From: a virus
Strand: one strand, 5' to 3'
Virus record (IMG/VR): IMGVR_UViG_3300020383_000002
Span: 1-51,018 of that record
Length of the DNA: 51,018 nucleotides
The notes under the pieces: generated by a model
Told to the model about the DNA's origin: nothing
The model's database searches: none
The model's input: only the letters and a program-made list of their open reading frames with translations
Part shown: positions 1-51,018 of the stretch, piece after piece
Position numbering within the stretch: the stretch's first letter is position 1
How the letters are laid out: each line of letters opens with the position of its first letter
Made by a program: the position numbers and the translations under genes

Positions 1-77
1 CCCAGAATGGCCTCTGAGGCCTGTTCTATGTCCTCTACGGGCCTACCTAGCACCTTGGCCATAACGGAGCTTACAAC
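1..77. repeat. Terminal direct repeat, left copy (contig circularity overlap)
   Basis: The first 77 bases are identical to the last 77 bases of the window (50942-51018). The repeat lies inside a single open reading frame that becomes continuous when the ends are joined, so this is most simply the overlap of a circular assembly (77 is a common assembler k-mer) rather than a physical phage terminus. The unique genome is therefore 50,941 bp. A genuine short terminal repeat cannot be excluded from sequence alone. Confidence 0.95.
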
Positions 78-188
78 GGCTCCTAGGCCCACGTTGCCAC
101 CACTAAGAACAGTGGCTGCCCCACCAGCTACGGTGGGGGCCACATCCTTAGCAGTCTCTAGCAGTTTTTCATACCAAGACTGACTCAT
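1..188 (-). CDS. Holin-like membrane protein, 5' part (continues at 50941)
   Basis: The ATG at 188 starts a frame that runs through position 1 and, after circular joining, continues in phase from 50941 to 50569, giving 186 aa. The N-terminal part here is Gly/Ala rich (MSQSWYEKLL, then a VAGGAATVLSGGNVGLGAVV stretch), like the start of the GTA/3TM holin family. It lies between the tail spike gene (192-1835) and the small terminase in the late transcription order. See the entry for 50569-51018 for the membrane segments. Confidence 0.8.
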   Translation of the reverse strand, partial: MSQSWYEKLLETAKDVAPTVAGGAATVLSGGNVGLGAVVSSVMAKVLGRPVEDIEQASEAIL

Positions 189-191
189 ATT

Positions 192-1835
192 TTAAGTCCC
201 TAATGCTGTGTAATTCACTCGAATATCAATGCCAGCAGAAACTCCTTCAGCTCGTCCTCCGAAACCTGTGACATTTTGTACACCAATAGCAATAGGCCCA
301 GAGTACGCAGCAAAATCTCCTGAACAAGCAGTTACCCCAAGTAAGCTATTTGGGAAACCAGACAGCCAGTTAATAGAGAACTCTCCATTTGCTTGTACAG
401 TGACAGTACGAGAGCCTTGTTTTAAAACAACACCGTTATCCAAAGTCGTACTGATCTCAGTAGCTTCTTGGTAAGGCACTGCACTGTTGGTAGAAGATTG
501 GCTAGAGGTATTAGCGTAGAGTTCTCCGCCCCCTTCCACTTTATTAAGGAACTGCGAACAACGTTCACTTGCTCCTTCAAAGATAATACCAGTATATCCT
601 GTGGGGATACGCATATTGTTAGAGGTTACAATAACACTCTCACTTGATCCGCCTACACGAATACCGTTCAACGTAGTGCCTGGGCGAGCCTCTATATAAG
701 AGTTCTCAACAACAGCTTTGAGAACATCAGTCAGGAAGACACCTGCCCCTGTTGTTACGCTGTCTGGATGATGCAGAAGCGTACTGTTGGTGATAGTTGC
801 CGCAGCAATGTGGTTGAGGTCAATGCCGGTTTCAAAGAACTCGATTTGCGTGTTGTTAATATTACATTGAGGAGCGTAATATGCCAGATTGTCAGAGGCC
901 TGTGCGGTAACTTTCAGACCGTTAACGCAGAACCCATTACAACGATCAAACACCACACCTTCAATGCCTGGGACATTAAAACTCTCTACATAAAAAGGGA
1001 AGCCTACATAGGAGCAAGAAACATTAACAAGATGAGGCACAAGCATCATAGAGTTAACTGCTTCAATAGTTACCGCAGAAGGGATTAGCAAGAAGTTTTC
1101 TCGTGAACCATCCACCCCATAAAACACGCAGTCTTGAATAAGGGATTGTCCCGCATCTCGTAAAAGAACAAAGCCTCCTGAGAAATAACCACTAGCGGGA
1201 GTACCAAGGAGACCATCTCCATAAGCAATAACGTCTTTCATAACGAATTGCTTCAAACCAGTCCCTGTGCAAGTGACAAACAGCGCAGGATTAGAAGAGA
1301 CCATCTTAGTGTTAAGAGAAAGACCTGAGAAGTATAAACGACTAATTGGAGTAGTCGCTCCAAACTTAAACCCTGCTTCTGTTGCTCCAGTGGGCCAAAT
1401 GATCTCGGAGATGGAACTACCTACCCCTCGAATATTGCAGTTGCACTGGTTCCCATCCACTACAATGCTATCTGTAAGAATGTAGCGTCCAGCAGGGATA
1501 ATAAGTTCTCGCCCACTGCCGCTACCTGCCGCCCAGGTAAAAGCGGCTTGAAAGGCCGCTGTGTCATCCGTAGTCCCATCGCCTTTAGCACCAAAGGCTT
1601 TAATATTTAGAGACTCATCAGGGACAAACTCAGAGTTTTCATAAGTGAAGGAACTTCCTTTTACCTGGAATACCTGCCCTTCAGAAAGATTAGCTGTAGG
1701 CAAATTTTCCATTTCTTGCTTTGTATCCGCAGATGTAATTTGACTAGACAACTGAGAGGTGTCTATTAAATCTGCTACATCTTTGGTTACTGTTCCGTCT
1801 AAAGTAGACAGGGTGTTCACACGCATAGTGCTCAT
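192..1835 (-). CDS. Tail spike with pectate-lyase-type beta-helix
   Basis: 547 aa. Around residues 75-100 it has the Pectate_lyase_3 entry motif (NIKAFGAKGDGTTDDTAAFQ), followed by about 350 residues of short repeats rich in Asn, Val and Gly, as in a right-handed parallel beta-helix, and a separate C-terminal domain. Proteins of this kind form trimeric tail spikes that bind and often cut host surface polysaccharide; the actual substrate cannot be read from the sequence. It is the fourth gene of the late minus-strand block and follows the SGNH-domain fibre with a 9-base gap. The ATG at 1835 follows a TTATGAGC-like junction without a strong Shine-Dalgarno, so translation may be coupled to the upstream gene. 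Confidence 0.85.
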   Translation of the reverse strand: MSTMRVNTLSTLDGTVTKDVADLIDTSQLSSQITSADTKQEMENLPTANLSEGQVFQVKGSSFTYENSEFVPDESLNIKAFGAKGDGTTDDTAAFQAAFTWAAGSGSGRELIIPAGRYILTDSIVVDGNQCNCNIRGVGSSISEIIWPTGATEAGFKFGATTPISRLYFSGLSLNTKMVSSNPALFVTCTGTGLKQFVMKDVIAYGDGLLGTPASGYFSGGFVLLRDAGQSLIQDCVFYGVDGSRENFLLIPSAVTIEAVNSMMLVPHLVNVSCSYVGFPFYVESFNVPGIEGVVFDRCNGFCVNGLKVTAQASDNLAYYAPQCNINNTQIEFFETGIDLNHIAAATITNSTLLHHPDSVTTGAGVFLTDVLKAVVENSYIEARPGTTLNGIRVGGSSESVIVTSNNMRIPTGYTGIIFEGASERCSQFLNKVEGGGELYANTSSQSSTNSAVPYQEATEISTTLDNGVVLKQGSRTVTVQANGEFSINWLSGFPNSLLGVTACSGDFAAYSGPIAIGVQNVTGFGGRAEGVSAGIDIRVNYTALGT

Positions 1836-1844
1836 AATTTATCC

Positions 1845-3917
1845 TTATGTAGTTCGGAAAGAGTGTCCGGTAAAGAAGCCGGTTCCTGCGGAAGAGAAGA
1901 TAGAGACATTACCGTTAGCCTCTACCAAAATAGGTACTACTGTCCCTGAACAAGCAGTGGCTCCTCCGTAAGTATCTGTGGGACGATAACCTACAGGCAG
2001 AACAAAAGCTGTTACACCTGATTGAGAAGAGCCATCTGCTGCCCCAACAAGGTGAACAACACCTTGGCTATCCTTGTAATAGCCTGCTCTTCCATACCCA
2101 GAGTCATGTACCCAACCATTGATCAGAGAGGCCTGAGTGATAGACGGTAGACTATTAAGTTGAACATAACGACCGTCATGGTCTCCGCTTGTGCGGTGGC
2201 TATTCATACCCGCTGCTTGAAGGACAGTAGTTGTGCTAGAGCTTGTACGGGAGGAAGTAGTGTCCGCAGTAGCGGCTGTTCCTAGGCCTAGCTGAACACG
2301 AGCACCTGCTGGAGTAGTTGCCCCTGTACCACCTTCTACAATTTGGTAAGGGTTAATAGTAAAGTCTAGGGAAAAAGGCCCATACACTTCGTTGCCAATC
2401 TTATACCGGAAAGTGTAAACACCTGTAGAGCTTACTGGATTAATTGCAATATCTTGAGCATCACCATTCTCATCCGTGGAAGTTCCTAGAGACGAAAAGG
2501 CTCCCCCATTGACAGAAGATAAAACAGTCTCATTAGGGTGAGTTGCATCGACCCGCCAAGAGAAAGGTTGATTGGCACTCACTGTCTCCCGTAGAACTTC
2601 AAACAAAGCCTTAGTAGGGAGATACCAAGTATCTGGTTTAAGCCTCAAGCCTTGACCAAAAGTACGAGAGAGGTGTTCAACTGCTGCTGAGTAAGAAGTG
2701 GTATAGTCTGTTCCATTCCAAGATAGTGCAGAAGTAAACACTGTATCAGGGTCGTTCCACTCAGGGTAGTCCTGATCTACAATCCCAGGAATCTCTTGGC
2801 GAATAGCTTTAAGGGCGTATGCCGCTTGTAAAAGAGAACCTGTTTCGGTTGGATGAAGGGTATCGTAGCCAATGCAGCCTAGACGACCAATACGCCAATA
2901 GTTCATAATACCAGAACTATCAGCTAGCCCATCTACGTAATTGTTGAGTTCAGACAGGTTGTTGTAACCTGTAGTCGTACCAGAACTAACAGCAGAACCT
3001 AGAATTTCGGAGGTGTAAGAGTTAGCTAAAATTCCAGAAGACGCAAGATTAAAACTAAAAGGGATGACATTCCGATTTAGCAAACTGGCAAGAGAGCCAT
3101 TTACATTATCATGGGCGACTGTCTTTAGATTCAGAATTGAAACAGAGGGGAGGGCTCCCCTCAGAGCGGAGTATATTGTGTCAGCATCAGCCTTAACTTG
3201 CGTAAGAGTCCGAGCATCAACATTAGTCACTGTGTCGTTAAAACCTAACGCATCAATAACAATATCAGGTGAATAAGCAATACACGCATCAACAGCCGTA
3301 GTACCTACACCAAAACTAGCTACAGTGTTAGCTTGATAGTAGCTATGCCCATTGACAGAGAAGTTACCTACATCTACTACCAAGTCTCCTGAAGAGTTTA
3401 ATAGTTTTTTGAGGATCGTAGGCCATGCTTCAGACAAAGCCCCATTCTGAGCAGCTAAGCTGTCTCCTAGGACAGCAATCTTTAAAGAAGTTTCTCCCCC
3501 ACCTCCTGCGTCAAGACTAGCTAGTTTGGCCTTCTCTGCATCAGTGTATGCGTTAGTGTCCGCATTACTTTCGTAAAGAGCTTTTATCTCGGAAGCTGTT
3601 GGATTAACTTCTGCCCCTGCCTCTACTCCATCGAGTTTAGTTTTGTCTTCAGAAAGCATTAGACCATCGGTACTGACTGTCACCCCATTAACGCTGATAA
3701 TAGGGTCAGATGCTGTGCCACTGATTTGTACAGGAGAGGTGGCACTAATACTGTTAATGCCTCCCCCCTCGTTTATAGTTCCAATGACAGTGCCTCCAAG
3801 AGTAACACCGTCATGTAAACGTACCTGTTTTAAATCAAGGTCTATAGAAAGAGAGCCTTCAGGGCCAGTGTATGCGTCATTCTCTGCTGTACTCCCTCGT
3901 AAAAACTGTAAAGCCAT
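1845..3917 (-). CDS. Tail fibre with SGNH/GDSL esterase domain
   Basis: 690 aa. Residues 1-45 resemble the N-terminal module of many phage tail fibres (FLRGSTAENDAYTG...VRLHDGVTLGG). Residues ~145-370 form an SGNH hydrolase: GDSL block with Ser153, block III GFND with Asn227, and DTLHP with Asp352 and His355, so all catalytic residues are present. This suggests deacetylation or deacylation of a host surface glycan during adsorption. The C-terminal ~120 residues are a separate fibre tip domain. The start codon overlaps the stop of the upstream 203-aa gene, indicating translational coupling. Confidence 0.87.
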   Translation of the reverse strand: MALQFLRGSTAENDAYTGPEGSLSIDLDLKQVRLHDGVTLGGTVIGTINEGGGINSISATSPVQISGTASDPIISVNGVTVSTDGLMLSEDKTKLDGVEAGAEVNPTASEIKALYESNADTNAYTDAEKAKLASLDAGGGGETSLKIAVLGDSLAAQNGALSEAWPTILKKLLNSSGDLVVDVGNFSVNGHSYYQANTVASFGVGTTAVDACIAYSPDIVIDALGFNDTVTNVDARTLTQVKADADTIYSALRGALPSVSILNLKTVAHDNVNGSLASLLNRNVIPFSFNLASSGILANSYTSEILGSAVSSGTTTGYNNLSELNNYVDGLADSSGIMNYWRIGRLGCIGYDTLHPTETGSLLQAAYALKAIRQEIPGIVDQDYPEWNDPDTVFTSALSWNGTDYTTSYSAAVEHLSRTFGQGLRLKPDTWYLPTKALFEVLRETVSANQPFSWRVDATHPNETVLSSVNGGAFSSLGTSTDENGDAQDIAINPVSSTGVYTFRYKIGNEVYGPFSLDFTINPYQIVEGGTGATTPAGARVQLGLGTAATADTTSSRTSSSTTTVLQAAGMNSHRTSGDHDGRYVQLNSLPSITQASLINGWVHDSGYGRAGYYKDSQGVVHLVGAADGSSQSGVTAFVLPVGYRPTDTYGGATACSGTVVPILVEANGNVSIFSSAGTGFFTGHSFRTT

Positions 3918-4528
3918 TATAGATAACCTTCATCGTAAGAAGTGATTTCTCCAGTAAACGCCTGTCCTTCTGCAATAGTCCAGAAAGAACCTTGGCCTAC
4001 TGTTACTGATTGTCCTGCGGCAATAGACATATTAGGCCCAAAGCTCCAAGCATTGACGCCATCAGGAATAACAACGCTATTTCCTACTTCCTGACTATGC
4101 CAGCTAATAGGGCTGAACGCAGAGGACTCTAAAGGAATTGTTCCAGTCAACTGCTGTTGTAGGTTACTATCCGCAGTTTGCCTTGCTAAGGTTTCTTCAT
4201 CAAGTTGATCTTTCCGAACTGCTTGAGTGCTTTCAGTGGCCCTCTCTATTGTTAAAGGGCCAGTCATAGCATCCCCTGATACATTCACATATCTAGCATC
4301 TGCATCGGATATGGTAATTATGCTATCAGGATTGTTTATGTCAAAGCCAATATTTAGTATGGGATTGGAGTTCATATCCAAGGGAGCTTCCATTTGATTG
4401 GCTTCCCCTGAAACTAAACCTGTCCTGTTTAAAAGGTTGTTGTTTATATACTCCTCTATCGCCTGGAAGTTATCGTTGATTAACCCTGTGCTATATCCAG
4501 AAGATATATTATTTAGTTCTATTGACAT
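3917..4528 (-). CDS. Short tail fibre / fibre adaptor protein
   Basis: 203 aa. The N-terminus (NDNFQAIEEYINNNL) resembles the attachment helices of phage fibre proteins, and the middle (DADARYVNVSGDAMTGPLTI) is a repeat type common in tail fibre shafts. It ends with a stretch like a small beta-sandwich (IPDGVNAWSFGPNMSIAAGQ). Located between the 480-aa fibre gene and the SGNH fibre with which it overlaps by one base. A role as an adaptor linking spikes to the tail is inferred from position and motifs only. Confidence 0.65.
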   Translation of the reverse strand: MSIELNNISSGYSTGLINDNFQAIEEYINNNLLNRTGLVSGEANQMEAPLDMNSNPILNIGFDINNPDSIITISDADARYVNVSGDAMTGPLTIERATESTQAVRKDQLDEETLARQTADSNLQQQLTGTIPLESSAFSPISWHSQEVGNSVVIPDGVNAWSFGPNMSIAAGQSVTVGQGSFWTIAEGQAFTGEITSYDEGYL

Positions 4529-4587
4529 AATGTTTCCTTATTCGGGGGCGCGATGTTCGTTATCACACCCTTCTATTGTGCAGGTAT

Positions 4588-6030
4588 TCATTCCGCTGCC
4601 CTCACGGCCATGTAGATGTAGGTTTCGTTGTCGGCTTTAAGTCCCGGTAGATTGCCGGGATTTGCAACGAACCCGCTTGACGTTTTGTAAAAACCCTGCC
4701 TTTCTGCTATCTCTGCGTCAGATGTATTTGCATATAAAAGATCGTTCGCTACATCGGTTGTGCTGATAGAAGAAACACCTCTAGTTGAGTCAAGCATAAA
4801 CCAGTTGCCCGTGCTATTTGCTGACTTTAGCAAGACGAACTGAGGCTCCCATCCTAGACTAACAGTAACGTCTATGAACGAACCGGCGGCGTCAGCACTA
4901 AAGCTCCCACACTGAATAATCCCGCTATCCGAGGGGTCGTGCGCCCATAAATATGCGACGTACTGGCCGCCGGAGGCGTTGAGAGCTGTGCTGTTGCCAA
5001 CGTAGAAGTGGCTATCATCAGGGTCCTGGGGGTATATGTTAGAACTGGCGGCGACAGCACCGGTATCAAACTCGACGTAGTTCGGGGCTCCCAGTGCCCG
5101 GTGGTATATCCGCCAGTCACCAGAACTATCCAGCCGCTTAACTACAACCACCCCCGGCGCAACACCCAAATCATGCGCTATCTGCCGCCCGCTTGTGCCA
5201 TCCCCCGTATACTGCACAATATCGAAGAACTTAGGGGCTTGGCGGAAAGACCAAGCAACATAGCTAGCGCCACTAGCGTTTATGCCTTGATCGTTAATAG
5301 CATTAATCACAAAACCATCGGATTGAGGTGCTGTATAGTTACCTGTGAATTTTGCGTCAGTTGTGTCTGATCTTAAGACGTCCTGATTGCCCGCCAGTGG
5401 CTGCATCAAATAGTGTGAAACAGCGCCGTCTCTACGCTTAAACCAAGTCAGTCCACCTTTGTTTAAAAAATCTATACCATTTATTACTGGGTTAGTGCTG
5501 CCAGTGCCGTTGTAGAGGGCGGTGGAGAAAACTCCACTAACTGATACAAATGATGACGCTGTGTTAAATTCACTGAGAGGAGACCATGCACTAACTAGCA
5601 CTTGCCCTTCATGCCTAACCTCTGCTGTGTATGTTTGTCCTTCCTGTAAGACACCTGCTGGGACAGTTATGCTTAACAAAGACAAACTATTCAAGGACTC
5701 CCATACAACAGTGCCTATTGCGTCCCTCACTCTCCAACTAGAAGAAGTGTGTACATCAGCTCCAGGAGGTGTAGTGGAGAAAGCACTACTTTGAAGAACC
5801 ACTTCCTCTGGTTGATCTATAGCCCCATCTACAGGAGAGGTGATGGAAGGAGTGTTAATACTATCCACTCCCTCAAGCAGGTAGGTTTTAAACCCTCCTA
5901 CCTTAGCTAGCATATCAGGGAGAGAACCTGTATACCCTAGTTGTCTAAGTTCCTTAAACATTTTGTCATTTAAACTTCCGGTAAACCCTTTGTCAGAGAG
6001 TCTTTTACTTAATTCGTCAATTACACTCAT
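4588..6030 (-). CDS. Tail fibre / receptor-binding protein, DUF7483-like
   Basis: 480 aa and first gene of the minus-strand arm. Residues 1-45 carry a tandem motif (DKGFTGSLNDKMFKELRQ, then LGYTGSLPDMLAK) typical of small head/tail-associated anchors. Residues ~50-155 look like a fibronectin-type domain (VDGAIDQPEEV...TYTAEVRHEGQVLVSAWSP). Residues ~165-480 match the pattern of a phage lectin-like domain (NGIDFLNKGGLTWFKRR, repeated VAW/VAYLW strands). Bases ~4590-5530, encoding the lectin-like part, are clearly more GC rich than the surrounding genome, suggesting module exchange. Confidence 0.7.
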   Translation of the reverse strand: MSVIDELSKRLSDKGFTGSLNDKMFKELRQLGYTGSLPDMLAKVGGFKTYLLEGVDSINTPSITSPVDGAIDQPEEVVLQSSAFSTTPPGADVHTSSSWRVRDAIGTVVWESLNSLSLLSITVPAGVLQEGQTYTAEVRHEGQVLVSAWSPLSEFNTASSFVSVSGVFSTALYNGTGSTNPVINGIDFLNKGGLTWFKRRDGAVSHYLMQPLAGNQDVLRSDTTDAKFTGNYTAPQSDGFVINAINDQGINASGASYVAWSFRQAPKFFDIVQYTGDGTSGRQIAHDLGVAPGVVVVKRLDSSGDWRIYHRALGAPNYVEFDTGAVAASSNIYPQDPDDSHFYVGNSTALNASGGQYVAYLWAHDPSDSGIIQCGSFSADAAGSFIDVTVSLGWEPQFVLLKSANSTGNWFMLDSTRGVSSISTTDVANDLLYANTSDAEIAERQGFYKTSSGFVANPGNLPGLKADNETYIYMAVRAAE

Positions 6031-6176
6031 AAACTATAATACCTCTAGGCTCGGACTACTCACGGCCATGGTTTCTGTTAGGAATTTCTCATAATTTGGT
6101 GTAGAAAATATTGAGGGGCTATGCACTAATGTACACCACCCCCATGCCCCCTTCCCCCCTGCGGGGTCTGCCCCCG
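6031..6176. other. Start of divergent intergenic hub, late-arm leader
   Basis: Untranslated DNA upstream of the first minus-strand gene. It contains a C/G-rich tract on the plus strand at 6137-6175 (runs of C around CCCCCTGCGGGG). I see no convincing minus-strand sigma-70 promoter here, although the whole late arm must be transcribed from this hub or from within it. No gene is supported. Confidence 0.4.
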
Positions 6177-6220
6177 GTTATGTGATGCGGGGTAGCCTAA
6201 TTTATGCTAGAAAGTATTTT
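6177..6220 (+). promoter_or_regulatory. Promoter-like element copy A (phage sigma candidate)
   Basis: GTTATGTGATGCG at 6177-6189 followed by TGCTAGAAA at 6205-6213, a 28-base offset that is the same in all four copies in this genome (also 8371, 10184 and 16868). The 13-base upstream box is identical in the four copies, while the spacer varies. There is no TTGACA-like -35 at the sigma-70 position, so recognition by the phage-encoded sigma factor (21229-21711) is an attractive inference. Confidence 0.65.
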
Positions 6221-6497
6221 ACGCCTAGCGGCACCTATTGAATTGGTATAGATGTAGAGGGTAAGGCCATCTACCCATGACTACCGTCAACACTTATGGC
6301 AACGTCTCTACACTATTCTTGTTATAAATCAGACGCCTACCGGCACTCACCCATGCTTATTCTATATGCCTTCATCTATATCCCAAGCTGTGCATACACT
6401 ACTTATCTATTGTGTTGCATTGGGGCTTGCATTATATGTTGTATGGTGCTAGTCTATAGGTGTTGCTTAGGCAGCAATAAGACAAGCAACAAAGTAT

Positions 6498-6526
6498 TTG
6501 ACAGCACCAGCAACATACGCTAAGCT
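6498..6526 (+). promoter_or_regulatory. Early promoter 1 of tandem array
   Basis: TTGACA at 6498-6503, exactly 17 bases, then TAAGCT at 6521-6526. The -35 is perfect consensus for host sigma-70. First of five tandem promoters driving the plus arm; the sequence after the -10 (TAAGCTGTAAG) is shared with promoters 2 and 3. Confidence 0.75.
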
Positions 6527-6637
6527 GTAAGAGTCAAGGCAAGCCAAGCGAGACAGTCAAAGATAAAGACGTTAAAACTCACGTTCGTTAGGCTACAAGG
6601 TTTAGTATTGGCATTATGCCCCCTGCTAAACTAAGCA

Positions 6638-6666
6638 TTGACAAGGCAAGCAACATGCTGTAAGCT
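6638..6666 (+). promoter_or_regulatory. Early promoter 2 of tandem array
   Basis: TTGACA at 6638-6643, 17-base spacer, TAAGCT at 6661-6666, followed by GTAAGTGTAA. The spacer segment GGCAAGCAACATGC resembles the spacers of promoters 1 and 5, indicating duplication of the whole promoter unit. Confidence 0.75.
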
Positions 6667-6723
6667 GTAAGTGTAACCTAAGCGACTGGTAAGGATGCCA
6701 GCGTCGAGTAAAGGGAAGTAGGG

Positions 6724-6752
6724 TTGACATCCAACCCAAAAGGTAGTAAGCT
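6724..6752 (+). promoter_or_regulatory. Early promoter 3 of tandem array
   Basis: TTGACA at 6724-6729, 17-base spacer, TAAGCT at 6747-6752, followed by GTAAAGGTCAA. Same architecture as promoters 1 and 2. Confidence 0.72.
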
Positions 6753-6802
6753 GTAAAGGTCAACTAGCGTGATGCGTAACCAATCGTTATCCGGCTAGAC
6801 AG

Positions 6803-6831
6803 TTGACAAAGCGGTAAAGCAAGTGTAGTAT
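6803..6831 (+). promoter_or_regulatory. Early promoter 4 of tandem array
   Basis: TTGACA at 6803-6808, 17-base spacer, TAGTAT at 6826-6831. The -10 differs from the other copies. Confidence 0.75.
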
Positions 6832-6864
6832 GTAAGGCAAGCAAACACGCTAATGCGTAAAGGC

Positions 6865-6893
6865 TTGACAAGGTAGGCAACATAGGCTACCAT
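6865..6893 (+). promoter_or_regulatory. Early promoter 5 of tandem array
   Basis: TTGACA at 6865-6870, 17-base spacer, TACCAT at 6888-6893. This is the last clear member of the array; no further consensus -35 with a good -10 is seen before the first gene at 7499, leaving a leader of about 600 nt. Confidence 0.68.
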
Positions 6894-7498
6894 TAGTAAT
6901 ACCAGTTGGCTCACTGGGGTTGAAGTCCCGAAGTAGCACAGCACTAAGTAGTAGTGTGACAAGGTGAAGGTGAATGTAACCTACGCCAATGTTAAGCCAG
7001 CGACTAGGCATAAGTGGTTGTGTGGGGAGCGTACTAGGCTATGCGACACACTCAGCGGATTACAGACCCTATGATGTCAATGGAATAGCACAAGCGTACA
7101 GTCTGGGAAGTCAGGCGTTATATGCCACTCGGGCAGCAATCATGTTTGAATTGTTGTGAGTACAGCCAAGTTGCATAAACCGTAGTGTACATGCTGACTA
7201 CTATGTTTGAAAGCGTAGTGTGTCTGTATAGTCTGGGAATCCGTGCCGACCGCGCATAACCAGACGTTAAACTAAGGGCGACTAGTTAGGGGCTTTGACG
7301 GTAACAGTAGTCACTGCATCCTAGTTAATCACACTAGCCTGACTGTCATGTATAGTCTCTGCTAGTCGCTAACGGGTTGTGAATCAACTCCCTAAAGATT
7401 CACCCCACTAGGTAAGGCCACCGTTGAATGCGGGTTAATCTTGTCTAGTAGGGGGTGAAGCTTTACCACCACTACCAATTAAATCAGGAGTAATAGCC
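6894..7498 (+). other. Long structured 5' leader of the plus arm
   Basis: About 600 bases without a supportable gene between the promoter array and the first start codon. It holds inverted repeats: GCGACTAG (7278-7285) with CTAGTCGC (7362-7369); GTGAATC (7379-7385) with GATTCAC (7397-7403); and TTCACCCC-ACTAG (7399-7411) with CTAGT-A-GGGGGTGAA (7445-7459). The last two share bases 7399-7403 and exclude one another. AGTCTGGGAA occurs twice (near 7100 and 7228), as does ATGTTTGAA. The RBS AGGAG lies just before the ATG at 7499. The function is unknown; an RNA switch, an antitermination site or a small RNA are possible. Confidence 0.5.
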
Positions 7499-8167
7499 AT
7501 GACCATTACCTATGAAAACCTCATGCAAGCCATTGCCGAAGTTGCTGCTGCTGAGCGTATCACCAAAGAGAAGTTGTCTCTGCTTTCCCGTGACCTGCTT
7601 AACTACGTGCTAGACAATGAGGATATACGCCCTATTAACGCACTGTTAGGTATGGATGGTGACGGTCGTTTTGTTCTCACCCCTATTAACTGGCGTATTG
7701 CTGTTCAATACTTCCATCACTTCATTGCGTTCACGTCTAACTTCGATGATGTAAAAGAGTTTGCAATCAAGGGTAAGGGTAAGCGTACCCCCCTTGTATT
7801 CAACAAGAAAGCTAAGAAGCGTTGGGATGCTAGTGTCTCTACCATTCAAGCGTGGCTGGAAGATCCCGCCAATGATCTCTGGGTGTGGTCTAACAACGCT
7901 GAGATGGATGCTAAGCCAGTGGACTATGCGAAGAAAGTACAGTCTGCTATCAAGTCAGCACTGGATGAAGGCAAGGGCAATATGTCACTGGTCGATGTTA
8001 TGTCAGCCATCAGTGAGCTGGAAGAAGTCAACGTGTACGACCTAATGGGTGCAATGGAGGCTATGGGTGTGTCTCCTGCCCATAATACTGAACATGAAGA
8101 AATTGACCGCATGTTGGAAAATGGACAGATCACTCAGGATGAAGCTGAGCAGATGAAAGCCGCATAA
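7499..8167 (+). CDS. Hypothetical early protein
   Basis: 222 aa, first gene of the plus arm with a good RBS (AGGAG, 9 bases before ATG). I do not recognise a family. The protein is mixed alpha-helical and acidic at the C-terminus, with a final segment (EEIDRMLENGQITQDEAEQMKA) like the short helix-turn-helix appendages seen in phage regulatory or structural proteins. Its position directly behind the early promoters suggests high early expression and a host takeover role, which is inference from location. Confidence 0.8.
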   Translation: MTITYENLMQAIAEVAAAERITKEKLSLLSRDLLNYVLDNEDIRPINALLGMDGDGRFVLTPINWRIAVQYFHHFIAFTSNFDDVKEFAIKGKGKRTPLVFNKKAKKRWDASVSTIQAWLEDPANDLWVWSNNAEMDAKPVDYAKKVQSAIKSALDEGKGNMSLVDVMSAISELEEVNVYDLMGAMEAMGVSPAHNTEHEEIDRMLENGQITQDEAEQMKAA

Positions 8168-8171
8168 CAAG

Positions 8172-8215
8172 CGTTAGGCATAGGTCTAGGGGTAGCCTAG
8201 GCTTATGCCTTAACG
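8172..8215 (+). other. Strong intergenic hairpin
   Basis: CGTTA-GGCATA on the left pairs with TATGCC-T-TAACG on the right, with an inner GGTCTAGG/CCTAGGC arm. It is followed by TCTCTT rather than a clean T-run, so it is either a weak terminator or an RNA processing / stability element after the first early gene. Confidence 0.5.
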
Positions 8216-8246
8216 TCTCTTACACGAGAAAATAGGAGGACATAGC

Positions 8247-8366
8247 ATGTCTTTCATGGTTAAGCACCCAATCCTCACCTTTATCATTGGACACTGCATC
8301 AACTTAACTATGTTTGGGGCAGTGTTGTACTTTGTCCTAAGCCTTGTTGGTTGTACGCCAGGGTAG
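8247..8366 (+). CDS. Small membrane protein
   Basis: 39 aa (MSFMVKHPIL...) preceded by a very good RBS (AGGAGGA, 6 bases before the ATG). One hydrophobic segment covers most of the protein and it ends GCTPG. It is too short for family assignment. The strong RBS and clean spacing between the hairpin and promoter element B argue that it is real. Confidence 0.6.
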   Translation: MSFMVKHPILTFIIGHCINLTMFGAVLYFVLSLVGCTPG

Positions 8367-8370
8367 CATA

Positions 8371-8416
8371 GTTATGTGATGCGTTTCTGCATCATTTACA
8401 TTAGAAATATATTTGG
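8371..8416 (+). promoter_or_regulatory. Promoter-like element copy B
   Basis: GTTATGTGATGCG at 8371-8383 and CATTAGAAA at 8399-8407, the same 28-base offset as the other copies. It lies just before the RBS of the gene at 8426, so it probably drives the group that includes the tRNA and the cyclotransferase gene. Confidence 0.65.
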
Positions 8417-8425
8417 AGAGTTGAT

Positions 8426-8728
8426 ATGAAAACCTTTTACCGTTGGCTGTTGAACCTGTTGTTTCGTATTGTATGGCCGCCTAACTGGGTTAGCTTAGGT
8501 TCAGTAGATTGGAACTACGACCGTTACTTGAACGATGCTATTGACCAACAGCTCCCAGTTAAAATAGGCAACCATACAACTATGCTGGGGTCAGCTGAGT
8601 TGTGGACAAGCAATTTCCCCTACTCATACGGTAATGTTTATTCTCAAGATAGGCGTATGCCTTGCCACTTGACTCGTTATCGTCTGCGCAGATACATCCA
8701 TAAGAGTGGCGGCAACCCTTTTAAATAA
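8426..8728 (+). CDS. Hypothetical protein
   Basis: 100 aa. N-terminal hydrophobic/aromatic stretch (YRWLLNLLFRIVWPPNW) followed by a basic C-terminus (RYRLRRYIHKSGG). RBS GGAGAG 5 bases before the ATG. No family recognised. It might be membrane associated through the N-terminus. Confidence 0.7.
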   Translation: MKTFYRWLLNLLFRIVWPPNWVSLGSVDWNYDRYLNDAIDQQLPVKIGNHTTMLGSAELWTSNFPYSYGNVYSQDRRMPCHLTRYRLRRYIHKSGGNPFK

Positions 8729-8737
8729 CCAGTTTAT

Positions 8738-8811
8738 GCCCCTGTAGCTCAATTGAATAGAGCATGTCCCTTCTAAGGACAGGGTTGTAGGTTTGAATCC
8801 TACCAGGGGCG
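8738..8811 (+). tRNA. tRNA-Arg (anticodon TCT)
   Basis: 74-base cloverleaf: acceptor GCCCCTG pairs with CAGGGGC, the D arm has GCTC/GAGC, the anticodon stem GTCC/GGAC encloses loop CTTCTAA with anticodon TCT, and the T arm is GTAGG-TTTGAAT-CCTAC. CCA is not encoded. It would read AGA codons, which are used in the phage late and early genes. It is the only tRNA I can see in the genome. Confidence 0.93.
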
Positions 8812-8831
8812 CTTATTCGTAAGGACTACCC

Positions 8832-9221
8832 ATGAAAACAGTGTTTGTGTATGGAAGCCTAAAGAAAGGCTTTGGAAACCATCGGCTCCTATCTGACCAG
8901 GAGCATATTGCTAATGGTCTTGTGGAAGGCTTTGATATGTATAGCCTTGGGCGGTTCCCTGGCATTAAGGAAGGGCAAGGCCGTGTCTTGGGTGAGCTAT
9001 ACCGTGTAGATGAAGATACGTTCCGTGCCTTAGACCGCTTGGAAGGCCACCCCGTTATGTATGAGCGTCAGCTTAACCTAATCACCACTGATGCAGGTGA
9101 CAAGGTTGAGGCATGGGTGTATGTCTATCAGGGTAGGACTACGGATAACGAGTCAATAGGAGAGGTATGGAGTCATGAACACTTACGCAAACAAACCTAT
9201 GCATCATGGCGTGAAGGTTAG
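8832..9221 (+). CDS. Gamma-glutamylcyclotransferase-like protein (GGCT/AIG2 fold)
   Basis: 129 aa. The N-terminus has the family signature VFVYGSLKKG at residues 4-13, and LDRLEGHPVMYER contains the expected catalytic Glu at residue 71. Family members release 5-oxoproline from gamma-glutamyl amines or peptides. In phiEco32-like phages such a gene accompanies amidoligase and ATP-grasp genes, as here (11.8-16.7 kb), suggesting it processes a gamma-glutamyl or similar amide intermediate. Substrate unknown. The following small gene overlaps its 3' end by 47 bases. Confidence 0.88.
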   Translation: MKTVFVYGSLKKGFGNHRLLSDQEHIANGLVEGFDMYSLGRFPGIKEGQGRVLGELYRVDEDTFRALDRLEGHPVMYERQLNLITTDAGDKVEAWVYVYQGRTTDNESIGEVWSHEHLRKQTYASWREG

Positions 9222-9357
9222 GAAGCTCTTCAATAAGCAATTCTACCTTAGTCGTGATGACTTTGAACTCCTAGTGCAGAAATGTGAGGAGGAGAACTAC
9301 ACTGTGAGACAAGCGGTGTGCTTCATTGACGCTTGGGGGGAATGGTTGGATGGCTAA
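9175..9357 (+). CDS. Hypothetical small protein
   Basis: 60 aa. ATG at 9175 is preceded by AGGAGAGG at 9158-9165 with a 9-base spacer, a good ribosome site inside the end of the cyclotransferase gene. The protein (RKLFNKQFYLSRDDFELLVQ) is charged and probably helical. No family recognised. It ends at the start of the next gene, consistent with a tightly packed early operon. Confidence 0.6.
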   Translation: MNTYANKPMHHGVKVRKLFNKQFYLSRDDFELLVQKCEEENYTVRQAVCFIDAWGEWLDG

Positions 9358-9571
9358 GTATCGCCTATGGTCTGCCAAGGAAAACTTCTACGCATGGTTT
9401 TCCTCTGAAGGTATTATGTTTAGCAGACAACTGCCTGAATCCCCCTATAAGTGCCTTCCTATGGAAGCTATTGGTAGGGTGATGGATACTGTCGCTAGAA
9501 CTAACAAAAACTACGAATGGGTGTTTGTGCCTTATGAACAAACCACGACGGACACGACCGAAGAAGGCTAA
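9350..9571 (+). CDS. Hypothetical small protein
   Basis: 73 aa from the ATG at 9350 (MAKYRLWSAKENFYAWFSS), which overlaps the previous stop codon; an earlier ATG in frame at 9326 lacks a better RBS. Rich in aromatics. No family recognised. Confidence 0.6.
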   Translation: MAKYRLWSAKENFYAWFSSEGIMFSRQLPESPYKCLPMEAIGRVMDTVARTNKNYEWVFVPYEQTTTDTTEEG

Positions 9572-9698
9572 GGTTTTTATCTGGCCTAACTTAACTGACG
9601 ACCAACTGACCGAGGTGGAAGCGGATTGTGTATACGCTGGGTATACAGCTAAGCGTAAGGTTAGAGTCGGTCGTGTTACATGCTATGAGGTGACGTGA
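9534..9698 (+). CDS. Hypothetical basic small protein
   Basis: 54 aa starting at ATG 9534 inside the end of the previous gene, N-terminus very basic (MNKPRRTRPKKAKVFIWPN). It lacks an obvious Shine-Dalgarno and would depend on coupling. The stop codon overlaps the next ATG (TGATG). Possible nucleic-acid contact through the basic tail. Confidence 0.5.
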   Translation: MNKPRRTRPKKAKVFIWPNLTDDQLTEVEADCVYAGYTAKRKVRVGRVTCYEVT

Positions 9699-9847
9699 TG
9701 ACAGTTTCTACGCCAACCAATGAATATCTAAGCTGGAGCCTACCTAGGTTGTGTATCGTGGTTAAGTGTTTACACGCTAGGGATAGTTCTCTTAAGTTTA
9801 GGATTAGACGCTACAAGGGTATATGGAATCTTAAGGTATATACCTAG
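9698..9847 (+). CDS. Hypothetical small protein
   Basis: 49 aa, starts on the TGATG overlap with the preceding gene and ends in the left edge of the AT-rich repeat element (stop within ACCTAG). Basic composition. Supported by coupling and by filling the gap; no family recognised. Confidence 0.45.
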   Translation: MTVSTPTNEYLSWSLPRLCIVVKCLHARDSSLKFRIRRYKGIWNLKVYT

Positions 9848-9969
9848 AATTATATCTGTTGGTTATTAACATTATTATAACCAACAGAACATATACCTTG
9901 TATATACCTAGTATATATATCTTAAAGGGCGTAATATTATATACTGGAAATTACAGAAAAACCCAGAAA
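9830..9969 (+). repeat. AT-rich double-hairpin element, copy 1
   Basis: About 140 bases that align in the same orientation with 46320-46443 at roughly 80% identity. Parts in order: palindrome AGGTATATACCT; hairpin 1 CTGTTGGTTAT (9856-9866) with ATAACCAACAG (9877-9887); hairpin 2 CTAGTATATA with TATATACTGG; conserved tail AAACCCAGAAA. In hairpin 2 the A of copy 2 is a G here, which keeps a G.U pair in plus-strand RNA. Candidate replication origin, recombination site, structured RNA or small mobile element. Confidence 0.8.
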
Positions 9970-9989
9970 AATAATTGGAGAAAATTGCT

Positions 9990-10181
9990 ATGGCCTTGTT
10001 TTCTTTGAAGCGTATCTTTGATAGAGAGGCAGAGATTATCCGACTAAGGAGAGCTAATAAGGGTATACAAGAGGCTTGGCTTTCTCAGCCTTATGTATGC
10101 AAGGGGGAGTTAGGAGGGAAGGATATTATTCTTTACGACCCCCTTACCCAAGAGTATCACACTTATGAGAAAACACGTTAG
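9990..10181 (+). CDS. Hypothetical protein
   Basis: 63 aa from ATG 9990, chosen because TTGGAG lies 9 bases upstream (a TTG start at 9975 is possible but has no RBS). Contains a basic helix (FDREAEIIRLRRANKGIQEAW). Lies directly downstream of the duplicated hairpin element. No family recognised. Confidence 0.6.
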   Translation: MALFSLKRIFDREAEIIRLRRANKGIQEAWLSQPYVCKGELGGKDIILYDPLTQEYHTYEKTR

Positions 10182-10183
10182 CA

Positions 10184-10227
10184 GTTATGTGATGCGTCTT
10201 AGGCTGATTTCTGCTGCAAAATAATTT
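10184..10227 (+). promoter_or_regulatory. Promoter-like element copy C
   Basis: GTTATGTGATGCG at 10184-10196 and TGCTGCAAA at 10212-10220, same spacing as copies A, B and D. It would drive the genes from 10240/10319 onward. Confidence 0.65.
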
Positions 10228-10239
10228 CTGGAATCGAGC

Positions 10240-10308
10240 ATGAATCGAATTGAAATGATTGCATTGGCAATCTTTGTTGTATCCATCAGCTACGCTATTA
10301 TGCGTTAG
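10240..10308 (+). CDS. Possible membrane micropeptide
   Basis: 22 codons encoding a mostly hydrophobic peptide (MNRIEMIALAIFVVSISYAI), directly after promoter element C. RBS is weak (GAATCGAG). May be a leader peptide or toxin-like transmembrane peptide; low confidence. Confidence 0.3.
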   Translation: MNRIEMIALAIFVVSISYAIMR

Positions 10309-10318
10309 GAGTTGTAAC

Positions 10319-10558
10319 ATGAACGGTAAACAAGCACGCCACCTGCGTAACCTCATCAACACTGAAGCTGCTGACCTAGCTGAAGTGAAGTATCAACAGA
10401 CCAACAAGCGTACTAAGAACCTTGTTGTTGGCTTTACAGCGTCAGGTGAGGAACGAACAGTTCCTTATGAAACATTCACTATTGAAATGGACGCTTGTAA
10501 GCGTAAACTCTACCAGAAAGCTAAGCAACTCCACTACAAGTTCTTAGCACTGGCCTGA
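10319..10558 (+). CDS. Hypothetical protein
   Basis: 79 aa starting at ATG 10319, chosen because TAGGAG lies 7 bases upstream; in-frame sequence further upstream has no RBS. Helical and basic (NGKQARHLRNLINTEAADLAEVKY, C-terminal ACKRKLYQKAKQLHYKF). It could be a small DNA- or RNA-binding protein. No family recognised. Confidence 0.7.
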   Translation: MNGKQARHLRNLINTEAADLAEVKYQQTNKRTKNLVVGFTASGEERTVPYETFTIEMDACKRKLYQKAKQLHYKFLALA

Positions 10559-10583
10559 ATGTAGCTCTATAACGCCCTGTAAG

Positions 10584-10600
10584 CCTCTCTGAGGGGTTTT
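10584..10600 (+). terminator. Possible rho-independent terminator
   Basis: CCTC-TCT-GAGG hairpin followed by GGTTTT, nested inside an outer GCCCT (10574)/AGGGC (10601) pairing. Sits in the gap between two hypothetical genes. The stem is short, so moderate confidence. Confidence 0.45.
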
Positions 10601-10639
10601 AGGGCTTAACCTAACCCAACACACTAGGTAGGTGTTAAA

Positions 10640-11737
10640 ATGTCTCAGAGCGCTTCTTTTAAAGCGGGTGATAAAGTCATTATGGTGGCCAAGGAGCCTA
10701 AATGGGGGCATACTTTACGAATGAGTAGGTGGATTAGAGATAAAACCATCCTAACTATCGACCATGTTATAGATAGTGCCCGAGTAATTATTGATGACCT
10801 AGCTGTAAGCCCCTCTACCCTAGTCTATGCTGATCCTGAGCTTATGGCGAAGATGGAAGCTGAACGTAAGGCAGAGGCTGAGCGCTTAGCTAAGATGGAC
10901 AAAGGGAAGTACATTAGCCAAGCTAAGGCTTTACTAAAAGCTGTACGCCAGCGTAGCGACAATGGCATTGCTGTTCACGCTAAGTATAAACAAGAGCCGA
11001 GCGTAAGTTACGGCCCATGTCACGGATTTGTACGTAACAATGGCTGTGCTAAAACAATGGCTCTTGTCACCCTGATCAATCGTACTAAGAGCCAACATGG
11101 CTATAAACAGGTTGATGAGAAAATTGCTATCCGTTGGTTTGATTTCATCTTCAACCGTAGCCCTTGGGCTGATTGTTTTGAAGAGAAAAATGCCTTAGTT
11201 GCATGGAACAGTTTCTCTGTCTCCATGAACGTGTCAGCCCCAGCTAATCTATTGCAGGGGGCGCTAATGACAACACGCCATACATGGGAAAAGAACACCC
11301 GTGTAGAGCTTTGGTATAAGTTGGTTAACCTAGGTGTGGATGAGCGTCATGCCTTCCTAGCTATGAACTTCGCTTGTGCTGATGGGGATAGCATCACGAT
11401 ATCTGCCTTAGCTTCTGACCACTCTCCTGTTGATGCACACCGCATCACTAAGAAGGGTGTCAACCTTTTCATGTCCAAGCCTTACAAGAAAAACTTAACC
11501 GACCCTTATAACAAGGACGGTAATTACTCAGGCGTTAAGGCCATGTGGGAAGTGGGTAGCCAAACAGTTATTGAAGGGTTTCGTAAAGCCTTCATAAAAG
11601 CCTGTCAGGAGCCTTCTAAGGCTGTTGTTATCAACCCCTTTATGAAGGCCAAGAAGAGCGCGAAAAAGACTTCTAGCATGTCTGTTGAGCGATATGCAGC
11701 CTTTGTAACATCATTCTTTACTGAACTTACTGCTTAA
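10640..11737 (+). CDS. Hypothetical protein upstream of amide-ligase cluster
   Basis: 365 aa with RBS AGGTAGG. Residues ~70-95 are a charged coiled-coil stretch (MAKMEAERKAEAERLAKMDK) and the C-terminus is Lys-rich (MKAKKSAKKTSSMS). The middle contains GPCHGFVRNNGCAKT. No recognised family. It immediately precedes the class II glutamine amidotransferase gene and may belong to the same transcription unit. Confidence 0.75.
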   Translation: MSQSASFKAGDKVIMVAKEPKWGHTLRMSRWIRDKTILTIDHVIDSARVIIDDLAVSPSTLVYADPELMAKMEAERKAEAERLAKMDKGKYISQAKALLKAVRQRSDNGIAVHAKYKQEPSVSYGPCHGFVRNNGCAKTMALVTLINRTKSQHGYKQVDEKIAIRWFDFIFNRSPWADCFEEKNALVAWNSFSVSMNVSAPANLLQGALMTTRHTWEKNTRVELWYKLVNLGVDERHAFLAMNFACADGDSITISALASDHSPVDAHRITKKGVNLFMSKPYKKNLTDPYNKDGNYSGVKAMWEVGSQTVIEGFRKAFIKACQEPSKAVVINPFMKAKKSAKKTSSMSVERYAAFVTSFFTELTA

Positions 11738-11766
11738 AGAGTTATACACTCTAGGAGGATAGTATC

Positions 11767-13035
11767 ATTTGTGGCTTAGTTGGCGTAGCTGGTGACATTA
11801 ACGCACCAGAGAAGAAAGCCTTTAAAGACCTTCTTCATCTGGACATTCTACGTGGCCCACACTCCACTGGTGTGGCTTCAATCAATGCAACTGGGTGGAA
11901 CCTAGTTAAAAAGAAGGGGAATGCTTGGGACTTGTTCGACACCAAAGCATACGATGAGGTAATGCGTCCCATCTCTTACGCTCTGATTGGGCACAATCGG
12001 TACGCTACCAAGGGTAAGATAAATAACATCAACGCCCACCCCTTTGAATTTGAGCATGTGGTAGGTGCCCATAACGGAACTATCCGTGGGCAGTGGCGAC
12101 TTCCTGACTCTACTGACTTCGAGGTGGACAGTGAGAATATCTTCCACTCTATTGAGACAATGGGACTAGAATCCACACTGGCTGTCTTAGATGGTGCTTA
12201 CGCTTTAACCTATTGGGATAAGCGCACAGAGGAACTTATCCTCTTGCGTAACTCAGAGCGTGAGTTGTCATACTGCTACTCTAAAGATGGCTCTGCCCTC
12301 TTCTGGGCAAGCGAACCTTGGATGTTGCATGTTGCCTTGAGCAGGAACAATGTGAAGTATGGGGAGGTATTTGATGTAGCTCCTTGCCATATCCATCGCT
12401 TCACTTTCCCTCTCAAGTATCAGAAAGATTCACAGGTTAGCTGCTCCATCCAGAAGTTCAAGGAGTTCATCCCCCCTAAGCCTGCTACCACCGCTTATAA
12501 CAGTCCTTATAAGGCGGGTGGTACAAAAAAGCTCGAAGACAAGACAGGAAAGACAGACGAAGTAAGCAAGGTGAAAGACCTCCTTGGTAAACGTATACAG
12601 TTTATCATTGATGGAGTGGCATACACCACTAACCGCCATGCTTACATCTCTGGTACAGCCCTTGAGTATGAGGGCGTAGAGGTTAAGCTCTACCCTCTGC
12701 CACAGAGTAAGCTGTGGAAGGAGCTTATTGCCCTGTCAGGTGACACAATCTTTGAAGGGGATGTAGCTTCCACTGTCCTGTCGGCTAACCAAGTGACTGT
12801 GAACTATCAGACAGTTGAAGAGGTAGAAGATACAGATGAAGACACCATCCTTGGGTATGAGAACAAGTACCTAACAGAGCAGCAATACTTAGAGAAGACG
12901 CATAAAGGCTGTGCTTGGTGTGCGTCTCCTGCTGGATTAAGCCAAGCACAAACAATCATGTGGATTAACCACGACACCTTTGTCTGTGAAGATTGCTCTA
13001 CTACAGACGAAGTGAAAGAACATTTACAGGGGTAG
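11767..13035 (+). CDS. Class II glutamine amidotransferase (Ntn hydrolase), ATT start
   Basis: 422 aa. Frame begins ATT-TGT-GGC, i.e. (M)CGLVGVAGDI, which places the catalytic Cys of class II amidotransferases at residue 2 so it becomes N-terminal after Met removal. The conserved HNRYATKG and GAHNGTI motifs follow at about residues 76-110. An in-frame TAG lies five codons upstream and there is no ATG, GTG or TTG before the Cys, so ATT is the likely start; TAGGAGG is 8 bases upstream. The C-terminus carries CAWC...CEDC, a probable zinc ribbon. The enzyme would supply ammonia from glutamine, probably to the neighbouring COOH-NH2 ligases. Confidence 0.9.
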   Translation: MCGLVGVAGDINAPEKKAFKDLLHLDILRGPHSTGVASINATGWNLVKKKGNAWDLFDTKAYDEVMRPISYALIGHNRYATKGKINNINAHPFEFEHVVGAHNGTIRGQWRLPDSTDFEVDSENIFHSIETMGLESTLAVLDGAYALTYWDKRTEELILLRNSERELSYCYSKDGSALFWASEPWMLHVALSRNNVKYGEVFDVAPCHIHRFTFPLKYQKDSQVSCSIQKFKEFIPPKPATTAYNSPYKAGGTKKLEDKTGKTDEVSKVKDLLGKRIQFIIDGVAYTTNRHAYISGTALEYEGVEVKLYPLPQSKLWKELIALSGDTIFEGDVASTVLSANQVTVNYQTVEEVEDTDEDTILGYENKYLTEQQYLEKTHKGCAWCASPAGLSQAQTIMWINHDTFVCEDCSTTDEVKEHLQG

Positions 13036-13037
13036 TT

Positions 13038-13232
13038 ATGAAGAAATACGGGTACAAAGAGGCCAAAGTGCTAGAGGCCGATAGCTTCTGGAAATACCAT
13101 ATCTATGGTAAAAAGTTTGGTATTTGGTGGAAAATTGGGGGTAGGGATACCCTATCCAGCGCTCGATCAATGGCTACCGGAGCTTTAAAACCTGATAACT
13201 GCGTTTTACACATTAAATCTGAGGAGAAGTAA
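13038..13232 (+). CDS. Hypothetical small protein
   Basis: 64 aa from ATG 13038 two bases after the amidotransferase stop, with CAGGGG upstream. Aromatic and basic (SFWKYHIYGKKFGIWWKIGG). Located between the amidotransferase and the first ligase, so perhaps a subunit of that system. No family recognised. Confidence 0.65.
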   Translation: MKKYGYKEAKVLEADSFWKYHIYGKKFGIWWKIGGRDTLSSARSMATGALKPDNCVLHIKSEEK

Positions 13233-13234
13233 AC

Positions 13235-14068
13235 ATGGCTACTCGTAACGTAATGGTTGGTTGTGATCCTGAGCTGTTTCTGCGTAAAGACGATTCTTTC
13301 GTCTCAGCTTACGGCCTCATCCCTGGTACTAAGGCAGACCCCCACCGTGTACGGTCTGGTGCTGTACAGGTGGATGGTATGGCTGTTGAGTTTAACATTG
13401 AACCTGCCACCACACTACGTGGGTTTAAGTCTCGCATCAAAGCTGTACGCCGTCAGTTAGAGGCTATGCTAGAGGGCTATGAGTTGGTTTCTAGCCCCAT
13501 TGCTCACTTCGATGAGGCATACATGCGTAGTCAGCCAGAGGAAGCCTTAGAGCTAGGCTGTGACCCTGACTACAACGCTTACACAGGGGAGGCTAACGAG
13601 CGTCCTAACGGTAACGTCTCTTTCCGTACAGCAGGGGGTCACGTTCATATTGGCTGGACTACAGATGCTCCTCTTGACCACCCAGACCACGTAGAGGCAT
13701 GTCGTATGCTGACTCGTGAGCTGGACTTCTACCTAGGTGTCCCCTCCTTGTTCTGGGATACAGAGGATGGTCGTCGGGCTATGTATGGTAAGGCAGGGGC
13801 TTTCCGCTCTAAGTCTTATGGTGTTGAGTACCGTAGCCTGAGTAATGCTTGGCTGGCAGATGATGACATCATGGGGTTTGTATTCAAGCAGACACAGAAA
13901 GCCTTTAAGAATTTGGTAGATGGGCATTCCCTCTACAATAAGTCCAGCAATGCTGCTAAAACTGCTGTTGATAATAACGACCGTGAACTAGCCCAGGCCA
14001 TCCTTAACCATGAGGGAGCGATTCTAGATGGAGTAGAGGAGCTGTTTGCACGTATTACAGGAGAGTAA
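13235..14068 (+). CDS. phiEco32-type COOH-NH2 ligase (type 2)
   Basis: 277 aa. Family features visible: GCDPELFL at residues 9-16, VDGMAVEFNIEP near 48-59, and RTAGGHVHIGW near 131-141, the metal/ATP-binding signature of glutamine-synthetase-like carboxylate-amine ligases first described in phage phiEco32. Expected to activate a carboxylate with ATP and join it to an amine. It sits in a five-enzyme amide cluster, two bases after the preceding small gene, with RBS GAGGAG. Substrate unknown; peptide tag, small metabolite or DNA/protein modification are all possible. Confidence 0.88.
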   Translation: MATRNVMVGCDPELFLRKDDSFVSAYGLIPGTKADPHRVRSGAVQVDGMAVEFNIEPATTLRGFKSRIKAVRRQLEAMLEGYELVSSPIAHFDEAYMRSQPEEALELGCDPDYNAYTGEANERPNGNVSFRTAGGHVHIGWTTDAPLDHPDHVEACRMLTRELDFYLGVPSLFWDTEDGRRAMYGKAGAFRSKSYGVEYRSLSNAWLADDDIMGFVFKQTQKAFKNLVDGHSLYNKSSNAAKTAVDNNDRELAQAILNHEGAILDGVEELFARITGE

Positions 14069-14069
14069 T

Positions 14070-14648
14070 ATGCTCTTTGACAACATGCGAGACGCTATTA
14101 GTCGTCTCTCAGACACAGTGGTAACCTACCGAGGCAAGGCCATGTTTGTTGAGGGCATCACCGATAACTTAGAGTTATCGGGTTTCCTCATCCTAGGGCG
14201 TGAGCCTGTTGTAGCTTCACAGGACGACCCTTCCCTTAACATGGCTTGCCCTGAGGTAGGGTTTGTCAACACTGAAAGCGGTGCTCACTACTTCATGCGT
14301 CAGCCTATGAGACGCTGGAAACAAGGCATCGACTTCCGTGCCCTTGTATGCCCCTACTCAGGTATCCGCCCTCGTGGCCTCCTCACTCTTGAGGATTTGG
14401 CGAAGTGTTTAGAAAATGTCTACCCCAGCTTTGAGGAGGCTTCCCATACACAACGTAGTCTCAACCCTTTTAAGCAGAGGGAAGAGCTACATAGTCTAGC
14501 CTTTTGTAAGACATTCTCTGTAAGCGAGGGGCCGAGTGGCCTCTTGCTTAACTACAAGGGGCGTGAGGTGGGGGTTGTAGAGAGAGGCAACCCTGTACTA
14601 GCCCCTAAGTTTGAATGGCTACGTGAGTCTCTACAGGAGGCTATGTAA
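14070..14648 (+). CDS. Hypothetical protein in amide-ligase cluster
   Basis: 192 aa, ATG 14070 chosen over an upstream in-frame start because AGGAGAG precedes it. Sequence includes VTYRGKAMFVEGI and SEGPSGLLLNYKGREVGVV, suggesting a beta-rich fold. No family recognised. Starts directly after the type-2 ligase and its stop overlaps the next gene (TAATG), so it is co-translated with the cluster. Confidence 0.75.
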   Translation: MLFDNMRDAISRLSDTVVTYRGKAMFVEGITDNLELSGFLILGREPVVASQDDPSLNMACPEVGFVNTESGAHYFMRQPMRRWKQGIDFRALVCPYSGIRPRGLLTLEDLAKCLENVYPSFEEASHTQRSLNPFKQREELHSLAFCKTFSVSEGPSGLLLNYKGREVGVVERGNPVLAPKFEWLRESLQEAM

Positions 14649-14860
14649 TGGCTAGAAAATTATTCTTTGCAAAGGTTAATGACACACCACGGATGAGGCA
14701 TTACCGAGTCTCTGGACTGATTGGGGGCACTGTTGTGGTGTATAAGAACCTCTCCACAGACACGGTGGTTTTTCTTGAAAGAAGGCGGATTACAGAATAT
14801 GGTTTTCTGGAACATTGTGGCGGAATAGTTGGCCTTGACTACACCCTCTTACACGATTGA
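14648..14860 (+). CDS. Hypothetical small protein in amide-ligase cluster
   Basis: 70 aa, starting on a TAATG overlap with AGGAGG upstream. Predicted beta-strand rich (HYRVSGLIGGTVVVYKNLSTDTVVFLERR). Might be an accessory or acceptor protein for the ligases, but only context supports this. Confidence 0.65.
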   Translation: MARKLFFAKVNDTPRMRHYRVSGLIGGTVVVYKNLSTDTVVFLERRRITEYGFLEHCGGIVGLDYTLLHD

Positions 14861-14870
14861 GGAGATTAAC

Positions 14871-15770
14871 ATGACAGTGGCTAAGATGTTTGGGCTACGT
14901 AGAACATGCAATGCAGATGTAGGTATTGAGATTGAAGTGGAAGGCAAGCGTCTCCCATACGACCGAGTGAGCAGCACATACTGGCATGTAGAAGGGGACG
15001 GTAGCCTACGTGGTGATGGCTTAGAGAACGCCTGTGAGTTTGTACTGGCAGAGCCTATGTCTCTTGGTAAGGCTAAGGATGCGTTAGTACACTTGGATGA
15101 CTGTTACGAGAAGAACAAGTCTGTGGTTAACGACTCTCCTCGTGCTGGTGTACACATCCACGTTAACTGCCAGAATCTCTCTCTCCTTGAGCTGTATAAC
15201 TTCATCACTGCCTATCTCATCTTTGAGAACTGCCTTGTATCTTTCTGCGGGCCAGATCGTGAGGGCAACCTCTTCTGCTTACGAGCTAAGGATGCTGAAT
15301 ACCTCATCTACTCTCTATGCCGTGCATTAGAGACAGGTTCTTATCGGCGTACTCTATGTACTGATGAGTTACGTTATGCCTCTATGAACGTCCGTGCCCT
15401 AGGTTCTTATGGCTCTCTTGAGTTCCGAGCTATGAGAGGCACCCGAGACATGGGCAGAATTGCTCTGTGGGCAGAGATTCTAGTTAACTTGAGGGATAGG
15501 TCAGTTTCTTTCCAAAACCCCGTAGAGATGATTATGGAGAGTTCTGAGGGGGGCTTTGAAGCATTGGCTGAGAAGTTATTTGGAGAGCACGCTAGTGTCA
15601 TCTATGCTCAACCTGACTGGCAGGCTAAGGCTGTAGAGGGTATGCGGAGAGCACAAGAGGTTGCCTTCTCTGGGGATTGGGAGGAGATTGCCAGCCTCCC
15701 AAAGCGCCAAGTTGGGGGCGTGACAGTGACAGAGGATTGGGACGACGACTTCCCCCCGATAGACTTTTAA
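14871..15770 (+). CDS. Amidoligase family enzyme
   Basis: 299 aa from ATG 14871 (GAGGAG upstream; a frame extension to 14829 overlaps the previous gene and has no RBS). Motifs typical of the putative amidoligase family: VGIEIEVEGKR near residue 15, AGVHIHVNCQN near 90, and SLEFRAMRGTRDM near 195. The family shares the glutamine-synthetase-like ATP/Mg fold and forms amide or peptide bonds. Together with the type-2 ligase it gives this phage two different carboxylate-amine ligases. Confidence 0.85.
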   Translation: MTVAKMFGLRRTCNADVGIEIEVEGKRLPYDRVSSTYWHVEGDGSLRGDGLENACEFVLAEPMSLGKAKDALVHLDDCYEKNKSVVNDSPRAGVHIHVNCQNLSLLELYNFITAYLIFENCLVSFCGPDREGNLFCLRAKDAEYLIYSLCRALETGSYRRTLCTDELRYASMNVRALGSYGSLEFRAMRGTRDMGRIALWAEILVNLRDRSVSFQNPVEMIMESSEGGFEALAEKLFGEHASVIYAQPDWQAKAVEGMRRAQEVAFSGDWEEIASLPKRQVGGVTVTEDWDDDFPPIDF

Positions 15771-15811
15771 CCGCTGAGGAAATAGCTAATAGCTGGACAG
15801 AAGCTAGAGAA

Positions 15812-15883
15812 ATGCCCTCAACCCGACACACCATTACCTTCGATGAAGCAGTTGATCTTGGACTAATTAGAGGTTATCACTAA
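15812..15883 (+). CDS. Possible small ORF between ligase genes
   Basis: Short frame (MPSTRHTITFDEAVDLGLIR) ending on a TAATG overlap with the ATP-grasp gene. The frame is open further upstream into the amidoligase gene without a convincing start. It may be a real coupled small gene or only coupling sequence. Confidence 0.3.
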   Translation: MPSTRHTITFDEAVDLGLIRGYH

Positions 15884-16653
15884 TGCGTAATACAATCCTA
15901 TACCCGTACAAGCCTGGAAGTAACTCAGCTCGTGAGTTAGCTCGTGAGTTAGAAGTACGCCGTATGTCACATCGTAACTCTACATTCCGTGGCAACCCTA
16001 ACAAACTTGTAATTAACTGGGGGGCTTCACGCTTACCAGAAGAGGCTCTTAAGTGTCAAGTTATTAACGAACCTGACGCTGTACGACGTGCCTCTGATAA
16101 GCTACAGTTCTTCACTCATGCTGATTGCCGTAAGCCTTGGTGGACAGAGAGTTGGCAAGAGGCTATTGAGTATTGTAATGAAGAGGGGGCGACTATTGTT
16201 GTACGCCACGTACTCAATGGGCATAGTGGTGAGGGCATCCAGCTTGTAGAGCCTGGGAACTATATGCCAGAGGGTGCCCCGCTATACACAGCCTATGTCC
16301 CTAAGAAACATGAATACCGCGTCCATGTATTTAATGGGGAGGTTATTGATGTTCAACGTAAGGCACGTCGTCGTGACGTAGCTGATGAAGATGTCAACTG
16401 GAAGGTGCGTAATAATGCTAATGGCTTTGTATTTGCTCGGAACGGTGACGCTCTTGGTACTGTCCCAGATGACGTACTTCGTCAGGCCACCCAAGCAGTC
16501 ACGAGTCTTAACCTGCACTTTGGTGCTGCTGATGTTATCTTTAACGAGCGTCAATCTCTGGCTTATGTACTAGAGGTTAACACTGCCCCTGGTTTAGAGG
16601 GCACTACCCTAACTAACTATGCTAACGCTTTCCGGAGCCTGCGAGATGAATAA
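15883..16653 (+). CDS. ATP-grasp domain ligase
   Basis: 256 aa. The C-terminal half carries the ATP-grasp Mg-binding signature (AYVLEVNTAPGLEGTTL, near residues 228-244) and the middle has the lysine-containing strand region (KKHEYRVHVFNGEVIDVQRKARR). The N-terminus (YPYKPGSNSARELARELEVRRM) resembles the substrate-side domain of phage and RimK-like members. It would form an acylphosphate and couple a carboxylate to an amine. Overlaps the upstream frame by one base; part of the cluster with amidotransferase, two amidoligases and cyclotransferase. Confidence 0.88.
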   Translation: MRNTILYPYKPGSNSARELARELEVRRMSHRNSTFRGNPNKLVINWGASRLPEEALKCQVINEPDAVRRASDKLQFFTHADCRKPWWTESWQEAIEYCNEEGATIVVRHVLNGHSGEGIQLVEPGNYMPEGAPLYTAYVPKKHEYRVHVFNGEVIDVQRKARRRDVADEDVNWKVRNNANGFVFARNGDALGTVPDDVLRQATQAVTSLNLHFGAADVIFNERQSLAYVLEVNTAPGLEGTTLTNYANAFRSLRDE

Positions 16654-16837
16654 CTATCTAGTATTAGGGACAGGTGGGCAATTTGTAACAGGAAACCTGC
16701 ATCTCGAAGGGTTGAGGCTAACTTCTCGAAAAGACTCTGCTAGGATGGACGGGCCTAAGGCTTTAGAAATAATGGCTCATCTAAACAGACGAAAGGAAAC
16801 CCCTACCTTCAACATCAAACACCACACAGAAGTGTGA
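16646..16837 (+). CDS. Hypothetical small protein
   Basis: 63 aa from ATG 16646, overlapping the ATP-grasp stop, with GGAGCC upstream. Basic C-terminal half. It ends the amide cluster before promoter element D. No family recognised. Confidence 0.55.
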   Translation: MNNYLVLGTGGQFVTGNLHLEGLRLTSRKDSARMDGPKALEIMAHLNRRKETPTFNIKHHTEV

Positions 16838-16867
16838 CAAGAATAGTTATGTGAGAGCATAACAATA

Positions 16868-16911
16868 GTTATGTGATGCGTTATAGCACAATTTTTGCTA
16901 CAAAATATTTT
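16868..16911 (+). promoter_or_regulatory. Promoter-like element copy D
   Basis: GTTATGTGATGCG at 16868-16880 and TGCTACAAA at 16896-16904, same spacing as the other three copies. A partial second upstream box (AGTTATGTGA near 16845) precedes it. It would drive the HslV-like, lysozyme and replication genes. Confidence 0.68.
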
Positions 16912-16963
16912 CGGGAATTAAGCCCACCAGGGGTATATAACCATTACCCCTTTGGAGAAAGTT

Positions 16964-17374
16964 ATGACAACAATTGCGTATAAAGATGGTGTGGTGGCAT
17001 GTGACTCTCGTATGGCTGAAGGGGGCATGATTCTACATGACGACTACAACAAGCATAAAGTTGTAGAAGGTGTACATTTCTTCTGTGCTGGATCGGTTGA
17101 TGACATACCTGCTCTAATTCAGTTCTATTTGGCCGGAGAAGAGCGGCAAGGCCGATGCACTGCCATAGTAGTGGATGAGGGAGAAGTCTTATCTGTGAAG
17201 CTAGGAGACGGCTTTACGGAGGTTACCCCTGTAGACTACCCATACGCTATTGGTTCAGGCACAGAGTTTGCTCTAGCTGCTATGGATATGGGGGCTGACG
17301 CTAAAACGGCTGTCAAGCAGGCTATGAAGCGTGACTGTTTTACTGGAGGACGAGTGAGGACATTTAAAGTATGA
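16964..17374 (+). CDS. HslV/proteasome-beta-like Ntn hydrolase
   Basis: 136 aa from ATG 16964 (GGAGAAAG upstream). Begins MTTIAYKDGVVACDSR, which matches the mature start of HslV and proteasome beta subunits: Thr2 would become the N-terminal nucleophile after Met removal and Asp follows in the CDSR strand. The C-terminal YAIGSGTEFALAAMDMGADA is the usual helix-1 region. It is shorter than bacterial HslV (about 175 aa), so it may assemble differently. Function in phages is unknown; proteolysis or an amidase role linked to the preceding cluster are possible. Its stop overlaps the lysozyme start. Confidence 0.85.
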   Translation: MTTIAYKDGVVACDSRMAEGGMILHDDYNKHKVVEGVHFFCAGSVDDIPALIQFYLAGEERQGRCTAIVVDEGEVLSVKLGDGFTEVTPVDYPYAIGSGTEFALAAMDMGADAKTAVKQAMKRDCFTGGRVRTFKV

Positions 17375-17922
17375 ACTACGATGATGCTTTTGAAAGAGTG
17401 ATAGGGCACGAAGGTTCTTTCCAGAATGACAGGAAAGACAGGGGGAACTGGACAACAGGTGTTGTAGGGCAAGGTGAGCTAAAAGGAACTAAGTATGGTG
17501 TAAGTGCTATGTCTTACCCTGACCTAGACATTAAAAATTTAACATTACAAGAAGCTAAAGAGATTTACTACCAAGACTTTTGGCTTCGTGTTAAGGGGGA
17601 CTCTCTACACAGCGCATTAGCATATCAACTATTTGATTCCGCTATTAACCACGGTATTGGTAACGCTATCCGAATGTTACAAAGGGCTGTAGAAGTGACA
17701 GATGATGGCAGGGTGGGCCCTATGACTTTAAGGGCTATTGATATGATTGGTATTGACGATGTGCTTAAATACTTTAATGCTGAGCGTATAGATTTCTTTA
17801 CTAAGATTTCTACATTCAATCAGTATGGCAGAGGGTGGATGAGGCGTGTAGCTGACAATCTTCGATATGCAGCAGACGATTACACCGCCCCCTGGTATGG
17901 GCAAGTGGAGCTAAAACGATGA
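17371..17922 (+). CDS. Endolysin, GH108 family muramidase
   Basis: 183 aa. N-terminal motif FERVIGHEGSFQNDRKDRGNWTTG places the catalytic Glu at residue 14, and GTKYGVSA follows near residue 41, both typical of GH108 lysozymes; the C-terminal half has the peptidoglycan-binding-3 type motif (DDGRVGPMTLRAI). It cleaves the glycan backbone for lysis. No signal peptide is visible, so export would need a holin, for which the gene at 50569-188 is a candidate. Start overlaps the HslV-like stop (ATGA). Confidence 0.92.
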   Translation: MNYDDAFERVIGHEGSFQNDRKDRGNWTTGVVGQGELKGTKYGVSAMSYPDLDIKNLTLQEAKEIYYQDFWLRVKGDSLHSALAYQLFDSAINHGIGNAIRMLQRAVEVTDDGRVGPMTLRAIDMIGIDDVLKYFNAERIDFFTKISTFNQYGRGWMRRVADNLRYAADDYTAPWYGQVELKR

Positions 17923-18251
17923 GCAATATTACTTCTGTAACAGTGACAAAGAAAACCTACCCGCGTAACAAAGACATCATCTCTTTCTTCCAAGCTAAAG
18001 GTTTGTATGAAAAGACAGACGAGTTCAAGCAGTTTGAGAAGCTGGAAGAGGAAACCGATGAGCTTCTGGAAGCGCTTAAGTTTAAGAGCAAAGAGGAAAT
18101 TCTATCAGAGGCAGGAGATTGCTACGTATGCCTTGTAAATGTCCTACATTGCTGTGGACTTACTTTAGAGGACGCTGTTAACTCTGCTGTAGACAAAGTT
18201 ACTAAGCGTAAGGGTAGTGTACAAGATGGAGTGTTTGTTAAGGAGGCGTGA
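17919..18251 (+). CDS. MazG-like nucleotide pyrophosphohydrolase
   Basis: 110 aa. Central all-alpha NTP-PPase motif: [14 protein letters not shown] (ExxE) followed by [11 protein letters not shown] (ExxD), with the family's metal-binding acidic residues. Such phage enzymes hydrolyse nucleoside triphosphates or alarmones and adjust nucleotide pools. ATGA overlap with the lysozyme gene; the stop overlaps the next start. Confidence 0.85.
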
Positions 18252-18766
18252 TGGAGGCTACACAATATTTTTACTTGCGAGTTCTTGGGGAGTTGCCAAT
18301 ACGGACTAAAGACCGGCGTGTAAAGTACGCTTGTGTATGTAAATGTGGAAACCTCGTAGCCGTTGCAGGAAGAGCCTTGCGGAAGGGTACAACTAAAAGC
18401 TGCGGATGTTACCTAAAAGATCATGCTATTAGTTTCAATAAAGAAACTAAGACTAAAAAAGTGGAAGGTATCAGAACAAAATTACATCCGCTATTCCGAA
18501 CTTACTCGGGAATGAAAACACGTTGTCTTAATGAAAAACACACTTACTACCACTGCTATGGTGGGAGGGGTATCACGATTTGTGACAGATGGTTAAACTC
18601 TTTTGAAGCCTTCGTAGAAGACATGGGGCCAAGACCAGAAGGACATACCCTAGACCGTATTGACAACGATGGCAACTATGAACCTGGGAACTGTCGTTGG
18701 GCGACTCGTAAAGAGCAAGCGAATAACCGATCAAACAATGTAGGAGGGGAGAATGGCAGGAACTAG
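18251..18766 (+). CDS. Free-standing HNH homing endonuclease
   Basis: 171 aa from ATG 18251 (AGGAGG 4 bases upstream). N-terminal zinc finger-like CVCKCGN...CGCY, then the typical phage HNH arrangement: [22 protein letters not shown], and [22 protein letters not shown] containing the catalytic His/Asn residues. It is inserted between the MazG-like gene and the primase-helicase, overlapping the latter's start, a typical location for an endonuclease that targets the neighbouring gene. Confidence 0.88.
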
Positions 18767-19730
18767 CCTTTTTAAACTCCCACATAGTTGTTCCTCTAGC
18801 GATGGTCTTCAAGTATTTGAGCAAGAAGATGGTACGGTGGATGGCTATTGTTATAGTTGTAAGACATACGTACCAGACCCACTCAAAGGCCAAGCTGTAG
18901 AAGACTTTCCTGTAAAGAAAAGGTTGAAGAAGTCTAAAGAGGAGATTCAAGCAGAGATAGAGGAGATTAACTCCTACCCAGTAGATGACTTGCGTAGTCG
19001 TATGCTTCGTAAGAAGTCCCTTGAGAAGTATGGTATTAAGCTGGGGTACGATGAAACAGACGGCCAAACTGTCAAGTTCATGTACTTTCCCTACACTAAG
19101 GATGGTGAGCTTAAGTCATATAAGGTGAAGCTGTTAGAGCCTAAGAAGTTCTGGGCTTTAGGAGATCAATCTGATGTAGATTTATTCGGATGGGAACAAG
19201 CTGTAGCCACTGGTGCTAAGCGTCTAATAATTGTGGAAGGTGAGTTAGACGTACCAGCTCTTGACCGCATATTAGAAATGCACACCAGTGAGAAGTGGAA
19301 GGACATGATTCCTGCTGTGGCTTCTCTCCCTCATGGGGCAGCGTCTGCTGGTAAAGACTTAGCTAGGCTAGCCTCTAAGATTAGGCGTCACTTCAAAGAT
19401 ATTAGCTTCTGCTTTGATAATGACAAAGCAGGAAGGGACGCATTAGAAGCAGCAATGAAGGTGTTCCCTGATGCTACGTCCATTGACCTTCCTTGTAAAG
19501 ATGCTAACGACTGTATCCTGCAAGGTAAAACTAAAGCAGCTCACAAGGCTGTTACCTTCAACGCTAGCAAAGCAAAAAACACAAGGCTAGTGTGGGGAAG
19601 AGAAGTCCATGAGATTGCTAAGGTGCCTGCCCAATGGGGTGTACCCTGGCCCTGGAAGCGTCTCACAGAGCTCACACGGGGAATTCGTACCGGAGAGACC
19701 TACTACCTAGGCGCTGCTCAGAAAATGGGT
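18753..19730 (+). CDS. T7 gp4-like primase-helicase, exon 1
   Basis: 326 codons. N-terminal zinc-binding region ([14 protein letters not shown]...YCYSCKTY) resembles the T7 gp4 zinc finger, with one ligand apparently His11. TOPRIM primase motifs [14 protein letters not shown] and [13 protein letters not shown] follow. The exon ends in the Walker A loop (GAAQKMG). The 5' splice site is supported by pairing of exon AUGGGU with intron GCCCAU, with U.G at the cleavage site. Spliced to 20319-20993, the protein is 550 aa, close to T7 gp4 (566 aa). RBS GGAGGGG at 18744. Confidence 0.93.
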
Positions 19731-20318
19731 TTGTAAAAGCCCATGTAAAAGACATTGAATTCAGGGGAAGCCTAGAACAGGTAATCCTGAGCCAAGCTAT
19801 CCTGCCTCTTTGAAAAGGAGGCGCTTATGAGAGTAAAAGATTACCCGAACTATCGAGTGTACGAGGATGGCACAGTAGTAGGTGCCCGTGGTAAGATTCT
19901 CAAGCAAGATGAGAACTCCACTGGGTACAAACGTGTCAGCCTATGTAAGAATGGAATTGTCAAAAGAGTTTTCGTACATCGACTTGTGGCTGAACATTTT
20001 GTCGAAGGTTATGAGGACGGGAAGGTTGTTAACCATATCGATGGTGACAATCAGAATAATCATAAAGACAATCTGGAATGGGCCACCATGTCTGAGAATG
20101 TCAGAGATGGTTGGCTTAGAGGACGAGATTCCTCTCACTTACACTTGAACTTTAGACGGGCAGGGTAGAAGGTGCAACGACTATCCCGAAAGGGAGTAGG
20201 GCCAAGTGGCTCGAAGCGGTGTCCTCCAAAAGGAGATGATATAGTCTGGTCTGCATGGGGACATGCAGCAGTTCATAAGAGAACGGGCAGGGCTTAACGA
20301 ACCCTGTCGAACACTACG
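19731..20318 (+). mobile_element. Group I intron in primase-helicase gene (588 bp)
   Basis: Interrupts the Walker A motif between Gly and Lys codons. 5' end: exon AUGGGU^ pairs with GCCCAU (19740-19745). 3' end: last base G (20318), after which AAG-AGC restores GAAQKMGKS. P7 strands GACTAT (20179-20184) and ATAGTC (20241-20246) are visible, and GATGATATAGTCT is shared with the capsid-gene intron (GATGTTATAGTCT), suggesting the same intron subgroup. No P10 pairing is evident. It contains an HNH endonuclease gene. Confidence 0.9.
19827..20168 (+). CDS. Intron-encoded HNH homing endonuclease
   Basis: 113 aa with RBS AAAAGGAGG. N-terminal NUMOD4-like strand (DYPNYRVYEDGTVVGARGKIL) and HNH motif (VHRLVAEHFV...VNHIDGDNQNNHKDNLEWAT) with His-Asn-His type catalytic residues. 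Located in a peripheral loop of the group I intron upstream of the P7 strands. It would cut intronless helicase alleles and drive intron homing. Confidence 0.92.
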   Translation: MRVKDYPNYRVYEDGTVVGARGKILKQDENSTGYKRVSLCKNGIVKRVFVHRLVAEHFVEGYEDGKVVNHIDGDNQNNHKDNLEWATMSENVRDGWLRGRDSSHLHLNFRRAG

Positions 20319-20993
20319 AAGAGCGAGGTTGTGAACACCCTAGGGGCATGGCTAATTGAGCAGGTGGGTTGGTCTGTAATGATGGCTAAGCCAGAGGAGG
20401 CTAACGCTAAGACATACAAACTTGTAGCGGGAAAGATTGCTGGTAAGATTTTCCATGACCCTAAAGTAGAGTTTGATGAGGAGGCTTACGACAGGGCTGG
20501 GGATATTATCCAAGACAAGTTGTGTATGGTAAATCTGTATCAACACCTTGGATGGGAGACGCTACAGACAGACATCAGATCAGCCGCTGCTGAGGGGTGC
20601 AAGGCTATCTTTATAGACCCTATCACTAACCTCACTAACGGTATGAACGCTGCTGATGCTAATACGAAGCTACAAGAGATTGCTCAAGAACTCGCAGCTA
20701 TGGCTAAAGATCTTGATGTTGCTATCTTTATATTCTGCCATCTTCGTAATCCCGATAGTGGTCTTTCTCACGACCGTGGAGGGCATGTCCTTACTAGCCA
20801 GTTTGCTGGCAGTCGTGCCATGGGTCGTAGTTGTAATTATATGTTCGGACTTGAGGGGAACAAAGACCCAGAACTCTCAGAAGAAGAAAGAAACGTAAGA
20901 CACTTGGTTCTCCTTGATGACAGGGAGTTTGGTGAGGTAGGTAGTGTACCTCTGTTCTGGAACCGTAAGACTGGATTGTTTTCGGAGATGTAA
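20319..20993 (+). CDS. T7 gp4-like primase-helicase, exon 2
   Basis: 225 codons including stop. Begins KSEVVNTLGAWLIEQ, completing Walker A (GKS). Walker B-like KAIFIDPITNL, a FIFCHLR strand (H4-like) and SRAMGRSCNYMFGLEGN (Arg finger region) identify a RecA-like DnaB-family helicase core. A GTG at 20331 is only an internal codon, not a start. Drives unwinding and primer synthesis at the fork with the polymerase encoded 0.7 kb downstream. Confidence 0.93.
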   Translation, partial: KSEVVNTLGAWLIEQVGWSVMMAKPEEANAKTYKLVAGKIAGKIFHDPKVEFDEEAYDRAGDIIQDKLCMVNLYQHLGWETLQTDIRSAAAEGCKAIFIDPITNLTNGMNAADANTKLQEIAQELAAMAKDLDVAIFIFCHLRNPDSGLSHDRGGHVLTSQFAGSRAMGRSCNYMFGLEGNKDPELSEEERNVRHLVLLDDREFGEVGSVPLFWNRKTGLFSEM

Positions 20994-20994
20994 T

Positions 20995-21072
20995 ATGGCA
21001 ATTTCAATCACCGCCTTCCTGTTTTTAATTTCAGGTTGGCTCCTATTACTTTGGGTTATGTGGAAGGGATGA
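20995..21072 (+). CDS. Membrane micropeptide
   Basis: 25 aa, almost entirely one transmembrane segment (FLFLISGWLLLLWVMWKG). Starts two bases after the helicase stop with GGAG upstream. Small hydrophobic proteins at such positions are common in phage genomes; function unknown. Confidence 0.5.
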   Translation: MAISITAFLFLISGWLLLLWVMWKG

Positions 21073-21073
21073 T

Positions 21074-21229
21074 ATGCTTTTAAAAGTTAGCTGGCGGGTA
21101 GACTACTGGAAAGAGGATGAGAGGTGCTACCTAAAAGGTAAAACCTGTAACTCCCTAGACGAAGCGCTACATTATTGTGCAGAAGGCGTGCCTGCACGTA
21201 TTGTTAAGGTCACTGAGGAGGAAGTGTAA
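21074..21229 (+). CDS. Hypothetical small protein
   Basis: 51 aa (MLLKVSWRVDYWKEDERCYL) starting one base after the preceding stop and ending on the ATG of the sigma-factor gene (TAATG). Likely translated as part of the coupled group; no family recognised. Confidence 0.55.
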   Translation: MLLKVSWRVDYWKEDERCYLKGKTCNSLDEALHYCAEGVPARIVKVTEEEV

Positions 21230-21711
21230 TGACCCTTGAAGAACTCTACACAGAGAAGTCTGAGGCACAGGTTAAGTCTTTAGCAGGACGTGTAGGAGGC
21301 ATTCACAATGCGGAAGATATTGTGCAAGAAGCCTACTGCCGAGCCTTGAAACACCTAGACACCTTTGACGCTAATAAGGCTTCCCTAGAGGTGTGGGTTC
21401 AACGAATCATTAAGCGTTGCACCTTTGACTTTAAGCGTCAAGAGCTAATGCAAGGCATGGTTCGTGATGAGATGGATAAGGATGAACCCTTTGAAGACTT
21501 CCGGGACTTGGGGGTGTCCACTCTAAAGGAAGTGGTAGAGGAGATTGGTAAGCGTAAGAAGGCCCACCAGGAGGTATTACGCCTAACCTTCGTCAAGGGC
21601 TACCGTCCCCGTGAGATTGCAGAGATTGTTGAGGAAGGCTCACGAGGTATTGAACACATTATCCGTTCCTTTAAGCTGGACATGATGGCTAAGTATCGGG
21701 AGGATGTATAA
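21229..21711 (+). CDS. ECF-like sigma factor
   Basis: 160 aa. Residues ~20-75 match sigma region 2 (HNAEDIVQEAYCRALKHLDTF, then WVQRIIKRCTFDFKRQE), and residues ~110-155 match region 4 (EVLRLTFVKGYRPREIAEI..IEHIIRSFKLDM). Regions 1 and 3 are absent, as in ECF factors. It should redirect host RNA polymerase to phage promoters; phiEco32 encodes a functional analogue. Candidate target sites are the four elements at 6177, 8371, 10184 and 16868. RBS GAGGAAG. Confidence 0.85.
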   Translation: MTLEELYTEKSEAQVKSLAGRVGGIHNAEDIVQEAYCRALKHLDTFDANKASLEVWVQRIIKRCTFDFKRQELMQGMVRDEMDKDEPFEDFRDLGVSTLKEVVEEIGKRKKAHQEVLRLTFVKGYRPREIAEIVEEGSRGIEHIIRSFKLDMMAKYREDV

Positions 21712-21715
21712 TGGC

Positions 21716-23650
21716 ATGAGCGTATATGTATTCGACCTAGAGGCGGACAATCTCCTTGACAAGGCAACAACAATACATTGTGGTGTAGTTGCTGATCTAA
21801 GCAGTGATGAAGTGTGGAAGTATCGACCACACGAGATAGGGGCTTTAGTCGATAGGTTGATGAAGGCTGAAGTCTTAATTGGGCATAACATCATAAGCTA
21901 CGATCTCCCTCTTATTGAGAAGCTGACAGGGAGGGTGTTCAAAGGGAAGGTGGTAGATACGCTTGTGATGAGCCGTCTACACAAACCCAACCGTACCCTG
22001 CCTATGTACGCTAAAGACCGCAGAGCAGGCCCACACAGCCTGTATGCCTGGGGTGTGAGAGTGGGTGTAGATAAGCCTGACTATCACGAGTGGGATACGT
22101 TCGATGAAGGGATGTTACACCGCTGTAGTGAAGATGTTGCTATAAACAAACTTACGTTCTTTGCACTGATGAAGGAGATTAAGGGGCAGAACTGGCGTAA
22201 CGCTCACCTTCTCACTTTTGAGTTGTTCAAGAACCTATCTAAACAAGAGCAATATGGGTGGTTAGTTGATGAAGAGTACATTGACAAATCTATTAGCCTT
22301 CTAACGCATTGGATGCGTAAGATTGATGCGGCTATTACACCTATGTTGCCTTTAAAGCTCATCATTGAAGAGCAGAAGGTAAAAGGTGAATATAAATTCG
22401 TTAGCAAGCCTTTCAGAAAAGACAGACAATATACTGCTCAGGTGGTTAATTGGCTGGCTAGCCTTGACCCTCTACATAGCAGTCAAAATGTGGTGGGCCC
22501 TTTTAGTAGGATTAGTTTTCGCCTTGTTAATCTAGACAGCAATGAGGAGACTAAAGACTTCTTGCTAGCAGAGGGTTGGCAACCTGAGACTTGGAACTAC
22601 AAGAAGGACGCTAAAGGGAGGCCAGAGAAAGACGAGAGAGGGAACCTTATTAAGACTTCTCCTAAGCTACACGGTGATGATCCTTTCTTAGGAGTGTCTG
22701 GTAAGGTGGGCAGGCTCATTGCTAAGCGTGTTCAATGCAGGCATAGGCGTAGCCAGCTTGAGGGCTGGAAGAAGCTCATACGGCCTGATGGACGCATCTC
22801 AGCTAGGGTCAGTGGTGTAGCCACAACGGGGAGGGCTAAACATGCAGGAATTGTCAATGTCCCAGGGGGGGATGCCTTCTTTGGCAGGCAAATGCGGGAG
22901 GTATTCACAGCACAAGAAGGGTATGTGCTTGTAGGTTGTGACTCCGCTGGCTGTCAAAATAGGATGTTGGCAGCACGAGTTGGTGATGAGTTCTTCACAG
23001 ACACTCTTATCAATGGCTCCAAAGAACTTGGAACTTCCATCCACCATGTCAACCAGCGAGCAATTAAAGAAGTTGCGGGACTGGAAGTGTCCTACCACAT
23101 GGCAAAGACGCTTAACTACGCTTTCATGTTTGGTGCGTCAGATAAGAAGCTAGCAAGCTCTTATGGCTCAACAGATGTAAACCTAGGGGCTAAGATTAGG
23201 GAAGCGTTGCTATCTGTGGCAGCAGGTTTTGAAGCTCTTGTTGAGAACTTAACTAAGGAGTGGAGGTCTAACGCTAAGAAGAAGCTGAATGACTGGGGGA
23301 AGATGTCCTACTACAATGGTTGGGTAACAGGCCTTGATGGCCGCCCAATATACATTGAGTCAGAGCATCAAATCCTGGTATATGTATTGCAGTCTGACGA
23401 AGCTGTAATGATGACTGCTGCGTACAACCTTCTTTGCAAGCGTCTAGCTAAGAAATATAAGTACGGCGTAGACTATGGAGTGGTAGCTTGGGTACACGAC
23501 GAGTATACAATTGAATGCCGTGAGGAGATTGCTAAAGATGTAGCTCGCATTGCAGAGAAGTGTATTGTTGACGCTGGTAAGTTCTACAACATCCAATGTC
23601 CACACGAGGGAGAAGCGGCAATTGGTAAGACGTGGTGGTCTATTCACTGA
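21716..23650 (+). CDS. T7-type PolA family DNA polymerase
   Basis: 644 aa from ATG 21716 (GGGAGG 12 bases upstream; an ATG at 21704 touches the RBS). 3'-5' exonuclease motifs FDLEADNLL, GHNIISYDLPLI and CSEDVAINKL; polymerase motif A VGCDSAGCQNR, motif B AKTLNYAFMFGA, motif C VAWVHDEYTIE. Compared with Klenow, the steric-gate Glu710 position is Gln, Arg754 position is Tyr, and Tyr766 is Phe, while position 762 is Tyr, as in many virulent phages. Catalytic Asp in motifs A and C are intact. Replicative polymerase of the phage. Confidence 0.95.
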   Translation: MSVYVFDLEADNLLDKATTIHCGVVADLSSDEVWKYRPHEIGALVDRLMKAEVLIGHNIISYDLPLIEKLTGRVFKGKVVDTLVMSRLHKPNRTLPMYAKDRRAGPHSLYAWGVRVGVDKPDYHEWDTFDEGMLHRCSEDVAINKLTFFALMKEIKGQNWRNAHLLTFELFKNLSKQEQYGWLVDEEYIDKSISLLTHWMRKIDAAITPMLPLKLIIEEQKVKGEYKFVSKPFRKDRQYTAQVVNWLASLDPLHSSQNVVGPFSRISFRLVNLDSNEETKDFLLAEGWQPETWNYKKDAKGRPEKDERGNLIKTSPKLHGDDPFLGVSGKVGRLIAKRVQCRHRRSQLEGWKKLIRPDGRISARVSGVATTGRAKHAGIVNVPGGDAFFGRQMREVFTAQEGYVLVGCDSAGCQNRMLAARVGDEFFTDTLINGSKELGTSIHHVNQRAIKEVAGLEVSYHMAKTLNYAFMFGASDKKLASSYGSTDVNLGAKIREALLSVAAGFEALVENLTKEWRSNAKKKLNDWGKMSYYNGWVTGLDGRPIYIESEHQILVYVLQSDEAVMMTAAYNLLCKRLAKKYKYGVDYGVVAWVHDEYTIECREEIAKDVARIAEKCIVDAGKFYNIQCPHEGEAAIGKTWWSIH

Positions 23651-23662
23651 GGAGAGCATCCC

Positions 23663-23884
23663 ATGCTCACATGGTTCCTAATCTATCTAACTTCTAACTG
23701 TGCTTTCTCAGCAGGTTTGCTGGGGTGGGACTGGTTACGAGACAAAGATAAAACTAACAAAGTTTTAAATGACTTCTACAAAGATATGCCAATGAACACA
23801 ACATTCACAACTCTCTACTTGATTGTGATGATGGCATTGGTAGCAATCCCTACATTCCTAATTAAATCAGTACGAGGTAAGTAA
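23663..23884 (+). CDS. Two-segment membrane protein
   Basis: 73 aa with hydrophobic segments near residues 2-22 and 50-68 separated by a charged loop (WLRDKDKTNKVLNDFYKD). RBS GAGGAG. Situated between polymerase and SSB genes. No family recognised; could be a membrane anchor for replication or a small inhibitor. Confidence 0.65.
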   Translation: MLTWFLIYLTSNCAFSAGLLGWDWLRDKDKTNKVLNDFYKDMPMNTTFTTLYLIVMMALVAIPTFLIKSVRGK

Positions 23885-23887
23885 TCT

Positions 23888-24625
23888 ATGGCAGGTTTAA
23901 ACGCTAAGAAAGCAGCAAATGGTTCAGCAGGTGGTGGTAATCGTGTTGAGCAAGAGGTAATGGACTCAGGTACATACCCTGTCCGTGTTGTCCAGATTAT
24001 TGATCTAGGGGTACAGCCACAAAGGGCTTTTCAGGGGGAAGCCAAGCCACCTGTTCATCAAATCCAACTCACCTATGAGTTTGTTGATGAGTTCCTCAAG
24101 GATGAAGAAGGCAATGAGCTAGAGGACAAGCCTCGTTGGTTGTCTGAGGACTTCCCTCTGTACAACCTGTCTAGTGAACGAGCTAAGTCCACCAAGCGTT
24201 ACAAGGCTCTTGACCCAGAGGAGGCGCATGAAGGTGACTTCAGTATGTTGCTTGGTGCTCCTGCTAATGCGCTAGTCACTTCGTACAAGCTAAAGAACGG
24301 CCCTAACGCTGGTAAGGAACGTAACAAGATTCAAGACCTGTCGGCTATGCGTCCTCGTGATGCTGCCAAGACACCTGAGCTTGTTAATGAAGCTAAGATG
24401 TTTAGCTTGGAAGAGCCAGACCTGGAAGTGTTCTTGTCTCTACCTGACTGGTTGCAAGAGAAGATTAAGAGCAACCTAGAATACGCAGGAAGCCCCCTAC
24501 AAGAGCTTCTAGAGGGAGGTAAGGGCAAAGGTAAGGGTAAGCCTGAGAAAGCCCGTGAGGAGCCACAGGAAGAGCCTGAAGAGCAGGAAGAAGACGACAT
24601 TGAAGAAGAGGAACGCCCGTGGTAA
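23888..24625 (+). CDS. Probable single-stranded DNA-binding protein
   Basis: 245 aa. The core (GTYPVRVVQIIDLG...VHQIQLTYEFVDEF) looks like a beta-rich OB-type domain and the C-terminus has a Gly-Lys linker followed by a long acidic tail ending EEEERPW. An acidic tail with a terminal aromatic is the hallmark of T7 gp2.5-type SSBs, which use it to contact polymerase and helicase. Position between polymerase and exonuclease genes fits. Family assignment is by architecture, not by a clear motif. Confidence 0.72.
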   Translation: MAGLNAKKAANGSAGGGNRVEQEVMDSGTYPVRVVQIIDLGVQPQRAFQGEAKPPVHQIQLTYEFVDEFLKDEEGNELEDKPRWLSEDFPLYNLSSERAKSTKRYKALDPEEAHEGDFSMLLGAPANALVTSYKLKNGPNAGKERNKIQDLSAMRPRDAAKTPELVNEAKMFSLEEPDLEVFLSLPDWLQEKIKSNLEYAGSPLQELLEGGKGKGKGKPEKAREEPQEEPEEQEEDDIEEEERPW

Positions 24626-24756
24626 CATACGCTAGTAAAAACCTAGACTACCTAGAGCAAATGGAAATGGCTCTTATGGTATCTGCCACCTTGGTAAGCA
24701 ATATGTTATGGCAACAATATGTGGAGGGGCTAGATGAGCAAAGCAACGCTAGTTAA
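24619..24756 (+). CDS. Small hypothetical protein, GTG start
   Basis: 45 aa, GTG at 24619 overlapping the SSB stop, with AGAGG upstream. Helical (YLEQMEMALMVSATLVSNML). Overlaps the next start by 23 bases. Moderate support from spacing and RBS. Confidence 0.45.
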   Translation: MVTYASKNLDYLEQMEMALMVSATLVSNMLWQQYVEGLDEQSNAS

Positions 24757-24913
24757 TGCAGAAGGGTTAGAGGAATATGGATTGAAGACAGGAGACACAG
24801 GGGAGGTTACTGGTCGTAAGCGTATTATGGGCCAAGACATTGTGTTCTTCCGTCCTGATGACACTATGCAAATTTATGCCATCTCTCATCATCGAGTGGA
24901 GGACAGTGAATGA
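24734..24913 (+). CDS. Small hypothetical protein
   Basis: 59 aa with GGAGGGG 5 bases before the ATG. Contains GLKTGDTGEVTGRKRIMGQDIVFF, a small beta-barrel-like pattern. The stop overlaps the next start (ATGA). Confidence 0.65.
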   Translation: MSKATLVNAEGLEEYGLKTGDTGEVTGRKRIMGQDIVFFRPDDTMQIYAISHHRVEDSE

Positions 24914-25011
24914 TTGAAGCTATTTTATGGGTACTTGTTGTTAAAGGAGTCGTTACAACACTCATTATTTGGGAGATGATGAAGCGCATTAAAGTCTTGG
25001 AAGATAAGTAA
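24910..25011 (+). CDS. Membrane micropeptide
   Basis: 33 aa: hydrophobic segment ILWVLVVKGVVTTLIIW followed by a basic tail. ATGA overlap upstream and TAATG overlap with the exonuclease gene downstream, arguing for coupled translation. Confidence 0.55.
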   Translation: MIEAILWVLVVKGVVTTLIIWEMMKRIKVLEDK

Positions 25012-25868
25012 TGCGTTGCCTCTTGGACGCAGATGTATTATTATATGAGGCAGCGTTTGGTGGGGAATACTTAGACGAGGAAACAGGAGAGAAGGTTCCT
25101 AGGGACTTCTCCCAGGTGTCTGAGCTATTTGACCAGAAGGTTAGAGAGATTGAGGAAGCATGTTGGGCTGATGAGGAGTCTAAGCTATTCCTTACAGGCA
25201 ACCCTTTCCTAGCTAAGTTAGAGAACAGGAAGCGTAAGAGGGAGGGGCTTGAGCCTCTCTCCTTCCCTCCTAACTTTCGGTTTGAGGTGGCTGTCTCTGT
25301 CCCTTATAAGAGCACACGCTCGGCTAAACCCTACCACTACTACAACCTCTTAGCGTACATCTATCACGCTTATAGCCCCATCATTGCTTGGGGTATGGAA
25401 GCAGACGATATGCTCTGCATCTATCAACAACGGTTCTTGAAAGAGCAATCCACCATCATCTGCACTAGAGATAAAGACTTACGCATGATGGAAGGTTGGC
25501 ATTACGGCTGGGAGTGTGCTAACCAAGCTGGGTATAGCCCTAAGCTAGTTGACTCCATTGGGGAGTTACATCTAAGTGAGAGAGGTAAGCTAACTGGTAC
25601 AGGCTTAAAGTTCTTCTACTCACAAATGATTACAGGGGACAAGGTTGATTGCATACCAGGGCTGCCACGAGGAGGCCCAGTATTAGCGTATAAGACGCTT
25701 AAAGACTGTGAGACAGAGGTTGATATGTACAGAGCTGTAAAAGCTCTCTACGAGGCTAAGGAGAAGACTCAGGGCTACTTCCTTGAACAGGCTTACCTAT
25801 TGTGGATGGTGAGAGAGCTTAATGAGTTTGGATTCCCTATTATGTATAAACTACCAGAGGAGTGGTGA
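25011..25868 (+). CDS. 5'-3' exonuclease (T7 gp6-like, PIN/FEN fold)
   Basis: 285 aa. Acidic metal-ligand motifs in order: RCLLDADVLLYEAA near the N-terminus, GMEADDMLCIYQ near 127, CTRDKDLRMMEG near 150, and ITGDKVDCIPGLPRGGP near 209. These are the conserved blocks of phage 5' nucleases that remove RNA primers and degrade DNA for recycling. Starts on the TAATG overlap after the micropeptide. Confidence 0.9.
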   Translation: MRCLLDADVLLYEAAFGGEYLDEETGEKVPRDFSQVSELFDQKVREIEEACWADEESKLFLTGNPFLAKLENRKRKREGLEPLSFPPNFRFEVAVSVPYKSTRSAKPYHYYNLLAYIYHAYSPIIAWGMEADDMLCIYQQRFLKEQSTIICTRDKDLRMMEGWHYGWECANQAGYSPKLVDSIGELHLSERGKLTGTGLKFFYSQMITGDKVDCIPGLPRGGPVLAYKTLKDCETEVDMYRAVKALYEAKEKTQGYFLEQAYLLWMVRELNEFGFPIMYKLPEEW

Positions 25869-26020
25869 TGGCTAAAGTTTCAACGGTTTGCCCTATGTGC
25901 GAATACCACAGTTTCCAAGTTAAAGAGTGGTCAGAGAGGCCATCTACAGGGCTGCTGGCCCCTTATGGCTGGTGCCCTAATTGCAAATGGAGGGGTTGGT
26001 TAGAGGTGAAAAATGGCTAG
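25868..26020 (+). CDS. Small zinc-ribbon protein
   Basis: 50 aa with two knuckles CPMC and CPNC separated by about 29 residues, a likely zinc ribbon. Starts on a TGATG overlap with the exonuclease and ends inside the next gene's start. Possibly a nucleic-acid binding or assembly factor. Confidence 0.65.
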   Translation: MAKVSTVCPMCEYHSFQVKEWSERPSTGLLAPYGWCPNCKWRGWLEVKNG

Positions 26021-26432
26021 ACCTTCAGGGGAAAAGACACGATGTAACGGTATGTGGACGGAGGCAAAGTTCAATAGCTTCATTAAGAATCTCCTTCGTC
26101 AAGGCACACGTAAGTGGGCACCCATTCAATTAACTAAGAAGAATGCTAGAACTCGTCGAGGCTTCTATAGGTGTGCAGGATGCGGGCAAGAAGTCCCTGC
26201 CACAATAGTTGTAAACGGTAAGCGAGTGAATAATGTAGCGGTAGATCACATCAAACCGATTATTGACCCCTCTGTGGGGTTCACTACTTGGGGAGATGTT
26301 ATCGAAGCTATGTATTGTGAAATGGATAATTTGCAACTCTTGTGTAGAGCCTGCCATGACGAAGTGACAGCAGAGGAGCGAGCAATTGCCAAACAACGAC
26401 GCCAAAACGAAAAAGAGAGCAGTAATGACTAA
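26013..26432 (+). CDS. HNH endonuclease
   Basis: 139 aa. Zinc knuckle CAGCGQ followed by VAVDHIKPIID and LQLLCRACHDEVT, the classical HNH arrangement with a second CxxC. Located among recombination/nucleotide genes where T7 encodes its own nuclease; could be a repair/recombination nuclease or a homing enzyme. Overlaps both neighbours. Confidence 0.85.
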   Translation: MARPSGEKTRCNGMWTEAKFNSFIKNLLRQGTRKWAPIQLTKKNARTRRGFYRCAGCGQEVPATIVVNGKRVNNVAVDHIKPIIDPSVGFTTWGDVIEAMYCEMDNLQLLCRACHDEVTAEERAIAKQRRQNEKESSND

Positions 26433-26646
26433 TCGTACCTTTGATGAGATTGAGAACGTAACCCTGCGTACATGGAACCGTTGCGCTCTTGCCTTTAACC
26501 TAGCGGAGGACAAAGGTAAAGACGCTAGTGAAATGTACATGAGTCAGTTTGATCAGAAGAGCAAGCGACAGATGCTAATTCTCTTCAACTACATCGAAGC
26601 TAAAGGGTATGAGGCTGTTAAGAGAGAGGTGTTCCGTGGAGTATGA
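26425..26646 (+). CDS. Hypothetical small protein
   Basis: 73 aa from ATG 26425 (MTNRTFDEIENVTLRTWNRC), overlapping the HNH stop. Helical, charged. No family recognised. Confidence 0.6.
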   Translation: MTNRTFDEIENVTLRTWNRCALAFNLAEDKGKDASEMYMSQFDQKSKRQMLILFNYIEAKGYEAVKREVFRGV

Positions 26647-26770
26647 TGACACTTTAGAATGTGGGTGCTGTGCCTGTTGTGGGTGCTACTGCGATGAGCC
26701 CTATGATCGCTTTGGTAACCTAAAAGAGGAATGGGAAGAAGAAGAGAGGGATACAGACGAAGATGACTGA
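26636..26770 (+). CDS. Cys-rich acidic microprotein, GTG start
   Basis: 44 aa from GTG 26636 with AGAGAGG upstream. Residues 9-19 read CGCCACCGCYC, six cysteines in eleven residues, followed by a strongly acidic tail (EEWEEEERDTDEDD). The composition suggests a zinc- or metal-binding knot. Overlaps both neighbouring genes; no family recognised. Confidence 0.5.
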   Translation: MEYDDTLECGCCACCGCYCDEPYDRFGNLKEEWEEEERDTDEDD

Positions 26771-26984
26771 AACTGCACTTGATGTGCAGGTTGGCGGGGG
26801 ACATTATAAGTCCCTCGTCATTCAACCTGTAGAGTTTTGTCAGAAGAACAAGCTGCCCTACTGTGAAAGCAATGTCATTAAGTATACGGTTAGGCATAAG
26901 AGCAAGAATGGTTTAGAGGACTTGCGTAAAGCTAAGCACTGCCTTGAACTACTTGCACAACTAGAATACGGAGAGACTCTTTGA
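26763..26984 (+). CDS. DUF3310 family protein
   Basis: 73 aa. Matches the DUF3310 pattern: GGHYKSLVIQPVEFC, then SNVIKYTVRHKSKNGLEDLRKAKHCLELL. These small phage proteins are often annotated as nucleotide-kinase related, without firm biochemical proof. Context (ThyX, NrdAB) fits nucleotide metabolism. Confidence 0.8.
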   Translation: MTETALDVQVGGGHYKSLVIQPVEFCQKNKLPYCESNVIKYTVRHKSKNGLEDLRKAKHCLELLAQLEYGETL

Positions 26985-27637
26985 AAGTAGACTACATCGA
27001 CCACATGGGGGGCGATGATCGGGTAGTAGATGCCGCCCGAGTTTCCTTCCATAAAGAAGCAGCTAACTACACACCAGAGCAGAACGATAAGCTACTAGCC
27101 TACCTAGCACGCCATAACCATTGGACTCCTTTTAGTCACCCTCAAATCACCTTACGCTACACTGTTCCCATCTTTGTAGCTCGTCAAGAGTTCAAGCATA
27201 TTGTAGGCTTTACTCGTAATGAGGTGAGCAGACGGTATGTAGACGATGAGCCTGAGTTTTTTATTCCTGACGTATGGCGTAGTCGTCCTGATGGGAGTGT
27301 TAAACAGGGGAGCGGGCAAGGAAGTATCAATGAAGGGGATGGCTTCTTCTCTCCAGCAGAACGTGTGAGGAATCGCTATAAGAACTTACTGAAAGAAGCG
27401 AAAGAGGTTTACGAAGAAATACTGGAATTTGGAGGAGCACCTGAGCAAGCTCGTATAGTGTTGCCTCAATCCATGTACACTTCCTACTACATAACCGGCT
27501 CCTTAGCTGCCTTTGCTCGGTTCTACAAACAGCGTACTGATGAACACGCTCAGAAGGAGATTCAAGACTTAGCTTACATGGTTGGTGACCTTATCCAACC
27601 TCTCTATCCGGTTTCTTGGAAAGCCCTCACGGAGTAA
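26981..27637 (+). CDS. thyX: Flavin-dependent thymidylate synthase
   Basis: 218 aa from TTG 26981, overlapping the preceding stop, with CGGAGAG upstream. N-terminal VVDAARVSF and HWTPFSHPQ, the ThyX motif region FKHIVGFTRNEVSRRY, and EQARIVLPQSMYTSYY identify the family. The motif departs from the textbook RHRxxSxNExSxRY (Lys and Ile replace the first two Arg; Thr at the Ser), while the NExSxRY half is retained. It makes dTMP using folate and FAD for phage DNA synthesis. Confidence 0.9.
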   Translation: MKVDYIDHMGGDDRVVDAARVSFHKEAANYTPEQNDKLLAYLARHNHWTPFSHPQITLRYTVPIFVARQEFKHIVGFTRNEVSRRYVDDEPEFFIPDVWRSRPDGSVKQGSGQGSINEGDGFFSPAERVRNRYKNLLKEAKEVYEEILEFGGAPEQARIVLPQSMYTSYYITGSLAAFARFYKQRTDEHAQKEIQDLAYMVGDLIQPLYPVSWKALTE

Positions 27638-27640
27638 TAT

Positions 27641-28273
27641 ATGAGCGATAATCGTAAACTGTACGAGCTTGCCCTACGTGATCGTGACCTGTTCCCTGTC
27701 ATCTGTACAGGCCCGGCAGGCACTGGGAAAACATTCGGAGCTGTAGAGCTAGCGTGTGAATGGCTACAGGATAAGCGTAAACGTGTTGTTGTTACTCGTC
27801 CTAACGTATCGTTTGCTAAGGAGAATGGCTTCCTCCCAGGCACAGAGCGAGAGAAGATGGCCCCTTGGGTACGCCCTATTGAACAGAACTTCCACAAGCT
27901 CGGTAAGAAAGAAGGTGAGCTTGCTATGCTGGAGAAACAAGGGCGACTAACTTACATGCCCTTGGAATTCATCCAGGGCTGTACTTGGGACGACACCTTG
28001 ATCATTGTTGATGAAGTCCAGAACATGAGCTTTGAGCAGCTAAAGGTATTGCTCACTCGTCAAGGTGTTTACAGCAAGGTGGTGTTGTGTGGAGACGTGG
28101 CTCAGACCTCTCCTAAGTTTAAACAGAGTGGCCTAGCAGAATTGGTACGCATGGTGAGAGGTCTTGATGTAGATTGTCACTTAGTTGATTTTGATTATGA
28201 CGACATTATCCGTTCTGAACAATGTAAGAAATGGATAATCTCTTTTGACGCATGGGAAGGAGGTGCTAGTTAA
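27641..28273 (+). CDS. phoH: PhoH-like ATPase
   Basis: 210 aa. Walker A GPAGTGKT at residues 24-31 and Walker B LIIVDEVQNMSF near 123, with the PhoH-specific VTRPNVSFAKENGFLPGT and RGVYSKVVLCGD-like segments. Common in marine phages next to nucleotide metabolism genes; proposed RNA-related ATPase/helicase. Its stop overlaps the NrdB start (TAATG). Confidence 0.9.
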   Translation: MSDNRKLYELALRDRDLFPVICTGPAGTGKTFGAVELACEWLQDKRKRVVVTRPNVSFAKENGFLPGTEREKMAPWVRPIEQNFHKLGKKEGELAMLEKQGRLTYMPLEFIQGCTWDDTLIIVDEVQNMSFEQLKVLLTRQGVYSKVVLCGDVAQTSPKFKQSGLAELVRMVRGLDVDCHLVDFDYDDIIRSEQCKKWIISFDAWEGGAS

Positions 28274-29517
28274 TGTTGGTACACAAGCGGGATGGTAGTA
28301 TAGAAGAGTTTGACCGTATGAAAGCTGCCATAGCTGTTGAAAAGGCTATGGGGGACACATCCCTAGGGGTACGTAAGGAGGCGGCCCTGGAGGCCGCTCA
28401 CTTGGCTCACAGTAAGTTGATGTGGAATGCACCCACTGAGGTAGCAGTAGATGAGGTACACGAGGCGGTGGAAGAAGCCTTGATGCGGATAGGGGAGTGT
28501 GATGTAGCACGCTCTTACATCCAATATCGAGAGCGCCATAAGCCTGACATCTTCCGTAAGAGAGAGAATTACCTCCCACGAGAATACCCTGAACTGCATC
28601 GTTACACTGACGCTATCCGGCAATCCTATTGGGTGCATACCTCCTATCCCTACGCTGGAGATGTTCAAGACTTCCGTGCTAACATGACGGAGAGAGATAA
28701 GTCTGCCATCCTGCGAGCTATGCTAGGTATTAGTCAAGTGGAGGTGAAGGTTAAAGACTTCTGGACTAAGATTGGGGACATCTTCCAGAAGCCTGAGATT
28801 CAAGAGGTGGGTGTTACCTTTGGTGAATCAGAAGCTCGGCATGCTAATGCCTATGCCCACCTAATTGAGATTCTCCAGCTACAGGATGAGTTCAGTAAGG
28901 TGCTAGAGGTTCCTGCTATCCGTGATCGGGTACGCTATATCAGCAAGGCTATGGCAGGGGCCAAGACAGACAGCCGTAAGGAGTATGTAGAGACAATTCT
29001 ATTGTTCTCTTTGTTCATTGAGAACGTCTCCTTGTTCTCTCAGTTCCTAATCATCTCAGCGTTCAATAAAGAGACAGCTATGCTTAAAGGCATCTCTAAC
29101 GCTGTAGAGGCAACCTCTCTTGAAGAGAACATTCACTTCATGTTCGGTGCGGAGTTAATCAATGTCATCCGGAAAGAAAACCCTGGCATGTTCGACACAG
29201 CTATGGAAGAGCGTGTGCAAGAGCTTGTCCAAGAGGCTTATGAAGCTGAGCGTAACATTGTACGATGGATATTTGAACAAGGGGAGTTCGACTATCTCAC
29301 GGTGAAAGAAGTAGAGGAGTACATCAAGCTGCGCTTTAATACTGGCCTAGTTCAGTGTGGATTTGAAGAAGCCTTTGAGCTTGATGAGAGTTTGTTAGAG
29401 CGTACCAAGTGGTTTGACTTGCAGATTAACGCAGGTATTCATACAGACTTCTTTGCTAAACACCCCGTAGGCTATTCTAAATTTAAACAAGAGTTCTCAG
29501 GCGACTCATTATTCTAA
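28273..29517 (+). CDS. nrdB: Ribonucleotide reductase small subunit with N-terminal ATP-cone
   Basis: 414 aa. Residues 1-90 form an ATP-cone (VHKRDGSIEEFDRMKAAI), normally found on the large subunit. The ferritin-like core has ligands E187-x-x-H190, E250 and E285-x-x-H288, and Tyr194 at the radical position (E-A-R-H-A-N-A-Y). Allosteric activity control would therefore lie in the radical-generating subunit, as described for a few bacterial NrdB proteins. Paired with the NrdA gene nine bases downstream. Confidence 0.9.
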   Translation: MLVHKRDGSIEEFDRMKAAIAVEKAMGDTSLGVRKEAALEAAHLAHSKLMWNAPTEVAVDEVHEAVEEALMRIGECDVARSYIQYRERHKPDIFRKRENYLPREYPELHRYTDAIRQSYWVHTSYPYAGDVQDFRANMTERDKSAILRAMLGISQVEVKVKDFWTKIGDIFQKPEIQEVGVTFGESEARHANAYAHLIEILQLQDEFSKVLEVPAIRDRVRYISKAMAGAKTDSRKEYVETILLFSLFIENVSLFSQFLIISAFNKETAMLKGISNAVEATSLEENIHFMFGAELINVIRKENPGMFDTAMEERVQELVQEAYEAERNIVRWIFEQGEFDYLTVKEVEEYIKLRFNTGLVQCGFEEAFELDESLLERTKWFDLQINAGIHTDFFAKHPVGYSKFKQEFSGDSLF

Positions 29518-29526
29518 GGAGAAAGA

Positions 29527-31212
29527 ATGTCATTTAATTGGTTAACTAAAGAGTCTCGTGCATTCCTAGCTAATGGCTACCTAACTGAGGGGCAGGTAGC
29601 TGAGGAGCGCCTGTGGGAGATTGCAACATGGGCACAGCACTTGCTAGGAGACAAGGAGGGGTACGCTGATAAGCTCTACGGCTACATGTCTAAGGGCTAC
29701 ATCAGCCTCTCCTCCCCTGTATGGGCTAACTTTGGCAACCCACGAGGATTGCCTGTTTCCTGTTTCTCTAGTCACATGACAGACACCACACAAGGCATCC
29801 TCTTCTCCCAAGGGGAGGTGGGGATGATGACCAAGTATGGTGGCGGCACCTCTGGCTATTTCGGAGATTTACGTCCACGAGGGGCTGCTATCAAGGACAA
29901 TGGCAAGTCCTCTGGCTCTGTTCACTTCATGGAGTTGTTCGAGAAGGTATCAGATGTAATCTCTCAAGGTTCTACTCGTCGAGGACGGTTTGCCCCTTAC
30001 CTGCCTGTAGAGCATCCTGACATTGACGAGTTCCTGAAGATCGGTACAGATGGGCATCCCATCCACAATCTAACCACTGGAGTGACTGTAACTGATCAGT
30101 GGCTACAGGAAATGATTGAGGGAGACGCAGGGAAGCGTAAGGTGTGGGCTGACGTACTACGTACACGTTCTTCTATTGGCTTCCCTTACATCCTGTTCAC
30201 TGACAATGCTAACTCTAACCGTCCTCAAGTGTACAAAGATAAGGATATGAAGATCACAGGCAGTAACTTGTGCTCGGAGATTCTTCTTCCTCTCTCTGAG
30301 GATGAGAGCTTTGTATGCGTACTAAGTTCTGTTAACCTCTTGCACTACGAGGAATGGAAGGACACAGACCTAGTTGAAACAATGGTCTACTTCCTTGACG
30401 CTGTAGTAACAGAGTTTATCCTGAAGATTGAGGCACTAGGTGAGTCGGATGACTACCAAGATCAGTTAGCCTACACCTTTATGAGTCGGGCCTTGAAGTT
30501 TGCTAAGCGTCACCGTGCTCTTGGCTTAGGTGTATTAGGTTGGCACTCTCTCCTACAGAGTAAGCGTATCTCTATGGACTCTGTTGAGGCAACTAAGCTA
30601 AACTACGAAGTGTTCAAGCTACTCAAGGAACGCTCCTATAAAGCCTCAGAGGAGCTTGCTAAGGAGTTTGGTGAACCAGAGGTACTAGAGGGCTATGGTA
30701 GACGCAACACCACTCTGAACGCTGTTGCACCCACTACATCAAGTGCTTTCATCTTAGGACAGGCCAGTCCTTCTATTGAACCTGTAATGAGTAACTACTA
30801 CATCAAGAACCTAGCTAAGGCTAAGGTTGAGATGAAGAACCCTCACCTAGAGAAGTTGCTTGAGGAAGCTGGACAGAATACTCCAGAGGTATGGCGTAGC
30901 ATTGCAGAGAATGATGGCAGTGTACAGCACCTACCTTTCCTCACTGACCATGAGAAGGAAGTATTCCTCACCTTCAAGGAGATAAATCCTTACACCCTCC
31001 TTAACCTAGCTGCTGTACGTCAACAGTTCCTAGACCAAACTCAATCATTGAACCTAATGATTGACGATACATGGACAGCTAAGGAGATTAACGAGATTAC
31101 GCTATACGCTGCTAAGGCAGGGTTACCTACTCTCTACTACCAACATGCTGTTAACGCTGCTCAGTCCTTTGCACGGAGTAAGCGTATGGAATGCAAGGCT
31201 TGCGAAGCATAA
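29527..31212 (+). CDS. nrdA: Ribonucleotide reductase large subunit, class I
   Basis: 561 aa with RBS AAGGAG. Catalytic residues visible: Cys79 (PVSCFSS), Asn247/Cys249/Glu251 (SNLCSEILLP), Cys264 and the C-terminal redox pair CKAC. The N-terminal ATP-cone of typical NrdA is missing, which matches its presence on NrdB here. Produces deoxynucleotides for phage replication. Last gene of the plus arm, ending just before the bidirectional terminator. Confidence 0.93.
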   Translation: MSFNWLTKESRAFLANGYLTEGQVAEERLWEIATWAQHLLGDKEGYADKLYGYMSKGYISLSSPVWANFGNPRGLPVSCFSSHMTDTTQGILFSQGEVGMMTKYGGGTSGYFGDLRPRGAAIKDNGKSSGSVHFMELFEKVSDVISQGSTRRGRFAPYLPVEHPDIDEFLKIGTDGHPIHNLTTGVTVTDQWLQEMIEGDAGKRKVWADVLRTRSSIGFPYILFTDNANSNRPQVYKDKDMKITGSNLCSEILLPLSEDESFVCVLSSVNLLHYEEWKDTDLVETMVYFLDAVVTEFILKIEALGESDDYQDQLAYTFMSRALKFAKRHRALGLGVLGWHSLLQSKRISMDSVEATKLNYEVFKLLKERSYKASEELAKEFGEPEVLEGYGRRNTTLNAVAPTTSSAFILGQASPSIEPVMSNYYIKNLAKAKVEMKNPHLEKLLEEAGQNTPEVWRSIAENDGSVQHLPFLTDHEKEVFLTFKEINPYTLLNLAAVRQQFLDQTQSLNLMIDDTWTAKEINEITLYAAKAGLPTLYYQHAVNAAQSFARSKRMECKACEA

Positions 31213-31223
31213 TGTATAGATAA

Positions 31224-31262
31224 AAAGAAAGCCCCTCCAGGAAACTGGTAGGGGCTTTTTCT
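31224..31262. terminator. Bidirectional rho-independent terminator between convergent arms
   Basis: AAAGCCCCT-CCAG-GAAA-CTGG-(T)-AGGGGCTTT: a 13-bp stem with a GAAA tetraloop and a single bulge, flanked by A-run on the left and TTTTT on the right, so it can terminate both the plus arm (after nrdA) and the minus arm (after the gene at 31267). Confidence 0.9.
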
Positions 31263-31266
31263 GTTT

Positions 31267-31506
31267 CTAATTGTCAGTTCTCTCTAAGACCTTAGTCCTC
31301 TCATCTAGTCTCGCCACACTCTCCGAGAGTCGATCTACGCTCTCAGCCAATCTATTCAGCACGTCAAGAGTTTGAGAGTTAGTATTACTCATACTATTGA
31401 CCCTCTCCTCCATCCTCGCTAAGTCCGACTGGATTGTAGCGTAGCCCGCCATTAGCGATAGGAACAGTGTAGCAATGCTAACGGCTGCGGCAATCTTCTC
31501 CTTCAT
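31267..31506 (-). CDS. Small membrane protein with coiled coil, possible spanin-like
   Basis: 79 aa from ATG 31506 (AAAGGGA upstream; an in-frame extension to 31569 overlaps the next gene without RBS). One N-terminal transmembrane segment (AAAVSIATLFLSLMAGYA) followed by a heptad-rich coiled coil (LARMEERVNSM...LDVLNRLAESVDRLSESVARL). The type II topology resembles i-spanins or other lysis accessory proteins. Last gene of the late arm. Confidence 0.65.
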   Translation of the reverse strand: MKEKIAAAVSIATLFLSLMAGYATIQSDLARMEERVNSMSNTNSQTLDVLNRLAESVDRLSESVARLDERTKVLERTDN

Positions 31507-31516
31507 ACTAATCCCT

Positions 31517-33292
31517 TTATTCTTGCCCTGTACCTGCGTCTCCGAATAACCCTGCGTAGTTGCTTTCATAAATCCTCTGATAATCTCTGGTGCCTTCTAG
31601 GTGCGCTCCCATTCTCACCAAACGATTCACTACAGGAGCTACTGTACGGTTGAGGTCGTTAATCTTAGCGCGTAGGCGGGGGTTCATCTGTACACTATCC
31701 GCAGGAACGAAACGTACACCGTTCCCTGTAAAGAAAGGACGGATAGATGAGGTGACAGATTCAGTCTGTCCAGCAGTCTCTGGACGAGCCGGGTCTGGTA
31801 CAGCGTAGGTTAGCTGACTAGCATTACGCCATTCCTCAGCAATCAGGGGACGTACCACTTCATCAAACTGCACCTGAACCACTTCACGGGCTGCTGCTGC
31901 ATTCTCAGCGTTAATAGCAGTGCCATTCTGCGACACCCAGCTTCCATACTGATCTCCCGCCAAGAAGTCCGCCACTTGATTCAGCTCTCTCGGGTTCTCC
32001 ACCATACTTCCGTAGCTACCTAGGCCACGGAGAACCTGATTGATATTAGTCTGAACCTCCTGCTGTACATCCTCCCTGTCAGAACCCATCCCTTCTTTAA
32101 GCATATTCAAGTAAGACCCTGTAGCCGCCTCGTTAGTAGGGTCTGTGAGGTCAGCAGGTCGAGCCTGTGGGTTACTATTCCTGTCCACCTGATCGAGCGC
32201 TATGCGGTTCAATGGGCCTTGTAGGGATAAGTTCCCTGCCGCTCCTACTAATTGAGAAGTTGCAATAATACGAGCAGTTTCTGGATCACCTGTGATGTTT
32301 ACAGTTTGGCGTGCCAGAGCATTGGCTGCAACAGCTTCCATGGTCTCTGCATCTGTCTCACCAGTAACATATCCACGCTTAACTTGGTAGAAATCCCGTA
32401 GAGGGGCAACTAGGTTGTTCACATACTCACTACCAGCGCCTTGCCCAATACGGCTAACCTCAGACTGAATGACTAACCACTCTTCGTCCATCATCTGTGT
32501 CGCTTCTACAGGGTCAAGAGAGCCTGCTTCCACTTGCTGTTGGATAGTGTTGAACTTAGTGCGTAGTCGAGTAGCAGCAGCATCGGCCATAGAGCCAGAG
32601 GCTTCCTGGGAACGGATACGTGCCCTATCTTCCTGCAAGCTAATCTGAGCACGCTGCTGGTTAATCTGAGCTGTGCCCAGCCCTACACGAGCAGAAGCTA
32701 GTCCAACTCTGTCAGCCTCAAGGCCAATACGAGCACGCTGTAGCCCAAGCTGATTCTGTTCAGCGTCAATCATCTGCTGTTCACGTTGGAACTGCATATA
32801 CGCATAGGTAGCGTCTTGTGCGTCCTCAGCAGACATACCTGAAGTAACCCAGCCCTTCATTGTAGCTTCTGATTGCACAGCCATGAACTGCTGCTCTTGC
32901 TCCGTACCTTCAGCAGCTACCTTACCTAAGCCAGCAGTACCTAAGATGGTTGAGTGAGCCTTAGCGTAGTCTGTGGTTAGGTTGGGGTTGTTAGCAATAG
33001 CAGAAGCATAGTTAGCACGCATACGCATACGCGCTTGCTGAGAGGTCATGTCTCCACGGTCAACAGCTTGAGCAATTTCTAGCTGTTGACGACTGAAGCG
33101 AGACACAGCCTCATTAGCTTGCTCTACTTTCTTCTCTTGCCTATTCTCTGCAAAGGATTCAAACAAGCTAGTGCCAATGTCCTGTACGAAATCAAGGGCA
33201 GCAACAGCCCCGGAGGGCTGCTGTACTGCTTGTTGAGGTTGTTGAGCGCTGGTAGGTGCTCCACCAATTTGCGCTAGGGTAAAGTCCGCCAT
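31517..33292 (-). CDS. Internal virion protein
   Basis: 591 aa. Low-complexity Gln/Ala-rich N-terminus (APTSAQQPQQAVQQPSGAVAAL), then long helices with a regular heptad region (QRARIGLEADRVGLASARVGLGTAQINQQRAQISLQEDRARI). By position after tail-tube and acetyltransferase genes it corresponds to T7-type internal core proteins that are ejected with DNA. Start overlaps the stop of the 1623-aa gene. Confidence 0.72.
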   Translation of the reverse strand: MADFTLAQIGGAPTSAQQPQQAVQQPSGAVAALDFVQDIGTSLFESFAENRQEKKVEQANEAVSRFSRQQLEIAQAVDRGDMTSQQARMRMRANYASAIANNPNLTTDYAKAHSTILGTAGLGKVAAEGTEQEQQFMAVQSEATMKGWVTSGMSAEDAQDATYAYMQFQREQQMIDAEQNQLGLQRARIGLEADRVGLASARVGLGTAQINQQRAQISLQEDRARIRSQEASGSMADAAATRLRTKFNTIQQQVEAGSLDPVEATQMMDEEWLVIQSEVSRIGQGAGSEYVNNLVAPLRDFYQVKRGYVTGETDAETMEAVAANALARQTVNITGDPETARIIATSQLVGAAGNLSLQGPLNRIALDQVDRNSNPQARPADLTDPTNEAATGSYLNMLKEGMGSDREDVQQEVQTNINQVLRGLGSYGSMVENPRELNQVADFLAGDQYGSWVSQNGTAINAENAAAAREVVQVQFDEVVRPLIAEEWRNASQLTYAVPDPARPETAGQTESVTSSIRPFFTGNGVRFVPADSVQMNPRLRAKINDLNRTVAPVVNRLVRMGAHLEGTRDYQRIYESNYAGLFGDAGTGQE

Positions 33293-36200
33293 TAATCTTC
33301 CTCGCGGTAATTGTCAATAAAGTCGAGAGTACGAATCCCCATCTCTCGCTGCTCTTCCGTAATAGGCATAGTGTTGAGGACTTCTCGTGTTGTAGCCGAA
33401 TCCATCCAAGGAGCAGAGTTAATAACGGAATTGAACAGAGACAAGTCACCATTCTCTACGTCATACTGCAACTGTTGCTGGATGGTCTGTTGAGCACGAG
33501 GGTCGTCCTTGAACTGTTCCGCAGCTACGTTAAGAACACGTAGTGCAAAGTCACGCTCCTCATTACTAATCCCTTCCCGAGCTAGCTGTTGCTTAACCAG
33601 ACGATACCATTCCTTGACATCTTCTCCATGAGAAGTGCGGGATTGATACACCTCGTTACTAGCCCAGAAGGAACGAGCTTCATGTAGAGTCTGGAAACCA
33701 AAGGCAGCAGCTACAGCTTCAACAGTGTTAACGTTAGCATCTGTAACACCGCCATTAGCGTTATACTTCTTACCATACTCTAAAGCTACTCGTGCTTTAA
33801 ATGCACTAGAGAATCCAGAAGCCAACTTACCAAACTCAATGAACAGTTCTCCTGTGTCAATAGGGTTTTGGTCAAGAGGTTCAGAGTAGTGGAAGTATTC
33901 AGCAGCAGCTCTTGCAAACTGAGTGATACGTGGATTACTTCCCATCACCAAGGAACCAGCAGGAGACTCAGCTAGAATCTTACCAGCGTCAGTAGTCCAT
34001 AGTCCGCCAATAAACTCTAAGAGGCCTCTGTTGTCTACCGCAGCGAGGGAAGAGAAGTCAATAGCTACATCTTCTCCGTACATCAGAGAAGCTAGCTTGT
34101 TGAACATATACCCTTCCACACCTTGTAGAAGCGCTTCCCTTTCTTCACCTTCTTGAGGCAGCCAAGGCTGTAAGAAGAGAGACAAACCTGTACCAGGGAC
34201 TCCTCCATACATCACCAAGTTGAAGGTAGCTAAGCGTGCCTTCTGTGTCTTGGTCAAGTTACGGTTGGTAGTCATCTGGAGAAAGGACTTGTGAGGCACC
34301 TGCATGAACTGGAAGATCATGCCTAACGAGTTCTCGTTGTAAGGCATGTCGCCAGCACGGTTCATGTTATAGGTGTAGGAGCGTGCCATAGCACTCACCT
34401 TGTCATACTCTGCTTTGGTTAACGCCTTCCCTGTCTTCTCAACTGCCATGTTGTAATGTGTTAGCCAAGAGCTAAGCATGTTAATCTCTTCGCCTACATC
34501 AAACCCCGCCTTACGGGAAGCAGCAATACCCTGAGCACCTAAACCCACAAAGCGTGCCAGAGTAGTCCTGCGATAGCCCCCTGCCGAAGTAGAGTCAGCA
34601 ATCTCTGACAAACTCCCCCTCACCAAGTTACTTTTATCAATGGAAGCAGATAAGCCGCTGTTGTCGTAAGCCGCCGCCATTGCCTTAATCTCTGCTTCAC
34701 TACGTCCAGTAGCCGCCTTACCAAGACGAATCTTACCTGTTGTCTTATACTCCAAGATAGCCGCCATATCACTAACCAGTCGAGTGGTGACGTATCGAGG
34801 AGCTAGAGCAGTAAGCTGTACAGCCTGATGCGACTGAACAACAAACTGACGCAGAGGGTTAAGAGCAAGGTAGAGGGTGAAGGCAACACCACGAGCTAGT
34901 CGTGTAGGGCCACCAGCATCTGCTGTAGCGTTCAATGCCCTCTCTGCAATAGACATCCCTCGTTTACCAGAAGCGTCAGCAATTACCCGTAGAGCATACT
35001 TAATGGTGTCATCAATCTGGTTGATGTAGCCATTCTCTAGAGAGTTGATATACTCCACTGTAGTCCGAGCGTCAGCCGCCTCCTTAGAGAATCCTTCCTT
35101 AGCCTTAATCTCAGAAGAGTCTTTAGGAAACTGAGGACGGCCATACTGATCTCTGGGGAACATATGCCCATATTGATTAACTGCACGAGACTTAGTTGTC
35201 TCTAGGTAGTCCCTCATAGGTACACGAGTGGAGACGTTACGAGCAGACCTAATCAATGCGTCTACAGGGCCGAGAACGTGGTTGTGAGACTCGTCAAGGA
35301 TGGGGCTAGTGGCATCCTCCAGCCTTTCTCCTCGAACACGCTGAGCAACCCTTCCTGCCGCTTCCTGAAGGTTCCAGTTGTCATCGCTATCAAAGCGCAT
35401 ACGCTCACGAGTATCTCGAATAGAGTATGTGACGTTAGGCTCAGCCTCTTGCTGCATACGCTTCAGGTAACGTTGTGCTGTAGAAGTGTCTCTTGCTGTA
35501 GCTACAGCTCCCTGCTTAAGGATGTTACCACGGCTGTCTGTAACAGTACGCTCTACCATCTTAGGCACATCGTAGTAGACAGTGTAGTAGCCCTCCCGGT
35601 AGTTCAGGATTTGGTCATCATCTCGTAGAGCACGAGAGTATGGGCCACCTGCTTGGTTACGGGAGATGACAACTTTAACGGATTCCTCCCCTTCTACGAA
35701 GGGAGAACGTAGGCTAGAGACTGTACCGCCTTTCTCATACAGCTCTGTTAAATCCTCAGCAGTCAGGTCCTCCATCTTACCTGTCTCAGGGTCGTAGGCT
35801 CGTTGGTGAGAGCCTGCCTGATTACGGCTGATAGGTTTAACGAACATACGAGTGTCTGTAGAGCCGTCCTCTAAAACTTGGTATCCACGGTTACGTAGTG
35901 TCTTCACTAGGTCTTGGTTCTCCAACCAGTACATAGTGTCCCAAGTTTCCCTCCAGCTTTGCAAAGCAGCTACTTCTTCGTCACCAAAACCATCTGCCTT
36001 GAGAGAGGTGGTGGTACGGTTACGGCCTTCCTTGTTAGCTCGCTTAATCTCCTTTTCTACCGCAGCCTGTCCTTGCTTAGACAGCTTGTTAAACTTCTTA
36101 GTGAAAGACGTAGTAAGCTCTACCAGAGTCTTCTCAAGCTGAGCTGCCTTATCTACGGCTACGTTAGCTCCTAGCGTAATGTTAGGGTGTAGCATAGAGT

Positions 36201-38163
36201 GAGCATCAAGTATGTGACGAGCCATGCTACCAGAGCGTGCCCCACGCATGTGAGGGATACGATCTAGGTAGTTAAATACTACATCCAAATCATTCCAATC
36301 TTCCACTTTAGCAGCAGAGATAGTGTAGGGGTAGTCAACCTTAACTAGGTAGTCCCCTGCCTCTGTAGCCTGTGCCTTATCAACAGGTACGTAATCTTCT
36401 CCTTCACGGCGTAGGAGGGTGAGTTCCTCTTCCTTAACACCATAGTCACGCAGAGAGGTGCGTACTTTTTCTAAGGCATCGGCACCATCTGACCAACCAT
36501 TGTCCCGTGGGCCATAGGTTACGCCTACACGGAAAGAGCCACCAATGTCACGTACAGCAGGCACCGACATTTCAGTACGAGTTACTAAACCAGCTACGTT
36601 GTTAAAATCATTAACTACACGAGTAGCTGTAGCAACCTTCTCTGCGTCTGTTAAGTAGATGGCACCGTTGTCCGCTACTACATCCATCACACGAGGGCTA
36701 GGAGGAAGAGGGCGAGCTTTAGGATAGGCGTCCGGCATACTCACTTTGTTGACCAGAGAACCATCAGATTTAGGGATGCCTTGCAGGGCATCGTGAGCTG
36801 TTGCCTCTACACGGTTAGTGCCATACAAAGCCTCTGCTGCTTGACCTGTAGTGTCCTCCGCAGCTAGTTGGTTGGCAGCGCGAGCTTTAGAGGGGTTAGT
36901 GTTACGATAGTTGTTAGCAATAGAAACAGGCTTCACATCTGTTTCTACATAGCGTTTAGCTGCAAGCTCTGCTTCGTAGGCTTCCTCCATTCGAGACAGA
37001 GAGGGGGAGTCCTCCATAACGGCCCTACGAGCTTCAGCACGGCCTTCTGCTGCATCTTCGGCCCTACGTACTGGGTCAGTGTCTACAGCCTCTGTACGGG
37101 CCACCTCGTCTGGCTGAGAGGGTGTCTGTGGAGCCTCTGCTCTAGAGGGCACCCCATTAAGCTCCATGTAGGTGGTTCCACGTTCAGGAACAGGAGTCTC
37201 TAGTTGACGAGCTGCACTACGTCCCCTACGAGCTGCACGAGCACCACGACTAACCCCTTGAGCTACCCAGCCCAAAGGAACAAGGCCAGTCAGCTCTGCA
37301 ACAGAGATTAAGTTGTCAATCCAAGCATCCCCTTCCCCGTAGTAGCCTTCCTCTAGAGCTGTACGCAGAAAGTCCATCTTAACAAAGTCGTTCTCATCAG
37401 GAAAGACAATGGTGGAGTTCTCATTTACAGCGTCAATAACCTGACGAATGATAGGGCCACGCTCTTCAGGAGGAACAGAACGTAAAGTCTCTGTGAACTT
37501 CTGCTTAGTAGACCCCATCAATGTTAGGGCTTCCATCCAAGCAGTTTTATCTCCTCCCCGAATAGCTGAGAGTGTTTGCTCTGTAATACCTTGCTCTGCA
37601 AAAGGAACAAGTAGTTCCAAGAACCCAGCCCCAATCTCAAGCATGTTTGGGTCTTGAGATGTGAGCTGGTGGTTCATTAAAATCTGTTTCTCTCGATGGT
37701 ATGCGTTGACGTTTTCAATAGCGTCAGCGAAGTTAATACGAGAGTTTGAAGACTCCTCTGTTTCATCATCACTTTCGGCAATGAGAGCTTCAGAGGAGAC
37801 AATGTTTCGGATGCCGTACAAGGAGCTTTGCTGATCCATGTAGGCACTAGACGCTGCCATCTTCTGTTCATCAGGGATGTCAGGGTCAGTTAAGATGGAA
37901 ACGAGAGCATCACGTTCTTTAGTAGCAGTGAATTGTTTAGCCCGATTCCGTAAGGACTCGGACATACGTGTGCTCTCTTCCCCTTCTTGTGTCAGGTTTA
38001 AGTAAGTCGCCTCTACTGATTCTGGGTCTTCAGACAGAGACGCGGTATACGCCGCTAAGTTTACATTTGAGGCCCGGTTATTCACCGGAACCAAGTTCCC
38101 TTCAATCTGGAAATCTTCCAGGGTAGCTGCGCTCTGTGGTGCAAAATCAGTTAGAGTTGCCAT
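33292..38163 (-). CDS. Large internal virion / DNA-ejection protein
   Basis: 1623 aa, the largest gene. Long helical regions, an Arg/Ala-rich hydrophobic patch near residue 290-315 (LVPLGWVAQGVSRGARAARRGRSAAR), and a C-terminal part with the segment GMIFQFMQVPHKSFLQMTTNR and LVMYGGVPGTGLSLFL, seen in internal virion proteins of podophages. I see no clear lytic transglycosylase motif. Likely counterpart of T7 gp16 that forms the ejection channel. Confidence 0.75.
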   Translation of the reverse strand: MATLTDFAPQSAATLEDFQIEGNLVPVNNRASNVNLAAYTASLSEDPESVEATYLNLTQEGEESTRMSESLRNRAKQFTATKERDALVSILTDPDIPDEQKMAASSAYMDQQSSLYGIRNIVSSEALIAESDDETEESSNSRINFADAIENVNAYHREKQILMNHQLTSQDPNMLEIGAGFLELLVPFAEQGITEQTLSAIRGGDKTAWMEALTLMGSTKQKFTETLRSVPPEERGPIIRQVIDAVNENSTIVFPDENDFVKMDFLRTALEEGYYGEGDAWIDNLISVAELTGLVPLGWVAQGVSRGARAARRGRSAARQLETPVPERGTTYMELNGVPSRAEAPQTPSQPDEVARTEAVDTDPVRRAEDAAEGRAEARRAVMEDSPSLSRMEEAYEAELAAKRYVETDVKPVSIANNYRNTNPSKARAANQLAAEDTTGQAAEALYGTNRVEATAHDALQGIPKSDGSLVNKVSMPDAYPKARPLPPSPRVMDVVADNGAIYLTDAEKVATATRVVNDFNNVAGLVTRTEMSVPAVRDIGGSFRVGVTYGPRDNGWSDGADALEKVRTSLRDYGVKEEELTLLRREGEDYVPVDKAQATEAGDYLVKVDYPYTISAAKVEDWNDLDVVFNYLDRIPHMRGARSGSMARHILDAHSMLHPNITLGANVAVDKAAQLEKTLVELTTSFTKKFNKLSKQGQAAVEKEIKRANKEGRNRTTTSLKADGFGDEEVAALQSWRETWDTMYWLENQDLVKTLRNRGYQVLEDGSTDTRMFVKPISRNQAGSHQRAYDPETGKMEDLTAEDLTELYEKGGTVSSLRSPFVEGEESVKVVISRNQAGGPYSRALRDDDQILNYREGYYTVYYDVPKMVERTVTDSRGNILKQGAVATARDTSTAQRYLKRMQQEAEPNVTYSIRDTRERMRFDSDDNWNLQEAAGRVAQRVRGERLEDATSPILDESHNHVLGPVDALIRSARNVSTRVPMRDYLETTKSRAVNQYGHMFPRDQYGRPQFPKDSSEIKAKEGFSKEAADARTTVEYINSLENGYINQIDDTIKYALRVIADASGKRGMSIAERALNATADAGGPTRLARGVAFTLYLALNPLRQFVVQSHQAVQLTALAPRYVTTRLVSDMAAILEYKTTGKIRLGKAATGRSEAEIKAMAAAYDNSGLSASIDKSNLVRGSLSEIADSTSAGGYRRTTLARFVGLGAQGIAASRKAGFDVGEEINMLSSWLTHYNMAVEKTGKALTKAEYDKVSAMARSYTYNMNRAGDMPYNENSLGMIFQFMQVPHKSFLQMTTNRNLTKTQKARLATFNLVMYGGVPGTGLSLFLQPWLPQEGEEREALLQGVEGYMFNKLASLMYGEDVAIDFSSLAAVDNRGLLEFIGGLWTTDAGKILAESPAGSLVMGSNPRITQFARAAAEYFHYSEPLDQNPIDTGELFIEFGKLASGFSSAFKARVALEYGKKYNANGGVTDANVNTVEAVAAAFGFQTLHEARSFWASNEVYQSRTSHGEDVKEWYRLVKQQLAREGISNEERDFALRVLNVAAEQFKDDPRAQQTIQQQLQYDVENGDLSLFNSVINSAPWMDSATTREVLNTMPITEEQREMGIRTLDFIDNYREED

Positions 38164-38173
38164 TTACTTTCCT

Positions 38174-38680
38174 TTAAAAAGTGAACACTTCGCTCTGCCA
38201 GCCTCCACGAACAGGGCTGCCAGAAGGGCTATTAAACATGTCTCCAAAACCGCCTGCCGCTGAGAAGATGGTTCCAGTGGTCTGCCCGATAGCTCCCCAC
38301 ATTTGAGCATCTTGTTGAGCATTTGCTGCTCTCTGCTGTGTAGCGCTGATTCCAGCAGAGGCCCGTGCTGTTGAGGAGATATTAGCAATGTTAGCGCCTG
38401 TTAAGGTACCTAAAGCCCCGATAGAACCAAGAGCTCCTGAGCCACCACTCACCCCTGTGTTCTCAGACGCCTGGAGGATGCGGGCACGACGGACTCTTTG
38501 TTCTCGAATCTGTTGCCGTCTCTGTTGCCTGTCTCTGTTTTGTTGAGCAGCTTGGGAGATTTGTTGACCTTCCCTTTGGGCGTCTGCTGCCCTACCTGCT
38601 GCCTTGTATTGCTGATAGCCTGATACCGCTGTGGCGGCCAGGGCTGTTGCAGCAATGATTGTACTAGTTGCTACCGCCAT
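38174..38680 (-). CDS. Internal virion protein, T7 gp14-like by position
   Basis: 168 aa from ATG 38680 (GAGGTGA upstream; a GTG one codon earlier is possible). Hydrophobic N-terminal segment (STIIAATALAATAVSGY), then basic Gln/Arg-rich coiled coil (QQNRDRQQRRQQIREQRVRRAR) and a Gly/Ala-rich C-terminus. Size, composition and neighbourhood match small internal virion/pore proteins. Confidence 0.7.
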   Translation of the reverse strand: MAVATSTIIAATALAATAVSGYQQYKAAGRAADAQREGQQISQAAQQNRDRQQRRQQIREQRVRRARILQASENTGVSGGSGALGSIGALGTLTGANIANISSTARASAGISATQQRAANAQQDAQMWGAIGQTTGTIFSAAGGFGDMFNSPSGSPVRGGWQSEVFTF

Positions 38681-39140
38681 CACTCACCTCGAATACTTTT
38701 TGATAGATGATTTCTGTGGGTTCATACCCAAACTTGTAAGCAATCCCTTCATCATGTCCTTCCTTAAAAGCTAAGAGTTGGCAATAGGCTTGTCTCTTCC
38801 TAGCTCCCTCCTCTACTAAATCTAACATTTCTCGTAGAACAGAGCTACGTCTCCATTCTGGTTTAACATAGATGCCTAGTTCCTTACCTACTGGCTGGGA
38901 AGTGATGGCGTCTGGGCTAATCAAGTTAGCAAAGTAGCCAATCATCTCCCCTTCGTAAGTTCGGGCAATGATAATGTAGAGAAGCCCTAGCTTTACATAC
39001 TCCTGCAACAGGGCTACATCTAGCCGGAAGGGTACGCTAGAAGACTTCTCCTCCACTTCGTAGTAGTGTGCCTCAGCAAGAGCCAAGGCCTCCTTCATTG
39101 TTTCTAGCGAATTATCTTCTTCTACATAAAAATTAGACAT
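38664..39140 (-). CDS. GNAT-like acetyltransferase
   Basis: 158 aa from ATG 39140. C-terminal half shows GNAT features: ELGIYVKPEWRRSSVLREMLDLVEEGARKRQ and a terminal GYEPTEIIYQKVFEV strand. Such proteins recur between tail-tube and internal virion genes in T7-like phages lacking an RNA polymerase. Target unknown; could modify a virion or host protein. Overlaps the previous and next genes. Confidence 0.75.
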   Translation of the reverse strand: MSNFYVEEDNSLETMKEALALAEAHYYEVEEKSSSVPFRLDVALLQEYVKLGLLYIIIARTYEGEMIGYFANLISPDAITSQPVGKELGIYVKPEWRRSSVLREMLDLVEEGARKRQAYCQLLAFKEGHDEGIAYKFGYEPTEIIYQKVFEVSDGGSN

Positions 39141-41439
39141 TGCCGTTTGCACCTACAACCATTGACCAACCCAAGAGCCTTAAATCTTTTTCAGGCTCTG
39201 AGGAGATTTTAAGAGAAAGAACTGTACCATGCCCTCGTAGCTTACTTTTGGTTTCGATAACCTCAAACCCGTTATCGAACTCATCAGCAGCACCTGTTGG
39301 CATATACAGACGTTTATACCTATACGCTTGGAAAGTACGTCCCCAGCGGTTAGAGGCAGCAGAGTTGGCCCAATTCCATTGAGCTTGTACTAAACAAGAA
39401 GACTCATTGTTAGCAGATAGATTACCTGTTCCGTCATCAGTGAAGCCGTCTTCTGTACGCCTGAAGAAGAACTTAATGTAAGGGACTTGCTTCTTACGTA
39501 AGAAGTCTCCTCCTGAGAGGTAGCCTGTTACGAGGAAAGCAGGGGCATCAATACCTGCTCCGTTTGCGCTAACCCAATCTCGGAAAGACTCGTCTCTATA
39601 AGTAGAGAAGGTATACTTCATAGGGGAAAGAGAAGTGAGAGTCACGTAGGCGATCTCACGAGAGCCACTTCCTCGGCTTCTGATTGGAGTAGTGACCTCC
39701 TCTCCCAAATAAACAACTTGCTCTCCATTATCTGTGATGTTCTCTTCAGTTTGATTCAGCCTGAACGGAGGAACTTCTACAGGGGAAGCCAGCCTAGGGA
39801 GGAGTGTTCCTGGAAGAGACTCAACAGAGCTAGTGTAAAAAGCTCCTAGCGTCATGTCCAAGACTAGCTCTTTTACAGACCCGCTATCTGAAGGTTGGTT
39901 ATTGTAAACCCACCTAACCTTCCTGTCATAGCTGTCATAAGCCCCTTGAGCGTAGTATTTCTCCACAGGAGGGATTTGGTCATACAAAGTTTGAATAGTT
40001 GTTTGTGTAAGATTCTGTGCTTGGTAGTCCCCAAATTGATCAGGAGCCACATGGTATATTGCATCATCTGCCCAGAACATAACAGTGTTGTCAATAAGAA
40101 CAACAGACCCTGGAGACTGCACTCCATGCTCACTAATCTTACGGCGCATATTGTTATTAGCAGAGAAGCCATAGTCAGAGCCGCCACTAACCATCCACAC
40201 CCCGTTCTCCGCCACTACCAACAAACCAGCTCCTACATTAACAAGAGCTTGAATGTTATAGGCACCGTCCACTTTGATAAAGCCCCCATCCGTATCTAAT
40301 AGGTCAGGGTTCTCTTTAGAGGTGGGGTCGCCTTCTTGGTAGCAAGCGTTAATATCCGACTGGTGCCTAACAAGTTGAGAATAGAAAATGTAGGAAGAGA
40401 GACGGGGACTGCGATTGTCTCCTCCTTCAACTTGTCCTGAAAATCCCCCGTACCAAACCCTTCCTGCATACTCTTGTACGCAAGACGGCCCCCCAGGTGT
40501 CCTGTCTTCAGGGAGAGAGGCAATAGGGGAAGTAAGTTCAGTGTAGTTTTGGTATAGCTTTTCTGCCTCTTGGAGACGGGAGGCTCCACGCTCCATTGCA
40601 TCTATAACAAAATAGCCCTTGGGGGCTGGGAAAGAACCAGGAGGATTGTTAATTAAGTCCCTACGAAAGAACTGATCTCCTGTCCTGTTCCTGTCATCGT
40701 TTGCATTAGGGTATAGCGCATAGTGGACGTTATCAGAGTTTGAGGGATAACCTGCACCCCCCTCTTGAAAATAAAGGATAGGGTCGTATGTGTCGGTAGT
40801 GTCGTCGCCCCTCTCCCTAGGGATGGCCCAAGTCTGATTACGGAGGTTATAGCAATGAGCGTCTGACAAAGAGGAGGGCCGAATAGTAACACCTTGCCCT
40901 TCTAATAAGTCCACTCCATCGGTCTTATCTTCTACGCCCCACAAGTCCCTAGTCTTCAGAGAAGCGGTAGTTTTTGTTACAGAAGCTCCGTCCCAAGATA
41001 AAATTTGAATATCTTTTTGGCCAGTAGCAATGACTAGGGTGCCATCTACGTTAGCGTAGGAGAATACACTACTGTCGTCATTAATTAAGTTTTCAGAGTA
41101 GACTTGTCCAGAAGACAGGGGGGATTGGTCAGGGTCAAAGATTTTTAACACAAGCCCTGTTTGGATGACCAAAAGGGTCTTCTCAGGAACACCTCCAGCA
41201 TTGTCCCAAGAGTATGTGGAAATAGCCAGATTACCTTCTGGGGCATTAATCTCTGTACTAACCTCTTGAAAGTCATCCTCGTAGTCCATTCCTAGACGAC
41301 GCTCCCGACTACCATCTCTTAGAAGGACAAAGTTCTCTTCGTCCAGAGAGGCATTGTCTGGAAAAGTTAAAGGGCTTGCTTCAGTGATAAGCCCTTTAAC
41401 AAACGTGTTTACCTCAACTGCCTGAACCTGTCTCGCCAT
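39133..41439 (-). CDS. Tail tubular protein B (T7 gp12-like)
   Basis: 768 aa from ATG 41439. The N-terminus VNTFVKGLITEASPLTFPDNASLDEENFVLLRDGSRERRLG is the hallmark of podophage tail nozzle proteins. Many beta-strand repeats follow, with segments such as VLIDNTVMFWADDAIYHV. It forms the distal tail tube to which the fibres attach. Start lies inside the 67-aa gene upstream. Confidence 0.9.
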   Translation of the reverse strand: MARQVQAVEVNTFVKGLITEASPLTFPDNASLDEENFVLLRDGSRERRLGMDYEDDFQEVSTEINAPEGNLAISTYSWDNAGGVPEKTLLVIQTGLVLKIFDPDQSPLSSGQVYSENLINDDSSVFSYANVDGTLVIATGQKDIQILSWDGASVTKTTASLKTRDLWGVEDKTDGVDLLEGQGVTIRPSSLSDAHCYNLRNQTWAIPRERGDDTTDTYDPILYFQEGGAGYPSNSDNVHYALYPNANDDRNRTGDQFFRRDLINNPPGSFPAPKGYFVIDAMERGASRLQEAEKLYQNYTELTSPIASLPEDRTPGGPSCVQEYAGRVWYGGFSGQVEGGDNRSPRLSSYIFYSQLVRHQSDINACYQEGDPTSKENPDLLDTDGGFIKVDGAYNIQALVNVGAGLLVVAENGVWMVSGGSDYGFSANNNMRRKISEHGVQSPGSVVLIDNTVMFWADDAIYHVAPDQFGDYQAQNLTQTTIQTLYDQIPPVEKYYAQGAYDSYDRKVRWVYNNQPSDSGSVKELVLDMTLGAFYTSSVESLPGTLLPRLASPVEVPPFRLNQTEENITDNGEQVVYLGEEVTTPIRSRGSGSREIAYVTLTSLSPMKYTFSTYRDESFRDWVSANGAGIDAPAFLVTGYLSGGDFLRKKQVPYIKFFFRRTEDGFTDDGTGNLSANNESSCLVQAQWNWANSAASNRWGRTFQAYRYKRLYMPTGAADEFDNGFEVIETKSKLRGHGTVLSLKISSEPEKDLRLLGWSMVVGANGNV

Positions 41440-41617
41440 TAGTCTTACCCCGTTGAGTCTTAGAAGCGGCATCAATAGCGTGCTGAGCTGCCCCATAACT
41501 CGTGTAACGGCCTTTCAGTTCTTTAGGGACAGAACCTTTTCCAAGAGGCTTGATGGTATACATGCCGAAGCTGCCGTCGTGTTGAATCTTGTAGCCTTTG
41601 TATTCAGTCAAATCCAT
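41414..41617 (-). CDS. Hypothetical small protein
   Basis: 67 aa (MDLTEYKGYKIQHDGSFGMYTIKPLGKG). Small beta-hairpin-like domain followed by a helix (SYGAAQHAIDAASK). Its start overlaps the tail tube A stop and its end overlaps the nozzle start. Similar small genes occur between tail-tube genes in related podophages; function unknown. Confidence 0.7.
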   Translation of the reverse strand: MDLTEYKGYKIQHDGSFGMYTIKPLGKGSVPKELKGRYTSYGAAQHAIDAASKTQRGKTNGETGSGS

Positions 41618-42408
41618 TAGTAGTCATTCCTTTCAAAAGTTGGGTCACGCCGGAACTTAACAGAATTCCGACCATAGTTGGGACTTTTAATACCACCCTT
41701 AACACGCCAGTCGTTTCGAGACAACCAACGTTGTTGACGCCGAGACTCCTGCTCTGCCTTCGGGTCTTCCATCTGCTTCAGGCGAAGCATAGCACGGCTC
41801 TTGGCCTCTTCTACAAGGGCGATGAAAGCCTCTGCTGGAAGATCAGGTACGAAGGTATCAACCATCTGCCATCCAGGCATAACATAGGCTTGCGCCTGCA
41901 CCTTAGACTCTTGAAGAGTGTCATCTACCTCAGAGTCATAAGAGTTGAACACTAGCGTCTTGTCGTCAAAGGAGGTGAAGTAAGTGGGGTTCTGGTTGTT
42001 ACGAATTAATAGCTCAATACCTGAAGGGTCAACAATAACATCAACAAAATCTGTGTCAGTGTTCTGAGCGTTAGTGATTTGCAGGAAGTGATCTGGCTCA
42101 CGCCACTCAACTGGACGATAGTAACGACGAGTATCGTTAGGTTTAGCGCAGTTGTAGTTCACACTGACAAGCCGTGTTACCCCGTCCTCAATGTACATGT
42201 GAGTAGGTAAGGCCAGGGAGCCTGAAGGTGTCAAAGACACTAGCTTCTTAAGGTGAGGCCAGTCACGAGTGGAGATGATGGAGAAGAAGGTGCTCTTGAT
42301 AATCTGTGCAACTTGCTCTGACTCAAAGGTGTCAAAGATAGAGTTGACATTATCACTATCCATATCGGATAGAATCTCCTGCGTCATCTCTAGGAGGGTG
42401 TATCTCAT
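41617..42408 (-). CDS. Tail tubular protein A (T7 gp11-like)
   Basis: 263 aa. MRYTLLEMTQEILSDMDSDNVNSIFDTFESEQVAQIIKSTFFSI followed by WPHLKKLVSLTP is the typical N-terminal helical region of tail gatekeeper proteins. Connects the portal to the nozzle. Start overlaps the previous gene's end (ATG within its last codons). Confidence 0.9.
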   Translation of the reverse strand: MRYTLLEMTQEILSDMDSDNVNSIFDTFESEQVAQIIKSTFFSIISTRDWPHLKKLVSLTPSGSLALPTHMYIEDGVTRLVSVNYNCAKPNDTRRYYRPVEWREPDHFLQITNAQNTDTDFVDVIVDPSGIELLIRNNQNPTYFTSFDDKTLVFNSYDSEVDDTLQESKVQAQAYVMPGWQMVDTFVPDLPAEAFIALVEEAKSRAMLRLKQMEDPKAEQESRRQQRWLSRNDWRVKGGIKSPNYGRNSVKFRRDPTFERNDY

Positions 42409-43079
42409 GCGAAGCTCCCCAAGTATACCATCTGGAAAGTTAAGTCTTCAATAGTGATGTCCGCTGTTTTATCTGCTGCAATAAATAACTTAACCTGATC
42501 TCCTGCGTTAAAATCGTGAATACCGTTAGCAGAAAGATTTGCTACTACTCCAGAGTTGCTAGTAGTCAACTTAGGGCCACGTCCCACAAAGAGTGTGTCG
42601 TTACGAACAAACTTGAGAGAGAACTTAGTAGTGGATACACTCGACTTAACACCACACCAGAAATCAATTAAGTATAAACCGCTCTGATCAATCTCAAGAT
42701 AGTTAGCGCCTTCTGTCATATTCTGAACAGACTCAAAAGACAGAGCCACATCGTATTCAACAAAATCAGAGTTAGTATTTAGAGTTGTGTCAGCAGCCGC
42801 AGTTACGTTCTTAGCCGTGGTGTTGTCGGTTAAATTCATTGTACCAAATGCAGAACCGGGAACAAGATCAGCAGAGAAGCCCCCAGCTCCGTCTGTTACA
42901 ATACGTCTCCCAGAAGGAGCAGTGTTACTAAGAGTCCCTTGGAGAGCGTTAGCATCCACCTTCTTCCACGTACCACTCCCTGTACCGTCAGAGATGTAGG
43001 TGGTGTCTACAGAAGCTGTACTAGCCCCTTTAGGTTCGTGCAATCCGCTCTCTGGAATGTTGGCATGCTCTATGGCCAT
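42405..43079 (-). CDS. Structural protein, jelly-roll type
   Basis: 224 aa with RBS GGAGG. N-terminus HANIPESGLHEPKGASTASVDTTYISDGTGSGTW resembles the collagen-like/attachment starts of virion surface proteins; the C-terminal ~120 residues have the C1q/TNF-like strand pattern (NYLEIDQSGLYLIDFWCGV...NDTLFVGRG). Likely a head or tail decoration protein. Follows the strong terminator of the capsid operon. Confidence 0.7.
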   Translation of the reverse strand: MAIEHANIPESGLHEPKGASTASVDTTYISDGTGSGTWKKVDANALQGTLSNTAPSGRRIVTDGAGGFSADLVPGSAFGTMNLTDNTTAKNVTAAADTTLNTNSDFVEYDVALSFESVQNMTEGANYLEIDQSGLYLIDFWCGVKSSVSTTKFSLKFVRNDTLFVGRGPKLTTSNSGVVANLSANGIHDFNAGDQVKLFIAADKTADITIEDLTFQMVYLGSFA

Positions 43080-43094
43080 TTAAACCTCCAGACA

Positions 43095-43130
43095 ATAAAA
43101 AAGGCCAAGCCGGTTTCCCGACCCAGCCTT
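43095..43130 (-). terminator. Strong terminator behind the capsid operon
   Basis: On the minus strand an 11-bp stem (GGCTGGGTCGG with CCGGCTTGGCC, including G.U pairs) closed by a GAAA loop is followed by TTTTTT. It sits between the capsid decoration gene and the next structural gene and would keep capsid transcripts abundant relative to tail genes. Confidence 0.88.
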
Positions 43131-43201
43131 ATGATAGCCCTCGCGTAAGCCGACCGGGAACTCCCAATCCTAAAGCCAAGAGGCGAGGGGCGTATTACTA
43201 C

Positions 43202-43591
43202 TTACGCAATGTGACGGTAGTAAACAATCACAGAGCCAGCAGTGGGACCAGTAATAACAAGCTCACCGCCTACAGGGCCAATCACTAATGGGTCGGTTGT
43301 ACCACCAGAGGTTCCGCCTGCTCCAGTAATATCTGTACCGCCTACAGTAGCAGTGACTACAGCACCTGTTGCAAAGTCTGTAACAAGGTTAACCACATAA
43401 GAACCTTCAGGCAGGAACACCGGAAGATCAAGTGCATCGCCATCGAAGTTCATAGCAGCTTCAGTCTCTACGCCTTTAGCAGGGTAGACACCTTCAGCGT
43501 TACCAATTACACGAGGGCCATAGTGGTTGCTAACCGTAGAGTTTACGTTAGAACCATCGGCAGAGCCGAAGGCAGAAGTTTCGTAAGCCAT
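43202..43591 (-). CDS. Capsid decoration / head-associated protein
   Basis: 129 aa, located directly after the major capsid gene with RBS AAGGAA. Beta-rich, Gly/Thr/Val-rich (YVVNLVTDFATGAVVTATVGGTD), with no charged catalytic motif. Size and position suggest a head stabilising or cement protein; this is inference from context. Confidence 0.65.
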   Translation of the reverse strand: MAYETSAFGSADGSNVNSTVSNHYGPRVIGNAEGVYPAKGVETEAAMNFDGDALDLPVFLPEGSYVVNLVTDFATGAVVTATVGGTDITGAGGTSGGTTDPLVIGPVGGELVITGPTAGSVIVYYRHIA

Positions 43592-43600
43592 GATTATTCC

Positions 43601-44273
43601 TTAGTAGTTAGAAGCAGAAGTGATTAGGACGCCCAGAGTGTCTACACGCTGTACACCCATACCCCAGCGAGCACGTACTACGAACTCATCACGAGCACGG
43701 TCTTTGTTACGCTCACCTTCAGACTTGGGCATACGACGCCATGCAGCCATTACAGGCTTGGTTTGGTCATCAAGTACGCACATGAAGATGTTAGCAACAC
43801 CGTCAGTGACAGAGGTAGTGCCGTCAGAGAAAGTGCCACGAGGAAGACGATTGGACTGGATAATATCCCAACCAAACAGGCTCATAACAAAGCGCTGACC
43901 ACGAGCCAAACCTTCTTCCAGAATCTTCTGACCGAAAGGAGTCACATCATGGGTGATTGTTACCAGACGGTTAAGAGTAGCTTCAACAACAGGATCGCAG
44001 ATGAACACTCGGCCTTCAGCAGGTACGTTAGCTTTATCAAAAGCTAGACGCATCTGAATCAGGTGATCAAGAGCGAATACGTTGTTGGTTTCAGAAGAGG
44101 CAATGCGATGCGGGAAACCGTTAATGGTGTTAGGATCAGCATTAACTTGACCAGCTTGTGCAACTGTCAGGAAGCGAGTCTCAAAGTTCTCCTGGATGGC
44201 GCGGGTAGACTCAACAGAACGTTGTGTCATAAGCTGCTCAACCTGAGAACCGTCTTCACGGAGGTCATCAGTA
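43601..44273 (-). CDS. Major capsid protein, exon 2 (C-terminal part)
   Basis: Begins T-ACT-GAT-GAC so that the first codon is completed by the micro-exon (GT|T = Val): ...V TDDLREDGSQVEQLMTQRSVESTRAIQENFETRF. The upstream part of this frame before the internal Met at 44230 is therefore coding. The rest (VFICDPVVEATLNRLVTI, QIL..GWDIIQSNRLPRG) has the features of an HK97-fold capsid of marine podophages. The spliced product, with the 44-nt insertion removed, is 312 aa. Confidence 0.9.
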
Positions 44274-45178
44274 CATTGGGTATTTCAACCCATCAGACTA
44301 TAACATCATCCTTTCGGATGCTTACGGATTTAGTCGTTGCGAGTGTCTCACAGAAGCTACGAAGGTCTTCATCAGTTGCTCCCAATCTCCGGGAGTGCTT
44401 ATTCTTACTGATAAAGTCGTAAGCTATTTCGAGTTGGGTTCTCTTAATCATAAGATGTTTTCCCAAGAACTCGTATAACTCCTGTACCTTAGATGGTGAT
44501 AAGTTAACGCGCCAGTTCGCAGTATTCCTTGTTTCAACTATGTTACCACCAAAAGATTCTTGGAGGAGCTTGACACCCGCTTGAGCGTGTATCCATGTTG
44601 AAACAGACAATCTGCATTCTAGAGAGCCTTTCTTATTAAGGCTTGCGCTAATGCAACCATCCCCGTCAATATACCCAGCAGCCCATCTACGTGAGGGCCG
44701 ATGCTTACAGGGAGTGTTATTCCGTCTAAGGTTTTTAATAACAGACTTGATTGCTTTAAGCTCTGTCTCATCTACAAACTTAGGCAAGGATAGTACGTAT
44801 TTTGCCAAGTCTTGTTTCAGAACCATGTGCTTAAAAGTATGCTCAAGCAGATTGCCGCCCTTCTTTCCTGATACCCTAATCTCATCTGTACCACGAGAGT
44901 TTCTATGTACTGTTAAATTATAGAAGCCAGCTATATCGTGGAGGAGATTACTCCGGTGAGGAAGTTGGGTTATACTGATAACAGGGTAGATTGCAAACCT
45001 ATCTCCAAACTTCTTAGCGTGGATTTGGATGCTACCATCTGCGTCAATAAAGCCTGCTGCATATTTGAAATCAATCATCATACTCTCCGTATGTGTATAA
45101 GTCTATCGAGACTTCTCTCTGGTTAGCCACTACAGCCTTCCAGTTATTTACCATAAGTTTTAAGTATGCTACAAACGA
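44274..45178 (-). mobile_element. Group I intron in major capsid gene (905 bp)
   Basis: 5' splice site: exon GUAUGU^ pairs with intron GCAUAC (45164-45169), with U.G at the cut. P10: the GUA just before that guide pairs with UAC at the start of exon 2. 3' end: final G at 44274. P7 candidates AGACT (45100-45104) and AGTCT (44295-44299). GATGTTATAGTCT near the 3' end resembles the helicase intron. The intron carries a LAGLIDADG endonuclease whose stop codon lies in the 3' core. Confidence 0.92.
44293..45081 (-). CDS. Intron-encoded LAGLIDADG homing endonuclease
   Basis: 262 aa with two LAGLIDADG motifs, AAGFIDADGSI near residue 8 and AAGYIDGDGCI near 134, so it should act as a monomer with a pseudo-symmetric DNA-binding surface. 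Both catalytic Asp are present. RBS GGAGAG. Its 3' end (VSIRKDDVIV) overlaps conserved bases of the ribozyme. It would cleave intronless capsid genes at the intron site. Confidence 0.95.
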   Translation of the reverse strand: MMIDFKYAAGFIDADGSIQIHAKKFGDRFAIYPVISITQLPHRSNLLHDIAGFYNLTVHRNSRGTDEIRVSGKKGGNLLEHTFKHMVLKQDLAKYVLSLPKFVDETELKAIKSVIKNLRRNNTPCKHRPSRRWAAGYIDGDGCISASLNKKGSLECRLSVSTWIHAQAGVKLLQESFGGNIVETRNTANWRVNLSPSKVQELYEFLGKHLMIKRTQLEIAYDFISKNKHSRRLGATDEDLRSFCETLATTKSVSIRKDDVIV

Positions 45179-45198
45179 ACATACCAAGCGTCGCCAAT
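45179..45198 (-). CDS. Major capsid protein, 20-nt micro-exon
   Basis: Encodes I-G-D-A-W-Y and the first two bases of a Val codon. Bounded upstream by the 44-nt insertion and downstream by the group I intron. From memory of the family, a TDY-xGDAWYxTDxLREDG sequence is continuous in related capsids, so this micro-exon supplies the conserved GDAWY. Its frame is not open through the upstream exon. Confidence 0.85.
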
Positions 45199-45242
45199 CG
45201 ATCTTATGACGCTTTTACGACTACATTGGCTTAATGAATAAT
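45199..45242 (-). other. 44-nt frame-breaking insertion with group I-like guide (candidate core-less mini-intron or bypass element)
   Basis: Lies between GAC-TAT and ATT-GGC of the capsid gene, is not a multiple of 3 and has an in-frame TAA (45231-45233). It begins after U and ends in G. Inside it, GCCAAUGUAGUC (12 nt) is complementary to the joined flanks GACUAU|AUUGGC, with a single U.G pair exactly at the junction: the arrangement of P1 plus P10 in group I introns. The bases after the guide (GUAAAAG) also match those after the guide of the helicase intron. No room for a catalytic core. ATT occurs at both edges, which would also allow peptidyl-tRNA re-pairing in a translational bypass. Confidence 0.85.
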
Positions 45243-45488
45243 ATAGTCAGTCATCTGCATGGTTACTTCACCAGTTTCAATCGGTGCGTAAACCAGCGGA
45301 GTGTCTTCAGCAGCTTCTTGGATGGTTACAGAACCAACGGTCTTGATACGCAGAGTATCACCAGAACCGAAGTCAGATACGTTGCGGTAGAAGGACTCCG
45401 GCAGGAGGCCATCGTGGAGGTTCATCAGGATGAACTGAGAATAAACCTCGGACTCGATAAACGCACGAGTATTAGTTGTAACTTGCAT
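45243..45488 (-). CDS. Major capsid protein, exon 1 (N-terminal part)
   Basis: 82 codons (MQVTTNTRAFIESEVYSQFI ... VTMQMTDY) with RBS AAAGGAAAA. Without removal of the 44-nt insertion, translation ends after three more codons (IIH, stop), giving an 85-aa fragment. The N-terminal arm and the ETGEVTMQMTDY strand fit the start of an HK97-type capsid. Follows the scaffold gene with a 13-base gap. Confidence 0.9.
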
Positions 45489-45501
45489 TTTCTATTTTCC
45501 T

Positions 45502-46299
45502 TTAGTCAACTTGTACGCCCAAGCGTTCGTATGTCGCCTTCTGAACCTGTTTCAAGTAATCACGCTGATCAGCATACTTCGCCCCGCTTAATAGTGACTT
45601 CTCTGGGCGAGTTACTTCAGCAGTGTTCTTGGGGGTAACAGGAGGGATATTTACGCTTGAACTAGAGGGATGCCCTTGCGAGCTTGGTTGTTTAGCATTG
45701 AACAACGCGAGAACCATATCTGGACTCTCGGAGGCTAACTGACCCAGCTTAGTAGGAGTAATACCAAGGTCTTTAGCACGCTGTGCTACAACTTCCTTGG
45801 TCTTGTCTCCGTACATCTGGGAGATAGCTTGCTCGACTTTTTGAATGTTAGATTGGGCCGCTTGTGCCTTCTCACGCTCAGTCAAGCGCTGTTCCAGCAT
45901 TTCCTGAACTTGCTCTGGTGTCAATCCCTGAACCTCTTGTGGAGTTGGGGCTTGTTGACTTTGAGAAGTGAGCCGCTGGATCGTATCATCAAGACTACCA
46001 CGCTGCTCCAGTTCTGCTTTTAACCGCGTCAGTTCCTCTCTCAGCGATTCATTTTCTTGCTTGAGTTGTGGGATGTACTGTTGGGAATGTTGCAGGGCCT
46101 GGATGGCTGTAGGTACGTCTCGATACTTCGGCTCTCCACGTTCATTCTTGATTGATGCAAGCTGGTCGGCCCACATTGAATCTGATGACGCAGATGATGC
46201 TGGTTCCTGCGGAGTTTGAGACTCTGACGCAGGTTGTTGCTGTTGTGAAGTCTCCTGGGTAGGAGCTTGATCACTAAATACAGATGACTCGGTAGTCAT
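45502..46299 (-). CDS. Scaffolding protein
   Basis: 265 aa. Pro/Gln/Ser-rich disordered N-terminus (QDQAPTQETSQQQQ-like), central coiled coil (QQYIPQLKQENESLREELTRL) and an acidic/helical C-terminus with TYERLGV. Immediately upstream of the capsid gene and downstream of the portal, the standard place for a scaffold that directs procapsid assembly. RBS AAGGAA. Confidence 0.88.
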   Translation of the reverse strand: MTTESSVFSDQAPTQETSQQQQPASESQTPQEPASSASSDSMWADQLASIKNERGEPKYRDVPTAIQALQHSQQYIPQLKQENESLREELTRLKAELEQRGSLDDTIQRLTSQSQQAPTPQEVQGLTPEQVQEMLEQRLTEREKAQAAQSNIQKVEQAISQMYGDKTKEVVAQRAKDLGITPTKLGQLASESPDMVLALFNAKQPSSQGHPSSSSVNIPPVTPKNTAEVTRPEKSLLSGAKYADQRDYLKQVQKATYERLGVQVD

Positions 46300-46319
46300 A
46301 AAATTCCTTGAATTAGTTT

Positions 46320-46443
46320 CTTAGGTATATACCTAGATTTAATCTGTTGGTTAGTAATAATAATTATAACCAACAGACATATACCTAGTATATATCTTAA
46401 GGGGGTATTATTATATACTAGAATTTGAGACAAAACCCAGAAA
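46320..46443 (+). repeat. AT-rich double-hairpin element, copy 2
   Basis: Related to 9830-9969 (about 80% identity, same plus-strand orientation). Contains AGGTATATACCT, hairpin 1 CTGTTGGTTA (46344-46353)/TAACCAACAG (46367-46376), hairpin 2 CTAGTATATA/TATATACTAG (perfect 10 bp) and AAACCCAGAAA. Located between the scaffold gene and the 84-aa gene of the minus arm, so its orientation relative to transcription is opposite to copy 1. Confidence 0.8.
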
Positions 46444-46698
46444 TTATTTTTCTTTTTCTTCTAAAAGTTTAATAACATCATTCATAGCTCGCTCATAACC
46501 CCTTGAATCCGCTTGAAGAAGTGCCCAATTAGGACTTTCGTATAAATTTTCACTCTGACACGCTGTAATTTTAGCGTGAATCTTCCTTTCGAGCATCTCT
46601 TTTAAGCGTTTACGCATAACAACAGAGGAATTAAAACTCTTTCGTATCTCCTCTTTGCGTTCAGGGTCTTTAATGTAAGCTGTCCAGCTTGTCTTCAT
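46444..46698 (-). CDS. Hypothetical small late protein
   Basis: 84 aa, charged and helical (DPERKEEIRKSFNSSVVMRKRLKEMLERKI). It lies between portal and scaffold genes; start overlaps the portal stop. Could be a head assembly accessory protein. No family recognised. Confidence 0.7.
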   Translation of the reverse strand: MKTSWTAYIKDPERKEEIRKSFNSSVVMRKRLKEMLERKIHAKITACQSENLYESPNWALLQADSRGYERAMNDVIKLLEEKEK

Positions 46699-48458
46699 TA
46701 AATAGCACCCTCCGCAGGTGTATTCATCTGCATCTCAATGTCTTCTTGGGCTTGGTTCATCATTGATTGCGTCTCAGCTTGTTCACTGATTGCTACGTTA
46801 GGGCTGAATAGCTTGTAACCATGTAAGCCAACAACGTCATTGATGAACTTAGTCATCTCCTTACCCGAAGTATGAGGCATTACCATCTGACCTACAGGAG
46901 AGTTCATAATACCAATCAAGTTCTGGAGGTCTTGAGCTTGCTTAGCAAAGTGACGAGCGCCAATAGGACGGAGTTTACCAGACGCAGTAATGTCTTCTTT
47001 AGTGATTGTCTGAAAAGTCTCTACACCAAGTTCATCATCCATTACTCGAATAACATCTGAGCGTGACATATTCCGCTTAGAGGTTTCAAGCATAGAGTTA
47101 AGAACAGGTTCCAACAATTCAATCTCGAAGGTAGCGATCTTTTCTTGGAAGATGCGTCCAGCCGCTGTGGCTAGAGTTTGGACTTCTAAGGCTGTCTTCT
47201 CTCCAGGAGTACGTACCCCCATGGCTTCCCTCGGAGCGCCACTGTAGAGCTCCATACGGTCTTCTAGGGCCTGTATTTCATTAGACGCAGTGATAATGCC
47301 ATTCAGGTTCTGCCCCATCTCCTGAACATCACCGTTTTCGTCAATATGAATCTCTGCTCCTGGCCCCCATACAAACTGCTCTACTTCACCAATGATCTTA
47401 AGAGGCGGGTGAACAGTTAAGTCCATAGCGTCCGCTTTCAAGTTCTCTAGGTGATCAATACGATATTGCATACCTACGAGGTTATCTAGCGGCCCCATAG
47501 CCCACAGGTTATCAGAACGATAGCGCCATCCTACATGGTAGATTGGAGCATGGCCTAGCCAAGAAGGAATATCTTCTACCTTGATTGTATGGCTACGGTC
47601 TACAATGGTAATGACCTTATTGACCTCTAACTCACCTGTCTCGGAGTTATGATAGTCTCCGTAGAAAGTGAGGATTTCCATGTAGTCGCCCATGATATAT
47701 TCGTACATGGAGCCAAAGCCATCTGCTTGGAATCCGAGAGCCTTATCGAAGTCCTCCTTAGAATAGCCCCCTAGACGGCCTCTAAGCTCCTCTCTGTTGG
47801 CTAAAGCATCTAACCAGTAGGATTGGTCAGGGTCAGTCTGTGCGAGCCTCTTAAGCTCTCCTAGGGTCTTTACAGAGCGAACAATCTTAAAGGTGTCTTG
47901 GAAGTCTGTAGCCAAAGGATTGAACACAATGTCAAGGGGGCTGATACGAGTAATACGTGGGCCAATGTACGTAGGCACTACAGAGCCGTCTGGCATCTCT
48001 TTTACATTGTTTTCAAAGTGTACGCTTGCAAACGCATTACCGTAATCAATATAGTCATACAGCAGACGAGAAATCTCTGTACGAGAGCGGCTTTCCCTCA
48101 CCTTGTTACGAATGTAAGTTTCAATGGCCTTAGCTTTAGCCTTAGTACTGTCTTGCTGGGAATAGCCCTTCCAGCTTAGCCAGGAGTCGTTAGGGAAGAG
48201 AGCGCTGACATAGTTGGAGTGGAGGTTGTCCCGAATCTGACAGAGCTTAGGAAGCGTTGTAGAGTTCTTCCAGGGCAATGCTGAATTACTGGTCGATGTA
48301 GTATCTGTAGCGAAAATGTAATTACGTAATTCCAACCACTCGTGAATCTTCTCCTGACGCTGGTTGTTATACGTGTCCCATAGGTGAGCAATAAAGCCTG
48401 CTTCACCATCCTGAACAAACGCTTCTTGAATCTCTGCTACCTTCTTGTTGCCTGCCAT
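46698..48458 (-). CDS. Portal / head-tail connector protein (T7 gp8-like)
   Basis: 586 aa. Typical T7-type portal sequences: NSALPWKNSTTLPKLCQIRDNLHSNYVSALFP in the N-terminal third, and YSGAPREAMGVRTPGEKTALEVQTLATAAGRIFQEKI in the clip/stem region. Forms the dodecameric vertex ring for DNA entry and exit. Follows TerL by 8 bases with GAGG upstream. Confidence 0.94.
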   Translation of the reverse strand: MAGNKKVAEIQEAFVQDGEAGFIAHLWDTYNNQRQEKIHEWLELRNYIFATDTTSTSNSALPWKNSTTLPKLCQIRDNLHSNYVSALFPNDSWLSWKGYSQQDSTKAKAKAIETYIRNKVRESRSRTEISRLLYDYIDYGNAFASVHFENNVKEMPDGSVVPTYIGPRITRISPLDIVFNPLATDFQDTFKIVRSVKTLGELKRLAQTDPDQSYWLDALANREELRGRLGGYSKEDFDKALGFQADGFGSMYEYIMGDYMEILTFYGDYHNSETGELEVNKVITIVDRSHTIKVEDIPSWLGHAPIYHVGWRYRSDNLWAMGPLDNLVGMQYRIDHLENLKADAMDLTVHPPLKIIGEVEQFVWGPGAEIHIDENGDVQEMGQNLNGIITASNEIQALEDRMELYSGAPREAMGVRTPGEKTALEVQTLATAAGRIFQEKIATFEIELLEPVLNSMLETSKRNMSRSDVIRVMDDELGVETFQTITKEDITASGKLRPIGARHFAKQAQDLQNLIGIMNSPVGQMVMPHTSGKEMTKFINDVVGLHGYKLFSPNVAISEQAETQSMMNQAQEDIEMQMNTPAEGAI

Positions 48459-48466
48459 TATAACCT

Positions 48467-50077
48467 CTATTTGAAAGCAATGCCGCCAAAGCGACTGTGT
48501 GTTGGCATGGAGCTAGTCATATAGTCCATCATATCGCCCTTAGAGCGGCTCTGCTTGGGTTTAATAGCAATACCAATGGCAGAGGTAAGGGCATCCTTTA
48601 AATCGTCGTGAGCGGGCCGTGCTTGGACAAGCTCTTCTTCTAGGGCCGGAATGTGTCCACCTTCATAATGCCACATCATTAGGTTGTCATAACGATGCTC
48701 TAGTGTGGACGCAATACGTTCTTCCTTGCTGCCCTCTGTTCTATTAGGACGGTATTCCTCAACAGAGAGACGCATACCCTCACTCTTGATGTAATCCTTA
48801 ATGTCGTTGACAATGATCTGCTGAGCAACTGTAACCTCAGCTCTTACTTTCTTAAACTCCCATCGAGAGTGTAGCTCTGCTAGGTGTCTAAAGTATTCAG
48901 AAGTCTTGTCTGTCTTGAAGCGGTCAATGTCTAGTACGTAGATGTTCCCATCAGAGTCAATACCAATTACGACAATGGCTGTCCAGTCTGCTTTCTTGTT
49001 AAGAGAGAATGCAAAGTCAACAGCAGCATAGACGTTTAATCTGCGTTCTTTAAAATACCAAGTAGAGCCTTGTTTCTTTAAGAAACGTTGATTGTAGTAT
49101 TGGAACTTGTCTTTGGTAATCCGATCTGAACCTGGGTCATTAGGGTCGTTGTAATACTGAGCGTAGAACTGAACACGGTCTTCATACTCAGCTTTGATAC
49201 GGGAGAGGGTGTTAAGGTCAAAGCCAAAAGCCTTGTTATCATTACCCCGAACTACACGAGGCCAGATAAAGATACCATCAGTTTCTACAGCGTGCTCTTT
49301 CATGTCCCATACAGGGCGCTTGTCCATGAGCACAAGGTTGTCATCAAACACTTCGTATGTCTGGTTCTTCCACACAGAGTAGATGTCACGAGGGTGGTAG
49401 CGCGTACCACAGGCCATTGTGAAGCCACCAGCATTACGGATAGAGGTAAACTGAGAAGCCTTCTTAGAGACGCTCTCCCGGCCATCCTCGGTGTATGCGT
49501 TCTCAGGGATTACCAAGTCATCCGCTACAATTACGTCAGCGTGCCAACCAGTAGTGTTAGTTGTCAAACCTGCGGTAGCGATAGTGGAGTCACGAATACC
49601 TTCTTTCTTACGCTTAATGTGATCCACTGACATTTTAGTTTGGTTCCAGCGTTCTCGTTTACCTTCCTGGGGATGGACATACTCAGGGAAGTAACGCATG
49701 TATTGAGTGGAACCAATGATGTTCTGGATAGCGTATAGTTGAGTCTGTGCCAGCTCTGATGTAGCTGATACGTAAAGAATCGTAATTTCTGGATGCCGAG
49801 TGATAATCCAAGCACACCATGTAGCAACCATGTGACTCTTAAGGTGAGCACGAGGGAGCATAATAAGTTTGTTAGAAGTAAGAGCCTCTCCTTGACCGAA
49901 GAGGCTATACTCTTGCATCCACTTGAACAGCTCCTTATGAATAGAGCCGTACATATAACCAGGGTTAACAAGACGGGCAAAGAAGTACAAGTCTTCCATA
50001 GCTAAGTCTCGTAGCTCCCTTGCTTCCTTGGGCATTGACTCTATACGCTTGTACGCATCTCTTTGCCAATCTTCCAT
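48467..50077 (-). CDS. Terminase large subunit
   Basis: 536 aa. N-terminal ATPase with the variant Walker A LPRAHLKSH (Lys80-Ser81), Walker B VIVADDLV and coupling motif ACGTRYHP; the C-terminal RNase H-like nuclease shows AAVDFAFSLNKKADWTAI and later acidic residues (APAHDDLKDALTSA). Motor that packages DNA from concatemers into proheads. Starts right after the small terminase. Confidence 0.95.
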   Translation of the reverse strand: MEDWQRDAYKRIESMPKEARELRDLAMEDLYFFARLVNPGYMYGSIHKELFKWMQEYSLFGQGEALTSNKLIMLPRAHLKSHMVATWCAWIITRHPEITILYVSATSELAQTQLYAIQNIIGSTQYMRYFPEYVHPQEGKRERWNQTKMSVDHIKRKKEGIRDSTIATAGLTTNTTGWHADVIVADDLVIPENAYTEDGRESVSKKASQFTSIRNAGGFTMACGTRYHPRDIYSVWKNQTYEVFDDNLVLMDKRPVWDMKEHAVETDGIFIWPRVVRGNDNKAFGFDLNTLSRIKAEYEDRVQFYAQYYNDPNDPGSDRITKDKFQYYNQRFLKKQGSTWYFKERRLNVYAAVDFAFSLNKKADWTAIVVIGIDSDGNIYVLDIDRFKTDKTSEYFRHLAELHSRWEFKKVRAEVTVAQQIIVNDIKDYIKSEGMRLSVEEYRPNRTEGSKEERIASTLEHRYDNLMMWHYEGGHIPALEEELVQARPAHDDLKDALTSAIGIAIKPKQSRSKGDMMDYMTSSMPTHSRFGGIAFK

Positions 50078-50078
50078 A

Positions 50079-50582
50079 TTACACCATTTCCTTTAAGCGA
50101 GCTACATCCCCTGCGAAGTCTTCGTGTAGACGCTCCTCAATCTTAGCGTCACGCTCTGAAGTGTCTTTCTTGGGCCTACCTACTGACCCCTTCTCCCATC
50201 CCTTCTCAGCGACGTATTTGGCAGCCTGGAAGCCACGTTCTTCAGAGGTCATGTCAATGATGTTACGAATAGCATGAGAACGTAGCTTAAGCTCTAGCTC
50301 ATCGCGCCATTCATCAATGTGCTTACGAATGACTTTGTTGTTACAGATGCGTTGCCAATGGTTCCAAGAGTAGAAGTATTCATTAGCAAACTGATACTCT
50401 GTCACATCTTCCATCTCAAGATAGAGACGCTTAATAGATTTATACGTCTTACCTTCGTACTCGTAGTCGTAGTCTTTGAGAGTGTAGATAGCCACATCTG
50501 CATCATAACCTAACTCTAGGAATAGCTTTTGAGTGTAAGGGATATTACCGTGGCTAATAAATTTCTTTTTATCGGGGTGCAT
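50079..50582 (-). CDS. Terminase small subunit
   Basis: 167 aa. The N-terminus is a small helical DNA-recognition-like region, and the C-terminus (GSVGRPKKDTSERDAKIEERLHEDFAGDVARL) contains the AT-hook-like GRPKK and coiled coil often seen in podophage small terminases. Position before TerL supports the call. Overlaps the holin-like gene by 14 bases. Confidence 0.78.
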   Translation of the reverse strand: MHPDKKKFISHGNIPYTQKLFLELGYDADVAIYTLKDYDYEYEGKTYKSIKRLYLEMEDVTEYQFANEYFYSWNHWQRICNNKVIRKHIDEWRDELELKLRSHAIRNIIDMTSEERGFQAAKYVAEKGWEKGSVGRPKKDTSERDAKIEERLHEDFAGDVARLKEMV

Positions 50583-51018
50583 TCTGCCTCCGAGCTTTTT
50601 GATCTGATTCTGCTGCTACAGCAAAACGAGAAATAGTTGAATCTTTTTCTTTACTTCCAACAGATGTGCCAAGCCAAAAGTTTAATACTTGAGTAAACGC
50701 TGTAGCCATAGAACCCATGAGCAAGTAGGCCACTGCTTGGCTCCCTGCCGGGATAGCTACAAACATTAAGAGAAACAGCAGAACAGAGAACGCAATAACA
50801 ACAAGAGTAGATATTGCAATTGGCCCTTTACTCACTTTTAAAATCTGTCGAGCATCTTGCACATCCTTAGTGCGAATCTCTAGTTCTTTAATTTCTGCGT
50901 CCCGCATACGTGAGCGGAACTCCATAGTTAAGTTAGGATCGCCCAGAATGGCCTCTGAGGCCTGTTCTATGTCCTCTACGGGCCTACCTAGCACCTTGGC
51001 CATAACGGAGCTTACAAC
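50569..51018 (-). CDS. Holin-like membrane protein, 3' part (5' end wraps to position 188)
   Basis: With the wrapped 5' end the protein is 186 aa. Central charged helix (RSRMRDAEIKELEIRTKDVQDARQIL) followed by two transmembrane segments (PIAISTLVVIAFSVLLFLLMFV and AVAYLLMGSMATAFTQVLNFWLG) and a polar tail starting GSKEKDS. This architecture resembles the GTA-type 3TM holin family with an FWLGTS-type motif. It would permeabilise the inner membrane for the GH108 lysozyme. Located between the spikes and terminases. Confidence 0.72.
   Translation of the reverse strand, partial: VVSSVMAKVLGRPVEDIEQASEAILGDPNLTMEFRSRMRDAEIKELEIRTKDVQDARQILKVSKGPIAISTLVVIAFSVLLFLLMFVAIPAGSQAVAYLLMGSMATAFTQVLNFWLGTSVGSKEKDSTISRFAVAAESDQKARRQNAPR
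50942..51018. repeat. Terminal direct repeat, right copy
   Basis: Identical to bases 1-77; overlap of the circular contig. Features here duplicate those at 1-77. Confidence 0.95.

Follow-up and report, generated by a model that had tools for sequence, protein, structure and literature searches.

The duplicated elements A (positions 9830-9969) and B (46320-46443) of the viral DNA analyzed here, whose whole length of 51,018 bp we call the window, are probably its two main late promoters, predicted from sequence to be read by the host RNA polymerase with an ECF-type sigma factor of the phage (21229-21711). In the proposed mechanism, the host enzyme carrying this sigma factor would recognize the cores of both elements; B would start the scaffold-capsid-tail transcript, and A, on the same strand, would start the transcript of the tail-spike and packaging genes. 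The core occurs a third time at 16912-16940 (plus strand), within the replication-gene region, where it would act as a middle promoter.

By gene content and order, the window is classified as a Zobellviridae-like podophage, with early genes running rightward and late genes leftward. Its portal protein is 54-71% identical to those of PA11, CVT22, CW02, and ICP2, the gene order terminase-portal-small gene-scaffold-capsid is the same in the window and its relatives, and other podophage genes found include those for a primase/helicase and a DNA polymerase and an amidoligase cluster. The record carries a 77-bp repeat at its ends (1-77 and 50942-51018); given that its size equals a common assembler k-mer length, this repeat may be an assembly overlap and not a true terminal repeat. 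The primase/helicase gene is split (18753-20993) and contains a group I intron match with an HNH ORF (19709-20268; 39.3 bits, below the gathering threshold, E = 2.2e-8). The major head protein reads as two pieces (43601-45488) separated by a LAGLIDADG ORF (44293-45081), and Rfam gave no intron match for this split gene. A tRNA-Arg (tct) gene lies in the early region at 8738-8812. All comparisons below involve the window and 20 relatives (21 genomes), among which V521E56 and V464E53 are near duplicates.

The two diverged AT-rich copies of the original prediction are real. A and B lie on the same strand with 79% identity (self-search, 46319-46443 versus 9826-9972, E = 1.8e-25). No other 100-bp stretch of the window genome is as AT-rich as these two, and both give stronger folds than dinucleotide-shuffled sequences on either strand (z -3.2 to -4.2), about equally on each. 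The series of palindrome and hairpin that had been claimed is likewise found in both: the palindrome AGGTATATACCT at 9834-9845 and 46323-46334, and the hairpin TCTGTTGGTTA..TAACCAACAGA at 9855-9888 and 46343-46377, with identical stems and diverged loops. Element B occupies the gap between the scaffold gene (45502-46299, minus strand; phrog_7931, E = 2.6e-54; named scaffold protein in relatives), which is the first gene downstream, and a small 84-aa gene upstream (46444-46698, minus strand; phrog_8956, E = 9.5e-27) in the leftward late operon, and element A sits between rightward early ORFs. The flanking genes differ between A and B, and the earlier statement that they are not part of a gene duplication holds. 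The second hairpin of that prediction is AGTATATA...TATATACT; the -10-like box of the promoter core described below forms one of its arms. The U.G pairing noted for its substitution exists in plus-strand RNA only; it carries no weight, as the promoter evidence predicts minus-strand RNA. What the earlier set of elements missed is this conserved bipartite promoter-like core, which would fit the phage's own sigma factor. Readings of A and B as a terminator or a host sigma-70 promoter were rejected, since neither element contains an intrinsic terminator (a GC-containing stem followed by a T run) or a TTGACA-16..18-TATAAT site.

The original prediction proposed a search for the element in other phages. 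A DNA search of a phage collection and an exact pattern search of viral contigs returned no match; a search by place did find second copies. When the scaffold gap of each genome was compared with its own genome, a second copy on the same strand was detected at E<=1e-4 in 15 of the 21 genomes (window included), 35.4-41.1 kb further round from the scaffold gap and in or beside the early region. In the control, 15 of 420 ordered cross-genome pairs reached the same zone and strand at this threshold. No second copy at E<=1e-4 was found in VPMCC5 (0.008), KZY1_1938105 (0.01), PA11 (AT repeats only), T4S1_776450, ICP2, or GX1. In PA11, KZY1_1938105, and T4S1_776450, the B core is strong but no A core is convincing, which counts against the late-promoter reading. 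ICP2 and GX1 have no AT-rich element in the scaffold gap, which as defined in GX1 includes a small annotated ORF. In a further relative, L083, the B core is kept at the same place with a flanking palindrome-like motif, and GGG-N17-GTATATA precedes the scaffold gene in contigs L084, L086, and L087, which belong to one lineage. For copy A of the closest relative, one scan gave no match, and in the other the contig ends before copy A. It should be noted that the scaffold gap of GP100 includes a tRNA-Asn annotated downstream of its B core (L011, 3416-3487), and that the long scaffold gap of T5S1_444551 (L012, 3287-3661) looks tRNA-bearing too. PA11 has a three-copy repeat family (L010, 1742, 20332, and 46342) similar in look to a second dispersed intergenic repeat of the window, GTTATGTGATGCG...ATTTTTGCTACAAAATATTTT, of which the window holds four copies on the plus strand (6177-6220, 8371-8414, 10184-10227, and 16868-16911).

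Common to every detected pair is a bipartite promoter-like core of about 45 bp on the late (minus) strand. The window core is TTCTGGG-N16-17-GTATATAA, and the cores of copies A (9937-9968, minus strand) and B (46411-46442, minus strand) both consist of the -35-like TTTCTGGG, 16-17 nt, and the -10-like GTATATAA. The window contains exactly three GGG-N17-GTATATAA sites, all intergenic, compared with a mean of 0.03 and a maximum of one in 200 random sequences; a bipartite motif thus recurs with fixed spacing and is otherwise rare in this genome. For much of the family, the core is TTGTrGGG or TTGTrACA, 15-18 nt, and GTATATA. Sixteen pairs were compared, the 15 detected ones and that of VPMCC5, all picked because a second copy had already been seen; the core (-45 to +18 of the -10 box) was strongly similar in 16/16, with the A-B similarity reached by 0/300 shuffles in 15 pairs, that of the window among them, and by 2/300 in one. 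Upstream of the core, 100 bp showed clear A-B similarity in one of the 16 pairs (T4S1_502596). A leave-one-out family motif, with core boxes chosen by eye from the A/B alignments, placed an A or B site first or second genome-wide in 11 of the 21 genomes. This motif is loose: neither A nor B was in the top five in 9/21 genomes, they ranked 4 and 5 in the window, and for Pecta B and GX1 the site ranked by the motif was not the aligned core.

The third window match, site M, is followed by CCATTACCCCTTTGGAGAAAGTT and an RBS-preceded ATG at 16964, 24 nt on, and continues CCATTACCCCTTTGGAGAAAGTTATG, an ordinary short leader. The last GTTATGTGATGCG...ATTTTTGCTACAAAATATTTT repeat copy ends directly 5' of this site. 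All three window sites stand upstream of genes on the predicted strand, B before the scaffold gene, M before its ATG, and A before the tail gene. An early-strand third site was identified in 12 genomes, and among the 11 inspected, five (window, GP100, T2S2, CW02, and KZY1_1938105) had an RBS-preceded ATG 25-43 nt from the -10 box. The third site of V521E56 and V464E53 has an RBS-preceded ATG at 91 nt, before a 552-aa ORF, that of T4S1_462158 has a TTG at 62 nt, before a 322-aa ORF, and those of V1.235, T4S1_776450, and VPMCC5 have no convincing start nearby. At the equivalent place in L098, a relative outside the initial set, CTGGG-N17-GTATATAA is followed by GGAG and an ATG, with -35 box, -10 box, and spacing the same as in the window.

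The predicted reader of these promoters is encoded at 21229-21711 on the plus strand and matches Pfam Sigma70_r2 (E = 5.7e-12) and phrog_1740. The profile of an 11-row alignment that includes it matches the ECF sigma factor SigW over the full length (1.6e-16), and Pfam region 2 is matched by 11/11 members and region 4 by 4/11. The window protein itself gave no Pfam region 4 match, and its assignment as an ECF-type factor with regions 2 and 4 rests for region 4 on the alignment. According to the available text of PMC9960094, a Zobellviridae genome lacks an RNA polymerase of its own. The sigma gene was found in 18/21 genomes, namely the window and 17 of the 20 relatives (15 directly, W07 and W13 by profile, the W13 match having one internal stop). 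No sigma match was obtained for T5S1_444551 (W04), GX1 (W17), and ICP2 (W19). Two of these three, ICP2 and GX1, are also without the AT-rich scaffold-gap element; T5S1_444551, in which the pair is present and the sigma match absent, counts against the late-promoter reading. In V521E56 (W06), T4S1_776450 (W07), VPMCC5 (W09), and V464E53 (W20), the profile matched two neighboring ORFs, one with region 2 and one with region 4, so that the sigma factor is split in these genomes.

Copy A of the window lies 3.9 kb from the first long late-strand ORF downstream (4588-6030, minus strand; virion/tail-fiber-like; phrog_19943, 1.4e-41; phrog_24898, 2e-36), with seven early-strand ORFs in between by simple ORF picking. 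Because of these ORFs, a transcript from A would run antisense through early genes first; it would cover about 4 kb antisense to the first early genes and oppose early transcription before reaching the late genes. In V521E56, V464E53, V1.235, and VPMCC5, the A core is 515-574 bp before the first long late ORF, and in ICP2, GX1, and T4S1_776450 an AT-rich stretch is found 78-143 bp before it, again by simple ORF picking. The predicted A leader (9830-9936, minus strand) is AT-rich and forms a nested hairpin comprising the inner stem and palindrome given above (fold z -5.0 on the minus strand). The predicted B leader (46300-46410, minus strand) contains TACCCCCTTAAG, an AT-rich nested hairpin at 46343-46377, and an RBS-like AAGGAA before the scaffold start. 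An AT-rich leader is a family-wide feature; leader sequence is clearly common to A and B (100 bp downstream, 0/300 shuffles) only in the window (z 28) and 4 of the other 15 pairs (T5S1_444551, T2S2, T4S1_462158, and T4S1_502596), with V1.235 and KZY1_1027853 borderline.

A promoter alone leaves this sharing of the whole leader and its AT-richness unexplained, and the leader may be an mRNA leader or a transcription-primed origin. Most simply, the AT-rich stretch after each core, with its nested hairpin in the window, would be the 5' leader of the late RNA. The structured RNA of the original prediction is only partly right, in that the hairpin stands just downstream of the predicted promoter on the minus strand. 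It is a tentative possibility, compatible with the late-promoter reading, that this hairpin acts in the regulation or stability of the late transcript, the promoter being just its start. Consistent with such a role, L083 keeps a hairpin at the place of the B leader with stem letters different from those of the window, and B leaders folded with z<-2 in 11/21 cases on the sense strand versus 4/21 on the antisense strand (paired p = 0.01; 10/18 versus 4/18, p = 0.007, without V464E53, ICP2, and GX1), where the leader limits are approximate (fixed offsets) and some of the genomes are related. However, the A leaders showed no strand bias (p = 0.57), the two strands fold about equally in the window elements, and Rfam gave no match to the leaders: its sole match at the gathering threshold was a tRNA elsewhere, and A, B, and L083 yielded no credible match even at E<=1.

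In the promoter-linked origins of T7 and T4, an AT-rich stretch that opens easily follows a phage-specific promoter. A and B are alike in this layout and could be paired, transcription-primed origins of that kind, as the earlier suggestion of an origin pair would have it; we consider this unlikely. In its favor, an AT-rich stretch apt for unwinding is present, in 15/21 genomes (window included) the highest AT content of any 100-bp stretch is that of the scaffold gap, and mean AT over the 80 bp downstream of the core is 0.82 for B (n = 19) and 0.77 for A (n = 16) versus 0.65 for M (n = 12). Apart from AT-richness and layout, nothing positive was found. AT-rich leaders also follow the third sites of V521E56, V464E53, and VPMCC5, the folding bias of the B leader toward the predicted transcript strand is needless for an origin acting at the DNA level, and GC skew falls across B in 18/18 genomes, opposite to a bidirectional origin, whereas it rises across A in 10/12, in agreement with one, homologous genes confounding both counts. 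The two remaining suggestions are very improbable, given that in 15/21 genomes the relative positions and the strand of the two copies are unchanged. A miniature mobile element inserted twice would leave diverged copies at two unrelated sites of a genome, as seen here, but neither copy shows terminal inverted repeats and the collection and contig searches found no match. A site for recombination or resolution would fit direct repeats with dyad symmetry, yet no recombinase was recognized among the ORFs scanned (part of all ORFs), and recombination between A and B would split the genome into two circles, parting essential genes.

In 11 of the 16 genomes, A and B scored higher against each other than either did against its best counterpart in another genome (A-A' and B-B'). 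Concerted evolution of the copies was considered and rejected, as A and B remain separate orthologues in V521E56 and V464E53, and the core is accounted for by co-evolution with the sigma factor. The leader shared by A and B in 5/16 pairs is the sole point beyond the core that hints at it. It is also distinctly unlikely that A and B have a double role, as sigma-dependent late promoters and, through their AT-rich hairpin leaders, as transcription-primed origins, in which antisense transcription from A would silence the early genes, one sigma factor would time early shut-off, late expression, and replication, and the copies of each genome would be kept alike by recombination or sigma co-evolution.

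The late-promoter reading has parallels in other phages, judging by the available text of the reports. In phage 7-11, the sigma factor SaPh711_gp47 serves late promoters with the bipartite sequence GTAAtg-(16)-aCTA upstream of late genes (PMC8948821). The arrangement of a phage sigma factor with a bipartite promoter before late genes is similar to that predicted here, whereas the boxes differ and neither a paired AT-rich hairpin leader nor an antisense copy is described in that text. In phiEco32, gp36 serves both middle and late promoters (tAATGTATA), as one sigma factor would in the window, but the phiEco32 promoter is a single element without a -35 box (PMC8948821, PMC4331800). Antisense RNA over a temporal class of genes, with a proposed shut-down, is described for PAK_P3, in which early antisense RNA covers late genes; in the window, by contrast, a predicted late promoter faces early genes (PMC4933390). 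In a literature search, we recognized no study of Zobellviridae promoters. Phage promoters that change fast can be found by searching a conserved gap against its own genome instead of across genomes. For a widespread phage family, the predicted promoters amount to a transcription map that can be tested, with specific questions raised by the antisense position of A and by the AT-rich leader.

What the first reader, a model, noticed from the sequence alone, without database searches (positions are those of the whole stretch)
45199..45242. 44-nt insertion in the major capsid gene with group I splice signals but no ribozyme
Seen directly: the capsid frame ...GAC-TAT is followed by 44 nt containing an in-frame TAA, after which ATT-GGC resumes in another phase. 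Removing exactly these 44 nt restores ...TDY-IGDAWY-V-TDDLREDG. The element starts after U, ends in G, and contains GCCAAUGUAGUC, the complement of the joined exons GACUAU|AUUGGC with one U.G pair placed exactly at the junction. That is P1 + P10 + terminal G of a group I intron, yet only 44 nt long. A match of 12 positions at the right place is very unlikely by chance. Hypotheses: (1) a core-deleted group I intron spliced in trans by the neighbouring ribozyme 20 nt downstream; (2) a programmed ribosome bypass like T4 gene 60 (ATT take-off and ATT landing, 44-nt hop); (3) -1 frameshifting, which would add about 14 residues. I do not know a described core-less group I element of this kind.
Basis: partly seen in the sequence, partly recalled or inferred. 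Interest (0 to 1): 0.97.

Follow-up and report, generated by a model that had tools for sequence, protein, structure and literature searches.

The report
Core-less intron remnant in capsid gene
An uncultured phage carries, inside its only major capsid gene, a 44-base insertion that has the splice signals of a group I intron but no ribozyme, so something else (probably the intact ribozyme 20 bases away, or a jumping ribosome) must remove or skip it for the phage to build its shell.

Summary
In a closed 51-kb Zobellviridae-type phage genome, the only major capsid gene is interrupted at codon 83 by exactly 44 nt with an in-frame TAA, and 20 nt further on by an intact 905-nt group I intron encoding a LAGLIDADG endonuclease. 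Removing both leaves a 313-codon gene of the same length as its relatives and under strong purifying selection. No other relative I could examine has the 44 nt.

The insert contains a guide complementary to both exons: P1 with the U.G pair exactly at the 5' junction, a 6-bp P10, and a terminal G. About one in a million random inserts matches that well. Its linker after P1 (GUAAAA) copies the family's J1/3, and full group I introns of this family (L101, L103) sit 2 nt from the same point. I read it as a group I intron cut down to its 5' end, with splice signals kept and the core lost.

How it is removed is unproven. Splicing with a core borrowed from the adjacent intron (0.37) is somewhat favoured over gene-60-like ribosome bypass (0.20), whose nascent-peptide and adjacent-stop signals are missing. 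A dead allele or a non-intron origin accounts for most of the rest. RNA or virion-peptide data would decide.

The parts
45243..45488 (-). major capsid gene, exon 1 (codons 1-82, ...MTDY)
   Evidence: capsid family PF25209 / phrog_267
45199..45242 (-). 44-nt core-less insertion (candidate mini-intron)
   Evidence: absent from the homologues examined; register set by U|...G|
45243..45249 (-). P1 5' strand UGACUAU in exon 1; U at 45243 pairs with G 45224
45219..45224 (-). P1 3' strand GUAGUC (guide half for the 5' exon); G 45218 can add a further G.U pair
45225..45230 (-). P10 guide GCCAAU, pairs with 3' exon AUUGGC (45198-45193)
   Evidence: duplex -6.2 kcal/mol
45213..45218 (-). GUAAAA linker identical to J1/3 of the L092 intron; UAAAA in the neighbouring intron
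   Evidence: prefix match p about 0.006-0.01
45231..45233 (-). in-frame stop TAA, as CAT TAA; also found just after the 5' splice site of the L101 and L055 introns
45208..45214 (-). AAGCGUC, 7-bp hairpin with exon GACGCUU (45192-45186)
   Evidence: pair probabilities 0.8-0.9
45199..45199 (-). terminal G of the insert (omega-G position)
   Evidence: sequence
45179..45198 (-). 20-nt middle exon ATTGGCGACGCTTGGTATGT (IGDAWYV), strongly conserved in homologues
44274..45178 (-). intact group I intron, 905 nt; P1 GGUAUGU/GCAUACU, P3 CUUAUGG/CCGUAAG, P7 GACUA/UAGUC, P9, terminal G
   Evidence: same site in L088/L089; P3 covaries, 78 of 80 pairs over 12 introns
44293..45081 (-). LAGLIDADG homing endonuclease ORF inside that intron
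   Evidence: PF00961 E=2e-13
43601..44273 (-). major capsid gene, last exon (TDDLREDG... to stop)

Best explanation
The 44 nt are the 5' end of a group I intron of the family that repeatedly colonises this capsid gene: P1 with its guide, the J1/3 linker, and a short tail ending in G. The catalytic core and endonuclease are lost, but the guide still matches this phage's own exons on both sides. Because the capsid protein is essential and single-copy, the insert is probably removed from the RNA. The most likely route is group I chemistry with a borrowed core: the intact ribozyme 20 nt downstream (same family, very short J1/3) accepts the insert's self-contained P1/P10 in place of its own P1, cuts after GACUAU, uses the terminal G as omega-G, and joins GACUAU to AUUGGC. 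It then splices itself. Shown: a real insertion, splice-type signals, no core, an intact neighbour. Inferred: descent from an intron, removal from RNA, use of the neighbour's core.
For: P1 + U.G + 6-bp P10 + terminal G: 1 in 1e6 random inserts; P10 plus terminal G still p = 8e-4 given the hairpin. Guide matches this phage's synonymous codons (GAC TAT ATT GGC) and not those of its nearest relative (GAC TAC ATC GGC). J1/3-like GUAAAA at the right place. Full introns of the family at the same codon in L101 and L103 and at several other capsid sites. P1 energy equals that of the neighbour's own P1 (-6.3 vs -6.2 kcal/mol) and P10 is stronger. Capsid gene under purifying selection (102 synonymous vs 23 non-synonymous codon differences from L055), single copy, genome closed and otherwise intact. 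Chemical feasibility: engineered group I ribozymes excise up to 28-nt segments in trans and, as spliceozymes, remove 64-nt introns in E. coli and 100-nt introns in vitro and in cells (PMC4094466).
Against: No natural case of a core-less group I element excised by a neighbour was found. Engineered excision reached only about 5% in cells, low for a capsid gene. In those systems the guide sits on the ribozyme and P9.0/P9.2 helps; here it sits on the substrate. Similarity of the 44 nt to real introns is not significant beyond the 6-nt linker. L101 and L103 sit 2 nt downstream of register 0. Single occurrence: no other copy in IMG/VR. No RNA or protein data.
Confidence: 0.37

Rival explanations
1. 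Programmed ribosome bypass, as in T4 gene 60: peptidyl-tRNA-Ile leaves AUU (45242-45240), slides over 44 nt and lands on AUU (45198-45196), giving ...TDY-I-GDAWY. The insert may still descend from an intron.
For: Matched codons; gap of 44 nt, below the 56-nt limit of efficient sliding (PMC11194080); 10-bp hairpin around the take-off and 7-bp hairpin around the landing; UAAG 4 nt before landing resembles the SD-like GAG of gene 60; the review PMC5009743 says gene 60's gap may be a degenerate group I intron.
Against: Gene 60 needs a stop directly after take-off, a KKYK nascent peptide and an A-site stem-loop; here the next codons are AUU CAU, the nascent peptide is nearly that of relatives without the insert, and the hairpin begins 6-7 nt upstream of take-off. 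AUU directly after take-off and AUC 4 nt before landing would compete. It does not explain the extra P10 pairs and the terminal G (p = 8e-4), nor the GUAAAA.
Confidence: 0.2
2. Dead remnant: a group I intron here lost its core recently, the capsid gene is broken in this genome, and the molecule persists by co-infection or is a transient dead end.
For: Nothing shows removal; splice signals could be kept by descent alone; no relative carries the insert.
Against: The contig is the consensus of an assembled population with a closed genome and otherwise intact genes; a lytic phage without capsid protein should not reach that abundance. The exact flank match leaves no sign of decay in the exons.
Confidence: 0.2
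3. Not intron-derived: inverted template-switch or filler DNA from mis-repair at a homing-endonuclease break, or an assembly/amplification chimera. The reverse complement of the insert holds GACGCTT and GACTACATTGGC, pieces of the flanking exon.
For: 12-nt and 7-nt inverted near-copies of the adjacent exon (hairpins); insertion at an intron-target codon; 3-nt ATT repeat at the ends.
Against: 24 of 44 nt are unexplained and not templated elsewhere in the genome; the only mismatch in the 12-nt copy falls exactly at the junction as U.G; GUAAAA and terminal G are unexplained; a 44-nt artefact would have to dominate all reads of a contig whose 77-nt end repeat suggests assembly with 77-mers.
Confidence: 0.17
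4. -1 ribosomal frameshift before the TAA, adding 14 residues (YSLSQCSRKSVIRS).
For: The landing frame is open through the insert.
Against: An open 14-codon frame has about a 50% chance; no slippery heptamer; no homologue tolerates extra residues in TDYIGDAWYV.
Confidence: 0.02

Closest known systems
T4 gene 60 50-nt bypass element
   Same: Short frame-breaking insert in one phage lineage, absent from relatives, matched flanking codons, hairpins, homing endonuclease nearby; [quoted passage not shown]
   Different: Gene 60 has an adjacent stop, KKYK nascent peptide and SD-like GAG; its gap has no P1/P10 guide. The window element has a full guide but lacks adjacent stop and peptide signal
Group I introns in Zobellviridae-type capsid genes (L101, L103, L088, L055, L092 and others)
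   Same: P1 with U.G, P10, terminal G, J1/3 (U)AAA(A), early in-frame stop, same gene, same or adjacent site
   Different: 44 nt instead of about 850-950; no P3-P9, no endonuclease
Trans excision-splicing ribozymes and group I spliceozymes (engineered; PMC4094466)
   Same: Short segment bounded by U.G/P1 and P10 removed by a group I core
   Different: Engineered; guide on the ribozyme; here it is natural and the guide sits in the excised segment
Degenerate group I introns of lichen rDNA (PMC8527467)
   Same: Group I introns that lost parts needed for catalysis yet are removed with outside help
   Different: Still about 300 nt with recognisable fold; nuclear rRNA; helper thought to be protein
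Magnusiomyces mitochondrial byps (PMC5009743)
   Same: Short frame-breaking inserts that must be skipped
   Different: Mitochondrial, relaxed ribosome, 81 copies; here one copy in a phage

Membership tests
group I intron | P1 with U.G at the 5' splice site | tested here: met
   GACUAU.GUAGUC, U45243.G45224
group I intron | P10 between guide and 3' exon | tested here: met
   GCCAAU/AUUGGC, 6 WC pairs
group I intron | terminal G (omega-G) | tested here: met
   45199 is G in register 0
group I intron | catalytic core P3-P8 with P7 G-binding site | tested here: not met
   No P3', P7 or P8 in 44 nt; present in the neighbour. Not filed as a group I intron, only as a probable remnant
group I intron | sequence homology to intact introns | tested here: inconclusive
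   local alignments p 0.12-0.94; linker prefix p about 0.01
group I intron | splicing | not testable with these tools
   needs RNA
[quoted passage not shown]
   AUU/AUU, 44 nt
T4 gene 60-type bypass | stop codon directly 3' of take-off | tested here: not met
   AUU AUU CAU UAA
T4 gene 60-type bypass | KKYK-like nascent peptide | tested here: not met
   residues 50-83 carry no such motif and are nearly the same as in L055, which lacks the insert
T4 gene 60-type bypass | SD-like sequence just 5' of landing | tested here: inconclusive
   UAAG 45206-45203, weak
T4 gene 60-type bypass | one protein made across the gap without RNA removal | not testable with these tools
   needs cDNA and peptide data
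intact group I intron (neighbour 45178-44274) | P1, P3, P7, P9, omega-G and homing ORF | tested here: met
   no Rfam hit, probably because of the long ORF

The most novel reading that the evidence does not exclude
A natural core-less group I mini-intron: a 44-nt element that carries its own splice-site guide and is excised from the capsid mRNA by the catalytic core of a neighbouring group I intron, so that one ribozyme serves two introns.
Probability: 0.35. Interest if true: 0.96.

Novelty: new variant of a known kind. Interest (0 to 1): 0.77.

Why it matters
If spliced, it would be a natural non-autonomous group I intron, parasitising another intron's ribozyme, the step long imagined between self-splicing introns and spliceosomal introns. 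If bypassed, it would be a second gene-60-like case in phages and would support the idea that such gaps descend from group I introns, here with the splice guide still readable. Either way a single cDNA or peptide experiment decides it.

Tried and rejected
Exact element (17-mer) in IMG/VR: two chance hits in unrelated genes. Short inserts of 20-50 nt at this site in other capsid genes: only L087, unrelated. Short inserts at the neighbouring intron sites: five unrelated hits. Capsid relatives in GTDB genomes: none. Rfam on the region: nothing, even at E<=5. Homology of the 44 nt to intron 5' or 3' ends by plain alignment: not significant. Templated origin elsewhere in the genome: no match longer than shuffles give. 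P1/P10 guide in T4's gap: none. Second capsid gene: none. Frameshift: no slippery site. tRNA link to bypass: the phage encodes only tRNA-Arg(tct).

Full report
What is there. The window is a virus record of 51,018 bases whose two ends share an exact 77-nt repeat, as expected for a circular assembly; its gene order and protein matches are those of Zobellviridae. The major capsid gene runs on the minus strand from 45488 to 43601. It is broken twice: by 44 nt (45242-45199) and, after a 20-nt exon, by 905 nt (45178-44274). Without both it is a 313-codon gene of the same length as in L055 and L088, with 102 synonymous against 23 non-synonymous codon differences from L055. There is no second capsid gene. 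When proteins of two annotated relatives were mapped on the window, the only genes with a frame-breaking interruption were the capsid gene and the helicase.

The insertion is real in evolutionary terms. The capsid loci fetched from IMG/VR read straight through TDY[IVK]GDAWYVTDD, except those interrupted by full-length introns, and 116 INPHARED relatives align over at least 80% of the protein. No other short insert was found at this site or at two neighbouring sites, and the element itself was not found elsewhere. Near-identical records may be left out of these collections, so absence is not strong.

The long interruption is an authentic group I intron although Rfam does not see it. L088 and L089 hold a relative (79% identical endonuclease) at the same site, without the 44 nt. 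Twelve introns of the family, from capsid genes, share the order P1 - J1/3 - P3 - UAAAUAAC(G)UGG ... CAACGACUAA - P3' - P8 - AUAGUCU - P9 - G; P3 is rebuilt by different bases in each, 78 of 80 positions paired (the helix was located by eye). The ORF is a LAGLIDADG endonuclease.

The grammar of the 44 nt. With the only register that has U before and G at the end, the guide GCCAAUGUAGUC pairs with GACUAU|AUUGGC, the sole wobble being the U.G at the junction. Random 44-nt pieces of this genome at random junctions satisfy P1>=6, P10>=6, U.G and terminal G once in a million. This overstates the case somewhat: because AUU begins both the insert and the 3' exon, nine of these pairs are also a plain hairpin. 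Given that hairpin, the further GCC/GGC pairs and the terminal G still have p = 8e-4. In group I introns the intron start (P1 extension) and the 3' exon (P10) compete for the same guide bases, so such a repeat is expected there too (general knowledge of P1/P10). The base run after the guide, GUAAAA, equals J1/3 of L092 and contains the UAAAA of the neighbour (p about 0.006-0.01). Beyond this, similarity to real introns is not significant. Two full introns, L101 and L103, lie in the same codon, 2 nt downstream. The guide fits this phage's own synonymous codons, not those of L055. The in-frame CAT TAA soon after the junction recurs in L101 and L055. I conclude, at about 0.7, that the element descends from the 5' end of such an intron.

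How it could work. It has no P3-P8 and cannot splice alone. Something must remove or skip it, or the phage is dead. Borrowed-core splicing explains every signal: P1 of the insert is as stable as the neighbour's own P1 (-6.3 vs -6.2 kcal/mol), its P10 is stronger, and a J1/3 of about five nucleotides with no P2 means the neighbour's P1 is a simple, possibly exchangeable helix (inference). Engineered group I ribozymes perform such excisions in vitro and in E. coli at modest yield (PMC4094466). The neighbour's LAGLIDADG protein could also act as a maturase (speculation). I found no natural precedent; lichen rDNA holds group I introns that lost catalytic parts and are still removed with help (PMC8527467).

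[quoted passage not shown] Gap length and matched codons fit (PMC11194080). The adjacent stop, the KKYK nascent peptide and the A-site stem-loop do not: the codons after take-off are AUU CAU, and the nascent peptide is nearly the same as in L055, which lacks the insert. T4's own gap shows no P1/P10 guide when tested the same way.

A role for the insert in resisting homing is plausible: it splits the site used by the L101/L103 introns, just as suggested for T4. This is inference.

Remaining doubt. One genome, no reads, no RNA. A recently dead allele, an inverted template-switch, or an artefact together keep about 0.37.

Noticed in passing
window 19730-20270, + strand: The helicase/primase gene (ORF 18753-19736 continuing near 20211-20993) is interrupted by what looks like a second, different group I intron carrying an HNH_3 endonuclease ORF (19827-20168).
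   Followed up: partly
L055, L088/L089, L091, L092/L093, L101, L103, L019, L065, L082: The capsid gene of this phage group is a hot spot for group I introns with LAGLIDADG-type ORFs at about five distinct sites, three of them within about 30 nt (TDY|I, DA|W, WYV|T); the one in the window is not detected by Rfam.
   Followed up: partly
L104 (Pseudoalteromonas phage J2-1), 1244-2053: A related LAGLIDADG ORF lies unannotated directly upstream of the terminase large subunit; possibly another overlooked intron.
   Followed up: no
window 8738-8812, + strand: tRNA-Arg (tct), the only tRNA in the genome.
   Followed up: no
window 1-77 and 50942-51018: Exact 77-nt direct terminal repeat, as left by a k=77 circular assembly; the record is probably a complete genome.
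   Followed up: yes
window 11767-16650, + strand: Cluster of amidoligase, ATP-grasp, COOH-NH2 ligase and aminotransferase-like genes shared with relative L105; function unknown.
   Followed up: no
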